Origin: Candidatus Altimarinota bacterium | Lineage (GTDB): Bacteria; Patescibacteriota; Gracilibacteria; UBA4473 | Direction: 5' to 3' | DNA: 52,802 nt | Assembly (NCBI GenBank): GCA_021736215.1 | Contig: JAIPGI010000008.1 | Location: 1 to 52,802, forward strand | Shown here: positions 1-52,802 of the stretch, one piece after another | Position numbering within the stretch: position 1 is the stretch's first letter | Layout: every line of letters begins with the position of its first letter | The notes under the pieces: generated by a model | What the model saw: the letters and a program-made list of their open reading frames with translations, nothing else | What the model was told of the DNA's origin: nothing | The model's database searches: none | Position numbers and translations under genes: made by a program

Positions 1-1560
1 GTCTTCATCAAACGACAATGATCCGAGACTCACGTCCGTAATTCCCGTCAGTCCTGATCCATCTCCAATGAAAGCCGTTGCGGTTACAGTTCCGTTGACG
101 TCAAGTTTAGTAGTTGGTGTAGTTGTGCCGATTCCGACATTGCCGTTTTTGAGAACCGTCATAGCGTTGGATCTTGCCAAGCTATTCGTCCCATTTCCAA
201 TCTCCAACAATGGATCCGTGTCAACCCATAAGGTGGCGCTTCCTCCACCAACATTATATCTTCCCATAACCACAGAAAGAAATGATCCGGCTGTTGTATT
301 ATCCCCCATGGCGGTACTTGTATTGCCACTGGCTGTGGTATGATACCCCATGGCGGTACTTGTATTGCCACTGGCTGTTGTATAACTCCCCATAGCAACA
401 CCATAAATACCACTGGCTGTTGTATTACTTCCTATAGCAACAGTTCCTTGAGCACTCGCAGTAGAAGACGATCCTCCGGCAAAACTAAAAGAACCGGTTG
501 CTTGACTACTTCCTGTAGCAAAACTATAAGAACCAGTTGCTTGACCACTTCCTATAGCAGCACTATAATCCCCACTCGCTTTACTAGAATTCCCAAAAGC
601 AACACTATTGTAACCAATATTGATGTCATCCCACTCGGTACTAGAAACGGTTCCCGCTCGGAATGCTGCCTTTTTAGGAATCCACATCATCCTCGTTCCA
701 GCCCCACTTGTCGGAGTATCCCCCACCCTTCCTTCAAACAAAACATTCCCTTCATTTTTTTGCACATTACCTTCACTATCCACAGAAAAATTTATAACTG
801 ATTTAGAAAACTGTTTCACCCCCTCTTCATGATAATCATAACAACTACTTCCCAAATCTGTCTCTGTTAAAAATGAACCACATTCCTCGTTTTGTGAATT
901 TAAATCACAAGGACAAATTGGGGTAGGAGTTCCCGTTACTTCCCCTGTATACACATACTTATACTTGCCAGATATTTGTAACTTTGCAGTCGGCGTCGTC
1001 GTCCCGATACCGACGTCACCATTTGATTGAACAAATAATTTGTTCACACCATCACCGGTATCCAACTTCAATAAATCAGGATCAGCATACGCTGTGGCTC
1101 CACTTGCTCCCGCGGTGTGTGCACTATCAAGCGTCAGAGCTGTATCACTGGCAATTGCTGAAACGGTAAAGACTTCACTGCCGATTTTGATCGCATCACC
1201 GACAGCGAGTTCAGTGGTGAAAGCGGTTCCACTTCCCGTTACAGCCGTTGCCGATGCAGTGACAGAGACCGTTCCTGTCAGAGCGGTAGAGAGAGCGCCT
1301 TTGGTATGGAGTTGGGCGGTGGGGGAGGCGACACCGATTCCCACATCCCCTGTTACATCATCTCGATAGAAACTTTTCACCGTATTCACAATCTTATTGA
1401 AATCAGAAATCTTCAAATTGTCTCCTGCGACTTTATCATTAATAGAGGTAATGTCCTGAATTGTCGCGGACACAATACTAATACCAAAGGGAAAAAATAT
1501 AAGAACCGCAAGCAGAATCCGCCTTTTTATCTGGAGAGAAATATTTTTTCGACAATTCAT
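1..1560 (-). CDS. Surface fibre / YadA-head-like repeat protein (partial, C-terminus beyond left edge)
   Basis: Reading the minus strand from the ATG at 1560 gives 520 codons without a stop, running off the left edge. The N-terminus has a basic stretch and one hydrophobic segment (about residues 12-30), so it is probably exported. Motifs of the type NGDVGIGTTTPTAKL and NGNVGIGTTTPTTKLDV are typical of phage tail-fibre and surface proteins that often end in an S74-type intramolecular chaperone. Residues about 315-430 hold at least seven 14-residue repeats of the type S-x-A-x-G-x-x-x-x-A-S/T-G, as in the left-handed beta-roll head of trimeric autotransporter adhesins such as YadA. A Cys-containing segment lies near residues 220-250. 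The likely role is a trimeric surface-exposed adhesin or fibre. The repeat type is clear; the function is inferred, and the C-terminal anchor or chaperone is not visible. Confidence 0.8.
   Translation of the reverse strand, partial: MNCRKNISLQIKRRILLAVLIFFPFGISIVSATIQDITSINDKVAGDNLKISDFNKIVNTVKSFYRDDVTGDVGIGVASPTAQLHTKGALSTALTGTVSVTASATAVTGSGTAFTTELAVGDAIKIGSEVFTVSAIASDTALTLDSAHTAGASGATAYADPDLLKLDTGDGVNKLFVQSNGDVGIGTTTPTAKLQISGKYKYVYTGEVTGTPTPICPCDLNSQNEECGSFLTETDLGSSCYDYHEEGVKQFSKSVINFSVDSEGNVQKNEGNVLFEGRVGDTPTSGAGTRMMWIPKKAAFRAGTVSSTEWDDINIGYNSVAFGNSSKASGDYSAAIGSGQATGSYSFATGSSQATGSFSFAGGSSSTASAQGTVAIGSNTTASGIYGVAMGSYTTASGNTSTAMGYHTTASGNTSTAMGDNTTAGSFLSVVMGRYNVGGGSATLWVDTDPLLEIGNGTNSLARSNAMTVLKNGNVGIGTTTPTTKLDVNGTVTATAFIGDGSGLTGITDVSLGSLSFDED
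1027..1047. repeat. 21-bp inverted repeat TTGAACA-N7-TGTTCAA, one mismatch
   Basis: TTGAACA, a 7-base AT-rich spacer, then TGTTCAC. It lies inside the adhesin gene and encodes part of a KLFVQ segment. Confidence 0.6.
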
Positions 1561-1613
1561 GCGGTATTTGTTCTTTAAATTATGATATCAAGATATTCTT
1601 ACGGATACCTTTT

Positions 1614-1952
1614 TTAAGAGACAAGAGGGAGTTCCCCGAGAGGGGAAAGTACATATCCCATGAGAAGTACCAACGCTGTCGTCAGGCAAACTAAAAATAA
1701 ACTTATGGTTTTATCTTCGAGAGGAGATTTGATATATCCCCACAATGAAAAAAAGAATCCAACAACAGGAAGGATAAGCATTAATGTAATGTAGACAGTA
1801 TCAGAGATACTATAATAGATTGGCAGTAATATAGTATCTCGAAAAAAATCATAAAGAACATCAATCCAAATAATAGTCGGAACAATCGAAAAAAGAAAAG
1901 CTACTGATAATAAGCGTTTATGAAGAGCGTGTTTTTTGTGAAAGTAGAACAT
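1614..1952 (-). CDS. Small integral membrane protein of unknown function
   Basis: A 112-residue protein if the ATG at 1952 is used; an in-frame TTG at 1997 would add 15 residues. Three hydrophobic segments are visible, near the residues beginning LLSVAFLFSIVP, TVYITLMLILPVV and ISLFLVCLTTALV, so it is probably a three-helix inner-membrane protein. A short basic N-terminus (FHKKHALHKR) suggests a cytoplasmic N-terminus. No family was recognised. It is divergent from the tRNA-Phe transcription unit and follows the adhesin start on the same strand, with about 50 bases between them. No clear Shine-Dalgarno sequence was seen, so the start is uncertain. Confidence 0.55.
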   Translation of the reverse strand: MFYFHKKHALHKRLLSVAFLFSIVPTIIWIDVLYDFFRDTILLPIYYSISDTVYITLMLILPVVGFFFSLWGYIKSPLEDKTISLFLVCLTTALVLLMGYVLSPLGELPLVS

Positions 1953-2029
1953 TTTTTTGTTTTTTATATTGTACAGCAATGTGAAAAAATACCGCAAATA
2001 GAAATTTAAATTTATTTTTCTAAACTTTC

Positions 2030-2057
2030 TTGACCAAATAGAAGCTTTCTTTACAAT
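2030..2057 (+). promoter_or_regulatory. Promoter for the tRNA-Phe leader transcript
   Basis: TTGACC, a 16-base spacer, then TACAAT. The predicted start is near 2064, so a leader of about 190 nt precedes tRNA-Phe. Confidence 0.6.
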
Positions 2058-2087
2058 CGCCCCGTTGTTTTAGATTGAATTATTATG

Positions 2088-2255
2088 TGAACATGGGGTA
2101 GCTGAGGATGAATAGGATTTGTGGAGTGTGACGAAACAAATCCGTAAAATGAATCCGAAGACCTCCATGTGAGCAAGAGGAGCGGTGACGAGATAAGTTG
2201 AGTTATTCCGCCAAAGCGGAATCACGAAAAAGCAATGAAGTCACCCAGCGACGAA
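2088..2255 (+). ncRNA. Conserved structured tRNA-leader element, copy 1 (upstream of tRNA-Phe)
   Basis: This 168-nt stretch ends exactly at the first base of tRNA-Phe and is homologous to the stretch directly upstream of tRNA-Cys (50904-51053, minus strand). Shared blocks include GGGGTAGCTGAG, ATGAATAGG, CGAAGACCTCC, TGTGAG, AGAGGAG, AATGAAGTC and a terminal CGACGA. Helices seen: GGATTTGT (2115-2122) with ACAAATCC (2136-2143); CTCC/GGAG within about 2163-2182; TTCCGC/GCGGAA (2206-2221). In the other copy the first helix has lost one base on each arm, as expected of a real base pair. No match to RNase P, tmRNA or T-box was recognised. The role could be tRNA processing, transcription control or protein binding; this is unknown. 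Confidence 0.6.
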
Positions 2256-2330
2256 GCCGCGGTAGCTCAGTGGTAGAGCAATGGACTGAAAATCCATGTG
2301 TCGGTAGTTCAATTCTACCCCGCGGCACCA
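2256..2330 (+). tRNA. tRNA-Phe (GAA)
   Basis: The cloverleaf is complete. The acceptor stem is GCCGCGG/CCGCGGC with encoded CCA. The anticodon arm is ATGGA-CTGAAAA-TCCAT, giving anticodon GAA, and the T arm contains GTTCAATTC. It is preceded directly by the structured leader and followed by a hairpin terminator. Confidence 0.97.
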
Positions 2331-3043
2331 CTCGTAGGTTTTCTAAGTGATCCACAATCTTCCGTTGTGGGTTTTCTTTCTTTATCTATTTTAAGCATTA
2401 TCTCCATACATTTCTGCAAAAAGAGAGAAAATGTGTTTAGTATTCCAACTGAGAGTTTGTTCTTGCAAATCAGAATATTTGTAAAATAACTGCCGTGTAC
2501 GGAATGACAGATAGTGTCAAAAAGTAACTGAAAACTTCCCTTATCTTCTTGCTTCAAGAATCTTTCGTCCAATCCATTAATTAAATCTTCATCTCGGGGA
2601 TAAATTCTTTTGGTCACATCACAACGGAAAGTTTTTCTCTTGAATTTATCAATTCCGGAGAAATCATTATTTTTTCTAGCATCCCAGAGTTGCTCGAATC
2701 GACTTTTTGCTTCCTCCTGCATTGGATCTAGCGTTAAATCGTACCATGTTTTAATCCCACATAGCACATCTTTCCTTGCAGATTCTTTGGCATTAAGATC
2801 GTTTTGTAAGTAATAATATTTTCCTAATTTTTCGAATATTATTCTCAAAAATTCTAAAAGATGTTTTTGATATTTTTCTTGTTTCATTAACCAACAAGCA
2901 AATTTACAATCTTCCCAAAAAGCGATATAAAGTTGCGTTTTTACAATTTCTAAATCCTTATTAACATCATCAGAAATATCTTCTTTAATTTTCAGTTCTA
3001 CATTTTTTAAACCTTTTTCCAAAAGCGAATCAATTGTTGTCAT
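2315..3043 (-). CDS. Hypothetical alpha-helical protein overlapping the tRNA-Phe 3' end
   Basis: A 242-residue ORF with an ATG at 3043. The sequence is charged, rich in Lys, Glu, Phe and Tyr, and apparently mostly helical. It has no signal peptide or convincing membrane segment, and no family was recognised. The last 20-25 codons (KPTTEDCGSLRKPTSGAAG) are antisense to the terminator and 3' acceptor strand of tRNA-Phe, so the natural C-terminus may have been lost and replaced by read-through into the tRNA region. Amino-acid composition looks protein-like through about residue 215. It stands alone, with a GIY-YIG gene divergent upstream. Confidence 0.5.
   Translation of the reverse strand: MTTIDSLLEKGLKNVELKIKEDISDDVNKDLEIVKTQLYIAFWEDCKFACWLMKQEKYQKHLLEFLRIIFEKLGKYYYLQNDLNAKESARKDVLCGIKTWYDLTLDPMQEEAKSRFEQLWDARKNNDFSGIDKFKRKTFRCDVTKRIYPRDEDLINGLDERFLKQEDKGSFQLLFDTICHSVHGSYFTNILICKNKLSVGILNTFSLFLQKCMEIMLKIDKERKPTTEDCGSLRKPTSGAAG
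2352..2383 (+). terminator. Intrinsic terminator after tRNA-Phe
   Basis: Stem CCACAA/TTGTGG followed by the T-rich GTTTTCTTTCTTT. It overlaps the last codons of the opposing hypothetical gene. Confidence 0.6.
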
Positions 3044-3164
3044 GTAAAAATTTTAATTCTTTTGACTTAAAGGTAAAATTTTCGTCCTCTGAAGTGTGGA
3101 GGCAATTTTTCTTCCCACATCAAAACTGTCTCACTTTGAAAACTACTATTACCATTATATTTCC

Positions 3165-3220
3165 CCATGAACGAAGTGAATGGTTTGGAAATATGAATGC
3201 CCCGAGCGAAGTCGAGGGGC
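3165..3220. repeat. Two hairpins with purine-rich GA(A/G)CGAAGT(C)GA loops
   Basis: CCAT-GAACGAAGTGA-ATGG (3165-3183) and GCCCC-GAGCGAAGTCGA-GGGGC (3199-3220). Different stems are closed by nearly the same loop, upstream of the GIY-YIG gene. The tRNA-leader helix at 51000-51026 is closed by a related loop. Confidence 0.5.
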
Positions 3221-3261
3221 TTTATGATTTAAAATCAAAGCCGAAGGGCTATAATAACAAT

Positions 3262-3504
3262 ATGGAGTATTTTTTCTATTTCGCCCAATGTAGTGATGGT
3301 TCTTTATATGCGGGCTATACTGCCAATATCCAAGAAAGAGAAAAGATTCATAATCAGGGGAAAGGAGCAAAATTCACAGCTGGACGGCGACCAATAAAAA
3401 TTATTTATTGGGAAGAATTTGAAACACAAAAAGAAGCCATGCAAAGAGAGATTCAAGTAAAAAAATGGTGTCGAGAGAAGAAAGAAAAACTAATAAAAGA
3501 ATAG
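3262..3504 (+). CDS. GIY-YIG nuclease-like protein, YhbQ/UPF0213 type
   Basis: The ATG at 3262 gives 80 residues, the normal size of single-domain GIY-YIG proteins; the upstream in-frame extension covers repeat hairpins and was rejected. The pattern MEYFFYFAQCSDGSLYAGYT, followed by a conserved Arg/Glu region and a C-terminal REIQVKKW stretch, matches the fold. In this family Tyr, Arg and Glu side chains and a metal ion cleave DNA. Its opening (FYFAQCSDGSLYAGYT) places it in the UPF0213 branch, different from the two other GIY-YIG genes in the window. It is not flanked by the TCATTCC-type inverted repeats that bracket those two. The biological role is unknown. Confidence 0.85.
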   Translation: MEYFFYFAQCSDGSLYAGYTANIQEREKIHNQGKGAKFTAGRRPIKIIYWEEFETQKEAMQREIQVKKWCREKKEKLIKE

Positions 3505-3574
3505 TTTTAAAACTTGTTGAGAGAGGCAATAGTTTTGTTCGCTTGCTTATATTATCTATCTGTGTATTCTTACA

Positions 3575-3766
3575 ATGCCTCAACGTCGCGTTATAGAGGG
3601 TTTAGAAGATAAATTCCTACAATGCCAAACTTGCGGAATTTATTTTTTAACCTCTTCTTACCATGAAAGGTTCTATCAAAAAGCTGTTAAACGGCTTTGG
3701 ATTTGTTACTCCCGAGGGAGGAGCAAAAGATGTTTTCTTTCACGCCAGCGATCTCAATGGCGTTGA
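3575..3766 (+). other. Possible zinc-ribbon fragment overlapping the cold-shock gene out of frame
   Basis: A 63-codon frame starting at ATG 3575 encodes MPQRRVIEGLEDKFLQCQTCG followed by YFLTSSYHERFYQK, which resembles the N-terminal half of the probable zinc-ribbon family (zf-trcl: CxxCG, F, T, then FY and K). It has only one Cys pair before running through the cold-shock gene in another frame. It may be a decayed zinc ribbon, an overlapping small protein, or chance. Only the first 29-30 codons lie outside csp. Weak support. Confidence 0.25.
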
Positions 3767-3857
3767 TTTTGAAAGCCTCAATGAAGGTGACGCAGTTACC
3801 TTCGAAATGGGGAAGTCCGATAAAGGACCAAAAGCAGAAAAAGTTACACTTGCTTAG
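3663..3857 (+). CDS. Cold-shock protein (CspA family)
   Basis: A 64-residue single cold-shock domain, the usual length. It contains RNP1 (GFGFVTPEG, residues about 11-19) and RNP2 (VFFHASDL, about 24-31), the aromatic patches that bind single-stranded RNA or DNA. It starts MKGSIKKL, matching the family's MxGxVK. The 5' region from 3505 is about 150 nt without a clear gene; a long 5' UTR would be usual for csp mRNAs, which control translation through leader structure. A clear intrinsic terminator follows, so it is probably monocistronic. The likely role is an RNA chaperone in the cytoplasm. Confidence 0.95.
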   Translation: MKGSIKKLLNGFGFVTPEGGAKDVFFHASDLNGVDFESLNEGDAVTFEMGKSDKGPKAEKVTLA

Positions 3858-3886
3858 TCAAGGGTAAAACAACTGTTTCCCAAAAG

Positions 3887-3922
3887 ACCGTCTGCAGGAA
3901 TGATTTTCTCGGGCGGTTTTTT
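3887..3922 (+). terminator. Intrinsic terminator after csp
   Basis: Stem ACCGTC/GGCGGT (one G-U pair) with a 19-base loop, followed by TTTTTT. Confidence 0.6.
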
Positions 3923-3981
3923 ATAATTGAAAAAAATAAAAAAGAGGGAATTTCCAATCCAATGACGAATAGTGGAAACTT

Positions 3982-4533
3982 TTATATCGGTAAAATCAAA
4001 ACATCACTTCGTTCTTCATTAAGAGATGTTTGAGCGATATTCAGGGGATTTTCTTCTGCGATACGAGCTCCTTCTTCTACCATTTTTGGGAAAAATGACT
4101 GAGAGCCACCAATAAAGGTATATCGAGGGTCGAGAGTTTCGATAAGGTCTTTGACATCTTTGACTCCGAATTTATCGCTCAGCGTGACGAGTACAACATC
4201 TACATTTTCTCCGAGTTTTTCAAAAAATTCGGTAGAAGGTTTGCTTTCGAGTGATCCTAGATGCACAAATGATACTCCCTCAAGAGTAACCTTATAAACG
4301 ACATTTCCTAGACGAGAATAAAACCCTCTCACTAAAGCCCCAGAAATTTCAAATTCTCCAGGGAGTTGTAATACTTTTTTTATATCTTTTAGTGAATCAC
4401 ACGCTTTTTGGAAACCTCCAGAATTCATCACGAAATCGAATTTTCCTTTCAATGTCTCGTTTGGGTCAAAGGCGAGGGAGACATCTTTGCCATGAATGGA
4501 GAAACAATTTTGACCATGGAATTGAATTTTCAT
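3982..4533 (-). CDS. Degenerate MBL-fold protein (metal-dependent hydrolase-like)
   Basis: A 183-residue protein with the start of the Lactamase_B_3 / UPF0173 type (MKIQFHGQNCFSI, compare MKITWLGHSCFKI). Later strands also fit the MBL fold, for example LPGEFEISG, VSFVHLGSL and VDVVLVTL. The hallmark HxHxDH metal site is absent: the expected place reads VMNSGGF. His is seen in FVHLGS but the other ligands are not. It is therefore probably catalytically inactive or altered, as in many short MBL-like proteins of reduced genomes. It is divergent from tsaE with a 48-base gap. The substrate is unknown. Confidence 0.7.
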   Translation of the reverse strand: MKIQFHGQNCFSIHGKDVSLAFDPNETLKGKFDFVMNSGGFQKACDSLKDIKKVLQLPGEFEISGALVRGFYSRLGNVVYKVTLEGVSFVHLGSLESKPSTEFFEKLGENVDVVLVTLSDKFGVKDVKDLIETLDPRYTFIGGSQSFFPKMVEEGARIAEENPLNIAQTSLNEERSDVLILPI

Positions 4534-4581
4534 TTTTTTTGCGTAACGTAACGCGCGTGATGGTACTGTAAAATAGAAGAA

Positions 4582-5064
4582 ATGAAAACTATTTTAGAAA
4601 AAAATATTCCCAATATTCAGGCGAGCACGCAGTGTGCAAAGCAGATCTATGAAGATTTCCTCAAAAAAGAAAAGAACTTTACTCTCTTTCTGGAGGGAGG
4701 ACTCGGAGCTGGGAAAACGTTTTTTATTCGAGAACTCCTTAGATGTTTCGGAGTGAAGCAGGAAATCCCTTCGCCTACTTATGTCTTTTTAGCGGAGTAC
4801 GAGGTCCCTCACCCCAACCCTCTCCCTAAGGGAGAGGGAGTGCATCGGTTTGCTCACTTTGATTTTTATCGACTCAAAAGTCCTCATGAATTTTTTGCCC
4901 GAGGATTTGCGGACATTGCTGCAGACAACACAATTTCCAAATATATAGAATGGCCAGACAAAGTTTCGGACGAGATACGGAGATCCTTTTCTGGAACGCG
5001 GTTTACTCTCCATATTGAATACGGTATAGGGGTGGGGATGCGAAAAATAAAACTATTACAATGA
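4582..5064 (+). CDS. tsaE: tRNA threonylcarbamoyladenosine biosynthesis ATPase TsaE
   Basis: TsaE works with TsaB and TsaD to make t6A37 on ANN-decoding tRNAs. The 160-residue sequence shows the Walker A motif GGLGAGKT (about 38-45), then SPTYVF, HFDFYRL and IEWPDK, the standard TsaE block order. Between SPTYVFLAEYE and HFDFYRL is an unusual proline/glycine-rich stretch (VPHPNPLPKGEG) encoded by an in-frame palindromic repeat (4804-4840), lengthening a surface loop. The TGA stop overlaps the holA ATG by four bases, so the two are translationally coupled. The start is the ATG at 4582. Confidence 0.95.
   Translation: MKTILEKNIPNIQASTQCAKQIYEDFLKKEKNFTLFLEGGLGAGKTFFIRELLRCFGVKQEIPSPTYVFLAEYEVPHPNPLPKGEGVHRFAHFDFYRLKSPHEFFARGFADIAADNTISKYIEWPDKVSDEIRRSFSGTRFTLHIEYGIGVGMRKIKLLQ
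4804..4840. repeat. Palindromic repeat (CCCTC...GAGGG family) in frame inside tsaE
   Basis: Begins GAGGTCCCTC, as does the left repeat in aroA-NUDIX, and contains the hairpin CCCTCTCCC-TAA-GGGAGAGGG. It inserts about 13 residues in a loop without breaking the frame. Same family as 41531-41606 and 41969-42044. Confidence 0.8.
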
Positions 5065-6032
5065 TAAAAAACTTAGTACTTTTGACGGGAGAAGATACTT
5101 TTCGTTTATGCGAGAGGCTTCGTTTTTATCGAGAGGCTTTTCGAAAAAAATATCCTGATGGAGAAATAGAATGTTTGACGAAAGATTCTTCTTTGCAAGA
5201 TCTTCAAAATACGGCTTTTACCCCAAACCTTTTTGGGGGGAAGAGGCTTATTTTATTAGAGGATTTTTGGATTCCTGAAAAATTCGAACAGGCAGAAAAA
5301 GGAAAATTTTTCCAGCGTTTGCCAGATTTCGAGAATCAGTGCACGGTGATTACAATTGAATCGAAGCTGGATAAACGCCTCAAGCTTTCGAAATACCTTT
5401 TGGAGCAGTCAAATACCGAACAATTTGATCCATTAGATGAGGCACAAATGTGGAAATGGATTGAACAATATGCAGAGCGGCAGGGAGGGAGTATCTCGCG
5501 AATATGCGCCCAAATACTTCTGCGTCGATGTGGTCCAGATCTCTGGAATTTGTCTCGTGAAATACAAAAACTTCTCGCTGCGGGAGAGAATCAGATTACG
5601 GAATCTCTCATCGAAACACTCACAATTCCTCATCCAACAGTCGTTTTGTGGGACTTCCTTGAAAGTTTGAGCAAAAAAAGTGTTCACAGTGCAATGGAAA
5701 AATTTCATACTCTTTTACAGGTTGGAAATTCTGTGCATGAAATATTCCCAATGATGGTTCGGGAAGTGAGAATCCATGCACTCATACGAGACGGAATTGA
5801 ACAAAATTTTAGTTCAAAAAAAATAGCAGAAATGACACATCTTCACCCATTTGTGCTTCAAAAGACAATGCCTCTCACGCAACACTTCTCTCGCGAAAAA
5901 ATAGAAGCCATGTATGACGAACTTTTTGATATTGATCAAAAGATGAAAACAGGAAAAATTTCTATTTCCACGGATGATTCTTCGGAGTTCGAATTAGCTA
6001 TTGAGAAATTCATTCTTCACGTATGCCAATGA
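5061..6032 (+). CDS. holA: DNA polymerase III delta subunit (HolA)
   Basis: The delta subunit opens the beta clamp in the clamp-loader complex. The 323-residue protein has the family's layout: an N-terminal AAA+-like domain without a Walker A (VLLTGEDTFRLCERLRFYREAF), the segment FGGKRLILLEDF, a middle lid domain, and a C-terminal helical collar (from about 205, VVLWDFLESL, ending DDSSEFELAIEKFIL). Length is near the usual 320-345. The start overlaps the tsaE stop by four bases and its end overlaps the prepilin peptidase start by ten, giving a tight tsaE-holA-peptidase operon. A 21-bp inverted repeat with one mismatch lies inside at 5797-5817. Confidence 0.92.
   Translation: MIKNLVLLTGEDTFRLCERLRFYREAFRKKYPDGEIECLTKDSSLQDLQNTAFTPNLFGGKRLILLEDFWIPEKFEQAEKGKFFQRLPDFENQCTVITIESKLDKRLKLSKYLLEQSNTEQFDPLDEAQMWKWIEQYAERQGGSISRICAQILLRRCGPDLWNLSREIQKLLAAGENQITESLIETLTIPHPTVVLWDFLESLSKKSVHSAMEKFHTLLQVGNSVHEIFPMMVREVRIHALIRDGIEQNFSSKKIAEMTHLHPFVLQKTMPLTQHFSREKIEAMYDELFDIDQKMKTGKISISTDDSSEFELAIEKFILHVCQ
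5797..5817. repeat. 21-bp inverted repeat TTGAACA-N7-TGTTCAA, one mismatch
   Basis: TTGAACA, AAATTTT, AGTTCAA inside holA, encoding part of IEQNFSSKK. Confidence 0.55.
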
Positions 6033-6808
6033 TAAATTTTTTGATTGGACTCGGGGCAGTTTTTGGGGGAGCGATTTTGGGAAGCTTTACCACAATGCTT
6101 GTTCATCGATTACATTATGACGAAACAGGAATATGGGGGGGGCGTTCCCGATGTCCACAGTGTCGTCATGTTTTGGGGATTTTACAACTTATCCCTGTCT
6201 TTTCTTGGCTCTTTCAGAGAGGAAAGTGTGCTTTTTGTAAGAAAAAAATTCCATATTTTTATCCACTTACAGAACTTGTTTTTATAACGACATTCTTTCT
6301 TTTTGTACAAAAATTTTATTCAACAGATGTTTTTTATCCACTTTTAATTGCCGTATTTTTTCTATTAGTGATTTTTATCTATGATGTTCGTTTTATGGAA
6401 GTGGATCGAAGAATATCTTTTCCAGCTATAGGGTTGGCACTGATATGGTCATTTTTTAGAGAACTTTCCTTTCAAGAGTATCTCATCGGAGGAGGGATTG
6501 GGTTTTTATTTTATTTTGTACAATTTTTTTATTCAAGAAAAAAAGAGCATCCTTGGGTCGGAGAAGGGGATATAGAATTAGGTTTGCTCTGTGGACTTCT
6601 TTTGGGATGGAAGTATTTTTTAGTGATGTTGTTCCTTGCTTATATATTGGGAGTTTTTTATGCGTTACCCCTTCTTTTTTTGGGAAAAGCAAACGCCAAA
6701 ACAGCGCTTCCTATGGGAGCGTTTCTCATGCCTGCCATTCTCGCTTTTTTATATGCAGGAGAAAATATATTTTCTTGGTATATCAATATGCTTGGGATTT
6801 CATTCTAA
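6023..6808 (+). CDS. Prepilin peptidase (A24 family, PilD/GspO-like)
   Basis: A membrane aspartyl protease that cleaves and methylates type IV prepilins. Visible hallmarks are GSFTTMLVHRL near the N-terminus, the two zinc-type Cys pairs CPQC and CAFC (about residues 44-75) of the bifunctional methylase domain, a first catalytic Asp in FIYDVRF (about 120), and the second in GEGDIELG (about 181). About seven or eight hydrophobic segments are present. Length 261 is typical. It implies a type IV pilus or competence pilus elsewhere in the genome. Two degenerate 21-bp inverted repeats (6303-6323 and 6516-6536) lie inside and encode FVQKFYS and FVQFFYS. ATGs at 6023 and 6029 are both possible starts. 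Confidence 0.93.
   Translation: MPMINFLIGLGAVFGGAILGSFTTMLVHRLHYDETGIWGGRSRCPQCRHVLGILQLIPVFSWLFQRGKCAFCKKKIPYFYPLTELVFITTFFLFVQKFYSTDVFYPLLIAVFFLLVIFIYDVRFMEVDRRISFPAIGLALIWSFFRELSFQEYLIGGGIGFLFYFVQFFYSRKKEHPWVGEGDIELGLLCGLLLGWKYFLVMLFLAYILGVFYALPLLFLGKANAKTALPMGAFLMPAILAFLYAGENIFSWYINMLGISF
6303..6323. repeat. Degenerate 21-bp inverted repeat, two mismatches
   Basis: TTGTACA, AAAATTT, TATTCAA; same 7-7-7 layout as the exact copies. Confidence 0.4.
6516..6536. repeat. Degenerate 21-bp inverted repeat, two mismatches
   Basis: TTGTACA, ATTTTTT, TATTCAA; same 7-7-7 layout and the same two substitutions as the copy at 6303. Confidence 0.4.
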
Positions 6809-6856
6809 AAAAGAATCTTGATTCTTCCTTTCTGAAAAGCCAGAATAACAGCCGAA

Positions 6857-7234
6857 ATGTTCCGAAACTTTTTATTAACAGGTATCGTACTGATTTTGAG
6901 CGGAGCTATTTTGTATACGACACTTTTAAACCTTGATCCCTTGGGACAACAGAAAACAATCGCACTTTTTTCTTTTTTCATATCTGTTTTTTTTGGAGTG
7001 GGAGCTTTTTGTACTTTTTTATTTTTTTTCGGAGCAGAATTGTTCCGAGGAAGGAGACTCGCTTCGAAAGCATTTCTTGTCGCTATCCGACGAGGAATTT
7101 TGACTTCTATTTTTGTGATAGCCATCTTCGTATTGCAATACTTTCGTTTTGTTGGGATATTGGAACTGCTTCTTTTGGCAATATTTTTAGTTTTAGTGGA
7201 GCTTATTTTTACATCAGCCTCCAAAACTAACTAA
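6857..7234 (+). CDS. Four-helix membrane protein of unknown function
   Basis: A 125-residue protein with four hydrophobic segments (about residues 5-25, 36-60, 82-97 and 101-120) and a short basic cytoplasmic loop (FRGRRLASK and AIRRG). No catalytic motif or family was recognised. Small proteins of this pattern are common in Patescibacteria next to type IV pilus or cell-envelope genes, which is only a weak hint. It follows the prepilin peptidase on the same strand after 48 bases and may be cotranscribed. pyk downstream has its own promoter. Confidence 0.7.
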   Translation: MFRNFLLTGIVLILSGAILYTTLLNLDPLGQQKTIALFSFFISVFFGVGAFCTFLFFFGAELFRGRRLASKAFLVAIRRGILTSIFVIAIFVLQYFRFVGILELLLLAIFLVLVELIFTSASKTN

Positions 7235-7255
7235 AGCCACTTACAAGTTCTAGCT

Positions 7256-7284
7256 TTGCAAAGTCTAGGACACTCCTTTAAAAT
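7256..7284 (+). promoter_or_regulatory. pyk promoter
   Basis: TTGCAA, a 17-base spacer, then TAAAAT. The predicted start is only about 3 nt before the pyk ATG at 7294, so the mRNA would be nearly leaderless. Confidence 0.55.
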
Positions 7285-7293
7285 TGTTCAGAA

Positions 7294-8697
7294 ATGAGAC
7301 GAACAAAAATAGTGGCAACTATCGGTCCCAATACGGAAAGCTATGAGTCGCTCAAGGCTTTGGCATTGGCAGGAGTAAATGTGTTTCGGTTAAACTTCTC
7401 TCATGGAACACACGAATGGCACAGAAGAGTGATGGATCGTATCAAGAAATTAAATGACGATTTGGGAACGTATTTTTCGATTATGCTTGATACAAAAGGC
7501 CCAGAGATTCGTACGGGAGATCTCAAGACTCCTCGAGAATTGCGCAAAGGCGAAGAGTTGATTCTCACCGTCAATCACGAAGGATACGAAGAAGCGGGGA
7601 AGGTTTCCGTCAACTATGATGCATTTATTTGCGATGTTGAAGTAGGAGATACGATACTGGTCGATAATGGATTTATGAATCTCAAAGTGAAAGAAAAAAA
7701 AGGAAAAGATGTGATTTGCGAAATTCTAGATGGAGGAATTCTTGGTTCTAGACGACACTTGAATTTGCCAGGAAAAGATGTTTCGCTCGATTCCATAACA
7801 GAAACTGATTGGGAAGATATTCGTTTTGGAGTAGAGCAAGGGGTTGATTTTTTAGCACTATCCTTTGTTCGGCATGCAACAGAAGTGCAAACAATCAAAA
7901 AATTTCTCGAAAAGAAAAAATCATCAATGCTCGTTATCGCCAAAATAGAAACACTCGATGCGACAGAACATCTTGCTTCTATTTTTGATGCGGCAGATGG
8001 CATTATGGTGGCACGTGGAGATTTGGGGGCAGAAGTTCCTTTTATGCAGGTGCCACTTCTGCAGTGGGAGATGGCACAATTAGCGGGAAAATATAAAAAA
8101 TTCTCCATCGTAGCAACGCAAATGTTAGAGTCGATGTCCGAACATCCCATGCCAACCAGAGCCGAAGTATCAGATGTCTTTGCCGCGACATGGCAGAGGC
8201 ATGATGCGATTATGCTTTCTGGAGAAACTGCAAGCGGGAAGTATCCCATAAAAGCCGTACAGGTCATGGGAGATATCGCCGTTGAAACTGAAAATGCCTA
8301 CCTGCGAAAGCGATCAATACGAAAAATCGAACCCGATGATGAGCGAACAGAATTTTGTAAAAACGCAGGATCTGCCGCCGAAGATCTAGATGATGTGGCA
8401 GCAATTGTTGTTATCACCAAAAGCGGAAAAATGGCGAGACTCATGACGGCGTTTCGTCCCAAAGTACCAATCTTTGTCATCGCAGAAGATGCGTCTGTAT
8501 GTCGACAATCACAGATTCTCTGGGGATCCAAGACTTTTCAGGTGAAATTTTCTGATGATCCAGAGAAAACCATTGAACGAGCGGTCCATCTCCTGATTAC
8601 CGCAGATAAGGATCTCAAAGGAAAAAAATTCGTCCTTCTCTCAGATATTCTCGTCAACAAAGAAATGCGTCCGGCCGTCCAGATAAGGACATTTTGA
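7294..8697 (+). CDS. pyk: Pyruvate kinase
   Basis: Converts phosphoenolpyruvate and ADP to pyruvate and ATP. The 467-residue sequence has the family order: RRTKIVATIGPNT (N-terminus), VFRLNFSHGTH, LDTKGPEIRTG, the active-site IAKIET (about 214-219, catalytic Lys), MVARGDLGAE (about 239-248, metal and PEP binding), ATQMLESM and the C-terminal regulatory domain ending VQIRTF. Length is normal for bacterial enzymes. It ends at TGA. With ppdK further right (20738-23392) the cell can interconvert pyruvate and PEP in both directions, typical of fermentative small-genome bacteria. It has its own promoter with a very short 5' UTR. Confidence 0.97.
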   Translation: MRRTKIVATIGPNTESYESLKALALAGVNVFRLNFSHGTHEWHRRVMDRIKKLNDDLGTYFSIMLDTKGPEIRTGDLKTPRELRKGEELILTVNHEGYEEAGKVSVNYDAFICDVEVGDTILVDNGFMNLKVKEKKGKDVICEILDGGILGSRRHLNLPGKDVSLDSITETDWEDIRFGVEQGVDFLALSFVRHATEVQTIKKFLEKKKSSMLVIAKIETLDATEHLASIFDAADGIMVARGDLGAEVPFMQVPLLQWEMAQLAGKYKKFSIVATQMLESMSEHPMPTRAEVSDVFAATWQRHDAIMLSGETASGKYPIKAVQVMGDIAVETENAYLRKRSIRKIEPDDERTEFCKNAGSAAEDLDDVAAIVVITKSGKMARLMTAFRPKVPIFVIAEDASVCRQSQILWGSKTFQVKFSDDPEKTIERAVHLLITADKDLKGKKFVLLSDILVNKEMRPAVQIRTF

Positions 8698-8701
8698 CGA
8701 A

Positions 8702-8729
8702 TTGACAAAATATTATAAAAACATATAAT
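8702..8729 (+). promoter_or_regulatory. Strong sigma70-type promoter for the 8819 gene
   Basis: TTGACA, a 16-base spacer, then TATAAT: both consensus hexamers are perfect. It leaves an 80-nt leader before the ATG at 8819. Confidence 0.75.
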
Positions 8730-8818
8730 AGAAAAGTGCTATTTTACAGTATCGGATTTTTGAGAATTTGGAGAGAGGTGTAATAAATTCCATATTTAAA
8801 AACAAATCTGAGGATGTT

Positions 8819-9244
8819 ATGAAAAGGATATTATTTGTTGGTGCGGTAGTTATATTTATTGGAATTGCTTTATTGGATCCTGGACCGGAAAAATTCTTCG
8901 TGGATATTTCTGTCGTCGAAGTTGAAGTACCTAATGAAAAAATGTTAACAATGGTTTTTCAACTTATCGAAGAGCCAATTTGGTCTTTAGAAGTTCAGAA
9001 AATCTATATTCGCCAAGTTGGTGACACTTTTGAATCTGACAGCTTGTACTCTGGAGAGTTCAAGACGGTCAAGGGAGAAATTGTTAGATTCTATTTCGGC
9101 AAAGATGCCAAGTCTCATCTCAACAAGTACGATGAAGAATGGGATGTGGCAATTTCATTCAATGACTTGCGTTTTTTTAATATGGAGAAATCGGATTTTT
9201 TTACTATCTCCAAGGGTGCTCATATTTCACAAAAGAGAACTTAA
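8819..9244 (+). CDS. Hypothetical exported/anchored protein
   Basis: The ATG at 8819 is preceded by GAGG at a suitable distance and was preferred to the upstream in-frame start at 8768. The 141-residue product begins MKRILFVGAVVIFIGIALL, a signal anchor or uncleaved signal peptide. The rest is soluble and beta-rich with many charged and aromatic residues (VDISVVEVEVPNE, IWSLEVQKIYIRQVGD, EEWDVAISFNDLRFF). No family was recognised. It is transcribed from a consensus promoter, so it may be well expressed. Its 3' side is followed by a palindromic repeat pair and convergent serS. Confidence 0.7.
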   Translation: MKRILFVGAVVIFIGIALLDPGPEKFFVDISVVEVEVPNEKMLTMVFQLIEEPIWSLEVQKIYIRQVGDTFESDSLYSGEFKTVKGEIVRFYFGKDAKSHLNKYDEEWDVAISFNDLRFFNMEKSDFFTISKGAHISQKRT

Positions 9245-9318
9245 TTTGTGATTGTGAGCTTTGGGGAGGTTTTATTTTTTGCACCTCTCCACTCTCTAAG
9301 TTCTCAATCTTCCAGATG

Positions 9319-9464
9319 GTCATCCTGGCTTGTCCAGGATCTTATGTGAATTTATCGTTTGTGCTGAAAAGCCTGCCAGTGCAGAAGGGAATTATATTCA
9401 TTGCTGTTTAATTCAAGAAATTCGGATGTTCTTTCTTCACAGGATTCCAGACAAGCTGGAATGA
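9319..9464. repeat. Inverted pair of TCAT(T)CC...GGA(A)TC palindromes without a gene (MITE-like)
   Basis: The left unit is GGTCATCCTGG..CCAGGATC (9319-9341). The right unit is GATTCCAG..CTGGAATGAC (9443-9464 or so), in opposite orientation, with TCAT outermost at both ends. About 100 bases between them hold no ORF. The right unit abuts the serS stop codon. The arrangement equals that around the GIY-YIG genes at 29 and 36 kb, so this may be a non-coding derivative. Confidence 0.55.
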
Positions 9465-10724
9465 CTAAGATTTCTCAATTTTTTTGAATCCGCAGAGTGG
9501 CTGTAGGACTTTGGGGATATCGACTGATCCATCAGCATTTTGAAAGTTCTCCAATATCGCAATAAGCGGCCGACTGGAAACAGCCGTTCCATTGAGTACA
9601 TGAGCATATACAATGTCGCCGTTTTCTCGCCTGATTCGAATATTAAGCCGTCGAGACTGGAAATCCGTACAGATAGACGTTGAGGTCATCTCCCGATAGG
9701 CATTTTGTCCAGGGAGCCAAGCTTCGAGATCATACTTTTTTGCGGCAGAGTTTCCCAAGTCTCCACAACACACATTGACCACTTGGTAGTGAATACCGAG
9801 TTTTTTTAATAAATCTTCTTCGATTTCTCGAATTTCTTCATGCAATTTCTCCGCATCTTCGGGGAGACAAAAAATCACCATTTCGACTTTTTCAAACTGA
9901 TGTACACGAAAGATACCTTTCATGTCCTTTCCGTATGTCCCTGCTTCACGACGGAAACAAGGAGAATAAGATACGAATTTTTCCGGGAGAGAGGACTCTT
10001 CCAAAATTTCGTCCGCGTGGAAACTTACCATCGGCACTTCACTTGTTCCAATAAGAAAAAGTTTCTCATCTTCAGGATTGACGACATAGTTTTCATCTTT
10101 CGATAGATATCCAGTTCCATAAATAGCGTTTTCTCGTGTCAAAAAAGGCGGAATAGTAGGGGAGTATCCTCGTTTGGCTACCTCCTGAAATGCCCAAAAA
10201 ACAAGTGCTCGTTGTAATATTGCGAGCTCATTCCTCAAGTAATAAAATCGACTACCTGAGACCTTGGCGCTGCGTTCGGTATCAATGAGGTTTAATTTTT
10301 CGCCAATCTCCCAGTGTTCGAGGGGCTTGAAGGAAAACTCAGGCTTCTTCCCCTCTGTCCGAATCACGACATTATCTGCATCACTTGAACCATCAGGGGC
10401 GGAGGGATAGGGAGGATTGGGAAGTGATTCCAAAATCTCTCGTAATTGATTGTTTTTTTCTAAATCTTGTTCGAGGGACTTCCGTTCCTCGGCAATGTGT
10501 TTCATATCGGATAAAACTTTTTCTTTTTCGTTTCCAGAGAGAGAGGGAATACGTTTGGAAACTTCATTTTGTTTGGCTTTGAGGGATTCTATTTTTTGAA
10601 GACCCTCACGATGAAATTGATCAATTTTAATCAGTTCATCAATTTTTGACTCATCAACTCCTTTTCGTTTCAAACTTTTTTTAAATTCAATGGGATTGGC
10701 GCGGATGGCTTTGATATCAAGCAT
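9465..10724 (-). CDS. serS: Seryl-tRNA synthetase
   Basis: Charges tRNA-Ser (and tRNA-Sec where present). The ATG at 10724 (MLDIKAIRANP) was chosen over a TTG nine bases upstream; 419 residues, normal length. The N-terminal antiparallel coiled coil that grips the long variable arm spans about residues 28-100. The class II catalytic core has motif 2 (SPCFRREAGTYGKDMKGIFRVHQFEKVE-type arrangement, about 255-282) and motif 3 (ending SSRPLIAILEN). The motif 3 loop reads GTAVSSRPL rather than GLAVGRTL, a modest deviation. The stop codon abuts a palindromic repeat. Confidence 0.95.
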   Translation of the reverse strand: MLDIKAIRANPIEFKKSLKRKGVDESKIDELIKIDQFHREGLQKIESLKAKQNEVSKRIPSLSGNEKEKVLSDMKHIAEERKSLEQDLEKNNQLREILESLPNPPYPSAPDGSSDADNVVIRTEGKKPEFSFKPLEHWEIGEKLNLIDTERSAKVSGSRFYYLRNELAILQRALVFWAFQEVAKRGYSPTIPPFLTRENAIYGTGYLSKDENYVVNPEDEKLFLIGTSEVPMVSFHADEILEESSLPEKFVSYSPCFRREAGTYGKDMKGIFRVHQFEKVEMVIFCLPEDAEKLHEEIREIEEDLLKKLGIHYQVVNVCCGDLGNSAAKKYDLEAWLPGQNAYREMTSTSICTDFQSRRLNIRIRRENGDIVYAHVLNGTAVSSRPLIAILENFQNADGSVDIPKVLQPLCGFKKIEKS

Positions 10725-10803
10725 GACTTTCAATTTACTGTGATTATAAGAAATTTAAGGGGTATTGCAATGAATGGTCAGGTCGCGGCCTGTCCCTACA
10801 AAA

Positions 10804-10836
10804 CAAAAAAAAGGCGGACAAGTGCTTATCCGCCTT
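10804..10836 (-). terminator. Intrinsic terminator of the 10884-11591 gene
   Basis: On the minus strand, GGCGGATAAGC..TTGTCCGCC is followed by a run of T (opposite AAAAAAAA at 10805-10812). Confidence 0.75.
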
Positions 10837-10883
10837 CAATGAAACTTCTTCGCTTGTAAGCTTGTAGGCTCGTTAACTATTTC

Positions 10884-11591
10884 TTAATACCCGTAAAAGT
10901 AAAAATGCGAAAATGGTTGTTGTTTATAATTGGGATAGACTCTTTTATATGTTTTTGTCGGATAGGTGTAGGTATATTCATAAGCAATAGGCGCAATGAC
11001 TGATGGATATCGGTTGATATATTGATCCAGTTTTGGATATACCTTAATGACATTGGATTGGTAGGTATCTCCCCAGTTGTTATTTTTGTATTCTGGCACG
11101 TAAAATTCTGCCCATACTTCACTTGGGATTTTATCACTCACAACACAATCAAGAGTTCCTGCAGAACTTTCAACGCAATTTAGCCCTCGTGAATCATAAT
11201 GCCATTTCCAGGTCACATTTTGATAAGGAGTGAGAGAGGTGAAGTCGGGATAAAATTTTATTTTTTCTCCCTCGTTCACGTTTTCAACGTTTCCATATCG
11301 AACATTGGCATAACTATCAATTGTTTTATTACTCGTGATTTGAGCATAAAAAGGTTTTTTTACTTCTATTGCATAGCGATATGTTTTTACAGGCGAGAAA
11401 GCAAGACTACTTCGTTCTCCGCAACGTCCCTGATGGTATTGATATCTTTCGGAAATTTCACAGGGTTTCCGGAGAATCTCGACATAATTAATTCTCTTTT
11501 CACGTGGACATCCTTCATAATTACGATATATGGAGAATGCGGAACTTACAAAAAATGTTGGAAGAACGAGAAAGAAAAGAAACTTTTTCAT
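10884..11591 (-). CDS. Secreted Tyr-rich protein of unknown function
   Basis: The ATG at 11591 gives MKKFLFFLVLPTFFVSSAFS, a clear Sec signal peptide, and a 235-residue precursor; an upstream TTG is less likely. The mature part has five Cys (in EGCPRE, KPCEIS, GRCGER, LNCVES and LDCVVS), suggesting disulfides outside the cytoplasm. The middle segment INEGEKIKF..VTWKWHYDSRG resembles a PKD/Ig-like beta-sandwich. The C-terminal 60 residues are very rich in Tyr and Pro (YEYTYTYPTKTYKRVYPNY) and end in FYFYGY. No family was recognised. A strong terminator follows, so it forms its own unit. Confidence 0.75.
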   Translation of the reverse strand: MKKFLFFLVLPTFFVSSAFSIYRNYEGCPREKRINYVEILRKPCEISERYQYHQGRCGERSSLAFSPVKTYRYAIEVKKPFYAQITSNKTIDSYANVRYGNVENVNEGEKIKFYPDFTSLTPYQNVTWKWHYDSRGLNCVESSAGTLDCVVSDKIPSEVWAEFYVPEYKNNNWGDTYQSNVIKVYPKLDQYINRYPSVIAPIAYEYTYTYPTKTYKRVYPNYKQQPFSHFYFYGY

Positions 11592-11669
11592 GGGAAATGA
11601 TTTAGGAGTCAATCTTACTTGTAATCATTTTTACAGAGAGGTCAATATTTTCTATTCGCCCCCATTTAT

Positions 11670-11698
11670 TTGACTTTGTATAAAAAATATTATAAAAT
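11670..11698 (+). promoter_or_regulatory. Promoter of the DHH-like operon
   Basis: TTGACT, a 17-base spacer, then TAAAAT, about 20 bases before the ATG at 11719. Confidence 0.65.
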
Positions 11699-11718
11699 AT
11701 CTTATAAATCACTTTTCC

Positions 11719-13155
11719 ATGACCCTTACGACACGCGAACAAACTCTTGGATTTTTGACACGGTCAGCAAAGGTACTGCTGGTCGCCCCAGAAAGAATTG
11801 AGGCTGACGAGGCAGCTGCCGTATTTGCTTTACAAAAAATTCTCATCAAAGCCGGGAAAGAAGTACTGGCGGTAAGTACGGGGAAAGTTCCCAAAAATCT
11901 CTCATTCCTTCATGCTAACAAAGTATTTCGAGATGAGTTAGGAGAAGACGGAGATTTTGTTTTATCTATTGCGACAAACAATACCAAAGTCGACAAAGTG
12001 AAATATGTCATCAAAGAAAATTCAGTTGATGTTCTTATTTCTCCCAAAAAAGGATATTTTACCCCTTCAGATGTTTCATTTGGGCAGAGTGCAGGAAAAT
12101 TTGATGCCATTTTGGCGTTAGGAGTTGAAAGTCTAGAAAGCCTTGGAGAACTTTTTGAATCTCATACAGAACTCTTTACGACGACCCCTCTTATCAATAT
12201 ATCGGTGTCCCCTAACAATGAGTTTTTCGGGAAAGTAAATGTTGTAGATCCTTCACGTAGTTCTGTTTCTGAAATTGTATTTGAATTATTTCAAAAAGAC
12301 CAAGTCCTTCTTCCTTTGGTTGACAAGGATATTGCGACCTGTCTTTTGACAGGAATTATTGCGCGAACAGAAAGTTTCCTTGATCCAGTTACAACTCCAA
12401 CAAGTTTCGAGGCGGCGGCACTTCTCCAATCGATGGGGGCTGATCAATCAGAAATTATCGAACATATTTTTAAGAAAAAATCCCTTCCAACCCTCAAGGT
12501 TTGGGGAAGGGTTTTAGGAAATTTAGAATTAGACATGATTCATCGTATTGGGTGGTCTGCTATTTCCAAAGCAGATTTCGAACTAGCGGATGCATCTCCT
12601 GATGACACTGGTGCGATGATTGATGAACTTCTTCGTTACACCAAAGGATCAGAACTTATGGTCTTGTTCATCGAAGATAAAAAACAAACAACGATTCAAG
12701 TACGTTCCTCCAATGGAAATATTAATTTCAGTGATCTTCAGAATTTTCTAGGAGGATCAGGAAAACTTGTTCGCAACGGATTGGATTTCGAAGTAGAAAA
12801 GAAAAGTTTGGCCGAAATTCAGTATCAAATGTTGCGTTTGATGGTGGATTTCCAGAAAAAACGCCTCCAAATTCCAGCGGAGGTAGAAATTCAAAAAACG
12901 GAAATTGGGATAGACGAAACAATTCATCCCTCACAAACGGAACTTCCTCTCATGAAACGATCGGAACCCGCGGTCTCACCAACACCTCCAGCGGAGATTC
13001 CTTTTGATGCACCGATGAAGGATTGTTTGTCAGAAGGAGGTGTTCATTCGGATGTCCCTACGGGAACTCGTTCAGCAGAGATAACACTCAATCCGAATGA
13101 TTCCCATGTGCCAGACTGGCTCAAAAAATCTTTTCCGAATAACCACGTGAAATAA
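11719..13155 (+). CDS. DHH/DHHA1-type phosphoesterase-like protein, active site degenerate
   Basis: A 478-residue protein with the NrnA/RecJ-like DHH scaffold. VLLVAPERIEADEAAAVFALQKIL occupies the place of the H-x-x-x-D-x-D first motif, and PLINISVSPNNEFFG..NVVDPSRSSVSEIVFEL occupies the place of NIDHH-x-x-N..StSE. The DHH triad itself is gone (reads ISVS) and the first motif lacks His and the paired Asp. CLLTGIIARTESF matches the third motif partly. The C-terminal DHHA1-like part follows (about 310-395), then a Pro-rich tail. It is probably a non-catalytic member, perhaps nucleotide-binding. The stop overlaps the next start by one base (TAATG). Confidence 0.8.
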   Translation: MTLTTREQTLGFLTRSAKVLLVAPERIEADEAAAVFALQKILIKAGKEVLAVSTGKVPKNLSFLHANKVFRDELGEDGDFVLSIATNNTKVDKVKYVIKENSVDVLISPKKGYFTPSDVSFGQSAGKFDAILALGVESLESLGELFESHTELFTTTPLINISVSPNNEFFGKVNVVDPSRSSVSEIVFELFQKDQVLLPLVDKDIATCLLTGIIARTESFLDPVTTPTSFEAAALLQSMGADQSEIIEHIFKKKSLPTLKVWGRVLGNLELDMIHRIGWSAISKADFELADASPDDTGAMIDELLRYTKGSELMVLFIEDKKQTTIQVRSSNGNINFSDLQNFLGGSGKLVRNGLDFEVEKKSLAEIQYQMLRLMVDFQKKRLQIPAEVEIQKTEIGIDETIHPSQTELPLMKRSEPAVSPTPPAEIPFDAPMKDCLSEGGVHSDVPTGTRSAEITLNPNDSHVPDWLKKSFPNNHVK

Positions 13156-13457
13156 TGGCAGATATGTCTCTGTTACCGAAACTCATTCAAATATCAGGAG
13201 TGCTATCTCCTGAGCAAAAACGAAATTTGCTTGCCCAGTTGGCGGATTTAGATGATCGAAAAAAAGATGAAATTTATCGTATTCTAGAAGAAGAACAACA
13301 AAAAAAACATGCTCTCTATCAAGAGATGATGGATGAAAAAACAGAATTTGAAGCAACGCGGTCAACAATCGTTCGTTCTTATATTGAACGTCGAGATGGA
13401 GAATTTGAGAGTAATGAACTTTTGCATTTGGAAGAAGAATTAAAAGCTGTCGCCTAA
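13155..13457 (+). CDS. Small coiled-coil protein of unknown function
   Basis: A 100-residue, highly charged protein starting at the TAATG overlap with the DHH-like gene, and ending in another TAATG overlap. LSPEQKRNLLAQLADLDDRKKDEIYRILEEEQQKK suggests a long amphipathic helix or coiled coil. No Cys, signal peptide or membrane segment is present. No family was recognised. The tight coupling on both sides suggests it works with the DHH-like protein and the next gene. Confidence 0.75.
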   Translation: MADMSLLPKLIQISGVLSPEQKRNLLAQLADLDDRKKDEIYRILEEEQQKKHALYQEMMDEKTEFEATRSTIVRSYIERRDGEFESNELLHLEEELKAVA

Positions 13458-14002
13458 TGCCACCAAAAAATCCTATCGAAAACCAAGAATTTGAAAAATC
13501 TTCTCCGGATAAAAAGAAAGGTTTGGATACGACTTTGGATGACAACGCTAAAATGCAAAAAAAGTTGGATACTCCTCAGGTATCGGGGATCGAAAATGGC
13601 TATGGAAAATATATGGACAAAACTTTTAAGTCTAGTGGGGAAAACTTAGTCACTCACACTGAATTTCATAGAGGGAATGGAGGAAATACTGTCGGTACGA
13701 CGGAAGGACCGACGAAACTTGCTTTTGCAGAGGATCTCAAAGAAGCAAAGCAGGATGAGAAAAAAGAAATTGATGAGGCCAATAAAATTATAGACGGTGT
13801 TCTAGAAGAAGAAAAAGAAACACCACCTCAAGACCCAGAGATGGTGAATACTATCCCCGAAGCAGAGCAACCAGAACATAATCAACTCCAAAAAATAATT
13901 GATACCCATCAAGAACAAAAAGACATGTTTGCTAAACAAGAAGAGCAAATCGATAACGAGAGCCGAGAAAAACTCACGGAGAGTTTGGGAAGCATTGCTT
14001 AA
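13457..14002 (+). CDS. Disordered acidic protein of unknown function, last gene of DHH-like operon
   Basis: A 181-residue hydrophilic protein, rich in Glu, Lys, Gln, Asn and Pro, with no hydrophobic core visible in the first 90 residues. The C-terminal part (about 95-181) looks helical (EDLKEAKQDEKKEIDEANK, QLQKIIDTHQEQKDMFAKQ). It is coupled to the upstream gene by TAATG. No family was recognised. Low complexity suggests a scaffold or linker rather than an enzyme. Confidence 0.7.
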   Translation: MPPKNPIENQEFEKSSPDKKKGLDTTLDDNAKMQKKLDTPQVSGIENGYGKYMDKTFKSSGENLVTHTEFHRGNGGNTVGTTEGPTKLAFAEDLKEAKQDEKKEIDEANKIIDGVLEEEKETPPQDPEMVNTIPEAEQPEHNQLQKIIDTHQEQKDMFAKQEEQIDNESREKLTESLGSIA

Positions 14003-14039
14003 ACTTCTTGATTTGTGGTAGGGGAGGGGGAGAATTGTT

Positions 14040-14378
14040 TTACAGGGGAGATTTGAAGTCTCTACTTAACAGATGCAAATGCACATGGGGAACGACTTGT
14101 CCACCTTCTTCGTCGACATTCATATGGAGTTTATAACCCTTGAGATTCTCTTTCTCGGCTATTTCTTTTGCCACGAGAAACAATTCTCCAAAGAGTTCTA
14201 AATTATTTGCAGTTACTTCTTTGGCGGTGACTAAGTTTTCTTTGGGGATGATGATAATGTGCGTTTTAGCCTTGGGAGCAATATCCCTAAAGGCGAGAAT
14301 ACGCGCAGTCTCAAAAACTTTGTCGCAGGGAATTTCTCCTGCCACAATACGAGCGAAGATGTCAGTATCGATAAACAT
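14040..14378 (-). CDS. HIT-family (Hint-like) nucleotide hydrolase
   Basis: A 112-residue histidine-triad protein. It begins with the family pattern DIFARIVAGEIPCDKVFE, then FRDIAPKAKTHIIIIPK, and the C-terminal triad HVHLHLL (about residues 97-103), where the middle His is the nucleophile. It hydrolyses nucleoside phosphoramidates or AMP-lysine type compounds in the family. Length matches Hint. It stands alone, convergent with the DHH-like operon and downstream (on the minus strand) of tRNA-Arg. Confidence 0.93.
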   Translation of the reverse strand: MFIDTDIFARIVAGEIPCDKVFETARILAFRDIAPKAKTHIIIIPKENLVTAKEVTANNLELFGELFLVAKEIAEKENLKGYKLHMNVDEEGGQVVPHVHLHLLSRDFKSPL

Positions 14379-14490
14379 GTTTCAGAGATCAGAAAACAAA
14401 GATCAAAAAAATTGTATTGGTCTTTAAAAGAAAAAACAAAAAATTAGGGTTACTTTCCCCTCATTGGTATTTGTTTTTTGATATTTGAAA

Positions 14491-14564
14491 TGGTGCTCTT
14501 GGCAAGAATCGAACCTGCATTTATCCCTTAGGAGAGGATTGTTCTTCCATTAAACTACAAGAGC
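14491..14564 (-). tRNA. tRNA-Arg (CCT)
   Basis: The acceptor stem is GCTCTTG/CAAGAGC with encoded CCA. The anticodon arm is ATCCT-CTCCTAA-GGGAT, giving anticodon CCT for AGG codons. The T arm is GCAGG-TTCGATT-CTTGC. No structured leader of the tRNA-Phe type precedes it. Confidence 0.93.
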
Positions 14565-14570
14565 GAAAAG

Positions 14571-14597
14571 GATATCCTGAAATAAATTCAGGATGAC
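14571..14597. repeat. Single palindrome of the GIY-YIG-associated family
   Basis: GATATCCTGAA..TTCAGGATGAC, seven bases from the tRNA-Arg 5' end. No opposite partner was seen nearby. Confidence 0.55.
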
Positions 14598-14627
14598 AGC
14601 CATAAAAAAGAACATACAATTAACCCG

Positions 14628-15416
14628 ATGAAACTTTACACAAAAGCAGAAATTTTGGAAGTGATCCGTGAATTTTTGAACAAAAAAAGTGTTCAAAAGA
14701 GGGAGGGGGTATTGGAGATACTAGGCCCTACGGGAAGTGGGAAAACAGGCTTTTCTCTTGATGTGGCAGAAATGTTTGCCCCCGCCGAAATTCTCTGTGT
14801 AGATTCTCGGCAAGTATATCGGGATATGGATATTTCTTCTGCCAAAATCGATATTACGCAGATGAGGGGAATTCCTCACTGGGGGCTGGATTTAGTAAGT
14901 CCAGAACAAGATTTTTCGGTGTATGATTTTCAGAAATATGCCTTTGAGGCCCTTGATGATATTTTGGCACGGGGACATCTTCCCGTCTTGTGTGGGGGGA
15001 CGATGCTTTGGTTGGACAGTGTTTCGGAGAATTACATCTTTGATGAGGACGCTCAAGTGAAGTCTTCTCAAAAAGGAACGCCTCGATATGATGTGCTCAA
15101 AATAGGGATTCATTGGGATCGAGAAATTTTGTACAAACGTATTAATGAGCGAGCCAAGAAACAATTTGAAAATGGATTGGTTGAGGAAACAAAAAATATT
15201 TTGAAAAAATACAAGATTACCCGATCAGCCTTGACCAGCTTCGGATACAAGGAAATCAAGCAATACTTGGATGGCGAAATATCGCTTGACGAAGCCCTTG
15301 CTACCAACCAAAAACGCAATAGAAACTATGCCAAAAGACAGCTGACATGGTGGAGAGGGAGGGAAGATGTTTTGTGGGTGGATGGGAAGACACTTTCGGA
15401 GACATTAAAAAGTTAA
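14628..15416 (+). CDS. miaA: tRNA dimethylallyltransferase MiaA
   Basis: Transfers the dimethylallyl group to A37 of UNN-decoding tRNAs. The 262-residue protein has the P-loop GPTGSGKT (about 33-40), DSRQVYRDMDISSAK (substrate binding), the catalytic-channel region GGTMLWL, and the C-terminal NRNYAKRQLTWWR signature. It is somewhat shorter than the usual 300, with a compact insertion domain. The N-terminal 27 residues before the first strand are a lineage-specific extension. A perfect 21-bp inverted repeat (14676-14696) lies in that extension and encodes LNKKSVQ. Confidence 0.93.
   Translation: MKLYTKAEILEVIREFLNKKSVQKREGVLEILGPTGSGKTGFSLDVAEMFAPAEILCVDSRQVYRDMDISSAKIDITQMRGIPHWGLDLVSPEQDFSVYDFQKYAFEALDDILARGHLPVLCGGTMLWLDSVSENYIFDEDAQVKSSQKGTPRYDVLKIGIHWDREILYKRINERAKKQFENGLVEETKNILKKYKITRSALTSFGYKEIKQYLDGEISLDEALATNQKRNRNYAKRQLTWWRGREDVLWVDGKTLSETLKS
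14676..14696. repeat. 21-bp inverted repeat TTGAACA-N7-TGTTCAA, exact
   Basis: Exact 14/14 arms with spacer AAAAAAG, inside miaA. The outer bases extend the pairing to 9 bp. Confidence 0.75.
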
Positions 15417-15435
15417 TAAAAAACAAAATTTAAAT

Positions 15436-15463
15436 TTGACAAATCATCGAAGAATAGTACAGT
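15436..15463 (+). promoter_or_regulatory. Promoter of the methyltransferase gene
   Basis: TTGACA, a 16-base spacer, then TACAGT. This supports the ATG at 15493 as start, not the in-frame TTG that overlaps the -35 box. Confidence 0.6.
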
Positions 15464-15492
15464 CGAAGCACTTTTTTAGGCGTACGCGTGCA

Positions 15493-16749
15493 ATGCTAAA
15501 AAATATAGAGACTTTTAAGGAGCTACTTTCTGGAGACAGAGAAGAACCTTCTGTGAATTTAGATGAGTTTGAAAAAATTGGAGAAAACATTGCACTTCAA
15601 TATTTAGATGGAAATGATGATAAAAAATCATACAGTGATTTTCTTATCGGGTACTTTCAAGAAAATCATTCTCCACAAGTAGTACAAGAAGTTTCATCTG
15701 CACTTCAGTCCCAACCAGTGTATGATGTGGTGCAAGCGTTCAAAAAGAAAATAAACGCCTCTATTCTTGTGGACTCTTTTTTGCATCGAAGTTTGGAAAC
15801 ACAAGAAAATATGAACAATGCTTCTCATTCAGGAAAAGGGAAAATCCCTCCAATGGAAATCATTTGGCCCAAAAATATTCCTACAGGGAAACTAGAAAAC
15901 TATGCTTGGATTATGGAAAACCCATTCTTCAGGAAGAATGCTTGGATGAATTGGGGGCGTTTAGCAGGAGTGCTTCCAGCAATATCGTACGATACGATTT
16001 ATGGAAAAAAGATTTATAATTTTACGACAAATGAAAAGGCGTCTAATTTTTCAGATTATGTGAACAGCATTAATGGTTCATACGATGCAAAAGTATTGAA
16101 GGGAGATGTTGTAACCTTGGGAGGCGGGACTGCTCGTGATGAAATATCCTTTCTTGAAAAAAATAAAGACATAGAAAGTATCACAATTATAGAAAATAGC
16201 CCCCATGCGGTAAATATAATGCGTGAAAAAGTTTCTCAATTACGAGGAGATTACCAACAAAAAATAAAAATTGAACCGAACGATATGCAGAGTGTATTAG
16301 AAAAAATGAAAGAGGAAAAGAAGCAAGTAGATGCCTTCTACAGTCTGTCATCTCTTCATTATTTCGATACTCCAGAACTAGAAAAGATATTGCACCTTAT
16401 AAAAGATTGCCTTTCTCCCAACGGACATTTTGCCTTTGCGGTCAAAGCGCCAGATACTACCTTTGACGGAGTGGGGGTGTCTCTTATAAAAAATGAAGAA
16501 ATACTATCCCCACAGGTAGGGAACGAGGACGAAGGAGCGGTCCATAGGATTTACAAGAGAGCTTCGCTTGGGGTTGATGGACAAGTTCGATTTTACAGGG
16601 ATATAACGAAATGGAAGAGAATACTCGAAAAAGCAGGGTTCAATGTAGTGAGAATAACAACAACGGGAGGAATCGAGAATAATTATGAGTTTAAAAACCA
16701 AGAAGATCAGAATTTCTACCAAATTATAGTGAGAAAGGCATCAAAATAG
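15493..16749 (+). CDS. SAM-dependent methyltransferase-like protein
   Basis: A 418-residue protein starting at ATG 15493. The C-terminal half (about 190-400) is a class I methyltransferase fold: motif I VVTLGGGTARDE (glycine loop), the acidic end of strand 2 in ITIIENSPHAV, AFYSLSSLHYF at the strand 4 position, and LSPNGHFAFAVK at strand 5. The N-terminal 180 residues are helical, without a recognised family. Substrate unknown. It is convergent with the TrmB-like gene, four bases apart. No further domain was seen. Confidence 0.8.
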   Translation: MLKNIETFKELLSGDREEPSVNLDEFEKIGENIALQYLDGNDDKKSYSDFLIGYFQENHSPQVVQEVSSALQSQPVYDVVQAFKKKINASILVDSFLHRSLETQENMNNASHSGKGKIPPMEIIWPKNIPTGKLENYAWIMENPFFRKNAWMNWGRLAGVLPAISYDTIYGKKIYNFTTNEKASNFSDYVNSINGSYDAKVLKGDVVTLGGGTARDEISFLEKNKDIESITIIENSPHAVNIMREKVSQLRGDYQQKIKIEPNDMQSVLEKMKEEKKQVDAFYSLSSLHYFDTPELEKILHLIKDCLSPNGHFAFAVKAPDTTFDGVGVSLIKNEEILSPQVGNEDEGAVHRIYKRASLGVDGQVRFYRDITKWKRILEKAGFNVVRITTTGGIENNYEFKNQEDQNFYQIIVRKASK

Positions 16750-16753
16750 AAAA

Positions 16754-17521
16754 CTATCTATTCCAAGCATTTTCGAAGATTGCTCGAAATAATGAAGTTA
16801 TAATACTTCCCTGAAATACAAACCCTATAAGTTTTTTTTCGTTGAAAGTAATAACAGATACTTTGTCTCCATAAATACGAATTTCTCCATCAATAGGGAG
16901 ATTGTCCACGAATTTAATTTCTCGTTTCTCCTTCTTTTCGGCATGCTTCACATTTACTTTATTCTTGGGGACAATGTCATGAGAAACAATATTTTTCTCC
17001 ATCCTCTTTTTGATATATTCAAAAAGATAGTCGCCTAAGGATTCTTGTATCTTGGAGATATCCAACCAACTATAAATCTTTTTGTCAGCTTTTTCCGCTG
17101 TCTCCAACATGTTTTCGTATATTTCCTTGATTCCCTCAACCCCTTCATAATAAGTTACTTCTGGTTTCCATGAACTCTCCTTCATAGAGCTTAAAAAGCC
17201 ACTAATATCTTGTTTTGCATGTTCATAAATATCCTGATTTATTTGTTTTTGTTCGTCAATCCAATCGAAAAACTCTTTATCGGAACAAATTTCAAAAACA
17301 TCTTCTTTTTGACGAAGAGAACATCGTGTAATATTCCGAGAGCACAAATGATTCAATCCATATTGGGTAGAAGATAAAGAAATAGCCGTCTGACGGCTAA
17401 TTTCTTCGGTGCTTGATTTTTTGACATGAAAAAGAAAGGTCAAAATATTAATTTCATTATCTGAAAATCCGAGAGATTTTAGAGACTGTCGTACTTGAAG
17501 TGACGTGTAATAGGCCGCCAT
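16754..17521 (-). CDS. TrmB-family transcriptional regulator
   Basis: A 255-residue protein; the ATG at 17521 (MAAYYTSLQVRQSL) fits after the stop of the upstream gene, four bases away. The N-terminal winged helix (about 5-75: LKSLGFSDNEINILTFLFHVKKSSTEEISRQTAISLSSTQYGL-type arrangement) is TrmB-like, followed by a coiled-coil dimer helix (FDWIDEQKQINQDIYEHAKQ). A C-terminal effector-type domain begins at VTYYEGVEGIKEIYENML, the usual form in archaeal and CPR TrmB proteins. It probably senses a small molecule, but the ligand is unknown. Cotranscription with the alarmone hydrolase upstream is likely. Confidence 0.85.
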   Translation of the reverse strand: MAAYYTSLQVRQSLKSLGFSDNEINILTFLFHVKKSSTEEISRQTAISLSSTQYGLNHLCSRNITRCSLRQKEDVFEICSDKEFFDWIDEQKQINQDIYEHAKQDISGFLSSMKESSWKPEVTYYEGVEGIKEIYENMLETAEKADKKIYSWLDISKIQESLGDYLFEYIKKRMEKNIVSHDIVPKNKVNVKHAEKKEKREIKFVDNLPIDGEIRIYGDKVSVITFNEKKLIGFVFQGSIITSLFRAIFENAWNR

Positions 17522-17525
17522 GACA

Positions 17526-18149
17526 TTAAGAATTATAAAGAAGTCCTTCCTTCTCGAATTTTTCAATAACAGATTCTAACTCATTTATCAAATTTAAGTA
17601 CATCTCGTCATAGTGGAAAGATGTATGATGAAAGTGATTCGACATCATAGGAATATATTGTTCTCGCAATTCACGAATCCATTTCTTTTGTTTTTCAGGA
17701 GAAAGTCCTTGGATGGTTTTGAGGTTATGAATTAAATCTGCCATTTTTAAAAAAAAGACGGATACATCCATCTTTAGTGCTTCATTAAGTCTTTCGAAGT
17801 ATTCATCTTGTCGCATCATGCAATCCTGAATGCGACAGTCTTTGGAAAGGGTGTCTACGAGGAAAAACACATCATATCCAAAATCCTCTTTTATTTTTTG
17901 TTTCGTTTCTTCAGAGTGATCTCCATCTTCTAAAACATCATGTAATAGTGCGGCACAAACCATGTTTTCATCACCTCCTATTTGATAGACAATTTCTGCA
18001 ACCTCAACAGGATGAGTAATAAATGGTTCACCAGATTTTCTTTTTTGATTATGGTGGGCGGTTTCCGCGAAATCATACGCTTTTTGAATTTTAGACACGT
18101 CAAATCCTCCATGGTTTTCGAGCTCTTTTTTAAACTGCTGAAAAAACAT
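17526..18149 (-). CDS. HD-domain (p)ppGpp hydrolase-like protein (small alarmone hydrolase type)
   Basis: A 207-residue protein covering only the RelA/SpoT HD hydrolase domain. The conserved pattern is all there: FAETAHHNQKRKSGEPFITHPVEVAEIV (first His and the Arg/Lys of the nucleotide site), LLHDVLED (HD plus ED), and KMADLIHNLKT (Asp and Asn). No synthetase, TGS or ACT domain follows, as in MESH1-like small alarmone hydrolases. It probably removes pyrophosphate from (p)ppGpp. It sits four bases upstream of the TrmB-like regulator, suggesting a stress-linked pair. Confidence 0.88.
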   Translation of the reverse strand: MFFQQFKKELENHGGFDVSKIQKAYDFAETAHHNQKRKSGEPFITHPVEVAEIVYQIGGDENMVCAALLHDVLEDGDHSEETKQKIKEDFGYDVFFLVDTLSKDCRIQDCMMRQDEYFERLNEALKMDVSVFFLKMADLIHNLKTIQGLSPEKQKKWIRELREQYIPMMSNHFHHTSFHYDEMYLNLINELESVIEKFEKEGLLYNS

Positions 18150-18281
18150 CGTGTCCTTGAGTAAAGGGGGAAGGAGCTTCTAAAGTAACTTTTTTTTCAA
18201 AAAGCGCAAGTGTTTGAAAATTTTCACTCTTAGGTTTTGTAATCCGCCCTACATGACCCACTTTTCGATATATTTTTTTGC

Positions 18282-18290
18282 TGCTATGAT
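18282..18290 (+). promoter_or_regulatory. Extended -10 promoter for the Cys-rich peptide
   Basis: TGC-TATGAT, 30 bases before the ATG at 18320. No good -35 box was seen. Confidence 0.4.
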
Positions 18291-18319
18291 GAGAGCGTAA
18301 TTTTTAAACACCCCTTATC

Positions 18320-18415
18320 ATGTTCGGACCTAAATCTGGTGGATGCGGAGGCTGTGGTTGCGGTCATAGCAACGACGGCAAAAAAGGAGGATGTTGTGGA
18401 GGAAGTTGTAAATAA
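18320..18415 (+). CDS. 31-residue Gly/Cys-rich peptide
   Basis: ATG at 18320, TAA at 18413. The peptide starts MFGPKSGGCGGCGCGHSNDG and ends KKGGCCGGSCK. Six of 31 residues are Cys and one is His, in C-x2-C-x-C-x-H and CC-x3-C spacing, which suggests metal or iron-sulfur binding, or a metal-storage tail. Codon usage is normal and it lies alone in a 360-base gap with an extended -10 promoter. Short Cys-tail peptides of this look occur near metal transporters in other bacteria, but none is nearby. It is too short for a family assignment. Confidence 0.55.
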   Translation: MFGPKSGGCGGCGCGHSNDGKKGGCCGGSCK

Positions 18416-18511
18416 TACATTTCCCGAAGCATTCTCTTCAGATATCAGAGAACAGAGAATAAAGAACAAATATTCTTTGCCTGGTCTCTGATTTTTGGTA
18501 TCTGATATTTG

Positions 18512-19240
18512 TTATATACTCCAATTAATTGGTTCTTTGCCTTGTTTTTTAAGAATGTCATTTGTTTGAGAGAAATGTTTGCATCCCATGAAACCAGAAT
18601 AAGCTGAGAGTGGAGATGGGTGTGCGGCAGTGAGAATGAAATGTTTTCTCTCATCAATGAGGCTTCGTTTGGATTTGGCAAAATTTCCCCAGAGGAGAAA
18701 GACTATTCCCTCTCGTTCATCGGATATTTTTTTCATGACAGCATCCGTGAAGTATTCCCATCCTTTTCCAGAATGAGAAGTCGGTTGTCCGGCACGAACA
18801 GTGAGTACCGCATTGAGGAGGAGTACTCCTTGACGAGCCCACGCTTCGAGATTTCCATGCGAGGGGATGGGGAGCCCTAAATCATCGTGAATTTCTTTGT
18901 AGATATTCTGCAAAGAAGGGGGGATTGGGACCTCTCTATTTACTGAAAAACACAATCCATGCGCTTGATGTGATCCGTGGTACGGATCTTGTCCCAAGAT
19001 CACTACTTTGACCTGATCGAGTGGGCACAAATCAAACGCTCGGAAAATTTCTTTAGGGGCAGGATATATTTTTTTTCCAGATTTCACCTCTTTAGATACG
19101 AAATTTTTTAACGCTCCAAAATACGGTTTCTGAAACTCGGAACGCAAAGCATTCCGCCAACTTTCTTCTATTTTTGGATCGACGAGGGATGGGGTTGGCG
19201 TTTTTGATGAAGGGGTATCAAAAAGTGAGACTTGGGACAT
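18512..19240 (-). CDS. ung: Uracil-DNA glycosylase, family 1
   Basis: Removes uracil from DNA in base-excision repair. The 242-residue protein has the water-activating loop GQDPYHGSHQAHGLCFS (about 82-98), the proline-rich loop IPPSLQNIYKEI, the uracil-recognition segment LLLNAVLTVR, and the DNA-intercalation loop HPSPLSA (about 208-214). About 20 extra N-terminal residues include SLFDTP, which resembles a clamp-binding (PIP-like) peptide. With dut at 43.4 kb the cell both prevents and repairs uracil in DNA. Confidence 0.97.
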   Translation of the reverse strand: MSQVSLFDTPSSKTPTPSLVDPKIEESWRNALRSEFQKPYFGALKNFVSKEVKSGKKIYPAPKEIFRAFDLCPLDQVKVVILGQDPYHGSHQAHGLCFSVNREVPIPPSLQNIYKEIHDDLGLPIPSHGNLEAWARQGVLLLNAVLTVRAGQPTSHSGKGWEYFTDAVMKKISDEREGIVFLLWGNFAKSKRSLIDERKHFILTAAHPSPLSAYSGFMGCKHFSQTNDILKKQGKEPINWSI

Positions 19241-19301
19241 TTCAAAGAAAATTCTATCGTTTTCATTTTTGATGTCGAAGTTTTTTTTCCTCTTTCATCC
19301 A

Positions 19302-19310
19302 TGATATATT
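19302..19310 (+). promoter_or_regulatory. Probable extended -10 of the aminotransferase gene
   Basis: TGA-TATATT, 22 bases before the ATG at 19333; no clear -35. Confidence 0.35.
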
Positions 19311-19332
19311 AGAGGTACTTTACTTTTATCCC

Positions 19333-20529
19333 ATGACTGATCGTGTTATTCGCCCAGCCGACCGTTCTGCCAATATCAAATATGCCGTTCGTGACATTGT
19401 TGTTTTAGCCAAACAGACAGAAGCTACCGGAAAAGAAATGCTCTATCTCAATATCGGAGATCCCAATCTCTACGACTTCCAGACACCTTCACAGATGATT
19501 GAGGAGACCTACAAGGCTATGAAAGCCAATAAGAATGGTTATGCGCCTTCGTCGGGGCTTGAGGAGGCGAGACAGGCCGTCAAGAGAGAGGCCGAACGGA
19601 AGGGGATCAAGAATATTCACGATGTATTTATCACGACGGGAGGAAGTGAAGCAATTGATGTCTGTTTAGCGGCATTGGTAAATCGAGGAGAAAACTTCCT
19701 CACTCCAACTCCAGGGTATCCGCTCTACACAGCGATTGCGAGTAAAATTGAAGCGGAGATGAATCCTTATTATTTGAACGAAGAAAATGGATGGCAACCA
19801 GATATCGAAGACATTAAACGAAAAATAAACGATAAAACCAAGGCCATCGTGCTCATCAATCCCAATAATCCCACAGGATCCAATTGTAGCAGAGAGACGT
19901 TACAGGAAATTATCGATATCGCCATTGAAAAAAACATCGTTATTTTTTCGGACGAAATCTATGACCGCTTGCTTTTTGACGGAGAAGAACATATTTCCAT
20001 TGCGGCGCTGAATCCAGATGCTCCAGTTATTACATTTGGGGGACTTTCCAAAAATTATTTCGCTCCAGGTTGGCGTATCGGTTGGGGAGTGGTAAGCGGT
20101 CGGGAATCTCAGTTACGAGATTATATCGAAGCCATCAATAAATTCTTTCGAGCACGGCTTTCGGCCAATCATCCCGAACAATACGCCATTGCTCCCATGC
20201 TCGATGGTAAAAAAGAACATCTCCAAGAGTACCTTCCTCGTTTGCAGCGACGACGAGATATCACCTTTGAAATGTTAAACACTATTCCTGGAATTTCCTG
20301 CGTGAAGCCCACAGGCGCTTTTTACGCTTTTCCACGAATTGAAACTGATAAAGATGACGCAGAGTTTGTGAAGGAACTCATTCGAGAAACAGGCGTTGTG
20401 GTCGTTCCCGGAAGTGGATTTGGGCAAAAACCAGGAACCAAGCACTTCCGAGTGGTTTTTTTGCCACCAGACGAGATATTAACCAAGGCGTACCAGAACA
20501 TTGGAGAGTTTTGGAAAACGTATCAATAG
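19333..20529 (+). CDS. Class I/II aminotransferase (alanine/aspartate type)
   Basis: A PLP-dependent fold-type I aminotransferase of 398 residues. The usual landmarks are present: YLNIGDPNLYDF at the N-terminus, GYAPSSGLEEAR, ITTGGSEAID, INPNNPTGSN (Asn contacting PLP), FSDEIYDRL (Asp and Tyr), GGLSKNYFAPGWRIGW (catalytic Lys at about 239), and the C-terminal KHFRVVFLPP (Arg binding the substrate carboxylate). It is close in pattern to AlaT-like enzymes linking pyruvate and alanine, which would fit with pyk and ppdK nearby, but substrate choice cannot be read from sequence. It is convergent with ppdK. Confidence 0.93.
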   Translation: MTDRVIRPADRSANIKYAVRDIVVLAKQTEATGKEMLYLNIGDPNLYDFQTPSQMIEETYKAMKANKNGYAPSSGLEEARQAVKREAERKGIKNIHDVFITTGGSEAIDVCLAALVNRGENFLTPTPGYPLYTAIASKIEAEMNPYYLNEENGWQPDIEDIKRKINDKTKAIVLINPNNPTGSNCSRETLQEIIDIAIEKNIVIFSDEIYDRLLFDGEEHISIAALNPDAPVITFGGLSKNYFAPGWRIGWGVVSGRESQLRDYIEAINKFFRARLSANHPEQYAIAPMLDGKKEHLQEYLPRLQRRRDITFEMLNTIPGISCVKPTGAFYAFPRIETDKDDAEFVKELIRETGVVVVPGSGFGQKPGTKHFRVVFLPPDEILTKAYQNIGEFWKTYQ

Positions 20530-20532
20530 TTA

Positions 20533-20553
20533 TTGAACACTAAATTTGTTCAA
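20533..20553. repeat. 21-bp inverted repeat TTGAACA-N7-TGTTCAA, exact, intergenic
   Basis: Exact arms with spacer CTAAATT, directly after the aminotransferase stop. The only clearly intergenic copy. Confidence 0.75.
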
Positions 20554-20567
20554 TAAAACATACATAA

Positions 20568-20601
20568 AAACCCGGGTTCTAAAATTCCTGAACCCGGGTT
20601 T
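20568..20601. repeat. Palindromic repeat AAACCCGGGTTC...GAACCCGGGTTT
   Basis: 12-bp arms with a 10-base spacer; each arm is itself self-complementary (AACCCGGGTT). No T run, so it is not a typical terminator. Same family as 28244-28277, 28376-28409 and 33562-33597. Confidence 0.8.
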
Positions 20602-20650
20602 GATGAAAAGCGTCTTCCTGAATGATTCTGAGTTTTGCGAGGAAGAGTGA

Positions 20651-20711
20651 AGGATCTTCTTTATATTAAAAGAAATAAGGAAGATTCTTCGTCGTCTCGC
20701 CAAAGCGAGAC
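20651..20711. other. Two hairpins in the gap between convergent aminotransferase and ppdK
   Basis: AGGATCTTC/GAAGATTCT (one mismatch) and GTCTCGC-CAAA-GCGAGAC (20694-20711). These may end transcription from either side, but no strong T run follows. Confidence 0.4.
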
Positions 20712-20737
20712 TTCTCAGAAAGACGATTATTTTTCTA

Positions 20738-23392
20738 CTACTTTTCACCCCACTTTTTCAAGTAACTCTGTGCCGCAGCAATCCGAGCCACAGGCACTCG
20801 GAAAGGGGAGCAGGAAACATAATTGAAGTCTTGATGAAAGCAAAAATCAATAGAGCTGGGTTCCCCACCGTGTTCTCCACAAATACCAATTTTGAGATCA
20901 GGTTTGACACTGCGAGCTTTTTCGACGCCCAAAGTTATAAGCTGTCCAATTCCTTCTTGGTCTAATACCTGAAACGGATCATGCGGCAAAAATCCATCGG
21001 ACACATAGCTGGGCAAAAATTTCCCCGCATCATCTCGTGAGTATCCAAAAGTCATCTGTGTGAGATCATTGGTTCCAAACGAAAAGAAATCAGCATATTT
21101 TGCAATTTTATCAGCTATCAAACACGCACGAGGAATTTCAATCATCGTTCCAATGAGAACCGAAAAATTCATTTTATATTCTTCAAATACTTCTTGAATC
21201 ACGCCCTCAATTAATTTTCGCAAAAAAGAAAGTTCCGTTGTCGCTCCTACCAAAGGCACCATGATTTCAGGAATCGCTTTGATGCCTTTTTGATGACATT
21301 CACATGCCGCTTCCATAATAGCGCGAGTTTGCATTTTGGCGACTTCTGGATAGGTAATCATGAGTCGGCATCCTCGATGTCCGAGCATGGGGTTGGATTC
21401 GTGGAGAGATGTTACATGATGGCGCACTTCTTCGAAACTCAAGCCCAGTTCTTTGGCGAGAGCGCGGATATCTTCTTCTTTCTGAGGCAAAAATTCATGC
21501 AGCGGAGGATCGAGAAGTCGTACGGTCACAGGAAATCCATCCATAGCTGTAAAAATACCAATGAAGTCCTTTTTTTGATACGGAAGTAGTTTTGCCAATG
21601 CTTTTTCGCGTTGTGGTTCGGTTTGGGACAAAATCATTTCCCGCATAGCAGCAATTCGATTCTCATCGAAAAACATATGTTCCGTTCGACAAAGCCCGAT
21701 TCCTACCGCTCCAAATTCTCGTGCTTTGGCACTATCTGCGGGAGTGTCGGCATTGGTTCGCACCTTGAATGTCGGACAGAGTTCATCAGCCCAGTCGAGG
21801 ATCTTTTTGAAATTTCCAGAGAGTTCTGGTTGTCGCGTTTCGCATGTCCCTAGAATAACCTCCCCATTTGACCCATCAAGAGTGAGTGCATCTCCTTCAT
21901 GAAGAACGATGTTTCCTACCGTAGCAGTTTTGTCTTTTTCACTAATGGCAATTTTTGATGCTCCTGCAACACAAGGTTTCCCCATGCCACGAGCAACAAC
22001 TGCCGCATGGGATGTCATCCCACCGCAAGAAGTAACAATCCCTTCAGAGGCAAACATACCATGAATATCTTCAGGGGATGTTTCATGACGAACAAGAATT
22101 ACCTTTTCTCCTTTTTTAGCGAGAGCTTCTGCGTGATCGGCCGTGAAAACAATCTTTCCAACGGCGGCTCCAGGAGAAGCTGGAAGTCCCTTAGCAATCA
22201 CTTGTTTTTTGATACCAGGGGCAATTTGCGGGTGGAGAAGTTTGTCCAAAGAATTTGGACTAATACGCAAAACAGCTTCTTTTTTGCTGATAAGTCCTTC
22301 CTCTACCATATCAATCGCCGTATTCAAATCCGCGGCAGCAGACCTTTTTCCGTTGCGTGTTTGAAGCAGAAAAAGTTTTCCTTGTTCAATGGTGAATTCT
22401 AAATCCTGCATATCACGGAAATGATTCTCGAGTTTTTCGGCAATTTCCCGAAATTGCAGAAAAATTTCTGGCATTACTTTTTGTAATTCAGAAATATCTT
22501 GAGGAGTTCGAATGCCTGCGACAACATCTTCTCCCTGAGCATTAATGAGAAATTCTCCAAAGAGCTTTTTTTCACCTGTACTGGGATTACGCGTAAAGGC
22601 AACACCAGTACCAGACTTTTCGCCCTTATTCCCGAAGACCATGGCTTGTACATTCACCGCCGTTCCAAGCGTATCGGAAATATGGTTAATCTTTCGATAG
22701 GTAATAGCACGTGGATTGAGCCATGACTCGAAAACCGCTCGAATAGCCCTTTCGAGTTGTTTTTCTGGGTCTTGGGGAAAAGTTGATCCTGTTTCGGTTT
22801 CTACTATTTTTTTAAATTGTTCGATAACTTTTTTCCAATCATCAGCGGTGAGTTCAGTGTCTTCCGTCTTCTTGTGAGATTTTTTCATATGACTGATAAC
22901 TTCTTCAAAAAGTTTTCCCTCAAGCCCCAAAACAACATTGGAAAACATCTGAATAAATCGTCGATATGAATCATAAGCAAATCGCTCATTTTGAGTTGAT
23001 TTTGCAAGTCCTTGAACAGTCTGGTCATTGAGTCCGAGATTGAGAATGGTATCCATCATTCCGGGCATAGATATGGCTGCTCCTGACCGGACCGAGACGA
23101 GAAGAGGATCTTTCAAATCTCCAAATTGCTTCCCCAACTTTTTTTCGAGTTCTTTCATGTGTTTGAGAACCTCATTCCACATGGTGTCTGGAAATTTTTT
23201 GTCATTCGCCAAAAAAGCATTACAGGTTTCTGTTGTGACGGTGAACCCAGGAGGAACGGGGATTCCAAGTCTCGTCATTTCTGCCAAATTGGCTCCTTTC
23301 CCACCCAAGAGAGCCTTTTGGGAACTATCACCTTCAAGAAAAGAATACACGTACTGTAAATGGCTGGAATTGTGTTTCGCAAAAGAATTCAT
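20738..23392 (-). CDS. ppdK: Pyruvate, phosphate dikinase
   Basis: Reversibly makes PEP from pyruvate, ATP and phosphate. The 884-residue protein has the normal length and domain order: an N-terminal ATP-grasp domain beginning GGKGANLAEMTRLGIPVPPGFTVT, the central swivelling phosphohistidine domain with GGMTSHAAVVARGMGKPC (catalytic His near 460), and the C-terminal PEP/pyruvate TIM barrel with RTEHMFF, LVGATTEL and SFGTNDLTQMTFGYSRDD plus the CGEHGG catalytic-Cys loop. With pyk it forms the PEP-pyruvate node. The ATG at 23392 starts the conserved N-terminus. Confidence 0.97.
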   Translation of the reverse strand: MNSFAKHNSSHLQYVYSFLEGDSSQKALLGGKGANLAEMTRLGIPVPPGFTVTTETCNAFLANDKKFPDTMWNEVLKHMKELEKKLGKQFGDLKDPLLVSVRSGAAISMPGMMDTILNLGLNDQTVQGLAKSTQNERFAYDSYRRFIQMFSNVVLGLEGKLFEEVISHMKKSHKKTEDTELTADDWKKVIEQFKKIVETETGSTFPQDPEKQLERAIRAVFESWLNPRAITYRKINHISDTLGTAVNVQAMVFGNKGEKSGTGVAFTRNPSTGEKKLFGEFLINAQGEDVVAGIRTPQDISELQKVMPEIFLQFREIAEKLENHFRDMQDLEFTIEQGKLFLLQTRNGKRSAAADLNTAIDMVEEGLISKKEAVLRISPNSLDKLLHPQIAPGIKKQVIAKGLPASPGAAVGKIVFTADHAEALAKKGEKVILVRHETSPEDIHGMFASEGIVTSCGGMTSHAAVVARGMGKPCVAGASKIAISEKDKTATVGNIVLHEGDALTLDGSNGEVILGTCETRQPELSGNFKKILDWADELCPTFKVRTNADTPADSAKAREFGAVGIGLCRTEHMFFDENRIAAMREMILSQTEPQREKALAKLLPYQKKDFIGIFTAMDGFPVTVRLLDPPLHEFLPQKEEDIRALAKELGLSFEEVRHHVTSLHESNPMLGHRGCRLMITYPEVAKMQTRAIMEAACECHQKGIKAIPEIMVPLVGATTELSFLRKLIEGVIQEVFEEYKMNFSVLIGTMIEIPRACLIADKIAKYADFFSFGTNDLTQMTFGYSRDDAGKFLPSYVSDGFLPHDPFQVLDQEGIGQLITLGVEKARSVKPDLKIGICGEHGGEPSSIDFCFHQDFNYVSCSPFRVPVARIAAAQSYLKKWGEK

Positions 23393-23509
23393 GTGGGAAA
23401 AAAGAACAATTATGGGTCAAGTGTAGTATCGGGGATAGGGGGACAAGTATCAAGTATTTTTTGTTTCTCTTTTTCGCGATTAAGAAGGCGACCATCCACA
23501 TGATCGCCA

Positions 23510-23529
23510 GCGAGATTTAGGAATCTCGC
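23510..23529. other. Hairpin between secF and ppdK
   Basis: GCGAGATT-TAGG-AATCTCGC. It could separate secDF from ppdK transcription on the minus strand, but lacks a T run. Confidence 0.35.
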
Positions 23530-23563
23530 CTTCATTTTTTGAGACAGTTGTCACGGATTTTTT

Positions 23564-24466
23564 TTACCCTCGCCGGTCACTCCATTTCTTCCAAGTTACC
23601 AAGAGTGGCGCGGCGACAAAGATAGAAGAATACGTTCCTACGGAAATTCCGATAGTAAGTGCTAACACGAAGTAAAAAATACTTTCGGCTCCCCAAAAGA
23701 GAAGTGCCAAAAGAGGGATAATCGTAGAGAAAGAAGTGTTGAGTGAGCGAAACAATGTTTCTTGAATAGATTTCTCAATAGTCTCTTCAAAAGTTTCAGA
23801 AGCTTTCTGAAGACGGATATTCTCCCGTACTCGGTCGAGAATAACGATGGTATCGTTTACCGAGAATCCTAATGTTGCGAGTAATGCAGTGATAAATGCC
23901 AAATCCAACTCGACTCCTGTGAAGTATCCTAAAGTGACAAAGACACCAATAATGAATAAAATATCATGAAACAAGGCAATAATAGCAACAGCTCCAAAAC
24001 GCCATGGGTTCACTGCTTTCGGAATCTTTCGAAAGGCAAATGCTACGAAGAGAATAATTCCTATCAAAGAAATAATAATTGCATATACAGCTTTTTTCTT
24101 AAAATTCTGTCCGATGGTACTGTTCACTTTTCGATAACTGATTTCATCAAATTCTCCGACATCTTTATACATTTTATCGGAAATAGTTTTTAACTGTTCA
24201 TCACTCATGTCTTCGATAGTGATGAGGAAATGTCCCTCCTCAGTCGTTTGAATTTGAGGAGCTTGGGTGAGTTCGGGAAGTTCCTTTAGAAATGTTTCTA
24301 CGCGCTCTCGCGACATTGGTTTTTCATAAAAATCAACCGTCCAGCGAGCTCCTCCCGTAAAGTCCAAGCCTAATTTGAAACCAAAAACCAGGATAGTAGC
24401 AATACTCACGAGGACAAAAAGCCCAGAGATAGAGAACCAAATGTTGCGGTATTTTGTAATATTCAT
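23564..24466 (-). CDS. secF: Protein translocase subunit SecF
   Basis: Part of the SecDF proton-driven complex that pulls exported proteins across the membrane. The 300-residue protein has a first helix (IWFSISGLFVLVSIATILVFGF), the conserved GLDFTGGARW, a periplasmic P1-type domain (about 36-120), and five more helices with the family motif ATLGFSVNDTIVILDRVRENIR (about 205-226) and SLNTSFSTIIPLLAL. Length is normal. It lies 27 bases downstream of secD on the same strand. Confidence 0.97.
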   Translation of the reverse strand: MNITKYRNIWFSISGLFVLVSIATILVFGFKLGLDFTGGARWTVDFYEKPMSRERVETFLKELPELTQAPQIQTTEEGHFLITIEDMSDEQLKTISDKMYKDVGEFDEISYRKVNSTIGQNFKKKAVYAIIISLIGIILFVAFAFRKIPKAVNPWRFGAVAIIALFHDILFIIGVFVTLGYFTGVELDLAFITALLATLGFSVNDTIVILDRVRENIRLQKASETFEETIEKSIQETLFRSLNTSFSTIIPLLALLFWGAESIFYFVLALTIGISVGTYSSIFVAAPLLVTWKKWSDRRG

Positions 24467-24493
24467 GAGAAAAAAATAAGAGAGGAAAGGTGG

Positions 24494-26638
24494 TTATCGT
24501 TTTCGTATTTGTGCGCCCAATTTTTTGTTTTCGGTCTGAAGAGAACTTTCATTGAGACCAAAAAGCCACGGCTTTTGAAAAAATTTCCAAAGCAGTGCGA
24601 ATTGCAATAAATTCCGCGAAATAGTGATTGCTGTAAACATAGAAAGAAGTGTTCCAACGATGAGTGTGATAGCAAATCCCTTGATAACGGAACTTCCAAA
24701 GGTAAATAAAATTACACAAATCAAAAGCGTCGTGAGGTTTGAATCACGAATAGCTGGCCATGCTCGTTCGAATCCCAAATCGACCGCTTGCAAAAGACCT
24801 CGTCCACGACGAACTTCTTCTTTGAGTCGTTCAAAAATAAGAATATTTCCATCGACAGCCAGGCCGATAGAGAGCACGATTCCTGCCATTCCAGCAAGAG
24901 AGAGGACTATAGGACCGCCAAGACTTTCTGGCCAGACCTTCAAAATTGTCATAAAAATTCCTGCATAAAGTACCAATGAAACACTGGCAACAATACCAGC
25001 AAATCGGTACATCAAGATCATAAAAACTAAGATAACCAGGAATCCATATAGTCCAGCGGTAAGACTTTTTTGGAGTTGATCGTGTCCAAGTTCTGGAGTA
25101 ATGGTCATTTGTCCGCTCAAGATTACTGGGGCATCAATGGCTCCTAAATTAAGTCCATCAGCTAAGTCTTTGGCACCATCAAATGTAAACTTTCCTGTAA
25201 TTTGCGAGCTGCGACCAACAATTTTCTCTCGAACAGTCGGTTGAGTAATCCACTGTCCACCAACTTTGATTCCCAAGCGACAGTAAGTACCATCACATCG
25301 TTTAGAAGCAACGCGTCCTGTTATTTCAGCAAATAAATCAGCTCCCTCGTTATCGAAAAGAAGGTTTACTAACGGTTGTCCTACCTCGTCATATCCAACA
25401 CGGGCATTTTCCAATTGTTTTCCACTCAATCCTGTGGAAACCCAACGCAACTCATCTAAATCCCATGCGAGCATTTCATAACCGACTTTCATTTCTTGTA
25501 CACTTTCGGTTTTTTCTGGTTGGGTATCGAGAATTTCAATGACGTGAAACCCAAAAGGGCTTTCAACAACTTCGGGAAGAAGTCCTGGAGCAGTGGCGGC
25601 AAATACAGCCTTATCAAATTCCTCAACCATACGTCCTGGCTCGAACTCGCCCAAGTCTCCACCCGTACGCTGAGCGGCATTTTCAGTAGAAAATTCTTTG
25701 GCCAATGCTTCGAAATCAGTCGTTCCCTCATCCTTCAATTTCTGAAGCATTTTTTCGGCTTCAGCTTTCGCTTCTTCTTTTGTCTTGTATTTTATGCCAT
25801 CCTCTGCACGTCGAGCTTCTGGATACGCAAAGAGAATGTGCCGAGCGTGAACTTTTGGTTTTTCTGTTTTTTCACGAGGAACTTCATTTTTTTCCTTTAC
25901 ATATACAATTGCTAATACATTTTTAGGAAGAGCAAGAATTTGGAGATTGCCATCTGGGGCGATCGTGTATTCGGCTTCTGTCTGGGTTTCAATAATATCA
26001 CCCAAGAATGTTCCTGGTTTTGCTGCAAAAAGTTTATCTCCAAGCGTCTGGTCACTGATTTCGTCACGAAACCGAGAATCTATTTTCTTTAAGGAAACGA
26101 ATTGATTTTTGGAAGTGATTTCATCAGCCTTTACCTCCCAATTCCAAGGGGTCATTTGGGCTAGATATCCTTGAATTTCGGATCGAGCAGCATTTTCTTT
26201 TTCAGGATCTTCTTCGAAAAAATCTAATCGATTATCTCGTTCAGCATCTTGTTTTGCCTTTACTACATTAGAACTTGGAGGCATCTGAATAATGACATGT
26301 TCTTCTCCTTCAACCTGTGATCGTTTCACGATAATTTCTCCTACTCCCGCAGGATTTACTCGCTGCTCTAGGGCATCTCGGACGGATTCTGTAATGGAGT
26401 CGAGGCTCACATCGTTGGAAGGATCATCATCTGAGTTTTGAGCCATTGCATCAGAGAGATCGATTCGATAATCGAGCTCTGTTCCTCCAGCCAAATCCAA
26501 ACTCAGAGTTACCTTGAAATCGGATAACTTTTTACTGAAAGCATTGTCTCCGAAAAAAGAAAAAGGAAGTCCAATAAAAAAAGCAATAATGGCAATTCCT
26601 ACCACAAAGAGAAACCGATTGATGATTTGTTTACGCAT
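24494..26638 (-). CDS. secD: SecD with an inserted parvulin (PpiC-type) domain
   Basis: A 714-residue SecD, about 100-180 residues longer than usual. The N-terminal helix (about 7-25) is followed by the P1 entry SLDLAGGTELDYRIDL. Near residues 260-368 a complete rotamase/parvulin domain is inserted: HARHILFAYPEARR, KLKDEGTTDFEALAKEFS, GGDLGEFEPGRMVEEFDKAVF, SPFGFHVIEILD. The SecD P1 head then resumes (WDLDELRWVSTGLSGKQLENARVGYDEVGQP), and the C-terminal six helices hold SIGLAVDGNILIFERLKEEVRRGR. The predicted product couples pulling and proline isomerisation of emerging chains outside the membrane. Function of the insert is inferred from its family. Confidence 0.95.
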   Translation of the reverse strand: MRKQIINRFLFVVGIAIIAFFIGLPFSFFGDNAFSKKLSDFKVTLSLDLAGGTELDYRIDLSDAMAQNSDDDPSNDVSLDSITESVRDALEQRVNPAGVGEIIVKRSQVEGEEHVIIQMPPSSNVVKAKQDAERDNRLDFFEEDPEKENAARSEIQGYLAQMTPWNWEVKADEITSKNQFVSLKKIDSRFRDEISDQTLGDKLFAAKPGTFLGDIIETQTEAEYTIAPDGNLQILALPKNVLAIVYVKEKNEVPREKTEKPKVHARHILFAYPEARRAEDGIKYKTKEEAKAEAEKMLQKLKDEGTTDFEALAKEFSTENAAQRTGGDLGEFEPGRMVEEFDKAVFAATAPGLLPEVVESPFGFHVIEILDTQPEKTESVQEMKVGYEMLAWDLDELRWVSTGLSGKQLENARVGYDEVGQPLVNLLFDNEGADLFAEITGRVASKRCDGTYCRLGIKVGGQWITQPTVREKIVGRSSQITGKFTFDGAKDLADGLNLGAIDAPVILSGQMTITPELGHDQLQKSLTAGLYGFLVILVFMILMYRFAGIVASVSLVLYAGIFMTILKVWPESLGGPIVLSLAGMAGIVLSIGLAVDGNILIFERLKEEVRRGRGLLQAVDLGFERAWPAIRDSNLTTLLICVILFTFGSSVIKGFAITLIVGTLLSMFTAITISRNLLQFALLWKFFQKPWLFGLNESSLQTENKKLGAQIRKR

Positions 26639-26893
26639 AGGGGTTTAAAAGATTACAAGATCACGAGACTACGAGATAACAAGTAAAAATTAGTTCTGCT
26701 GCATGGTACATAAATTCTAAAAAAGGTCAAAAGCGAAAAAAAGAGACCGGTCTTGGGAGGTTTGTTTCTTAAATTATTCTGCTATTGAGAGAACCTTGAG
26801 CGAAGTCGGAAGAGATGAAGCAATCTCTCATAGGAAAAGAAGAAGATTGCGGCGATCGGTTTTAGCAGACCTCGCAATGACAAGCAAAGAGAA
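26639..26893. other. 255-base gap between secD and ligA with repeat-like sequence
   Basis: No ORF was supported. The part at 26796-26882 contains the phrases GAGCGAAGTC and GATTGC..CTCGCAATGAC, which look like remains of dispersed hairpin repeats. A secD promoter on the minus strand probably lies near 26650-26720 but was not resolved. Confidence 0.4.
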
Positions 26894-29512
<2,619 letters not shown>

Positions 29513-29560
29513 TTAAGTGGAGGGCAGGGATAAAAAATAAAATGGATTTAATGTCTCTGG

Positions 29561-29571
29561 TGTGATATAAT
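29561..29571 (+). promoter_or_regulatory. Extended -10 promoter of the 29595 gene
   Basis: TGTGATATAAT, 23 bases before the ATG at 29595. The same TGTG(A/G)TATAAT element recurs at 29781 and 33925. Confidence 0.55.
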
Positions 29572-29594
29572 TTTCAGAAATATAAAAGGTCAAA

Positions 29595-29777
29595 ATGAGA
29601 TTTTTCCGACAGTTCTGGAAAAGCCAGCGTCGTCCCAAAAGCGCTTTTGGAGGAGAAATTAAATCCAAAGAAGAAGTAGCGAATCTCAATCGAAAAATTC
29701 TCACACACGAACAAAGAGAAGAATTACAAGCCGAAAGGGAACTCGAAGAGGCTCAAAAACACTTGTGGAAGGAGTGA
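29595..29777 (+). CDS. Small charged protein of unknown function
   Basis: A 60-residue basic-to-acidic protein (MRFFRQFWKSQRRPKSAFGG, then an EEVANLNRKILTHEQREELQAERELEEAQK helix-type stretch). It is probably mostly one amphipathic helix. It has its own extended -10 promoter and lies directly upstream of the promoter of the large 29813 gene. No family was recognised. Confidence 0.6.
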   Translation: MRFFRQFWKSQRRPKSAFGGEIKSKEEVANLNRKILTHEQREELQAERELEEAQKHLWKE

Positions 29778-29780
29778 ATT

Positions 29781-29791
29781 TGTGGTATAAT
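29781..29791 (+). promoter_or_regulatory. Extended -10 promoter of the 811-aa protein gene
   Basis: TGTGGTATAAT, 22 bases before the ATG at 29813. This supports that start over the in-frame start at 29765, which would lie upstream of the promoter. Confidence 0.6.
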
Positions 29792-29812
29792 GCGAAGAAT
29801 AATTTCTTATCG

Positions 29813-32248
29813 ATGAAATTTTTACATCACTTCCAATCCAACACAGAAAGAAAGCCATTTATTTTTGAAAATAATATAATTCCTCCAAAGGACGAACAGT
29901 CAGAGGCGATAGATTCAGAAACTCAAGAAAGGGGGAATCTCGATAAAAAAACAAAATTAGATTTAAAAACACTTCGTATTGATGTGATGAAGGATGAAAA
30001 CGATAAAGAAAAGAATGTTATTACAGCTATCGAGGTCAATCCAGATGGTGAAGGAAAAACAAAATTAGGAACCGATGAAACGCTCATTCGTCTCAAATTT
30101 AATAATAGCAAAGAATATGATTACGCTGTAACGGATGATGGCAAGATGGAGTGGTTTAATCCCAAGACCAAAGACTTTCAGGCAGAGGAAACCCTCAAAA
30201 TAGATCTTGAACAAAATGCCATCGTTAAGAATAATAAAAAAATAGATATAAACGACGTTTCCGCTGTTCCCGACGCATTAAATGTCTACGTTCCTCCAAT
30301 TTCTCCATTGCCAGGAATCAAAGGATACGATCAATTGGGACTGGCCGTTGGAGTGACTCTTGAAGAATTTAAACAAAAATTTATCAAACAGGTGCAGGCG
30401 GATATCCAGACCGTGAAATCCAAAAAAGCTTCAGAGACCCTTAAAGAAGGAGGATTCTTGGGATTTGGAGGAGCTCCAGACACAGAGCTTTGGAGACTTG
30501 AGGAAACTTTTCCAGAAGCGTTTAAATCAAAGGAATCAAATTTTGATTTAATTACTCAAAAACTCGATTCACCAGATATGAATTGGGCATCGTTGTATGA
30601 TACTCTCAAGCCATTGGATGAAACCGACGCAGGACACGTAACGCGACTAGAACAACTTAAAAATTCCATCCCCAACAATGCTTGGGAGCCAGAAGATGGA
30701 GAAGCATTGTCTCCTGCAGAAAAATACATGCAGGCAGTCAAATGGGGTTATAAATATGAATTTGAACGATGGGACGATAATCAGCCTCGTTCTGGCGGAC
30801 AAGAAGCGTGGCATACAGCTAAAAATGTTATGAAGGCAATTTGGAAGTCATTTGGAGGAATGATAGAAAGTGTACTTAAACTTGTAGGAATTGAGCTTCC
30901 AGATTTTGCTAAGAGTCTTTTTGGTAAAAGTGATTTAAGCCCAGAAGCGAAGGCTCTTAAAGATAAGTACAACCAAGAGATTCAGGGGAAAAAGAACGGT
31001 CTAGAATGGAAAAAGGAAGAGAATAAAGATGTTTTAAAAGCATTCGATGTTTTCCGCAATGGGAAAGAGAAAAAAGAAGGATATAAGAATTTTTTCAGTT
31101 TTTTGGATGGGACGGATCAGGATTATCAGATTTCTGTTTCTGATTTTCAAACATGGAGAGAAACGAAGTTATTCGATGCGACTACAAATATCTCGGCTGT
31201 TTTGGATTATTTTCAAAAAAAGCCACAAATGGCAGAAGGGATCAGCATTGATGAGTGGAAAAGCATTGTGAATCACGCAAAAAATATGAAAATTGAAAAT
31301 GGAAAACTCTTCCTTCGCGCTGCTGAAGATCAAGAATTTGTGGAATATACAGGCACATGGAAAGAATTTTCGACAAAGATAACAGAAATTCAATCTACAG
31401 CAGAAACAGAAATTGGACAGCTCGTTTCTGACGTTGAAGGAGTAAAAGAATATGTCGGAAAATTTGTTGAAGATGTTCGAATCCCTGACAAATTAACAAA
31501 TGCAGATGCACTGAAAACATTCCAATCTTTTTTGAAGCTAGATGATAAGTTTTGGACCAAAGGAAATACGAAATTAACGCAAAGAGACGTTGATATGTTC
31601 AGTAAATATACTGGCTCCAAGTTATTTGATAAAAGTGATGATGTGTTCCATAAAATAGAAGAAAATGATGAAGAATATTATGTTCTCGAAAACGGAAAAT
31701 TAAGGATTGAAAAAGAAGGGAAGGATTCATTTGAAGTCGATGGCTCTGCAACGTATGGTATGTTTTCTTCTGATAAGAACTTTAGTTCTATTGAAGCGTT
31801 TCTTGAGTGGTTATATGTTGATGGAAAAGAAGAAAAAGCTTCTGGTATACGTGCTGCAGAGAACAAACATCTGAAGAATAATGTAAAAATCCCTGATAGT
31901 TTTTTCGTTTCCACAAAACCAAATGATTGGAGCGGTAATACAACGATAAATAGTGGGCTTCTATTCTTACTTAATCTTCCAGAAAAATATTGGCAAGGAG
32001 GATATCAATTGGATTCGAAAGAGATAAAATTGTTAGGGAAGTCATTGGTTACTTCGGATACACTCAAAATAGATAATGATAATCTAGTTATTGAGAGAGA
32101 ATTTTTACGAGAAAATAAAAAGTTTCGCACAGTACAAGAATTCTTTCAATGGCTTGATCGGGGAGGAAAAGACGAAGCAGTAAATTCTTCTCCAAATACC
32201 GAAGCCGAGAAAAAAGAAGAAACAAAGCCTGAAAAAACTAATTCCTAA
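29813..32248 (+). CDS. Large lineage-specific protein with internal repeats
   Basis: An 811-residue protein from ATG 29813. No signal peptide or clear membrane helix; acidic and rich in Lys, Glu, Asp, Phe and Trp. The C-terminal 400 residues contain at least two, probably three, related units of about 110-130 residues. The last two line up as VRIPDKLTNADALKTFQSFLKL.., KFWTKGNTKLTQRDVDMF.., SSIEAFLEWLYVDGKEE and VKIPDSFF.., KYWQGGYQLDSKEIKLL.., RTVQEFFQWLDRGGKDE. No catalytic motif or family was seen. Its promoter resembles that of the SLT protein at 33957. It is followed after 3 bases by a coiled-coil gene, so the two are coupled. Confidence 0.75.
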   Translation: MKFLHHFQSNTERKPFIFENNIIPPKDEQSEAIDSETQERGNLDKKTKLDLKTLRIDVMKDENDKEKNVITAIEVNPDGEGKTKLGTDETLIRLKFNNSKEYDYAVTDDGKMEWFNPKTKDFQAEETLKIDLEQNAIVKNNKKIDINDVSAVPDALNVYVPPISPLPGIKGYDQLGLAVGVTLEEFKQKFIKQVQADIQTVKSKKASETLKEGGFLGFGGAPDTELWRLEETFPEAFKSKESNFDLITQKLDSPDMNWASLYDTLKPLDETDAGHVTRLEQLKNSIPNNAWEPEDGEALSPAEKYMQAVKWGYKYEFERWDDNQPRSGGQEAWHTAKNVMKAIWKSFGGMIESVLKLVGIELPDFAKSLFGKSDLSPEAKALKDKYNQEIQGKKNGLEWKKEENKDVLKAFDVFRNGKEKKEGYKNFFSFLDGTDQDYQISVSDFQTWRETKLFDATTNISAVLDYFQKKPQMAEGISIDEWKSIVNHAKNMKIENGKLFLRAAEDQEFVEYTGTWKEFSTKITEIQSTAETEIGQLVSDVEGVKEYVGKFVEDVRIPDKLTNADALKTFQSFLKLDDKFWTKGNTKLTQRDVDMFSKYTGSKLFDKSDDVFHKIEENDEEYYVLENGKLRIEKEGKDSFEVDGSATYGMFSSDKNFSSIEAFLEWLYVDGKEEKASGIRAAENKHLKNNVKIPDSFFVSTKPNDWSGNTTINSGLLFLLNLPEKYWQGGYQLDSKEIKLLGKSLVTSDTLKIDNDNLVIEREFLRENKKFRTVQEFFQWLDRGGKDEAVNSSPNTEAEKKEETKPEKTNS

Positions 32249-32251
32249 AAA

Positions 32252-32650
32252 ATGCCTACCACCCTTATCACCAAGACCGGAAAAACAGCTCAGGACTTCA
32301 CTATTCCTGAAAAAATAAAAAATGATACTGCCCTCATTCAGTTGATTTTGCAATCAGAATCTATGAAGGATGAAGAACGGCAGTATTGGTTTAATCTTAC
32401 CGAGGTTATGAATGTAGAGCAGATTGAGAAACTTCGTGGGATTTTGACGAGAGAAAAAGAAAAACTCGCAGAAATTGATGCCAAGTATGGAAAGGTTGAA
32501 GAAGATCCTGCCGTAGCTGCCAAACGCGCACAGGACGCGGCAGCGCGTCGTGCTTCAGAGCAAGCTCAACTCAAAGCCAAAGAACGCGAACAAGAGGCTT
32601 CTGAGAAAGCGCAAGAAGAAGCGGCTTTGGCGGACTTGGCAAACTTATAA
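32252..32650 (+). CDS. Small coiled-coil protein
   Basis: A 132-residue protein three bases after the 811-aa gene. The N-terminal half has FTIPEKIKNDTALIQLILQSESMKDEERQYWF-type helical segments; the C-terminal 60 residues are an Ala/Glu/Lys/Gln-rich coiled coil (AAKRAQDAAARRASEQAQLK..). No membrane segment or family recognised. Proteins of this kind occur widely in CPR genomes. It is presumably cotranscribed with the large protein upstream. Confidence 0.7.
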   Translation: MPTTLITKTGKTAQDFTIPEKIKNDTALIQLILQSESMKDEERQYWFNLTEVMNVEQIEKLRGILTREKEKLAEIDAKYGKVEEDPAVAAKRAQDAAARRASEQAQLKAKEREQEASEKAQEEAALADLANL

Positions 32651-32703
32651 GGAGCAGGTGTGTAACTTCCTCTTTGGGAAAAGCGAGGGAATGAGGTAGA
32701 TTT

Positions 32704-32799
32704 AAACCCTCCCAGCCCTGTCTACCGGCAGGCAGGCTCCCTTTGCAAGGGAGGAGAAAATACCCTCTCCCCTTGAAAAGGGGAGTTGGAGGGGTTTAG
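32704..32799. repeat. Composite palindromic repeat (AAACCCTCC...GGAGGGGTTT)
   Basis: Outer arms AAACCCTCC and GGAGGGGTTT enclose CTCCCTTTGCAAGGGAG and CTCCCCTTGAAAAGGGGAG, plus CTG..CAG hairpins. It is related in style to the DUF559-associated repeats. Its right end supplies the WecG-type gene's stop codon. Confidence 0.65.
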
Positions 32800-33512
32800 T
32801 GCTTCTTGACTTTTTCCCTTACCACCAGCCACGGGAAGACGATTACAGCATTCACAATTCGTCGCCACCGACGAGGTTGGAGAATCAGTCTCCAGAGCCA
32901 TTCGAGCCCTAATTTTCGCAGAATTTCGGGAGCTCGGAGGGCTTTCCCAGCCCAGAAATCAAACGTCCCACCGACCCCGATTCCAATACGGAGAGAAGAG
33001 ATTTGAGATCCCTTTTCAGCTATCCAGTATTCTTGTTTGGGAGCACCAAAAGCAACTAAAACAATATCAGGATTGGCGTTTTGTACCTCTTCAAAAGTAT
33101 TCACATCTCCATCCAGTGTCCCAACAATTTTTAGTTTTGGAAACATTGAACAAATTTTTTGTTCAACTAATTTCCCAACACCCCATCCCCCCAGTAAAAA
33201 AACAGATTTTCCTAATTTTTCAGCGACCTCGCAGATGATTTCCGCGAGTTCTACGCCGGTGATACGTTCAATTTTTTTTCCATAAAAAAACCTTCCAAGA
33301 ATCGAAATCCCTGCTCCATCACAGATATTTAAACTCGTTTGATTGAGGATGGTTTTGAATTTTGGATTTCGCGAAGTTTCTACTAGAAATTCAGGATTTA
33401 CTGTTGCGATGTGGCAAAAAGTCCCTTGTTGTAATTTTTGAATAAGAATATCTCGAATAGCCTTTTTGGAAATCTGATCGATTCGTACGCCGAGAATTTG
33501 GCAGGATTCCAT
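32796..33512 (-). CDS. WecG/TagA/CpsF-family glycosyltransferase
   Basis: A GT26-type enzyme that adds a UDP-sugar residue (for example ManNAcA or ManNAc) to a lipid-linked precursor of a surface polymer. The 238-residue protein has the family pattern ILGVRIDQISKKAI, ATVNPEFLVETSRN, CDGAGISILGR, RITGVELAEIICE, VFLLGGWGVGKLVEQ, PDIVLVAFGAPKQEYWI, GVGGTFDFWAGKALRAPEILRKLGLEWLWRL (catalytic-domain core and C-terminal membrane-binding helices). Length is typical. A perfect 21-bp inverted repeat (33146-33166) lies inside at LVEQKICSMF. The stop is within a palindromic repeat. Confidence 0.93.
   Translation of the reverse strand: MESCQILGVRIDQISKKAIRDILIQKLQQGTFCHIATVNPEFLVETSRNPKFKTILNQTSLNICDGAGISILGRFFYGKKIERITGVELAEIICEVAEKLGKSVFLLGGWGVGKLVEQKICSMFPKLKIVGTLDGDVNTFEEVQNANPDIVLVAFGAPKQEYWIAEKGSQISSLRIGIGVGGTFDFWAGKALRAPEILRKLGLEWLWRLILQPRRWRRIVNAVIVFPWLVVREKVKKH
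33146..33166. repeat. 21-bp inverted repeat TTGAACA-N7-TGTTCAA, exact
   Basis: Exact arms with spacer AATTTTT, inside the WecG-type gene. Confidence 0.75.
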
Positions 33513-33561
33513 CAGTGTTTAGTATTCAGTATTTAGTATTTTGTATCAAGTATTCATGTCC

Positions 33562-33597
33562 AATCCCGGGTTCTGGGGTTTTTTTGAACCCGGGATT
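33562..33597. repeat. AACCCGGGTT-family palindrome, intergenic
   Basis: AATCCCGGGTTC, 12-base spacer, GAACCCGGGATT, in the 99-base divergent gap between the WecG-type and RNHCP genes. Confidence 0.8.
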
Positions 33598-33611
33598 GAA
33601 GTATGATCTGA

Positions 33612-33929
33612 ATGATGAAGAAATTTACGCATGTCAACGAAGGTTTCCAGTGTGAAGTGTGTGGAGCACTGAATCCGCCAGCGCCTCAAACTTGCAGAAA
33701 TCACTGCAGTGAGTGCTTGTGCTCTAAGCATGTTGACATCAATCCTGGAGACAGGGCTGAAAAATGTGGGGGGATTATGAGACCAATAGAAGTACTGATA
33801 GCGCGAGATGTAATGGATTCAGTGATTTTCCAGTGTGAAAAATGTGGGATCGTTCGACGAAATCGAATTGCTCCTGATGATAATCGTGAAAAACTCTTTG
33901 AAATTATTGAAAGAAAAGCTCATTTGTGA
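33612..33929 (+). CDS. RNHCP-domain protein
   Basis: A 105-residue Cys-rich protein of the RNHCP family, named for the motif seen here as CRNHCSECLCSKHVD. Also present are FQCEVCGALNPP (first CxxC pair), NPGDRAEKCGGIMRPI and FQCEKCGIVRRNRI (last CxxC pair), so two or more zinc-ribbon-like sites. Family function is not established; nucleic-acid binding is a fair guess. It starts MMKK (33612 or 33615). It is divergent from the WecG-type gene and 27 bases ahead of the SLT protein, which has its own promoter. Confidence 0.88.
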   Translation: MMKKFTHVNEGFQCEVCGALNPPAPQTCRNHCSECLCSKHVDINPGDRAEKCGGIMRPIEVLIARDVMDSVIFQCEKCGIVRRNRIAPDDNREKLFEIIERKAHL

Positions 33930-33935
33930 TATAAT
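33925..33935 (+). promoter_or_regulatory. Extended -10 promoter of the SLT protein gene
   Basis: TGTGATATAAT, 22 bases before the ATG at 33957. The same box and spacing as upstream of 29813. Confidence 0.6.
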
Positions 33936-33956
33936 ACAAAGAATTATTATCATTCA

Positions 33957-35186
33957 ATGAATCCAGAAAAATCAGTGAATACGGCTTCTGATAAAGAGAA
34001 AAAAGGGAAAGCTCCTGAGGTAGAGTTGAAAGATCTTCAAAAAGAAGTATCAAATGATGTGGAGGAGGGGAACAAAAAAGAATCAGAGAAGAAAGAAAAT
34101 TGGAAAGAAAAGCTTCTTACTGCCGCCAATAGAATTCTCAAACCACAAGAATATGTGAGTGTAGTTATTGCCAAAAAGGGAGAATATGAAACAGCTTTTG
34201 GAGATTTGGCCGCCGATACTGAAAAAATGCGAAAAAATGAAGAAATGATGCCTTTCCTGGAGGCTCCTCAATCGGCAGTATTTGAATTTGTTCGTACGAA
34301 TCCAGATATGGCATTTCAGTTATTTTTTGAGAAAGCTGAAGGAAAGGAAAATACGTACACTGTTAATTTCCGAGGGGTGAATGAAAATCTTTTAGGATTA
34401 GGGCACTTTGATGCTTTTACAAAAAACTTTCCTTATGCCAAGGTGAACAATACTTTGGGGGGACGTGGAGCAGAACAAGGATTTCATAAACTAGGATATT
34501 TCAATAAAGGAAATTATTTAAGGATTTTTAGTGGAGATATAATTGAAGGATTTTCTTCAGAACAGGTCGCCGAGGAAGAAAAAAATTCACTTAAACCCGT
34601 AGAAATGGATTGGTCCAAATGGAAGGAAGAGGCTGATATTATAAATAATCAGTATCAAAAAAACGTAGAAGTTCAAGAAAAAGATGAACGAGCACTTATA
34701 GAGATGGGAGCAGAGCCACTCAGTGGGAATTCTCTTTTGAATAATCCAGAATTTTCACAAAAATTAAACGAAGTATGTGAGTATTTAGGAGTGTCTCGGA
34801 GCGATATGATTACAGTTATGAAGAAAGAATCAGGAATTAATACTAAAGCTATCAACGGGGATAGTAATGCTACAGGACTTATCCAATTTATGCCTTCTAC
34901 TGCACTGGATTTGGGAACAAGCGTAGCGGAATTAAGAGTTATGTCAGGAGTAGAGCAATTAGATTATGTACAGAAGTATTTCGAGAATTATCGAGGACGA
35001 ATGAGATCGGTTGCCGATTTATATTTAGTGACTTTTTATCCAGTCGCATTGAACAAACCAATGGAATATATAATTGGTTCGGAACGAGGAATGTCCTATG
35101 CAGAAAAGGTTGCACGATTAAATAAAGGAATAAATGGGGGGAGGCTTATTACGAAAGGAGATTTTGTAAGATATGCTGTATCTTAG
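33957..35186 (+). CDS. Protein with C-terminal SLT (lytic transglycosylase-like) domain
   Basis: A 409-residue protein. The first 45 residues are charged and disordered; about 50-230 form an uncharacterised domain (SVFEFVRTNPDMAFQLF..). Residues about 265-370 are an SLT/goose-lysozyme-like domain: VMKKESGINTKAINGDSNATGLIQFMPSTALDLG, with Glu as probable catalytic acid, then YVQKYFENYRGRM and the DLYLVTFYPVAL stretch. No signal peptide is visible, as in phage-type muramidases or proteins exported by other routes. It probably cleaves peptidoglycan glycan strands. Its promoter matches that of the 811-aa protein. Confidence 0.85.
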   Translation: MNPEKSVNTASDKEKKGKAPEVELKDLQKEVSNDVEEGNKKESEKKENWKEKLLTAANRILKPQEYVSVVIAKKGEYETAFGDLAADTEKMRKNEEMMPFLEAPQSAVFEFVRTNPDMAFQLFFEKAEGKENTYTVNFRGVNENLLGLGHFDAFTKNFPYAKVNNTLGGRGAEQGFHKLGYFNKGNYLRIFSGDIIEGFSSEQVAEEEKNSLKPVEMDWSKWKEEADIINNQYQKNVEVQEKDERALIEMGAEPLSGNSLLNNPEFSQKLNEVCEYLGVSRSDMITVMKKESGINTKAINGDSNATGLIQFMPSTALDLGTSVAELRVMSGVEQLDYVQKYFENYRGRMRSVADLYLVTFYPVALNKPMEYIIGSERGMSYAEKVARLNKGINGGRLITKGDFVRYAVS

Positions 35187-35303
35187 AAATTCGGAAAATA
35201 TGAACACAAAATGGCGTCAAGCGGCTTGGGAATTGAGTTTTTTGTATATATATAAATAAAATGTTTCGCTATTTATTGCAACGCTTTTTTGCGTAAAAAG
35301 GCT

Positions 35304-35332
35304 TGCCAAAGGCAAAAAGCAGGCTCTACAAT
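35304..35332 (+). promoter_or_regulatory. Probable HU gene promoter
   Basis: TTGCCA, a 17-base spacer, then TACAAT, followed by a 5' UTR of about 33 nt with a T-rich stretch. Upstream hairpins (CGC..GCG) may end the SLT transcript. Confidence 0.5.
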
Positions 35333-35371
35333 CTGCAATGCTTTTTTTGTAATTCTTAACCCCTATACAAA

Positions 35372-35653
35372 ATGGCTTTATCTAAAGGCGATCTCGTGGC
35401 TTCCGTTGCAAAATCAAGCGGAGGAACAAAGAAGGGTGCAGCTGATGCACTCGAAGCAGTTCTTGGTGCTATCACAAAAGAATTGTCTAAAGGAGGAACT
35501 GTTACCTTAACCGGTTTCGGAACTTTCAAAGTTTCTCACCGAGCTGCTCGAACAGGAGTAAATCCTCAGAATCCTTCTCAGAAAATCAAAATCCCAGCTA
35601 CAAAAGTTCCAACTTTCAAAGCTGGTAAAAACTTAAAAGAAGCTGTTCGATAA
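35372..35653 (+). CDS. HU-family DNA-binding protein
   Basis: A 93-residue nucleoid protein, normal length for HU. It starts MALSKGDLVASVAKSSGGTKKGAADALEAV (helical dimer core), then VTLTGFGTFKVSHRAARTGVNPQNPSQKIKIPATKVPTF (the DNA-binding beta arm with conserved RxGxNPxT-like Pro at the tip) and ends FKAGKNLKEAVR. Binds and bends DNA without strong sequence preference. It is monocistronic, with a promoter at 35304 and a strong terminator after it. Confidence 0.96.
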   Translation: MALSKGDLVASVAKSSGGTKKGAADALEAVLGAITKELSKGGTVTLTGFGTFKVSHRAARTGVNPQNPSQKIKIPATKVPTFKAGKNLKEAVR

Positions 35654-35683
35654 TATCGAATACTTCTCTTTTGAGATGTTTTT

Positions 35684-35712
35684 AAAAACCCTCGCTTTGG
35701 CGAGGGTTTTTT
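35684..35712 (+). terminator. Intrinsic terminator after HU (bidirectional)
   Basis: CCCTCGC-TTTG-GCGAGGG, flanked by AAAAA and TTTTTT. The same hairpin recurs at 36163-36192. Confidence 0.85.
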
Positions 35713-35725
35713 AGTCTATCGCATT

Positions 35726-36090
35726 GTCACCCCAGACTTGTTCTGGGGTCTAACGAAGAATGTCATAGGAAATCACGACTCAAATCTTTCCACTCGGGAT
35801 TTATTTCTCGAATCAAATTCGCTTTCCATTTGCGGGGATAATGTTTTAGTTGTTTCTCTCGAGTTATAGCTACTGAAATATCATCAGTTTCTTCAAAGTA
35901 CATAAGTTGATGACAATTGTATTTTTGGGTAAATCCTGAAATTGTTTTGTTCTTATGCTCGTAGCAACGCCGTAGTAAGTCGTTTGTTACTCCAGTATAA
36001 AAAACAGTCCTCGTTGGATTTGTGAGAATATAAACATAATAAGTCCTTGTCATTCTTTAGGGTTAGATCCCGCAATAAATGTGGGATGAC
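35726..36090. mobile_element. GIY-YIG cassette with terminal inverted palindromes (copy 2)
   Basis: Left end GTCACCCCAGA..TTCTGGGGTC (35726-35750). Right end GATCCCGC..GTGGGATGAC (36066-36090), opposite orientation. A GIY-YIG gene fills the space. About 365 bp. The whole cassette lies between two identical terminator hairpins. Confidence 0.6.
35763..36053 (-). CDS. GIY-YIG endonuclease-like protein, YVYIL subgroup, in a palindrome-bounded cassette
   Basis: A 96-residue single-domain protein, ATG at 36053. TYYVYILTNPTRTVFYTGVTNDLLRRCYEHKN is the GIY-YIG hairpin and helix (YVY..TGV, Arg in LLRR), followed by FTQKYNCHQLMYFEE, AITREKQLKHYPRKWKANLI and INPEWKDL. It is the same subgroup as 29137-29481 and the common small GIY-YIG form of many environmental bacteria. 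The palindromes begin 13 bases beyond each end of the gene. Nuclease activity is expected from the family but not shown. Confidence 0.88.
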   Translation of the reverse strand: MTRTYYVYILTNPTRTVFYTGVTNDLLRRCYEHKNKTISGFTQKYNCHQLMYFEETDDISVAITREKQLKHYPRKWKANLIREINPEWKDLSRDFL

Positions 36091-36162
36091 AGTGTTTTTT
36101 TATATTTTCTAATACTTTTGGGGAAATAACTCGTTAAGGAAAATTTAATATAAAAAATTCTC

Positions 36163-36192
36163 AAAAAACCCTCGCTTTGGCGAGGGTTTTTT
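36163..36192 (-). terminator. Intrinsic terminator, bidirectional, identical to the HU terminator
   Basis: AAAAAA-CCCTCGC-TTTG-GCGAGGG-TTTTTT. It probably serves the minus-strand gene at 36215-37252. Confidence 0.8.
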
Positions 36193-36214
36193 ACGAAATA
36201 TTGATTTGAGTGCT

Positions 36215-37252
36215 TTATCTTTGGTGTTGCGGACGATAAGGTTTTTGGGGAGCACTATTATTTCCACCACCATTTCCGTCGAAATCTTTCGTGAGTTCAT
36301 TCATTTCCTTGAGCAAATCAGCAAATTCATCGTGTTTCTGGCGAAGAGCTATTTTTTCTTGTTTAATTTTCTCGTTCAGATCACCTATTTGATCCTGATA
36401 TTGTTTGATTTTGTCTTTGTGAATTTTTACGTAGGACTCGATTTCAAATTTTACTTGTTTGAGGGTTTGTGCAGGATCATGGGAAGATCTATTTCCAGAT
36501 CCAGACATCGGATTTGTTTTTTCCTTTGAAATGACGGGAATCGAAATTTCTTCTTTTTTTACAATAGGAATTACTGGATTTTTTTCTTTTTCAACCAATG
36601 GAGGAGTGATCGGGTCAAGTCCAGGAGGAGTAATCTGGGAAGGAATCCCAGAAGAACTATTTGTTTTCGGGATAATCGTCCCTTCTGCTACGGGAGAAAA
36701 TACATCATTTTTTTCGATTTTTATTTCACTTTTCTCCAAAGAAGGTTCGAAATATTCTTGTGGGAATACAGGATTTGGAACAGCCGGTGGGGTATGATCT
36801 TTAATCCCTTTTGAAGTCTGAGCTCCTTCTTGAAACGGATTTTTTGTCGGAGTGATAGGAGTTGCCGCAGGAATAACCACTGCTTGAGCCGTGAGACTTC
36901 CATTTCCTGTTGAAAAATTCTCTTTGTTTTTTGTTTCAAAAGAAGGAGGAAATGGACTCGTAGGAGATTCTTTTTCTTGAGGAGGAACAACGTTTTCATG
37001 ACTCGGTTCTTGTATTTTTTCAATAACAGGCTCTGAAGATTGCCCCTCTTCAATCGTAACGGAAGAAGCATCATCGTCATTGCCCGCGGTACTACCAGTA
37101 TTTGAGCTGGCCCCCCCTCCTACAGCGGGAGTTTGTCCATCATCACTTCCTCCTGTAGAGGCATCGTTCTCTGTCAGAACTTCTTGAGTTTTTTTATCCT
37201 CATTATTTGAGGCATCATCATCTCCACCGAGACCGAAATGAAACTTGACCAT
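36215..37252 (-). CDS. Pro/Ser-rich disordered protein with C-terminal coiled coil
   Basis: A 345-residue protein with ATG at 37252. Residues about 10-250 are low-complexity: an acidic Asp/Gly/Ser-rich start (GGDDDASNNED..), then Pro/Thr/Glu/Lys-rich sequence (ITPPGLDPITPPLVEKEKNP). Residues about 260-325 form a heptad-like coiled coil (TLKQVKFEIESYVKIHKDKIKQYQDQIGDLNEKIKQ-type), followed by a short tail. No signal peptide, membrane segment or family recognised. It is probably a scaffold or filament-like protein in the cytoplasm. A strong terminator follows. Confidence 0.65.
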   Translation of the reverse strand: MVKFHFGLGGDDDASNNEDKKTQEVLTENDASTGGSDDGQTPAVGGGASSNTGSTAGNDDDASSVTIEEGQSSEPVIEKIQEPSHENVVPPQEKESPTSPFPPSFETKNKENFSTGNGSLTAQAVVIPAATPITPTKNPFQEGAQTSKGIKDHTPPAVPNPVFPQEYFEPSLEKSEIKIEKNDVFSPVAEGTIIPKTNSSSGIPSQITPPGLDPITPPLVEKEKNPVIPIVKKEEISIPVISKEKTNPMSGSGNRSSHDPAQTLKQVKFEIESYVKIHKDKIKQYQDQIGDLNEKIKQEKIALRQKHDEFADLLKEMNELTKDFDGNGGGNNSAPQKPYRPQHQR

Positions 37253-37347
37253 TTTTACAAAGGGAAAATTTGACTTTTCTTAAATGTTCTCCATACTTTA
37301 CAGGATTTTGAGGAAAAAATCAACCTTTTTGACCATTTTTTAACGTA

Positions 37348-38394
37348 GTGAAACCCTTGGTTAATCGCGTTTCGGAGTTCTCACGAAAAGCTAAGGGAGC
37401 CTTTGATAAGGCGCGTACGCTTGAGGATTTTAAAAATTTTTACGCTGAATTTCTTTCCAAAAAAAGTGAATTAAATGAGTTTCTCAAAGGGATGAAGGAT
37501 CTTTCGGAAGGAGAGAGAAAAAAAATAGGACCACTTATTCAGTCGTTACGAACAGAGTTAACGGAACTTTTTGAACAAAAACAATCACAGTTGGAACAGC
37601 AAGAAATGAACAAGAAACTTGTTGCGGATTGGTTGGATATTACGAAAAGAAGAGAACAATGGAAGGGATCTTTGCATCCTGTTTCTTTGGTACAAAAACG
37701 CATTGAAGAAATATTTACATCAATGGGGTTTGAAGTGGCAGATGGGCCCGAGGTGGAAACAGAATGGCATAACTTTGATGCACTAAATATTCCAGATTCT
37801 CATCCAGCACGTGATATGCAAGACACATTTTGGATTTCTACGGGGCACGAGAAATCGCATCAGAATACCGTTCTCCGGACGCATACTTCATCCGTTCAAA
37901 TTCGAAAAATGATGGCGGATGGGGCACCTGTTCGAATTATTGTTCCAGGACGCGTGTATCGAAACGAAGCGGTTGATATGACCCATGATGCGACTTTTTA
38001 CCAAGTAGAAGGTCTTTTGGTGGACAAAGGCATTTCTTTGGCACACCTCAAAGGCACAGTGCAAACTATGCTTTCGGAGCTTTTCCAAAAAGATATAAAA
38101 ATTCGTTTCAGACCGGGGTATTTTCCATTTGTGGAACCGGGGCTGGAGGTTGATATTTGGTTTGAATTTACAGATAAAGAAGGGAAAAGTCGTGCGATGT
38201 GGTTGGAATTCATGGGAGCGGGAATGGTTCACCCAAATGTATTACGGAATTGCGGCATTGATCCGTCTAAATATTCCGGCTTTGCTTTTGGCTTTGGGCT
38301 GACCAGACTGGCCATGATGAAATACGGCATCGAGGACATTCGTCTTCTTTTCTCTCAAAAGAAAGATTTCTTAAATCAATTTGCTTGCTCATGA
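37348..38394 (+). CDS. pheS: Phenylalanyl-tRNA synthetase alpha subunit
   Basis: Catalytic subunit of the alpha2-beta2 enzyme that charges tRNA-Phe (its tRNA is at 2256). The GTG at 37348 is the best start; 348 residues, normal. N-terminal coiled coil (about 5-95), then the class II core: [52 protein letters not shown]-type stretch, motif 2 [26 protein letters not shown], and motif 3 [22 protein letters not shown]. pheT is not adjacent, unlike the usual pheST operon. The stop overlaps the rpoD start by four bases (ATGA). Confidence 0.96.
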
Positions 38395-39614
38395 TGCAGA
38401 AAAAAACAGATCCAGGAATTGGAAAATTTCAACAACGTATAAAAAACTTTCCACCAGAGGTGCAACATCTCATCCAAAAGGGAAAGGAACAAAAGTTTAT
38501 CACCGAACAGGAATTAATGAAGGTGGTTCCCAATATTGAAGAAAACTTATTACTCCTTGATGAACTCTATGAATTATTTCTCGATTTAGGCGTTGAAGTA
38601 ATTGACGTTCGAGAAGAAAAAATATGGCAGGAAAAAATTCAAGACTCACAAGAAGCGGAGGTTGAATTTAAAGAAGGCGATGATCCAGAAGATGGCCCAG
38701 TAAAAATAGAGGTTGTTGGCGAAGAAACAAAAGATACGGATGGAGAGCCAGAAGAAGTGGAAGATGATGAACCCAAAACGGTAGATTTATCAGAAATTTC
38801 CAATGACTCAGTGCGTATGTACCTCAATGAAATCGGGAGAATACCCCTTTTGACTGCTGACGAAGAAGTAGAACTTGCAAAACGTATTGAAATGGGGGAT
38901 TTGTCAGCCAAACAAAAACTTGCAGAATCAAACCTGCGTCTAGTCGTCTCAATTGCCAAGCGTTATATCGGTCGAGGGCTTCCTTTCCTGGATTTAATGC
39001 AAGAGGGAAATTTTGGGCTTTTGCGTGCAGTTGAGAAATTCGATTACCGAAAAGGATTTAAATTTTCGACATATGCTACTTGGTGGATTCGCCAAGCTAT
39101 TACCCGTGCTATTGCTGATCAGGCTCGGACGATCCGTATTCCAGTGCACATGGTCGAAACGATTAATAAATTACGTTATACGCAACGTCGACTCCAACAA
39201 GAGTTCGGTCGAGAGCCACTCCCAGAAGAATTGGCTGCCGAAATGGGAATTGATCTCAAAAAAGTAAATTACATTCTCAAGATTTCTCAAGATATTGTCT
39301 CTTTGGAAGCACCAGTTGGGACAGAAGAAGATTCAAAACTTTCAGATTTTATCGAAGATGAATCGGCGATTTCTCCGTTTGAAACTGCGCACAGAAAAAT
39401 GATTAAAGAAAATATTAATGATTTATTGCAGTATTTGTCAGCTCGAGAACAAAAAATCATAAAAATGAGATTTGGTCTTGAGGATGGAATTCCACACACA
39501 CTTGAAGAAGTCGGTCGAGAGTTTAATGTAACTCGTGAACGTATCCGACAGATTGAAGGGAAGGTATTGGAGAAACTCCGAGACCATCCTATGTCCATTA
39601 AAATAGATTCCTAA
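38391..39614 (+). CDS. rpoD: RNA polymerase primary sigma factor (sigma70/RpoD)
   Basis: A 407-residue sigma factor. The ATG at 38391 overlaps the pheS stop; the TTG at 38385 is less likely. Region 1.1 (about 5-65) is present, followed by an acidic linker (about 85-135). Region 1.2 is [27 protein letters not shown]; region 2 is [41 protein letters not shown] (-10 recognition and melting); region 3 [13 protein letters not shown]; region 4 [29 protein letters not shown] (-35 recognition). This agrees with the consensus-like promoters seen in the window. It is coupled to pheS. Confidence 0.97.
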
Positions 39615-39667
39615 AAATTTGATTTTTTCCTCAAAATCCTTACTTTTCCCCCGATCAACTTATTCTC

Positions 39668-40162
39668 ATGACTAAAAAAGATATTCCGGAAACCACAAAA
39701 AAAGTTCTTGTGACCAAAGAAGGTCTTCGAAAACTTGAAGAAGAACAACAATATCTCATTACTGTCCGTCGGAAAGAGGTGTCTGAGCGTTTAGCAGAGG
39801 CTATTTCGTATGGAGATTTATCCGAAAACTCAGAGTATGATGAAGCTAAAAATGAACAAGCTTTTTTGGAACAACGAATCAAGGAGTTGGAAGAACAGAT
39901 TAAGTCTGCTGAAATTATTACCGAAGGGATTTCTGATAAGAAAGGAGTTGTCCAAATAGGATCAACGGTAAAATTGAGAATTGCTGGGGGAGAAGATCAT
40001 GAGTATACAATCGTGGGATCAACAGAAGCAGATCCCATGATGCACAAAATCTCGAATGAATCTCCAGTGGGAGAAGCTATTTTGGGGAAAAAAGTAAAAG
40101 ATAAAGTAAAAGTAAAAGCTCCTGGAGGAAGTTTTGAATATGAAATTTTAAAAATATCATAA
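39668..40162 (+). CDS. greA: Transcription elongation factor GreA
   Basis: Rescues backtracked RNA polymerase by stimulating RNA cleavage. The 164-residue protein has the N-terminal antiparallel coiled coil with the catalytic acidic tip GDLSENSEYDEAKNEQ (about 56-71) and the C-terminal FKBP-like globular domain (VQIGSTVKLRI, SNESPVGEAILGKKVKD, VKAPGGSFEYEIL). Length is standard. It starts 53 bases after rpoD on the same strand, so both may be cotranscribed. Confidence 0.97.
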   Translation: MTKKDIPETTKKVLVTKEGLRKLEEEQQYLITVRRKEVSERLAEAISYGDLSENSEYDEAKNEQAFLEQRIKELEEQIKSAEIITEGISDKKGVVQIGSTVKLRIAGGEDHEYTIVGSTEADPMMHKISNESPVGEAILGKKVKDKVKVKAPGGSFEYEILKIS

Positions 40163-40270
40163 ATTTATTTCCGGAAGCACCTTTTTTGTGAAATATTTTT
40201 TATGAGGATGAGTTGTAACAGAGTTCTCCTCGATTTTTAAAATCGTATTTTTGAGAGTACAATAACGCAG

Positions 40271-42412
40271 ATGATTGAGGTTTCCCTTCCTCCCTCGAAA
40301 TCACTTTCACTTCGGGCAATCGTTTTGAACTATTTAAGCGGAGAGAAAACAGTGATAGAGAATCTTGCGCATTGTGACGATGTGAAATATTTAAAAGGAG
40401 CTTTTGACGTATTAAAAAACACTCCTCAATCCTCCTTTTCTCGAGAGAAAGAGTTCTTTGTTGGAGAAGGGGGAGCGGTTGCTCGATTTCTGGCAGTTTT
40501 GAGCTTGGTTCAAAAACAACCCTTTATGCTGCACGGTTCAAGCAGATTGCATGAACGACCTATGAAGGACCTATTTGATGCGTTAAAAAGTTTGGGCGTC
40601 AAAATCGAATATCTTGGAAAACTTGGTTTTTTACCAATTCGATTCCAGAGTTCAAACTCTAAATCTGTGAGTTCGAACTCGATACAAATATCAGGGAAAA
40701 TATCTTCTCAGTTTGTGAGCGCACTTTTATTAGTTGCTCCGGCACTTCCAAAGGGTCTCGAAATAGAGTTAACCGATACACTTGTCTCTCGACCATATGT
40801 TGAAATGACTTTAGAAATGCTTCACCTTTGGGGAGTGAGGTATAAAGTTTCATCAAATTTTAAAATCTTTACCGTTTTTCCGGGATTTAATCCGCCTTCA
40901 AAATTCACCATCCCAGTAGATTGTACGGCGGCGAGCTATCCAATTGCATATTCGCTTCTCAGCAGAAAATCAATAAAAATTCTCAATTATGGAGAAAAAA
41001 TAATGCAAGGCGACGAGGCCTTTTTGGGAATAGCTCATAAGTTTGGAGCGAAGATTCTCCGTTCTGCTGAGTGCGTAGAAGTGCATCCTCCTCAAAAACT
41101 CAAAAGATTGGAATCAGTGAGTTTTGAATGTATTCCCGATACAGCGATGGCGGCGATGGGAATTGCAGTTTTTGCTGACGGAATATCGGAATTTACAGGG
41201 ATTCAAACTCTTCGAGTGAAGGAATCGGATCGAATACGAGCTATGAGTGAGGGGTTAAGAGCTTTGGGGATAAAAGTAGAGGTTGAAGCCGATATAATGA
41301 GAATTTATGGTAATCCAAAATTTCAAATTAAAAATTCAAAATTAAAAATTAACTCATACAATGATCACAGAATTGCGATGGTGTTTGGTGTCATCGAAAA
41401 AGCGCTTGCTCTCAATTTTGGTATTTCAAACCCAGAATGCGTATCCAAATCTTGGGTACATTTTTGGTTGGAATTAGCGGATTGGGCAGGAGAATTGAGG
41501 AAAGTATCAGCGGTTATTTTAAAGAGAGAGGTCCCTCTCCTTACTCCTCCCCCTAAGGGGGAGGAAAATTCCCCCTCCCTTAGGGAGGGGGTGAGGGAGC
41601 GGGATAATGCATGGACAAAAAAACAAAAATTCTCAGATCAAATTTTAGAACGAGTAAGAGGGCTTAGAAAAAATCAAACAGATGCAGAAGGTCTTTTGTG
41701 GGCACTGCTCCGAAATAAAAACATGGAAGGTCTTAAATTTCGTCGTCAACACTCAATAGGAAAATATATAGTTGATTTTTATTGCCATGAAGCGGGATTA
41801 GTTATTGAACTTGACGGAGGGGGGCATGTAGAAAAAAAACAAGAAATGTATGATAAAAAAAGAGATGAATTTTTAAAATCACATAAACTGAAAATTTTGA
41901 GAATTTGGAATAACGATGTTTTTCAAAATTTAGAAGGGGTAGTAGATGAAATACTGGCAAGTATTGATGTCCCTCTCCTTACTCCTCCTCTTAAGGGAGA
42001 GGAAAATTCCCCCTCCCTTAGGGAGGGGGTGAGGGGGCGGGATATTCAGTATCTCATTGTTAAAAAGCCACGACGCAATTATGCATGGCAATTCCCCCAA
42101 GGTGGTGTTGAAAAAGGAGAATCAGGGATTCAAGCTGCCAAAAGAGAGCTTGGTGAAGAATGTGGGAATTCTCTGAAAGTGTCATTTCAAAAAACCCCAC
42201 GGGGAGAATACAAATACTTTTTCCCAGAGGATTTTCCTCGATATTTTGAAGGTATCAAGGGTGCACATGTCACATTTTTTCAAGCGAATCTGCTGAAGGG
42301 GGAAATAGAACTGGATACAAACGAACTTGAAACATTTTTTTGGGTTACAAAGGAGCAATTACCAAAATATTTCTACAAAGATTATTGGGAAGTGGTTCGA
42401 AAATTTTTATAA
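40271..42412 (+). CDS. aroA: AroA (EPSP synthase)-NUDIX fusion interrupted in frame by a DUF559 nuclease cassette
   Basis: A 713-residue ORF. Residues 1 to about 405 are 3-phosphoshikimate 1-carboxyvinyltransferase: PPSKSLSLRAIVL, SSRLHERPMKDL, ISSQFVSALLL, CIPDTAMAAMG, LRVKESDRIRAM, YNDHRIAM, SKSWVHFW. Residues about 412-420 (RKVSAVILKR) look like the first strand of a NUDIX domain, which continues only after residue about 590 (IQYLIVKKPRRNYAWQFPQGG, with the box GGVEKGES..AAKRELGEECG). Between them lie a repeat, a DUF559 PD-(D/E)xK nuclease domain (LRKNQTDAEGLLWALLR, KFRRQHSIGKYIVDFYC, LVIELDGG; about 460-565) and a second repeat. No stop interrupts the frame. The nuclease has no in-frame ATG of its own at the domain start. 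Whether the NUDIX part still folds is unknown. Confidence 0.9.
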   Translation: MIEVSLPPSKSLSLRAIVLNYLSGEKTVIENLAHCDDVKYLKGAFDVLKNTPQSSFSREKEFFVGEGGAVARFLAVLSLVQKQPFMLHGSSRLHERPMKDLFDALKSLGVKIEYLGKLGFLPIRFQSSNSKSVSSNSIQISGKISSQFVSALLLVAPALPKGLEIELTDTLVSRPYVEMTLEMLHLWGVRYKVSSNFKIFTVFPGFNPPSKFTIPVDCTAASYPIAYSLLSRKSIKILNYGEKIMQGDEAFLGIAHKFGAKILRSAECVEVHPPQKLKRLESVSFECIPDTAMAAMGIAVFADGISEFTGIQTLRVKESDRIRAMSEGLRALGIKVEVEADIMRIYGNPKFQIKNSKLKINSYNDHRIAMVFGVIEKALALNFGISNPECVSKSWVHFWLELADWAGELRKVSAVILKREVPLLTPPPKGEENSPSLREGVRERDNAWTKKQKFSDQILERVRGLRKNQTDAEGLLWALLRNKNMEGLKFRRQHSIGKYIVDFYCHEAGLVIELDGGGHVEKKQEMYDKKRDEFLKSHKLKILRIWNNDVFQNLEGVVDEILASIDVPLLTPPLKGEENSPSLREGVRGRDIQYLIVKKPRRNYAWQFPQGGVEKGESGIQAAKRELGEECGNSLKVSFQKTPRGEYKYFFPEDFPRYFEGIKGAHVTFFQANLLKGEIELDTNELETFFWVTKEQLPKYFYKDYWEVVRKFL
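41531..41606. repeat. Left 76-bp repeat of the DUF559 cassette
   Basis: Contains hairpins TCCTCCCCC-TAA-GGGGGAGGA and CCCCCTCCC-TTA-GGGAGGGGG. Differs from the right copy at only about four positions. Confidence 0.9.
41969..42044. repeat. Right 76-bp repeat of the DUF559 cassette
   Basis: Same orientation as the left copy, also beginning GTCCCTCTCC and ending GCGGGATA. The first hairpin carries paired changes (CCTCTTAAGGGAGAGG), so the stem is largely kept. Confidence 0.9.
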
Positions 42413-42453
42413 CACATCTTCACTTGTAATTTTCCGTTCCAAAAAAGGATTGG

Positions 42454-43353
42454 TTAATCCCAGTGTATTTTTTTTTGTTGCAGGATGAGTTTTGTATTTC
42501 CAATGGATTTATGGGAATTTCCTTGAGGTGTATTGTGGAGCCATTTAAGACAGTCATTGATTTCAGAACTGCTAGGGGTCTTTCGTGCAATGCGACGAAG
42601 GAATTCCTGTTGCAAAATCGGGTGTAATTGAAGAAAGGAAGCAAGGGGAATAGATTGTGCTTCAAAATGCGTTTGCAATTCGGCTTCTAAAAAATGGGCT
42701 GTTTCACGAAAAATTTCACTTTCCGCAATAAACACTTTTTCTAAATTCGGAGTAATGCGACGAAGTTCAGGAAGAACCTTCCGTCGAATGATATTCCGCT
42801 CAAATTGCTCGTCTTCATTGCTCGAGTCTTGGATATATTTAATTTTATGCTTGTGGGCATATGCCTCGATCTCTCTTCGTGCGATATTCCAAAAAGGTTT
42901 TGTTTCAGTCTGGAAAGGAGCGAGCCCGGCGACACCCGTCCCCTTGGTCAGTCGAAAAATCATCGTTTCTACGAGATCGGTTGCATGGTGGGCAGTGAGA
43001 ATGCGTTTGGCTTCGAAATATTTCGCAGCAGCGAGTGAGAGCTCTCGACGCTTTTCTCGCCAGTAAGATTCTTTATTTTTTGCGGGGAATTTTTTGAGAA
43101 TTTCTCCAAAAAATTGGACATTTTTTCTTGAACAAATTTTTTGTACAAAAAGGAAGTCGTTTTGAGAATCTTTGCGTAAACCATGATCAAGGTGAAAGAC
43201 GGCAAGGTTTTTCAGCGAACAAACTTTGGTTGCTATTTCTAGTAACACCATAGAATCAATGCCTCCTGAGACACAAAGCAACAACTTCTCTCCGACAAGA
43301 GATTCTTTTTTGAGAAAGTTTTTGAAAACTGTTTCCAATGTTTGTGAAACCAT
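42454..43353 (-). CDS. tilS: tRNA(Ile)-lysidine synthetase TilS
   Basis: Makes lysidine at C34 of the minor tRNA-Ile so that it reads AUA. The 299-residue protein has the ATP-pyrophosphatase P-loop SGGIDSMVLLE (about 30-40), FHLDHGLRKDS, LTAHHATDLVETMIFRL (about 120-136) and GLAPFQ; the IIRRKVLPEL segment precedes the middle domain. It lacks the long C-terminal domain of E. coli TilS, so it is the short form. A near-perfect 21-bp inverted repeat (43128-43148) encodes LFVQKIC. It is downstream of dut on the same strand, with a palindrome between them. Confidence 0.94.
   Translation of the reverse strand: MVSQTLETVFKNFLKKESLVGEKLLLCVSGGIDSMVLLEIATKVCSLKNLAVFHLDHGLRKDSQNDFLFVQKICSRKNVQFFGEILKKFPAKNKESYWREKRRELSLAAAKYFEAKRILTAHHATDLVETMIFRLTKGTGVAGLAPFQTETKPFWNIARREIEAYAHKHKIKYIQDSSNEDEQFERNIIRRKVLPELRRITPNLEKVFIAESEIFRETAHFLEAELQTHFEAQSIPLASFLQLHPILQQEFLRRIARKTPSSSEINDCLKWLHNTPQGNSHKSIGNTKLILQQKKIHWD
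43128..43148. repeat. 21-bp inverted repeat TTGAACA-N7-TGTTCAA, one mismatch
   Basis: TTGAACA, AATTTTT, TGTACAA inside tilS. Confidence 0.6.
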
Positions 43354-43378
43354 CAGTAGAAAGAATAAAACCTCTCAG

Positions 43379-43401
43379 GATTCCGGACAAGCCGGAATGA
43401 C
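43379..43401. repeat. Single palindrome of the GIY-YIG-associated family
   Basis: GATTCCGG-ACAAG-CCGGAATGAC between dut and tilS. It is nearly the reverse complement of the left end of the 29097 cassette. No partner nearby. Confidence 0.75.
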
Positions 43402-43405
43402 TTTT

Positions 43406-43837
43406 TTAGCTATCAGTGGATCCAAATCCTCCTCGGGAAATTTCACCAGGAGTATGAACTTCATCGAACTCTATTTTTTCAGTTTTCACAAAAAGTCCTT
43501 GAGCAATCCGTTCTTTCTTTTCAATGGTGACAGGATTATCCGAGATATTATACACTTGAATAATAATTTCATCTTTTTCTCCGTGATAATCGGCATCAAT
43601 GAGCCCCACGGAATGCGGAAATACAAGAGATTTTTTTCTCGGGGTAGAACTTCTTGGTAAAATAAGTAAAGCAAGGTTCTTTGGACACTTAACAATCACA
43701 TTTCCAGGAACAAATCCGATTTGATGTGCTGGAATGATGGTTTTTTCACGTGCTAAGAAATCAAAAGCAAAACTTCCATCAGTTTCGTATTTTGGAAGAG
43801 GAATGCTTTGATCAATACGGAAGATTTCTACTTTCAT
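43406..43837 (-). CDS. dut: dUTPase (trimeric Dut family)
   Basis: Hydrolyses dUTP to dUMP, limiting uracil in DNA and supplying thymidylate synthesis. The ATG at 43837 gives 143 residues. Family motifs in order: DGSFAFDFLA (motif 1), LPRSSTPRKKSLVF (motif 2, Arg-Ser), VGLIDADYHGEKDEI (motif 3, catalytic Asp and Tyr), KKERIAQGLF (motif 4) and SRGGFGSTDS (motif 5, P-loop-like). Motif 1 reads FAFD instead of AGYD, but the Asp is kept. Near tilS on the same strand. Confidence 0.94.
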   Translation of the reverse strand: MKVEIFRIDQSIPLPKYETDGSFAFDFLAREKTIIPAHQIGFVPGNVIVKCPKNLALLILPRSSTPRKKSLVFPHSVGLIDADYHGEKDEIIIQVYNISDNPVTIEKKERIAQGLFVKTEKIEFDEVHTPGEISRGGFGSTDS

Positions 43838-43978
43838 CAAAAAGATTTCTAACTTTCAAACTAAAAGATAAGGCAAAAACTGGAAATCAGCAATTGAAAA
43901 TTAAAAATTGGAAATTAAAAATGGAAAATTACCTGTTTCCATTGCGAAAATAAGGTTTTTTGGCATACTGACCATACG

Positions 43979-45481
43979 ATGAAACAATGGTTCTTGATTT
44001 CGCTTTTCCTTCCCCTTGTGGTATTTGCTCAAACACCTGTGGATAGACCCCAGTTTGAGGAAGAAAAAATAGTTCCAAGTATTGCCGTGGATGAATTTAT
44101 CGAAGTAGGAAAGAAAGCTCTTTTTGATGCCTCTCAAACCAAACGTATTGCGCCAATAAATGGAAGTCCCGTGTTTTCTTGGGATTTCGGTGATGACTCT
44201 CGAATGCAATGGGGAGAACAAATTGCTCATTTATATGAAAAACCAGGGAAATATACGGTTTCCCTTCACGTGCGTCAGGGATTAGAAAGACAACAAATTA
44301 CAAAAAATATTGTCATTTTCGATACAAAAGGCGTTTTGGTATCCGATTCCGAAGATAATGCTGATGATATTATCTCTCAAGCGGGAGAACATGGAATTTG
44401 GCTTGAAAACGTTGCTTATAGCAAAGGAGAAACTGGATTTTCTTCTGAAGAAGAGTTTATACGACGAATCCAAGAAAAAATGGAATTTGTAAAAGAAGCT
44501 AAACTTATAGTTTTTACTTCTCAATCATTACCAGCGTTTCAAAATTTTGCTCAATTTTGGCAAAAGATTTCTCCAGAAGCAAAATTTGATATCAAAGAAA
44601 AACTCTGGGTTCAAATTTCCGATTCGTCTTTGGACAAAGTCGGGAAGATTCTTCAACCCATCTTTTCCATATTAAAACCTAAATTTATTTTATTGACTCG
44701 TCCAGAGGCACTGAATCCTGTTTTCGAAAGAACTGAAGGTGCTGAGGTTATTGAAAAACTTAAGTCTCGAGAAATTGAATTTCGTATTATTGACGAGAGA
44801 AGTTCTACTTCTCCACTTTTATTTTTATCCAACTTAACGACATATTTCGTGTCACACGGAATTTCTCAAAATGTTATTTATCTGCTTCTAGCGGTACCTT
44901 TTATTGTTTTTATTATTGCATTTTTACGACAATTTGTGGGGATTTCTACTTTTGGTGTTTATGCGCCACTTATGTTAGCTTTGAGTTTCATGGTGTTGGG
45001 TTTCCATTTCGGGCTCTTGGTGTTTGCGGTGGTGATGCTCGTGAGTTACCTTATTCGTATTCTCTTCGAAAAGATTGAACTGCTCTATATTCCAAAAGTG
45101 AGCTTGCTTCTGAGTATTTTGGCACTTTCATTCTTTCTTGTCTTGGGGTTGGCAGTATATTTCAACTCTTCAGTAAATCTTACCCTCACGATTTTTCCGA
45201 TGCTCGTAATGGCAACTCTGTCGGAGAAATTCCTTTCAGCTCAAGCAAGTTCAGGAATGAAGCAAGCACTTTTTGCAGCAGGCGAGACGGTAGTAGTTTC
45301 TTTTATGGGATATTTTTTAGTGACGTGGGGATGGATGGAAAATGCGTTACTCGCTATGCCAGAACTTATTATCCTTCCCATTTGTGGACTTATTTGGTTG
45401 GGGCGATTTACAGGACTTCGATTGAGTGAATATATAAAATTTCGATCTCTTTTCCGAGAAGAGGATACGAATGAAGAATAA
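43979..45481 (+). CDS. PKD-domain protein with 7TM (transglutaminase-associated 7TM type)
   Basis: A 500-residue membrane protein. Signal peptide MKQWFLISLFLPLVVFAQ, a PKD domain (about 45-120: FDASQTK, VFSWDFGDDS, YEKPGKYTVSLHV), an extracytoplasmic region of about 150 residues, then seven hydrophobic helices from about residue 297. The helix block FLRQFVGISTFGVYAPLMLALSFMVLG and KIELLYIPKVSLLLSILAL matches the 7TM domain found with inactive transglutaminase-like domains (7TM_transglut). No Cys-His-Asp triad was seen. Five bases separate it from the ATP-grasp fusion gene, so they form an operon. This neighbour pairing is known for the family in proteobacteria; here the N-terminal domain is PKD-like. 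Confidence 0.85.
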   Translation: MKQWFLISLFLPLVVFAQTPVDRPQFEEEKIVPSIAVDEFIEVGKKALFDASQTKRIAPINGSPVFSWDFGDDSRMQWGEQIAHLYEKPGKYTVSLHVRQGLERQQITKNIVIFDTKGVLVSDSEDNADDIISQAGEHGIWLENVAYSKGETGFSSEEEFIRRIQEKMEFVKEAKLIVFTSQSLPAFQNFAQFWQKISPEAKFDIKEKLWVQISDSSLDKVGKILQPIFSILKPKFILLTRPEALNPVFERTEGAEVIEKLKSREIEFRIIDERSSTSPLLFLSNLTTYFVSHGISQNVIYLLLAVPFIVFIIAFLRQFVGISTFGVYAPLMLALSFMVLGFHFGLLVFAVVMLVSYLIRILFEKIELLYIPKVSLLLSILALSFFLVLGLAVYFNSSVNLTLTIFPMLVMATLSEKFLSAQASSGMKQALFAAGETVVVSFMGYFLVTWGWMENALLAMPELIILPICGLIWLGRFTGLRLSEYIKFRSLFREEDTNEE

Positions 45482-45486
45482 CTGTC

Positions 45487-47790
45487 ATGTCATTTTTTAA
45501 AAAAGTTTCCAGTATTTTGGGTATTAACTCGAGAAATCTCGACTATATTGCCAAATACAATTCCTCTGCTCATAAGAAATTTGCCGACAACAAAATTTTT
45601 ACAAAACGCTTTCTCGAATCCCGAAATATCGGAGTGGCGAAGTTATACAATGTAGTTCATAAGTATACAGAACTAACTCCCGATTTTTTTGAGTCTCTGC
45701 CAGAGAGTTTTGTTATCAAGCCGAATAGGGGATATGGAGGAGCGGGAATTTTAGTCATTGTTCGAAAACAAGGAAAAGATTGGATTACCGCTTCAGAGAA
45801 GAAGTTAGATGAAGAATATTTATACAGACATTGTATTTCTATTTTAGATGGGAAATATTCTATTTCAGGAATGCACGATAAAGTGATATTTGAAGAGCGT
45901 CTTGAGATACATCCAGAACTTCGAAAACTAACAGAAATAGGGCTCCCTGATATCCGCGTGATCGTATTTAATAAGGTTCCTGTTTTAGCGATGATTCGTA
46001 TGCCTACATACGAATCAGAGGGAAAGGCTAATATGGAAATGGGAGCAATTGGGATGGGAATTGATATTGGGACTGGAAAAACTACAGGTGGAGCACTCCA
46101 CTCAAAATTTGTAAAAAAACTTCCCAATGGGCAATCTACTATCGGATTTCAAGTGCCATTTTGGGATGAAATACTATTCACTGCTGCCAAAATACAACAC
46201 GTAACTGGCATAGGTTTTTTGGGAGTAGATATAGTTTTGACGCGTACAGGAGTGAAGGTGTTGGAAATGAACGCTCGTGCTGGACTCAAGATACAAATTG
46301 CCAACAAAATCCCTCTCAAAATACGGTTAGAAAAGGTATCCGATTTGAAGGTGCTCACTCCTGAAGATGGAGTGGATGTAGCAAAAACGCTTTTTACCCA
46401 AAAAGCCTCTACCGCCGAAGTCGTCCCTTCCCATAAAAAAATTATCGGAATTAGAGAAAATGTGATTCTGAATTCGGAAAAGCCTCAAACGGTTATCGCC
46501 AAAATTGATTTATCAGCCCAAGAAAATGTTATTTCTTCCCGATTTTATGAAGGATCTATTTTGGATATTTCAATAGCAGGAAAGCGCATAAAAGTCCCTG
46601 TGCGAAAAGGATCAGTGGGAGATGTGGATCTACTTTTGGCAGGAAAATTTCTTTCGGACTTTTTTATTGATCCTAATAAGAAAACAGAAACAAAATCCAT
46701 GAAATCGATGACTTCTCACTTAGATGAAAAGATGATATTCAATGTTGATGAGAAATTATGTGAAATTGATGAACAGATAAAACTTTTGTCCTATATCAAT
46801 CCTCGAAATTTAGAAGAACAAAAAACGCTCTTTCTAGCGAATCCAGAGTTTTCTCCACGATTTTCATATCGTGAATTCGATTTGGATGCAGAATCTATGA
46901 GACGAGATCTTAAGCGGTTACCAGAAGTTGATCACATCCTCTATCCGCTTTTTGAAAATAAGATATATGAAATCGAGAAAAAAATAACAGTCATACAGAG
47001 TGTCGGTTCCAAAGATTTCCCAGAAGCTTCGAAACATCTTTTTGGAGCGGTTACAGAAAATACTTATCGTTTGGCACTTGATTTCTTGAAAAAACATTCA
47101 CAGAGCGATGTCCCTGACGAAAGTAAGGAATTGGAACTCAAAGAAGCAAAAAATATCATCCATGATTTTTTGAAAACACATAAATTATCTCATTGGAAAC
47201 TCAAAGAAGTGCAGGAGACTGTTTCTGACATACAGGTTACAAAACGAAATCTTATTCTCCTCAAAAAAGGAGCAACATTTCGTGAAAATAGACTCAAAGC
47301 ACTCCTGGTCCATGAGATAGGGACGCATGTATTCCGATTTGAAAATGGGAAAATGCAGTCATTGCGAATTTTTGAACGAGGAACTGCTGGATATCTCAAA
47401 ACAGAAGAAGGATTGGCTATTTGGAATCAAAATAAAATTGGGCTTACTCTTGGAGAGAAATTCCTCAAACCAGCTTATCAGGTGGTGGCCATTCACATGG
47501 CAAAAAAAATGTCTTTTTGTGACTTATTCCACTTCCTGAAGGATACATATGATTTGAATGATGAACTGGCATGGAGGGTTTGTGTCAAAGCCAAGAGGGG
47601 ATTTCGAGATACTGCCGATGTGGGGGCCTTTTCCAAAGATCAGATTTATTTCACGGGACACAAGGAAATCGAGAAATTTGTAGAAAAAGGAGGAGAAATC
47701 TCAGATCTCTATATTGGAAAAATAAAAATAGAAGATCTCAAACTTTTGAAGGATGTCAAAAATATGAAACCAGCGAAGTTTCTTCTTTAG
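45487..47790 (+). CDS. ATP-grasp ligase - RimB-like domain - DUF1704 metallopeptidase fusion
   Basis: A 767-residue, three-part protein. Residues about 1-300: an ATP-grasp domain of the alpha-L-glutamate-ligase-like type, with SFVIKPNRGYGGAGIL (Lys 78, ATP site), LPDIRVIVFNKVPVLAMIRMP and VKVLEMNARAGLKIQIAN (Glu 260 and Asn 262, metal binding). Residues about 322-405: IIGIRENVIL..TVIAKIDLSAQENVISS, resembling the RimB/retropepsin-like zinc-protease family but with DLSA where DTGA is expected, so likely inactive. Residues about 430-760: DUF1704 with HEIGTH (609-614) and TEEGLA (639-644), the zinc ligands and catalytic Glu of the family that includes the tubulin tyrosine carboxypeptidase MATCAP. 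A ligase and a carboxypeptidase on one chain suggest addition and removal of C-terminal amino acids; the target is unknown. Confidence 0.9.
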   Translation: MSFFKKVSSILGINSRNLDYIAKYNSSAHKKFADNKIFTKRFLESRNIGVAKLYNVVHKYTELTPDFFESLPESFVIKPNRGYGGAGILVIVRKQGKDWITASEKKLDEEYLYRHCISILDGKYSISGMHDKVIFEERLEIHPELRKLTEIGLPDIRVIVFNKVPVLAMIRMPTYESEGKANMEMGAIGMGIDIGTGKTTGGALHSKFVKKLPNGQSTIGFQVPFWDEILFTAAKIQHVTGIGFLGVDIVLTRTGVKVLEMNARAGLKIQIANKIPLKIRLEKVSDLKVLTPEDGVDVAKTLFTQKASTAEVVPSHKKIIGIRENVILNSEKPQTVIAKIDLSAQENVISSRFYEGSILDISIAGKRIKVPVRKGSVGDVDLLLAGKFLSDFFIDPNKKTETKSMKSMTSHLDEKMIFNVDEKLCEIDEQIKLLSYINPRNLEEQKTLFLANPEFSPRFSYREFDLDAESMRRDLKRLPEVDHILYPLFENKIYEIEKKITVIQSVGSKDFPEASKHLFGAVTENTYRLALDFLKKHSQSDVPDESKELELKEAKNIIHDFLKTHKLSHWKLKEVQETVSDIQVTKRNLILLKKGATFRENRLKALLVHEIGTHVFRFENGKMQSLRIFERGTAGYLKTEEGLAIWNQNKIGLTLGEKFLKPAYQVVAIHMAKKMSFCDLFHFLKDTYDLNDELAWRVCVKAKRGFRDTADVGAFSKDQIYFTGHKEIEKFVEKGGEISDLYIGKIKIEDLKLLKDVKNMKPAKFLL

Positions 47791-47830
47791 TGAATAGTTC
47801 ATAGAAAAAATATCTAAACTCTAAACTTTC

Positions 47831-49543
47831 CTACATCACTTCTGGAATTTCAATTCCCAGAATATCGAGTCCTGTTTCGAGTATTTCGTAAACCTTGTGG
47901 GCAAGGGTGAGTCGAGATGTTTTTAATTTTTCGGTTTCAGCATTGAGGATAGAATTTTCTGCATAGTAACTTGACCAAGTTTGCGCGAGCTCGAGGAGAT
48001 AAGTAACTAGATACGTTGGATTCTTGGTTTCGGCAGCACGATTTAGAACATTAGGGAATTCGAGAATTTTTATTCCAAGCGGTTTTTCAGCGGTTCCGAG
48101 AGCAGAACCTTGTTTCTCTGGGTTGAACTTGGGTTCGAGTTCTAAACCAGCCTTCTTAAAAATTGATTTCATTCTCACTCCTGCATACTGCAAATATGGT
48201 CCAGTCGCTCCCTCAAAGGCAATAGATTCTTCGGGGTTGAAAGTCATTGTTTTTTTGGGGCTTGTGGAAAGGAGATAAAATTTCCACGCAGCGTTCATAA
48301 TTTGCTCGGCTGTGCGTTTGGCATCTTTTTCGGAAATATCTGAGTTTCGTTTCTTAATTTCAGTGAGAGCTAATTCAGATAATTCGTCCATGAGGGTATC
48401 TGCGTCAACAACTATTCCTTCACGAGACTTCATGCGTCCGTGAGGAAGATTTACCAAGCCATATCCGAGGTGATATAAGTTTTTTGATTCCAAAAGTCCC
48501 AATTTTTCAAGACAGAGAAAAAGTACTTGAAAATGATAATTTTGTTCGTCTGCTACCACGTAAATCATCTCATCAGGATGGAATTCATCAAAACGAAGTT
48601 TCGCGAGTCCAATGTCTTGCGTCAGATAGATAGCGGTTCCATCGGCACGAAGGATTACTTTTTGATCGAGTCCTTGGTCTGATAAATCAATAAATATAGT
48701 TCCGTCCTCGCGAGTTTGAAATACACCATTTTTGACGCCTTTTCGAGCAAATTCAACACCATATTCGTAGTGATCAGATTCTTTGTATTCTTTTTCAAAA
48801 TGGATGCCTTGTCGTTCATACGTTTTTTTGTGTCCAGAGAGCGCCCACTGACTCATTTTTTTCCAGAGAGCTCGAACTTCCTTGTCCCCAGCTTCCCACT
48901 GGACGAGCATTTTTTGAATTTCGGTATTGAGAGATTCATCTTTCTTGGCCTCTTGATCAAACTTCACATAGTATCGTCCGACAAATGTATCAGGCTTTTC
49001 TCCAGTCAGCTCTGGGGTCTCTCCTTTGCCCCAACGCTGGTAGGCGAGCATGGATTTGCAAATATGTACTCCACGGTCATTAATGATGTTTACGCGGTGT
49101 ACGGTGGCTCCTGCGACCTCAAGCAGATTCGATACGGAAATTCCTAAGGCATGATTTCTCATATGCCCTAAATGCAAGGGTTTATTGGTATTGGGACCGG
49201 AGAACTCTACGACAACAGTTCGTCCTTTGAAAAGATTGCTTTTGAGTGGTGTTTTGAATACTTGAATAAAAAATGTGTTCAATTGAAATGTGAGATTTAA
49301 ATATGGACCAATGATTTCAGCCTTATCGATCAATTCTTGAGCAGAACGATATTTTGCTCCTACGAGAACATTTTTTATTTCTTCGGCAATTTCTGTGGGA
49401 GAGCGTTTGAGTTGTTTAGAAAGTTCAAAAAAACTCATCGCTAAGTCTCCAGATTGTCCTTTCGGAACGGGAGAAAATTGAATTTTTGAAACATTTTCTT
49501 TATCCCAATGTTTAGAGAGAAATTCGAGAATTGCATCCTGCAT
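47831..49543 (-). CDS. argS: Arginyl-tRNA synthetase
   Basis: Class I synthetase for tRNA-Arg (one is at 14491). The 570-residue protein has an N-terminal additional domain (about 1-105), the HIGH-type motif PLHLGHMRNHALG (about 127-139), VVADEQNYHFQVL and the KMSKS-equivalent GRMKSREGIVVDADTL, then the anticodon-binding helical domain (MKSIFKKAG to the C-terminus, ending LDILGIEIPEVM). Length is normal. A near 21-bp inverted repeat (49262-49282) lies at QLNTFFIQVF. It is convergent with the ATP-grasp fusion gene. Confidence 0.97.
   Translation of the reverse strand: MQDAILEFLSKHWDKENVSKIQFSPVPKGQSGDLAMSFFELSKQLKRSPTEIAEEIKNVLVGAKYRSAQELIDKAEIIGPYLNLTFQLNTFFIQVFKTPLKSNLFKGRTVVVEFSGPNTNKPLHLGHMRNHALGISVSNLLEVAGATVHRVNIINDRGVHICKSMLAYQRWGKGETPELTGEKPDTFVGRYYVKFDQEAKKDESLNTEIQKMLVQWEAGDKEVRALWKKMSQWALSGHKKTYERQGIHFEKEYKESDHYEYGVEFARKGVKNGVFQTREDGTIFIDLSDQGLDQKVILRADGTAIYLTQDIGLAKLRFDEFHPDEMIYVVADEQNYHFQVLFLCLEKLGLLESKNLYHLGYGLVNLPHGRMKSREGIVVDADTLMDELSELALTEIKKRNSDISEKDAKRTAEQIMNAAWKFYLLSTSPKKTMTFNPEESIAFEGATGPYLQYAGVRMKSIFKKAGLELEPKFNPEKQGSALGTAEKPLGIKILEFPNVLNRAAETKNPTYLVTYLLELAQTWSSYYAENSILNAETEKLKTSRLTLAHKVYEILETGLDILGIEIPEVM
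49262..49282. repeat. 21-bp inverted repeat TTGAACA-N7-TGTTCAA, one mismatch
   Basis: TTGAATA, AAAAATG, TGTTCAA inside argS. Confidence 0.55.
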
Positions 49544-49574
49544 TGCCTATATTGTGGGGGATTTTATATAAATT

Positions 49575-50552
49575 TCAACCCCGATAAACAAGATAGGAAA
49601 TGTATGAAGCGTAGAGAACGAGAAACATTCCCGCCTGCCAACGTTCCAATTGTCTTTTTCTCCCAACAAACATACAGAGAAAAAGAAGTACGGTTACGCC
49701 CATGCAGACTATGATGTCCTGATTAATCTGACCGCTAATATGAAGTGGGAATATGGTGCTAGTGAGCCCCAAAATCCAGAAAATATTAAAAATATTAGAT
49801 CCCACAACATTCCCAATTGCAATATCGGATTGATTTTTGGCGGCGGCAACGGCAGATGTGGCGAGCTCGGGAAGAGAAGTCCCAACGGCCACGACTGTCA
49901 AACCAATAAAAGCTTCGGAAAGTCCCGCTAATTTTGCGAGTATTACAGCATTATCGACGAGTAATTGTCCTCCCCAGAATAATGCGCCAATTCCCAAAAG
50001 AACAAAGAGAATAGATATCCCCATACTATAAGTTTTTGGGGGTGCTTCTTCGTTATTTTTGGAGTTTTTGAGATTAAATGTATACGCAAGAAAAATAAAA
50101 AAAAGTCCCATTAGTGCCAATCCATCAGTGCGAGATAGGACATTCTCGGACATACCATCAAAAAGAATGTCATTCGCCATGAAAAAAACCATAATCGCTG
50201 CAAGGAGACTGAGAGGGATTTCCTTTTTGACGGTACTGTTTTGAACATTTATAGGAGTAATCAATGCCGCTACTCCCAAAATAAGCAAAATGTTAGATAT
50301 ATTGCTTCCAATAATATTTCCCACACCGATATCAGCATTTCCTTTGAGTGCGGCAAAGATATTCACAATTAATTCTGGTGCAGAAGTTCCAAACGAAACA
50401 ATAGTAAGCCCAATAATAAGGGGGGATATCTTCATTTTGTATGCCAAAGAGGCAGATCCCCGAACCATTATATCGGCGCCAACGATAAGAATAGCAAGAC
50501 CAAGAGCGAAGAGTACAATAGGAAGAATCATTGTGGGGAATTTTGAAAACAT
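49575..50552 (-). CDS. Na+/Ca2+ exchanger-type antiporter (YrbG/CaxA-like)
   Basis: A calcium/sodium antiporter of the CaCA superfamily. The ATG at 50552 has a GGAG Shine-Dalgarno 8 bases upstream; 325 residues. Two inverted-topology halves are clear, each with the alpha repeat: GLTIVSFGTSAPELIVNIFAALKGNADIGVGNIIGSNISNI (about 48-88) and GLTVVAVGTSLPELATSAVAAAKNQSDIAIGNVVGSNIFNI (about 217-257). The GTS(A/L)PEL and (I/V)(I/V)GSNI(S/F)N motifs carry the Glu and Asn that bind calcium. About ten membrane segments. It probably exports Ca2+ using sodium or protons. Confidence 0.95.
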   Translation of the reverse strand: MFSKFPTMILPIVLFALGLAILIVGADIMVRGSASLAYKMKISPLIIGLTIVSFGTSAPELIVNIFAALKGNADIGVGNIIGSNISNILLILGVAALITPINVQNSTVKKEIPLSLLAAIMVFFMANDILFDGMSENVLSRTDGLALMGLFFIFLAYTFNLKNSKNNEEAPPKTYSMGISILFVLLGIGALFWGGQLLVDNAVILAKLAGLSEAFIGLTVVAVGTSLPELATSAVAAAKNQSDIAIGNVVGSNIFNIFWILGLTSTIFPLHISGQINQDIIVCMGVTVLLFLCMFVGRKRQLERWQAGMFLVLYASYISYLVYRG

Positions 50553-50657
50553 CAAAAAAAATCTCCGGAATTATGAAGGAGAAATGAAAAATGAGGAAAT
50601 TTTTTGGAGAATCTTTTATTTCCAATATCCAAAATTTAAAATCTAAAATCCAGTCTA

Positions 50658-50744
50658 TGGTGCTCGGGGCGGGACTTGAACCCGCACGCTTGTTAAGAGC
50701 AAGGGATTTTAAGTCCCTCGTGTCTACCATTCCACCACCCGAGC
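50658..50744 (-). tRNA. tRNA-Leu (TAA)
   Basis: Acceptor GCTCGGG/CCCGAGC with encoded CCA. Anticodon arm AGGGA-CTTAAAA-TCCCT gives TAA. The long variable arm (TTGCTCTTAACAAG) is the class II form expected of tRNA-Leu. It follows tRNA-Cys on the same strand by 85 bases, so they may be cotranscribed. Confidence 0.96.
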
Positions 50745-50829
50745 TTTACAAATATCAGATATCAAATATCAAAGAACAAAGTTTTTGAGGGTTACCCCCG
50801 TGTTCGTGAAAAATTAGAAAAGAACATAT

Positions 50830-50903
50830 TGGAGGCGCCATCCGGAATCGAACCGGAATAGAAGGCTTTGCAGGCCTCTGCGTAACCACTCCGCCATGGC
50901 GCC
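50830..50903 (-). tRNA. tRNA-Cys (GCA)
   Basis: Acceptor GGCGCCA/TGGCGCC with encoded CCA. Anticodon arm GAGGC-CTGCAAA-GCCTT gives GCA. T arm TTCCGG-TTCGATT-CCGGA. Its first base follows directly on the conserved leader element. Confidence 0.96.
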
Positions 50904-51053
50904 GTCGTCGGCACGGACTTCATTGGGCTCGTCCTTCGGACATCGCCATATTTCGTCGTACCTCCTCTCACTCACACGGAGGTCTTCGAATTCACTGACG
51001 GTTTGTTTCGCTACACTCAACAAACCTATTCATTCTCAGCTACCCCGCGTTCA
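50904..51053 (-). ncRNA. Conserved structured tRNA-leader element, copy 2 (upstream of tRNA-Cys)
   Basis: Homologous to 2088-2255 over its whole length and likewise ending at the tRNA's first base. Helix GGTTTGTT (51026-51019) with AACAAACC (51007-51000) is one pair shorter than in copy 1, with the base lost on both arms. CCTCC/GGAGG is kept with the loop TGTGAGTGAGA. The variable hairpin is here GTCC-GAA-GGAC (50941-50931), different in sequence but in the same place as TTCCGC/GCGGAA in copy 1. The unit would be read as leader, tRNA-Cys, tRNA-Leu. Confidence 0.6.
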
Positions 51054-51081
51054 TGTAATTCTTCAAAAGAACGGACGGAGT

Positions 51082-51579
51082 TTATTGGTCTTCGCTTTTT
51101 TTGTCTACCAAAATTTGCCAAGAGGCGAGGATGTCTTCGCAATCGGAACTCGGAAGTGTCGGGGAAAAAGCGCAGCTTCCCAAAAGAAATAAATCAGTTT
51201 CAGGAATAAGAAATAATTTTTGTACATATTCTCGTATAGGGCTACTGGGAGAAGTTTTTGCTTGAAAAGACCAGATTTCAGGGGAAAATGATATTTCCTG
51301 AAACCAAAAAAAATCTTGTTTCGCATTATCAAAAATCTGTTTTTCTAAATCAACACTATGTCCGCGAAGACGCAAAATAGTGAAATTCACATCCTTATTG
51401 TACGCCAAAAAAATGGCTTCTCCTGCTTCCGGAGGATCAACTTTAGTCCACCCATCGGGCAGGGAAAGCTCCCACATGGTATTTCCGATTGAGAACTTAT
51501 CAGTTGCATCATTTGTGGAAACGATACTTGTCCCGCAACCGGAGAAGAGAAAAACTAGAAGAAGAAAAATCTTTCGCAT
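51082..51579 (-). CDS. Putative lipoprotein of unknown function
   Basis: A 165-residue precursor with signal peptide MRKIFLLLVFLFSGC, where LFSGC is a lipobox (Cys 15 lipidated). The mature part is small and beta-rich (MWELSLPDGWTKVDPPEAGEAIFLAYNK, VNFTILRLRGHSVDLEKQIF) and resembles PsbP- or DUF1795-like folds that begin with a W-x-L/V-x-L-P-x-G-W pattern; that likeness is only suggestive. Two further Cys lie near the C-terminus (GSCAFS, SSDCED). It ends 28 bases before the tRNA-leader element on the same strand. Confidence 0.8.
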   Translation of the reverse strand: MRKIFLLLVFLFSGCGTSIVSTNDATDKFSIGNTMWELSLPDGWTKVDPPEAGEAIFLAYNKDVNFTILRLRGHSVDLEKQIFDNAKQDFFWFQEISFSPEIWSFQAKTSPSSPIREYVQKLFLIPETDLFLLGSCAFSPTLPSSDCEDILASWQILVDKKSEDQ

Positions 51580-51605
51580 TTTCGCTCTCCATTGTACAGT
51601 GGAGC

Positions 51606-52064
51606 ATGATGAAAATAAAACTCTATTTTTTTGGAAAACAAAACGAAATAGAAATGCGAGAAAAAGAACTGCTCAAGCGTATCGGCTTCAGGAGTAAAAT
51701 CGAAGTCATAGCATTTCCTCAAGCAGGATTGGATGACGAAATGAAAACAAAAGACAAGGAGGGGAATGTTTTATTGAACAAATTTAGTGTTCAAGATTTT
51801 GTTGTGGTTTTGGATGAACATGGGGAAGAAATGGATTCTCTTGAGTTTTCAAAATATATCAAATTACAGCTCGTGGAGCAGGGAACAGTGATCTTTGTTA
51901 TCGGAGGGGCGTATGGTCTTTCGGATATGGTGCTGAATCGTGCCAATAAAAAAATTCGATTTGGAAAAATGGTTTGGACTCGTAATTTGGTGCGTTTAAT
52001 GGCTTTGGAACAGATTTACAGAGCTCTAGAGATTGATGGAGGAGGGAATTTCCATAAAAACTAA
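51606..52064 (+). CDS. rlmH: 23S rRNA (pseudouridine1915-N3)-methyltransferase RlmH-like
   Basis: SPOUT-class methyltransferase acting on helix 69 of 23S rRNA. From ATG 51606 (or 51609) the protein has 152 residues, the normal size. The knot region is clear: VIFVIGGAYGLSDMVLNRANKKIRFGKMVWTRNLVRLMALEQIYRALEIDGGGNFHK. The usual YHR/YHK end reads NFHKN, a small deviation. The N-terminal half (KIKLYFFGKQNEIEMREKELLKRIG) fits the family start loosely. An exact 21-bp inverted repeat at 51774-51794 encodes LLNKFSVQDF. Genes before and after are on the other strand. Confidence 0.88.
   Translation: MMKIKLYFFGKQNEIEMREKELLKRIGFRSKIEVIAFPQAGLDDEMKTKDKEGNVLLNKFSVQDFVVVLDEHGEEMDSLEFSKYIKLQLVEQGTVIFVIGGAYGLSDMVLNRANKKIRFGKMVWTRNLVRLMALEQIYRALEIDGGGNFHKN
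51774..51794. repeat. 21-bp inverted repeat TTGAACA-N7-TGTTCAA, exact
   Basis: Exact arms with spacer AATTTAG, inside the rlmH-like gene. Confidence 0.75.
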
Positions 52065-52075
52065 GTTTTGTGATT

Positions 52076-52213
52076 GTCATCCCCGCTGCGCCAGCGCTAG
52101 CGCGGCGAGAGGCGGGGATCCAAAGCTTCTAATGCTTAAGAAGTGTAATAATTTCTTATTATTGCCAATATCATAGAATAGAAGTCCTAGATTCCTGCCT
52201 TCGCAGGAATGAC
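52076..52213. repeat. Inverted pair of TCAT-ending palindromes without a gene (MITE-like)
   Basis: Left unit GTCATCCCCGC..GCGGGGATCC (52076-52121). Right unit GATTCCTGCC-TTC-GCAGGAATGAC (52190-52213), opposite orientation, outermost TCAT at both ends. No ORF between. Same layout as 9319-9464 and the GIY-YIG cassettes. Confidence 0.55.
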
Positions 52214-52237
52214 AGGGACAAAAAATATTCTCACATT

Positions 52238-52802
52238 TTATTTCCTCAAATACGCTTGGATGAATCCATCCAAATCCCCATTAAAAACATCATCAGGATT
52301 GGTGTGTTCGAAGTCTGTTCGATGATCTTTGACGAGCTTATAGGGTTGAAGTGTGTAGGTACGGATTTGTGATCCGAAAGAATTCTCCATCATGTCTCCA
52401 CGGAGTTGATCGAGCTTTTCCGCATGCTGTTCGAGTTTGAGTTGGAGCAATCTTGATTTGAGAACTTTCATGGCGGATTGCTTATTTTGGAGTTGAGACT
52501 TTTCATTTTGGCAAGTAACCACCAAATTTAGAGGCAGATAGATAATTCGTACTGCACTATCGGTTGTATTGACGGACTGTCCACCATGTCCAGAAGCGCG
52601 AAACACATCAATGCGTAAATCTTTTTCATCAACCAGAACATCGGTTTCATTTTTGATAGCGGGTAATACTTCAACTCGAGAAAAAGAAGTTTGTCTGAGA
52701 TTTTTGGCATTGAATGGTGAAAGTCGGATGAGACGATGTACTCCATGTTCGCCCTTAAGAAGGCCGTAAGAGAGCGAACCAGTGATTTCAAGAGTTGCGG
52801 AT
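52238..52802 (-). CDS. prfB: Peptide chain release factor 2 (partial, N-terminus beyond right edge)
   Basis: 188 codons are visible, running off the right edge. The sequence includes the release-factor 2 anticodon motif SPF (in IRLSPFNAKNLRQTSF), which reads UGA and UAA, and the peptidyl-transferase motif GGQ (in RASGHGGQSVNTTDSAVRI). The C-terminal end (FGSQIRTYTLQPYKLVKDHRT, DDVFNGDLDGFIQAYLRK) is RF2-type. Whether an RF2 frameshift site exists cannot be seen because the 5' part is missing. The gene shows that UGA is used as stop in this genome. Confidence 0.95.
   Translation of the reverse strand, partial: SATLEITGSLSYGLLKGEHGVHRLIRLSPFNAKNLRQTSFSRVEVLPAIKNETDVLVDEKDLRIDVFRASGHGGQSVNTTDSAVRIIYLPLNLVVTCQNEKSQLQNKQSAMKVLKSRLLQLKLEQHAEKLDQLRGDMMENSFGSQIRTYTLQPYKLVKDHRTDFEHTNPDDVFNGDLDGFIQAYLRK

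Follow-up and report, generated by a model that had tools for sequence, protein, structure and literature searches.

A predicted ligase-retropepsin-carboxypeptidase fusion beside a Glu-Glu-ended membrane protein in Gracilibacteria as a candidate for reversible C-terminal glutamylation

We analyzed a window of 52,802 nucleotides (the whole stretch of DNA studied here) from a Candidatus Altimarinota bacterium of the Gracilibacteria, the source assembly of which (GCA_021736215.1) is 1.01 Mb long and 93% complete. A single gene in the window encodes, in this order, a RimK-fold ATP-grasp domain, a degenerate RimB/RloA-like retropepsin domain and a MATCAP (DUF1704) metallocarboxypeptidase domain. 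The gene begins 5 nt past the stop of the preceding gene (45481), which encodes a 7TM membrane protein ending in Glu-Glu. We propose, with a probability of about 0.5, that the fusion protein and the 7TM protein form a membrane-coupled device for reversible C-terminal glutamylation. Table 1 lists the features of the locus.

Table 1. Features of the fusion locus, in positions of the window
Feature	Position	Strand	Evidence
RloB-like membrane protein, 500 aa (signal peptide, PKD domain, 7TM_transglut region, short cytosolic tail)	43979..45481	+	Pfam, hydropathy
C-terminal residues 476-500 of the 7TM protein with a Glu-Glu end (codons 45473-45478); predicted to serve as acceptor/substrate or for docking	45404..45478	+	Tail counts
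Three-part fusion protein, 767 aa, ATG start	45487..47790	+	ORF reading, Pfam, model
ATP-grasp domain, residues 16-285, RimK/ArgX fold; predicted amino-acid (glutamate) ligase	45532..46341	+	PF14397 E 3.7e-60; fold; invariant residues
Degenerate RimB/RloA-like retropepsin domain, residues 312-401	46420..46689	+	Profile-profile comparison, fold
Decayed motif D341-L342-S343 (DTG in active relatives)	46507..46515	+	Motif alignment
MATCAP/DUF1704 metallocarboxypeptidase domain (Pfam span, residues 454-758)	46846..47760	+	PF08014 E 7.4e-48; fold
HEIGTH metal-binding motif, residues 609-614 (H609, E610, H614)	47311..47328	+	Aligned to human MATCAP HEIGTH
TEEGLA motif, residues 639-644, third metal ligand E641	47401..47418	+	Invariance; EEG site in PMC10499314

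Architecture of the fusion protein

The initial annotation had read the frame as one protein of three parts, and both the frame and the architecture were confirmed by HMM searches, profile-profile comparison and fold, the three parts resembling ArgX/RimK, RloA and human MATCAP in turn. An AlphaFold2 model built from 54 homologues had a mean pLDDT of 89.7 and a pTM of 0.55, so that the single domains are reliable but their mutual arrangement is not. By the initial annotation's own criteria, the three-part reading would have failed if the ATP-grasp or the zinc site were incomplete, or if the middle or the C-terminal domain came from a different family; the key residues were invariant in the 54 homologues, and both domains fell in the families proposed. 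Looking for the same fusion elsewhere, as had been suggested, we found it in many independent genomes of several groups, and this recurrence ruled out an assembly join or a chance reading frame as its origin.

The ATP-grasp domain matched ATPgrasp_ST (PF14397) with 203.9 bits (gathering cut-off, 31.4), and in VIA-align its fold matched ArgX (Z 18.1) and RimK (5zct, Z 17.6). Residues K78, G82, G85, G87, E136, D155, R157, D248, E260, N262 and R264 were invariant in the 54 homologues. These results agree with its earlier placement in the RimK-like class of amino-acid ligases. The domain scored below the cut-off of the RimK family PF08443 (18.3 versus 21 bits) and below the curated cut-off of TIGR02291 for RloC-type ligases (239 versus 314.2 bits). 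Judged by the latter score, the ligase is homologous to the RloC type and is not an equivalog of it. Glutamate is presumably the residue that it adds.

The C-terminal domain matched PF08014 with 163.8 bits (gathering cut-off, 27), and superposed on human MATCAP (7z5g) with a Z of 25.9 and an rmsd of 2.5 over 277 aligned residues. The metal-site residues H609, E610, H614 and E641 were invariant in the 54 homologues, and the EEG motif is the third metal site of MATCAP/TMCPs (PMC10499314). The assignment to DUF1704, made initially from HEIGTH and TEEGLA, thus stands, and from its sequence the domain is a predicted carboxypeptidase with an intact HExxxH...E site. The score against NCBIfam TIGR02421 (QEGLA equivalog) was 183.4 bits, below the curated cut-off of 338.65. 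Human MATCAP/TMCPs take off C-terminal glutamate and shorten poly-Glu chains, and MATCAP1 takes off tyrosine (PMC10499314).

For the middle part (residues ~312-401), an HMM search with the fusion's own sequence gave no match to PF05618. A profile from its own family was too weak (hhalign probability 31); after distant members had been added, the profile matched stand-alone RimB proteins with a probability of 98 (E 2e-13). Modelled alone, the domain had a pLDDT of 93.9 and a pTM of 0.84, and its best PDB matches were RloA (9g58, Z 11.9), RloA2 (9g59, 11.8) and DUF785 (2pma, 11.6), followed by an entry at 8.8. Since DTG reads DLS, the domain is not an active member of the RimB/RloA family; the initial annotation had described it as RimB-like with a lost DTG. 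By motif alignment, some relatives in the class retain DTG or DSG. No stand-alone RimB or separate RloA gene was found, in that PF05618 had no match elsewhere in the 93% complete genome.

The upstream 7TM protein and its tail

We then analyzed the 7TM protein, which the first reading had overlooked, as it had the clade-wide conservation and the two-part relatives with the retropepsin motif intact. The protein matched PF14402 (102 bits, residues 296-491) and PKD_4 (44 bits, residues 35-106), the PKD domain standing where RloB has an inactive transglutaminase domain, and it reached 57.9 bits against a cut-off of 900 for the RloB equivalog NF052267. Its gene lies directly 5' of the ligase gene in nearly all relatives with enough flanking sequence. 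Hydropathy and the positive-inside rule suggest that the tail is cytosolic.

The last residue of the 7TM protein was Glu in 85 of the 87 fused loci, and the last two were Glu-Glu in 78 of them. In the same loci, other ORFs of at least 200 aa ended in Glu in 25 of 464 cases (5%) and in Glu-Glu in a single case (0.2%). Conservation was confined to the very end (position -1, 83/85; position -2, 76/85; position -3, at most 23/85 alike); beyond position -3 the tail turns over, and its length varies. Two fused loci (L254 of G198 and L249 of G049) are exceptions: they keep the HExxxH and EG motifs, and their 7TM tail does not end in Glu. A by-product of the Shine-Dalgarno sequence of the next gene was also considered as the source of the Glu-Glu end and ruled out: 20 of 22 proteins still ended in Glu-Glu at gene gaps of at least 40 nt, and the codons were mostly GAA-GAA.

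Acidic tails were also found where MATCAP is encoded separately or was fused independently. The tails of L190 and L191, which have a separate MATCAP gene and a lost retropepsin motif, end in EEEE and EEE, that of the independently fused L194 ends in TEE, and that of L185 in QNE. When no MATCAP was present on the fetched locus, the tail was basic, neutral or without an acidic end in 42 of 43 cases, and the only Glu-Glu tails without MATCAP on the locus (L073 and L075) came from contigs cut inside the ligase gene. Since two-part systems with a complete ATP-grasp domain lack the Glu tail, the 7TM tail was not the ancestral substrate of the ligase. On the other hand, MATCAP alone does not require a Glu tail, because L158, L173 and L204 have an adjacent separate MATCAP gene, an intact DTG and a basic tail. 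In these sequence counts the Glu tail tracks MATCAP, not the ligase.

A plasmid of Halobacterium sp. DL1 (L259:3161-4928) carries an unannotated 589-aa frame in which a 7TM_transglut-like region is fused to the ATP-grasp ligase, leaving no free tail.

Distribution and the state of the retropepsin motif

Of 288 genomes sampled from the class, 201 had MATCAP, for the most part in frames of about 770-850 aa; within the source family it occurred in 18 of 20 genomes. The genomes of close relatives are named Candidatus Gracilibacteria, and more copies of the fusion were found in Peregrinibacteria, Magasanikbacteria and Uhrbacteria. Elsewhere in the phylum, this ligase is mostly a protein of 424-516 aa that has an intact retropepsin motif and lacks MATCAP. 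A tblastn search of plasmids gave partial matches, none covering 80% of the query. In literature searches without subscription papers, no description of MATCAP or DUF1704 combined with ATP-grasp was found; as evidence of novelty this is weak. In some genomes of the class (e.g., G032, G065 and G072), MATCAP stands alone in frames that contain numerous in-frame TGA codons, as would be expected if these Gracilibacteria read TGA as glycine. Frames of 856-922 aa in L121/L214 (G359) and L161 (G524) combine ATP-grasp with an intact retropepsin motif (DTG), and L214 has a second ATP-grasp domain on the same chain.

Of 134 distinct proteins, 59 have no fused MATCAP, and 57 of these keep D[TS]G; of the 75 in which MATCAP is fused, 5 keep it. 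The two losses outside fusions (L190 and L191, both reading NTG) both have MATCAP as an adjacent gene. Proteins of family f49 retain DTG by alignment; several genomes of this family (L206, L207 and L208) have a separate MATCAP gene on the opposite strand, 4-8 kb away from the two-part ligase, together with an intact DTG and no Glu tail. From this contrast between proteins with and without a fused MATCAP, the eraser was apparently swapped, MATCAP replacing the retropepsin. On the ATP-grasp tree, the fused state changed 2 times, the retropepsin motif was lost 8 times and the Glu tail changed 7 times. Counted over the sequences compared, motif loss and fusion are strongly associated, but the independent events behind this are few, and with so few of them sign tests on independent pairs were not significant.

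Proposed mechanism, alternatives and known systems

RimK extends S6 with glutamate at its C-terminus, and poly-Glu is the substrate cleaved by RimB and RloA (PMC12239564). The retropepsin and MATCAP erasers would therefore suit the same product, the former cleaving poly-Glu and the latter trimming C-terminal glutamate. In the mechanism we propose, the ATP-grasp domain, of RimK/RloC type, would attach glutamate at the C-terminus of a peptide, the most likely acceptor being the cytosolic tail of the upstream 7TM protein with its Glu-Glu end, and the MATCAP domain on the same chain would strip C-terminal glutamates. The retropepsin would be what remains of an earlier eraser, retained as a spacer with a fold of its own or as a peptide-binding module, and the periplasmic PKD/7TM part may control the switch. 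Both the role of the tail as substrate and this control are inferred. A fuller reading is quite possible, if somewhat short of even odds: a single-chain writer and eraser, kept across much of the class, would reversibly polyglutamylate the tail of its own membrane sensor, MATCAP having taken over from the retropepsin and the tail having evolved Glu-Glu to match. If true, this would be a bacterial counterpart of tubulin-tail glutamylation.

Because the tail tracks MATCAP and not the ligase, the main rival is that the Glu-Glu end sits in the MATCAP pocket as a dock or pseudosubstrate and tethers or inhibits the enzyme at the membrane, the real substrate being another protein or a soluble peptide. 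That only two glutamates are conserved, and that the Halobacterium 7TM part is covalently tethered to its ligase, would fit such docking. However, TMCPs remove just such a C-terminal Glu-Glu (PMC10499314), and it is at positions -1 and -2 that conservation is found, although a mere dock need not lie at the extreme C-terminus; we consider docking unlikely, though a serious contender. It was also considered that no protein is modified at all: the ATP-grasp domain would make a free peptide, oligo-glutamate or another, to be exported or sensed by the 7TM protein and broken down by MATCAP. RimK does make free poly-alpha-Glu, and loss of RloB/RloC relieves the phenotype of Pseudomonas lacking RloA (PMC12239564); ATPgrasp_ST is, by its Pfam name, linked to sugar-transfer pathways. 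Such peptide metabolism is rather improbable, as it leaves the conserved Glu-Glu end of a membrane protein unexplained.

Modification of the ribosome, in which the fusion would glutamylate and deglutamylate protein S6 as RimK does, was suggested by a fold match to the RimK-RpsF complex (5zk6). We regard it as very improbable: the host RpsF ends in ...SSLDL and not in Glu, and so lacks the usual RimK acceptor, the PF08443 score is under the cut-off, and the fusion gene is paired with a gene for a membrane protein. Equally doubtful is a tag of tyrosine or another amino acid, as in tubulin detyrosination. MATCAP1 does remove tyrosine (PMC10499314), and the specificity of the ligase is not readable from its fold, but the adjoining tail has a terminal Glu and not an aromatic residue.

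Several known systems are close to the locus. The Rlo operon of Pseudomonas comprises RloA, a retropepsin, RloB, an inactive transglutaminase-7TM protein, and RloC, an ATP-grasp protein; the RloB/RloC system governs osmotic tolerance, biofilm and antibiotic tolerance, and its substrate is unknown (PMC12239564). The fusion locus shares with it a RloB-like 7TM gene directly 5' of a RloC-like ATP-grasp gene (gap, 5 nt) and a RloA-fold retropepsin. Here, however, a single cytosolic chain carries the writer and a retropepsin that has lost its motif, along with an additional MATCAP eraser, PKD takes the place of the transglutaminase domain, and there is no separate RloA gene; the 7TM tail ends in EE, while RloB ends in ARS in Legionella and in GKDK in Aeromonas. 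The RimK/RimB system shares the RimK fold (Z 17.6), a RimB-family eraser domain and the expected poly-Glu chemistry, and differs from the locus, which has a fusion, another eraser, a membrane partner and an S6 tail without a Glu end.

The MATCAP/TMCP tubulin carboxypeptidases (7z5g, 7z6s) share with the fusion the fold (Z 25.9), the HExxxH and EEG site and acidic C-terminal tails as expected substrate, whereas the protein described here is bacterial and fused to a ligase, and no tubulin substrate is proposed. Two-part ATP-grasp-retropepsin proteins of other Patescibacteria (e.g., L124 and L126) have the same ligase, retropepsin position and upstream 7TM gene, but an intact DTG, no MATCAP and a basic 7TM tail. 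The initial annotation stated that separate genes of these families co-occur in proteobacteria; the co-occurring genes there are of two different kinds. Legionella has RloA, RloB and RloC as separate genes, and in Sinorhizobium a QEGLA/DUF1704 gene of the MATCAP family adjoins an ATP-grasp gene. The Sinorhizobium genes differ from the fusion in being separate, with the ATP-grasp annotated as glutathione synthase, an N-formylglutamate amidohydrolase also present and no 7TM partner. By sequence comparison, the fusion locus is related to the Rlo/Rim polyglutamylation systems, as a variant that falls outside their definitions at TIGR02291, TIGR02421, NF052267, the DTG motif and the separate RloA gene.

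For RloB/RloC-type systems, the locus points to the C-terminus of the adjacent 7TM protein as a candidate substrate and supplies a peptide for testing, KFRSLFREEDTNEE. It also appears to present one protease class decaying after another had joined the same chain, and it places a relative of tubulin carboxypeptidases beside a RimK-like ligase in bacteria.

Elsewhere in the window, a 713-aa frame (40271-42412, plus strand) consists of EPSP synthase, a DUF559 nuclease-like domain and a NUDIX domain. Near-identical G/C-rich repeats (about 41529-41606 and 41970-42045) border the DUF559 part on either side, which gives the impression that a DUF559 element inserted in frame and fused two genes.
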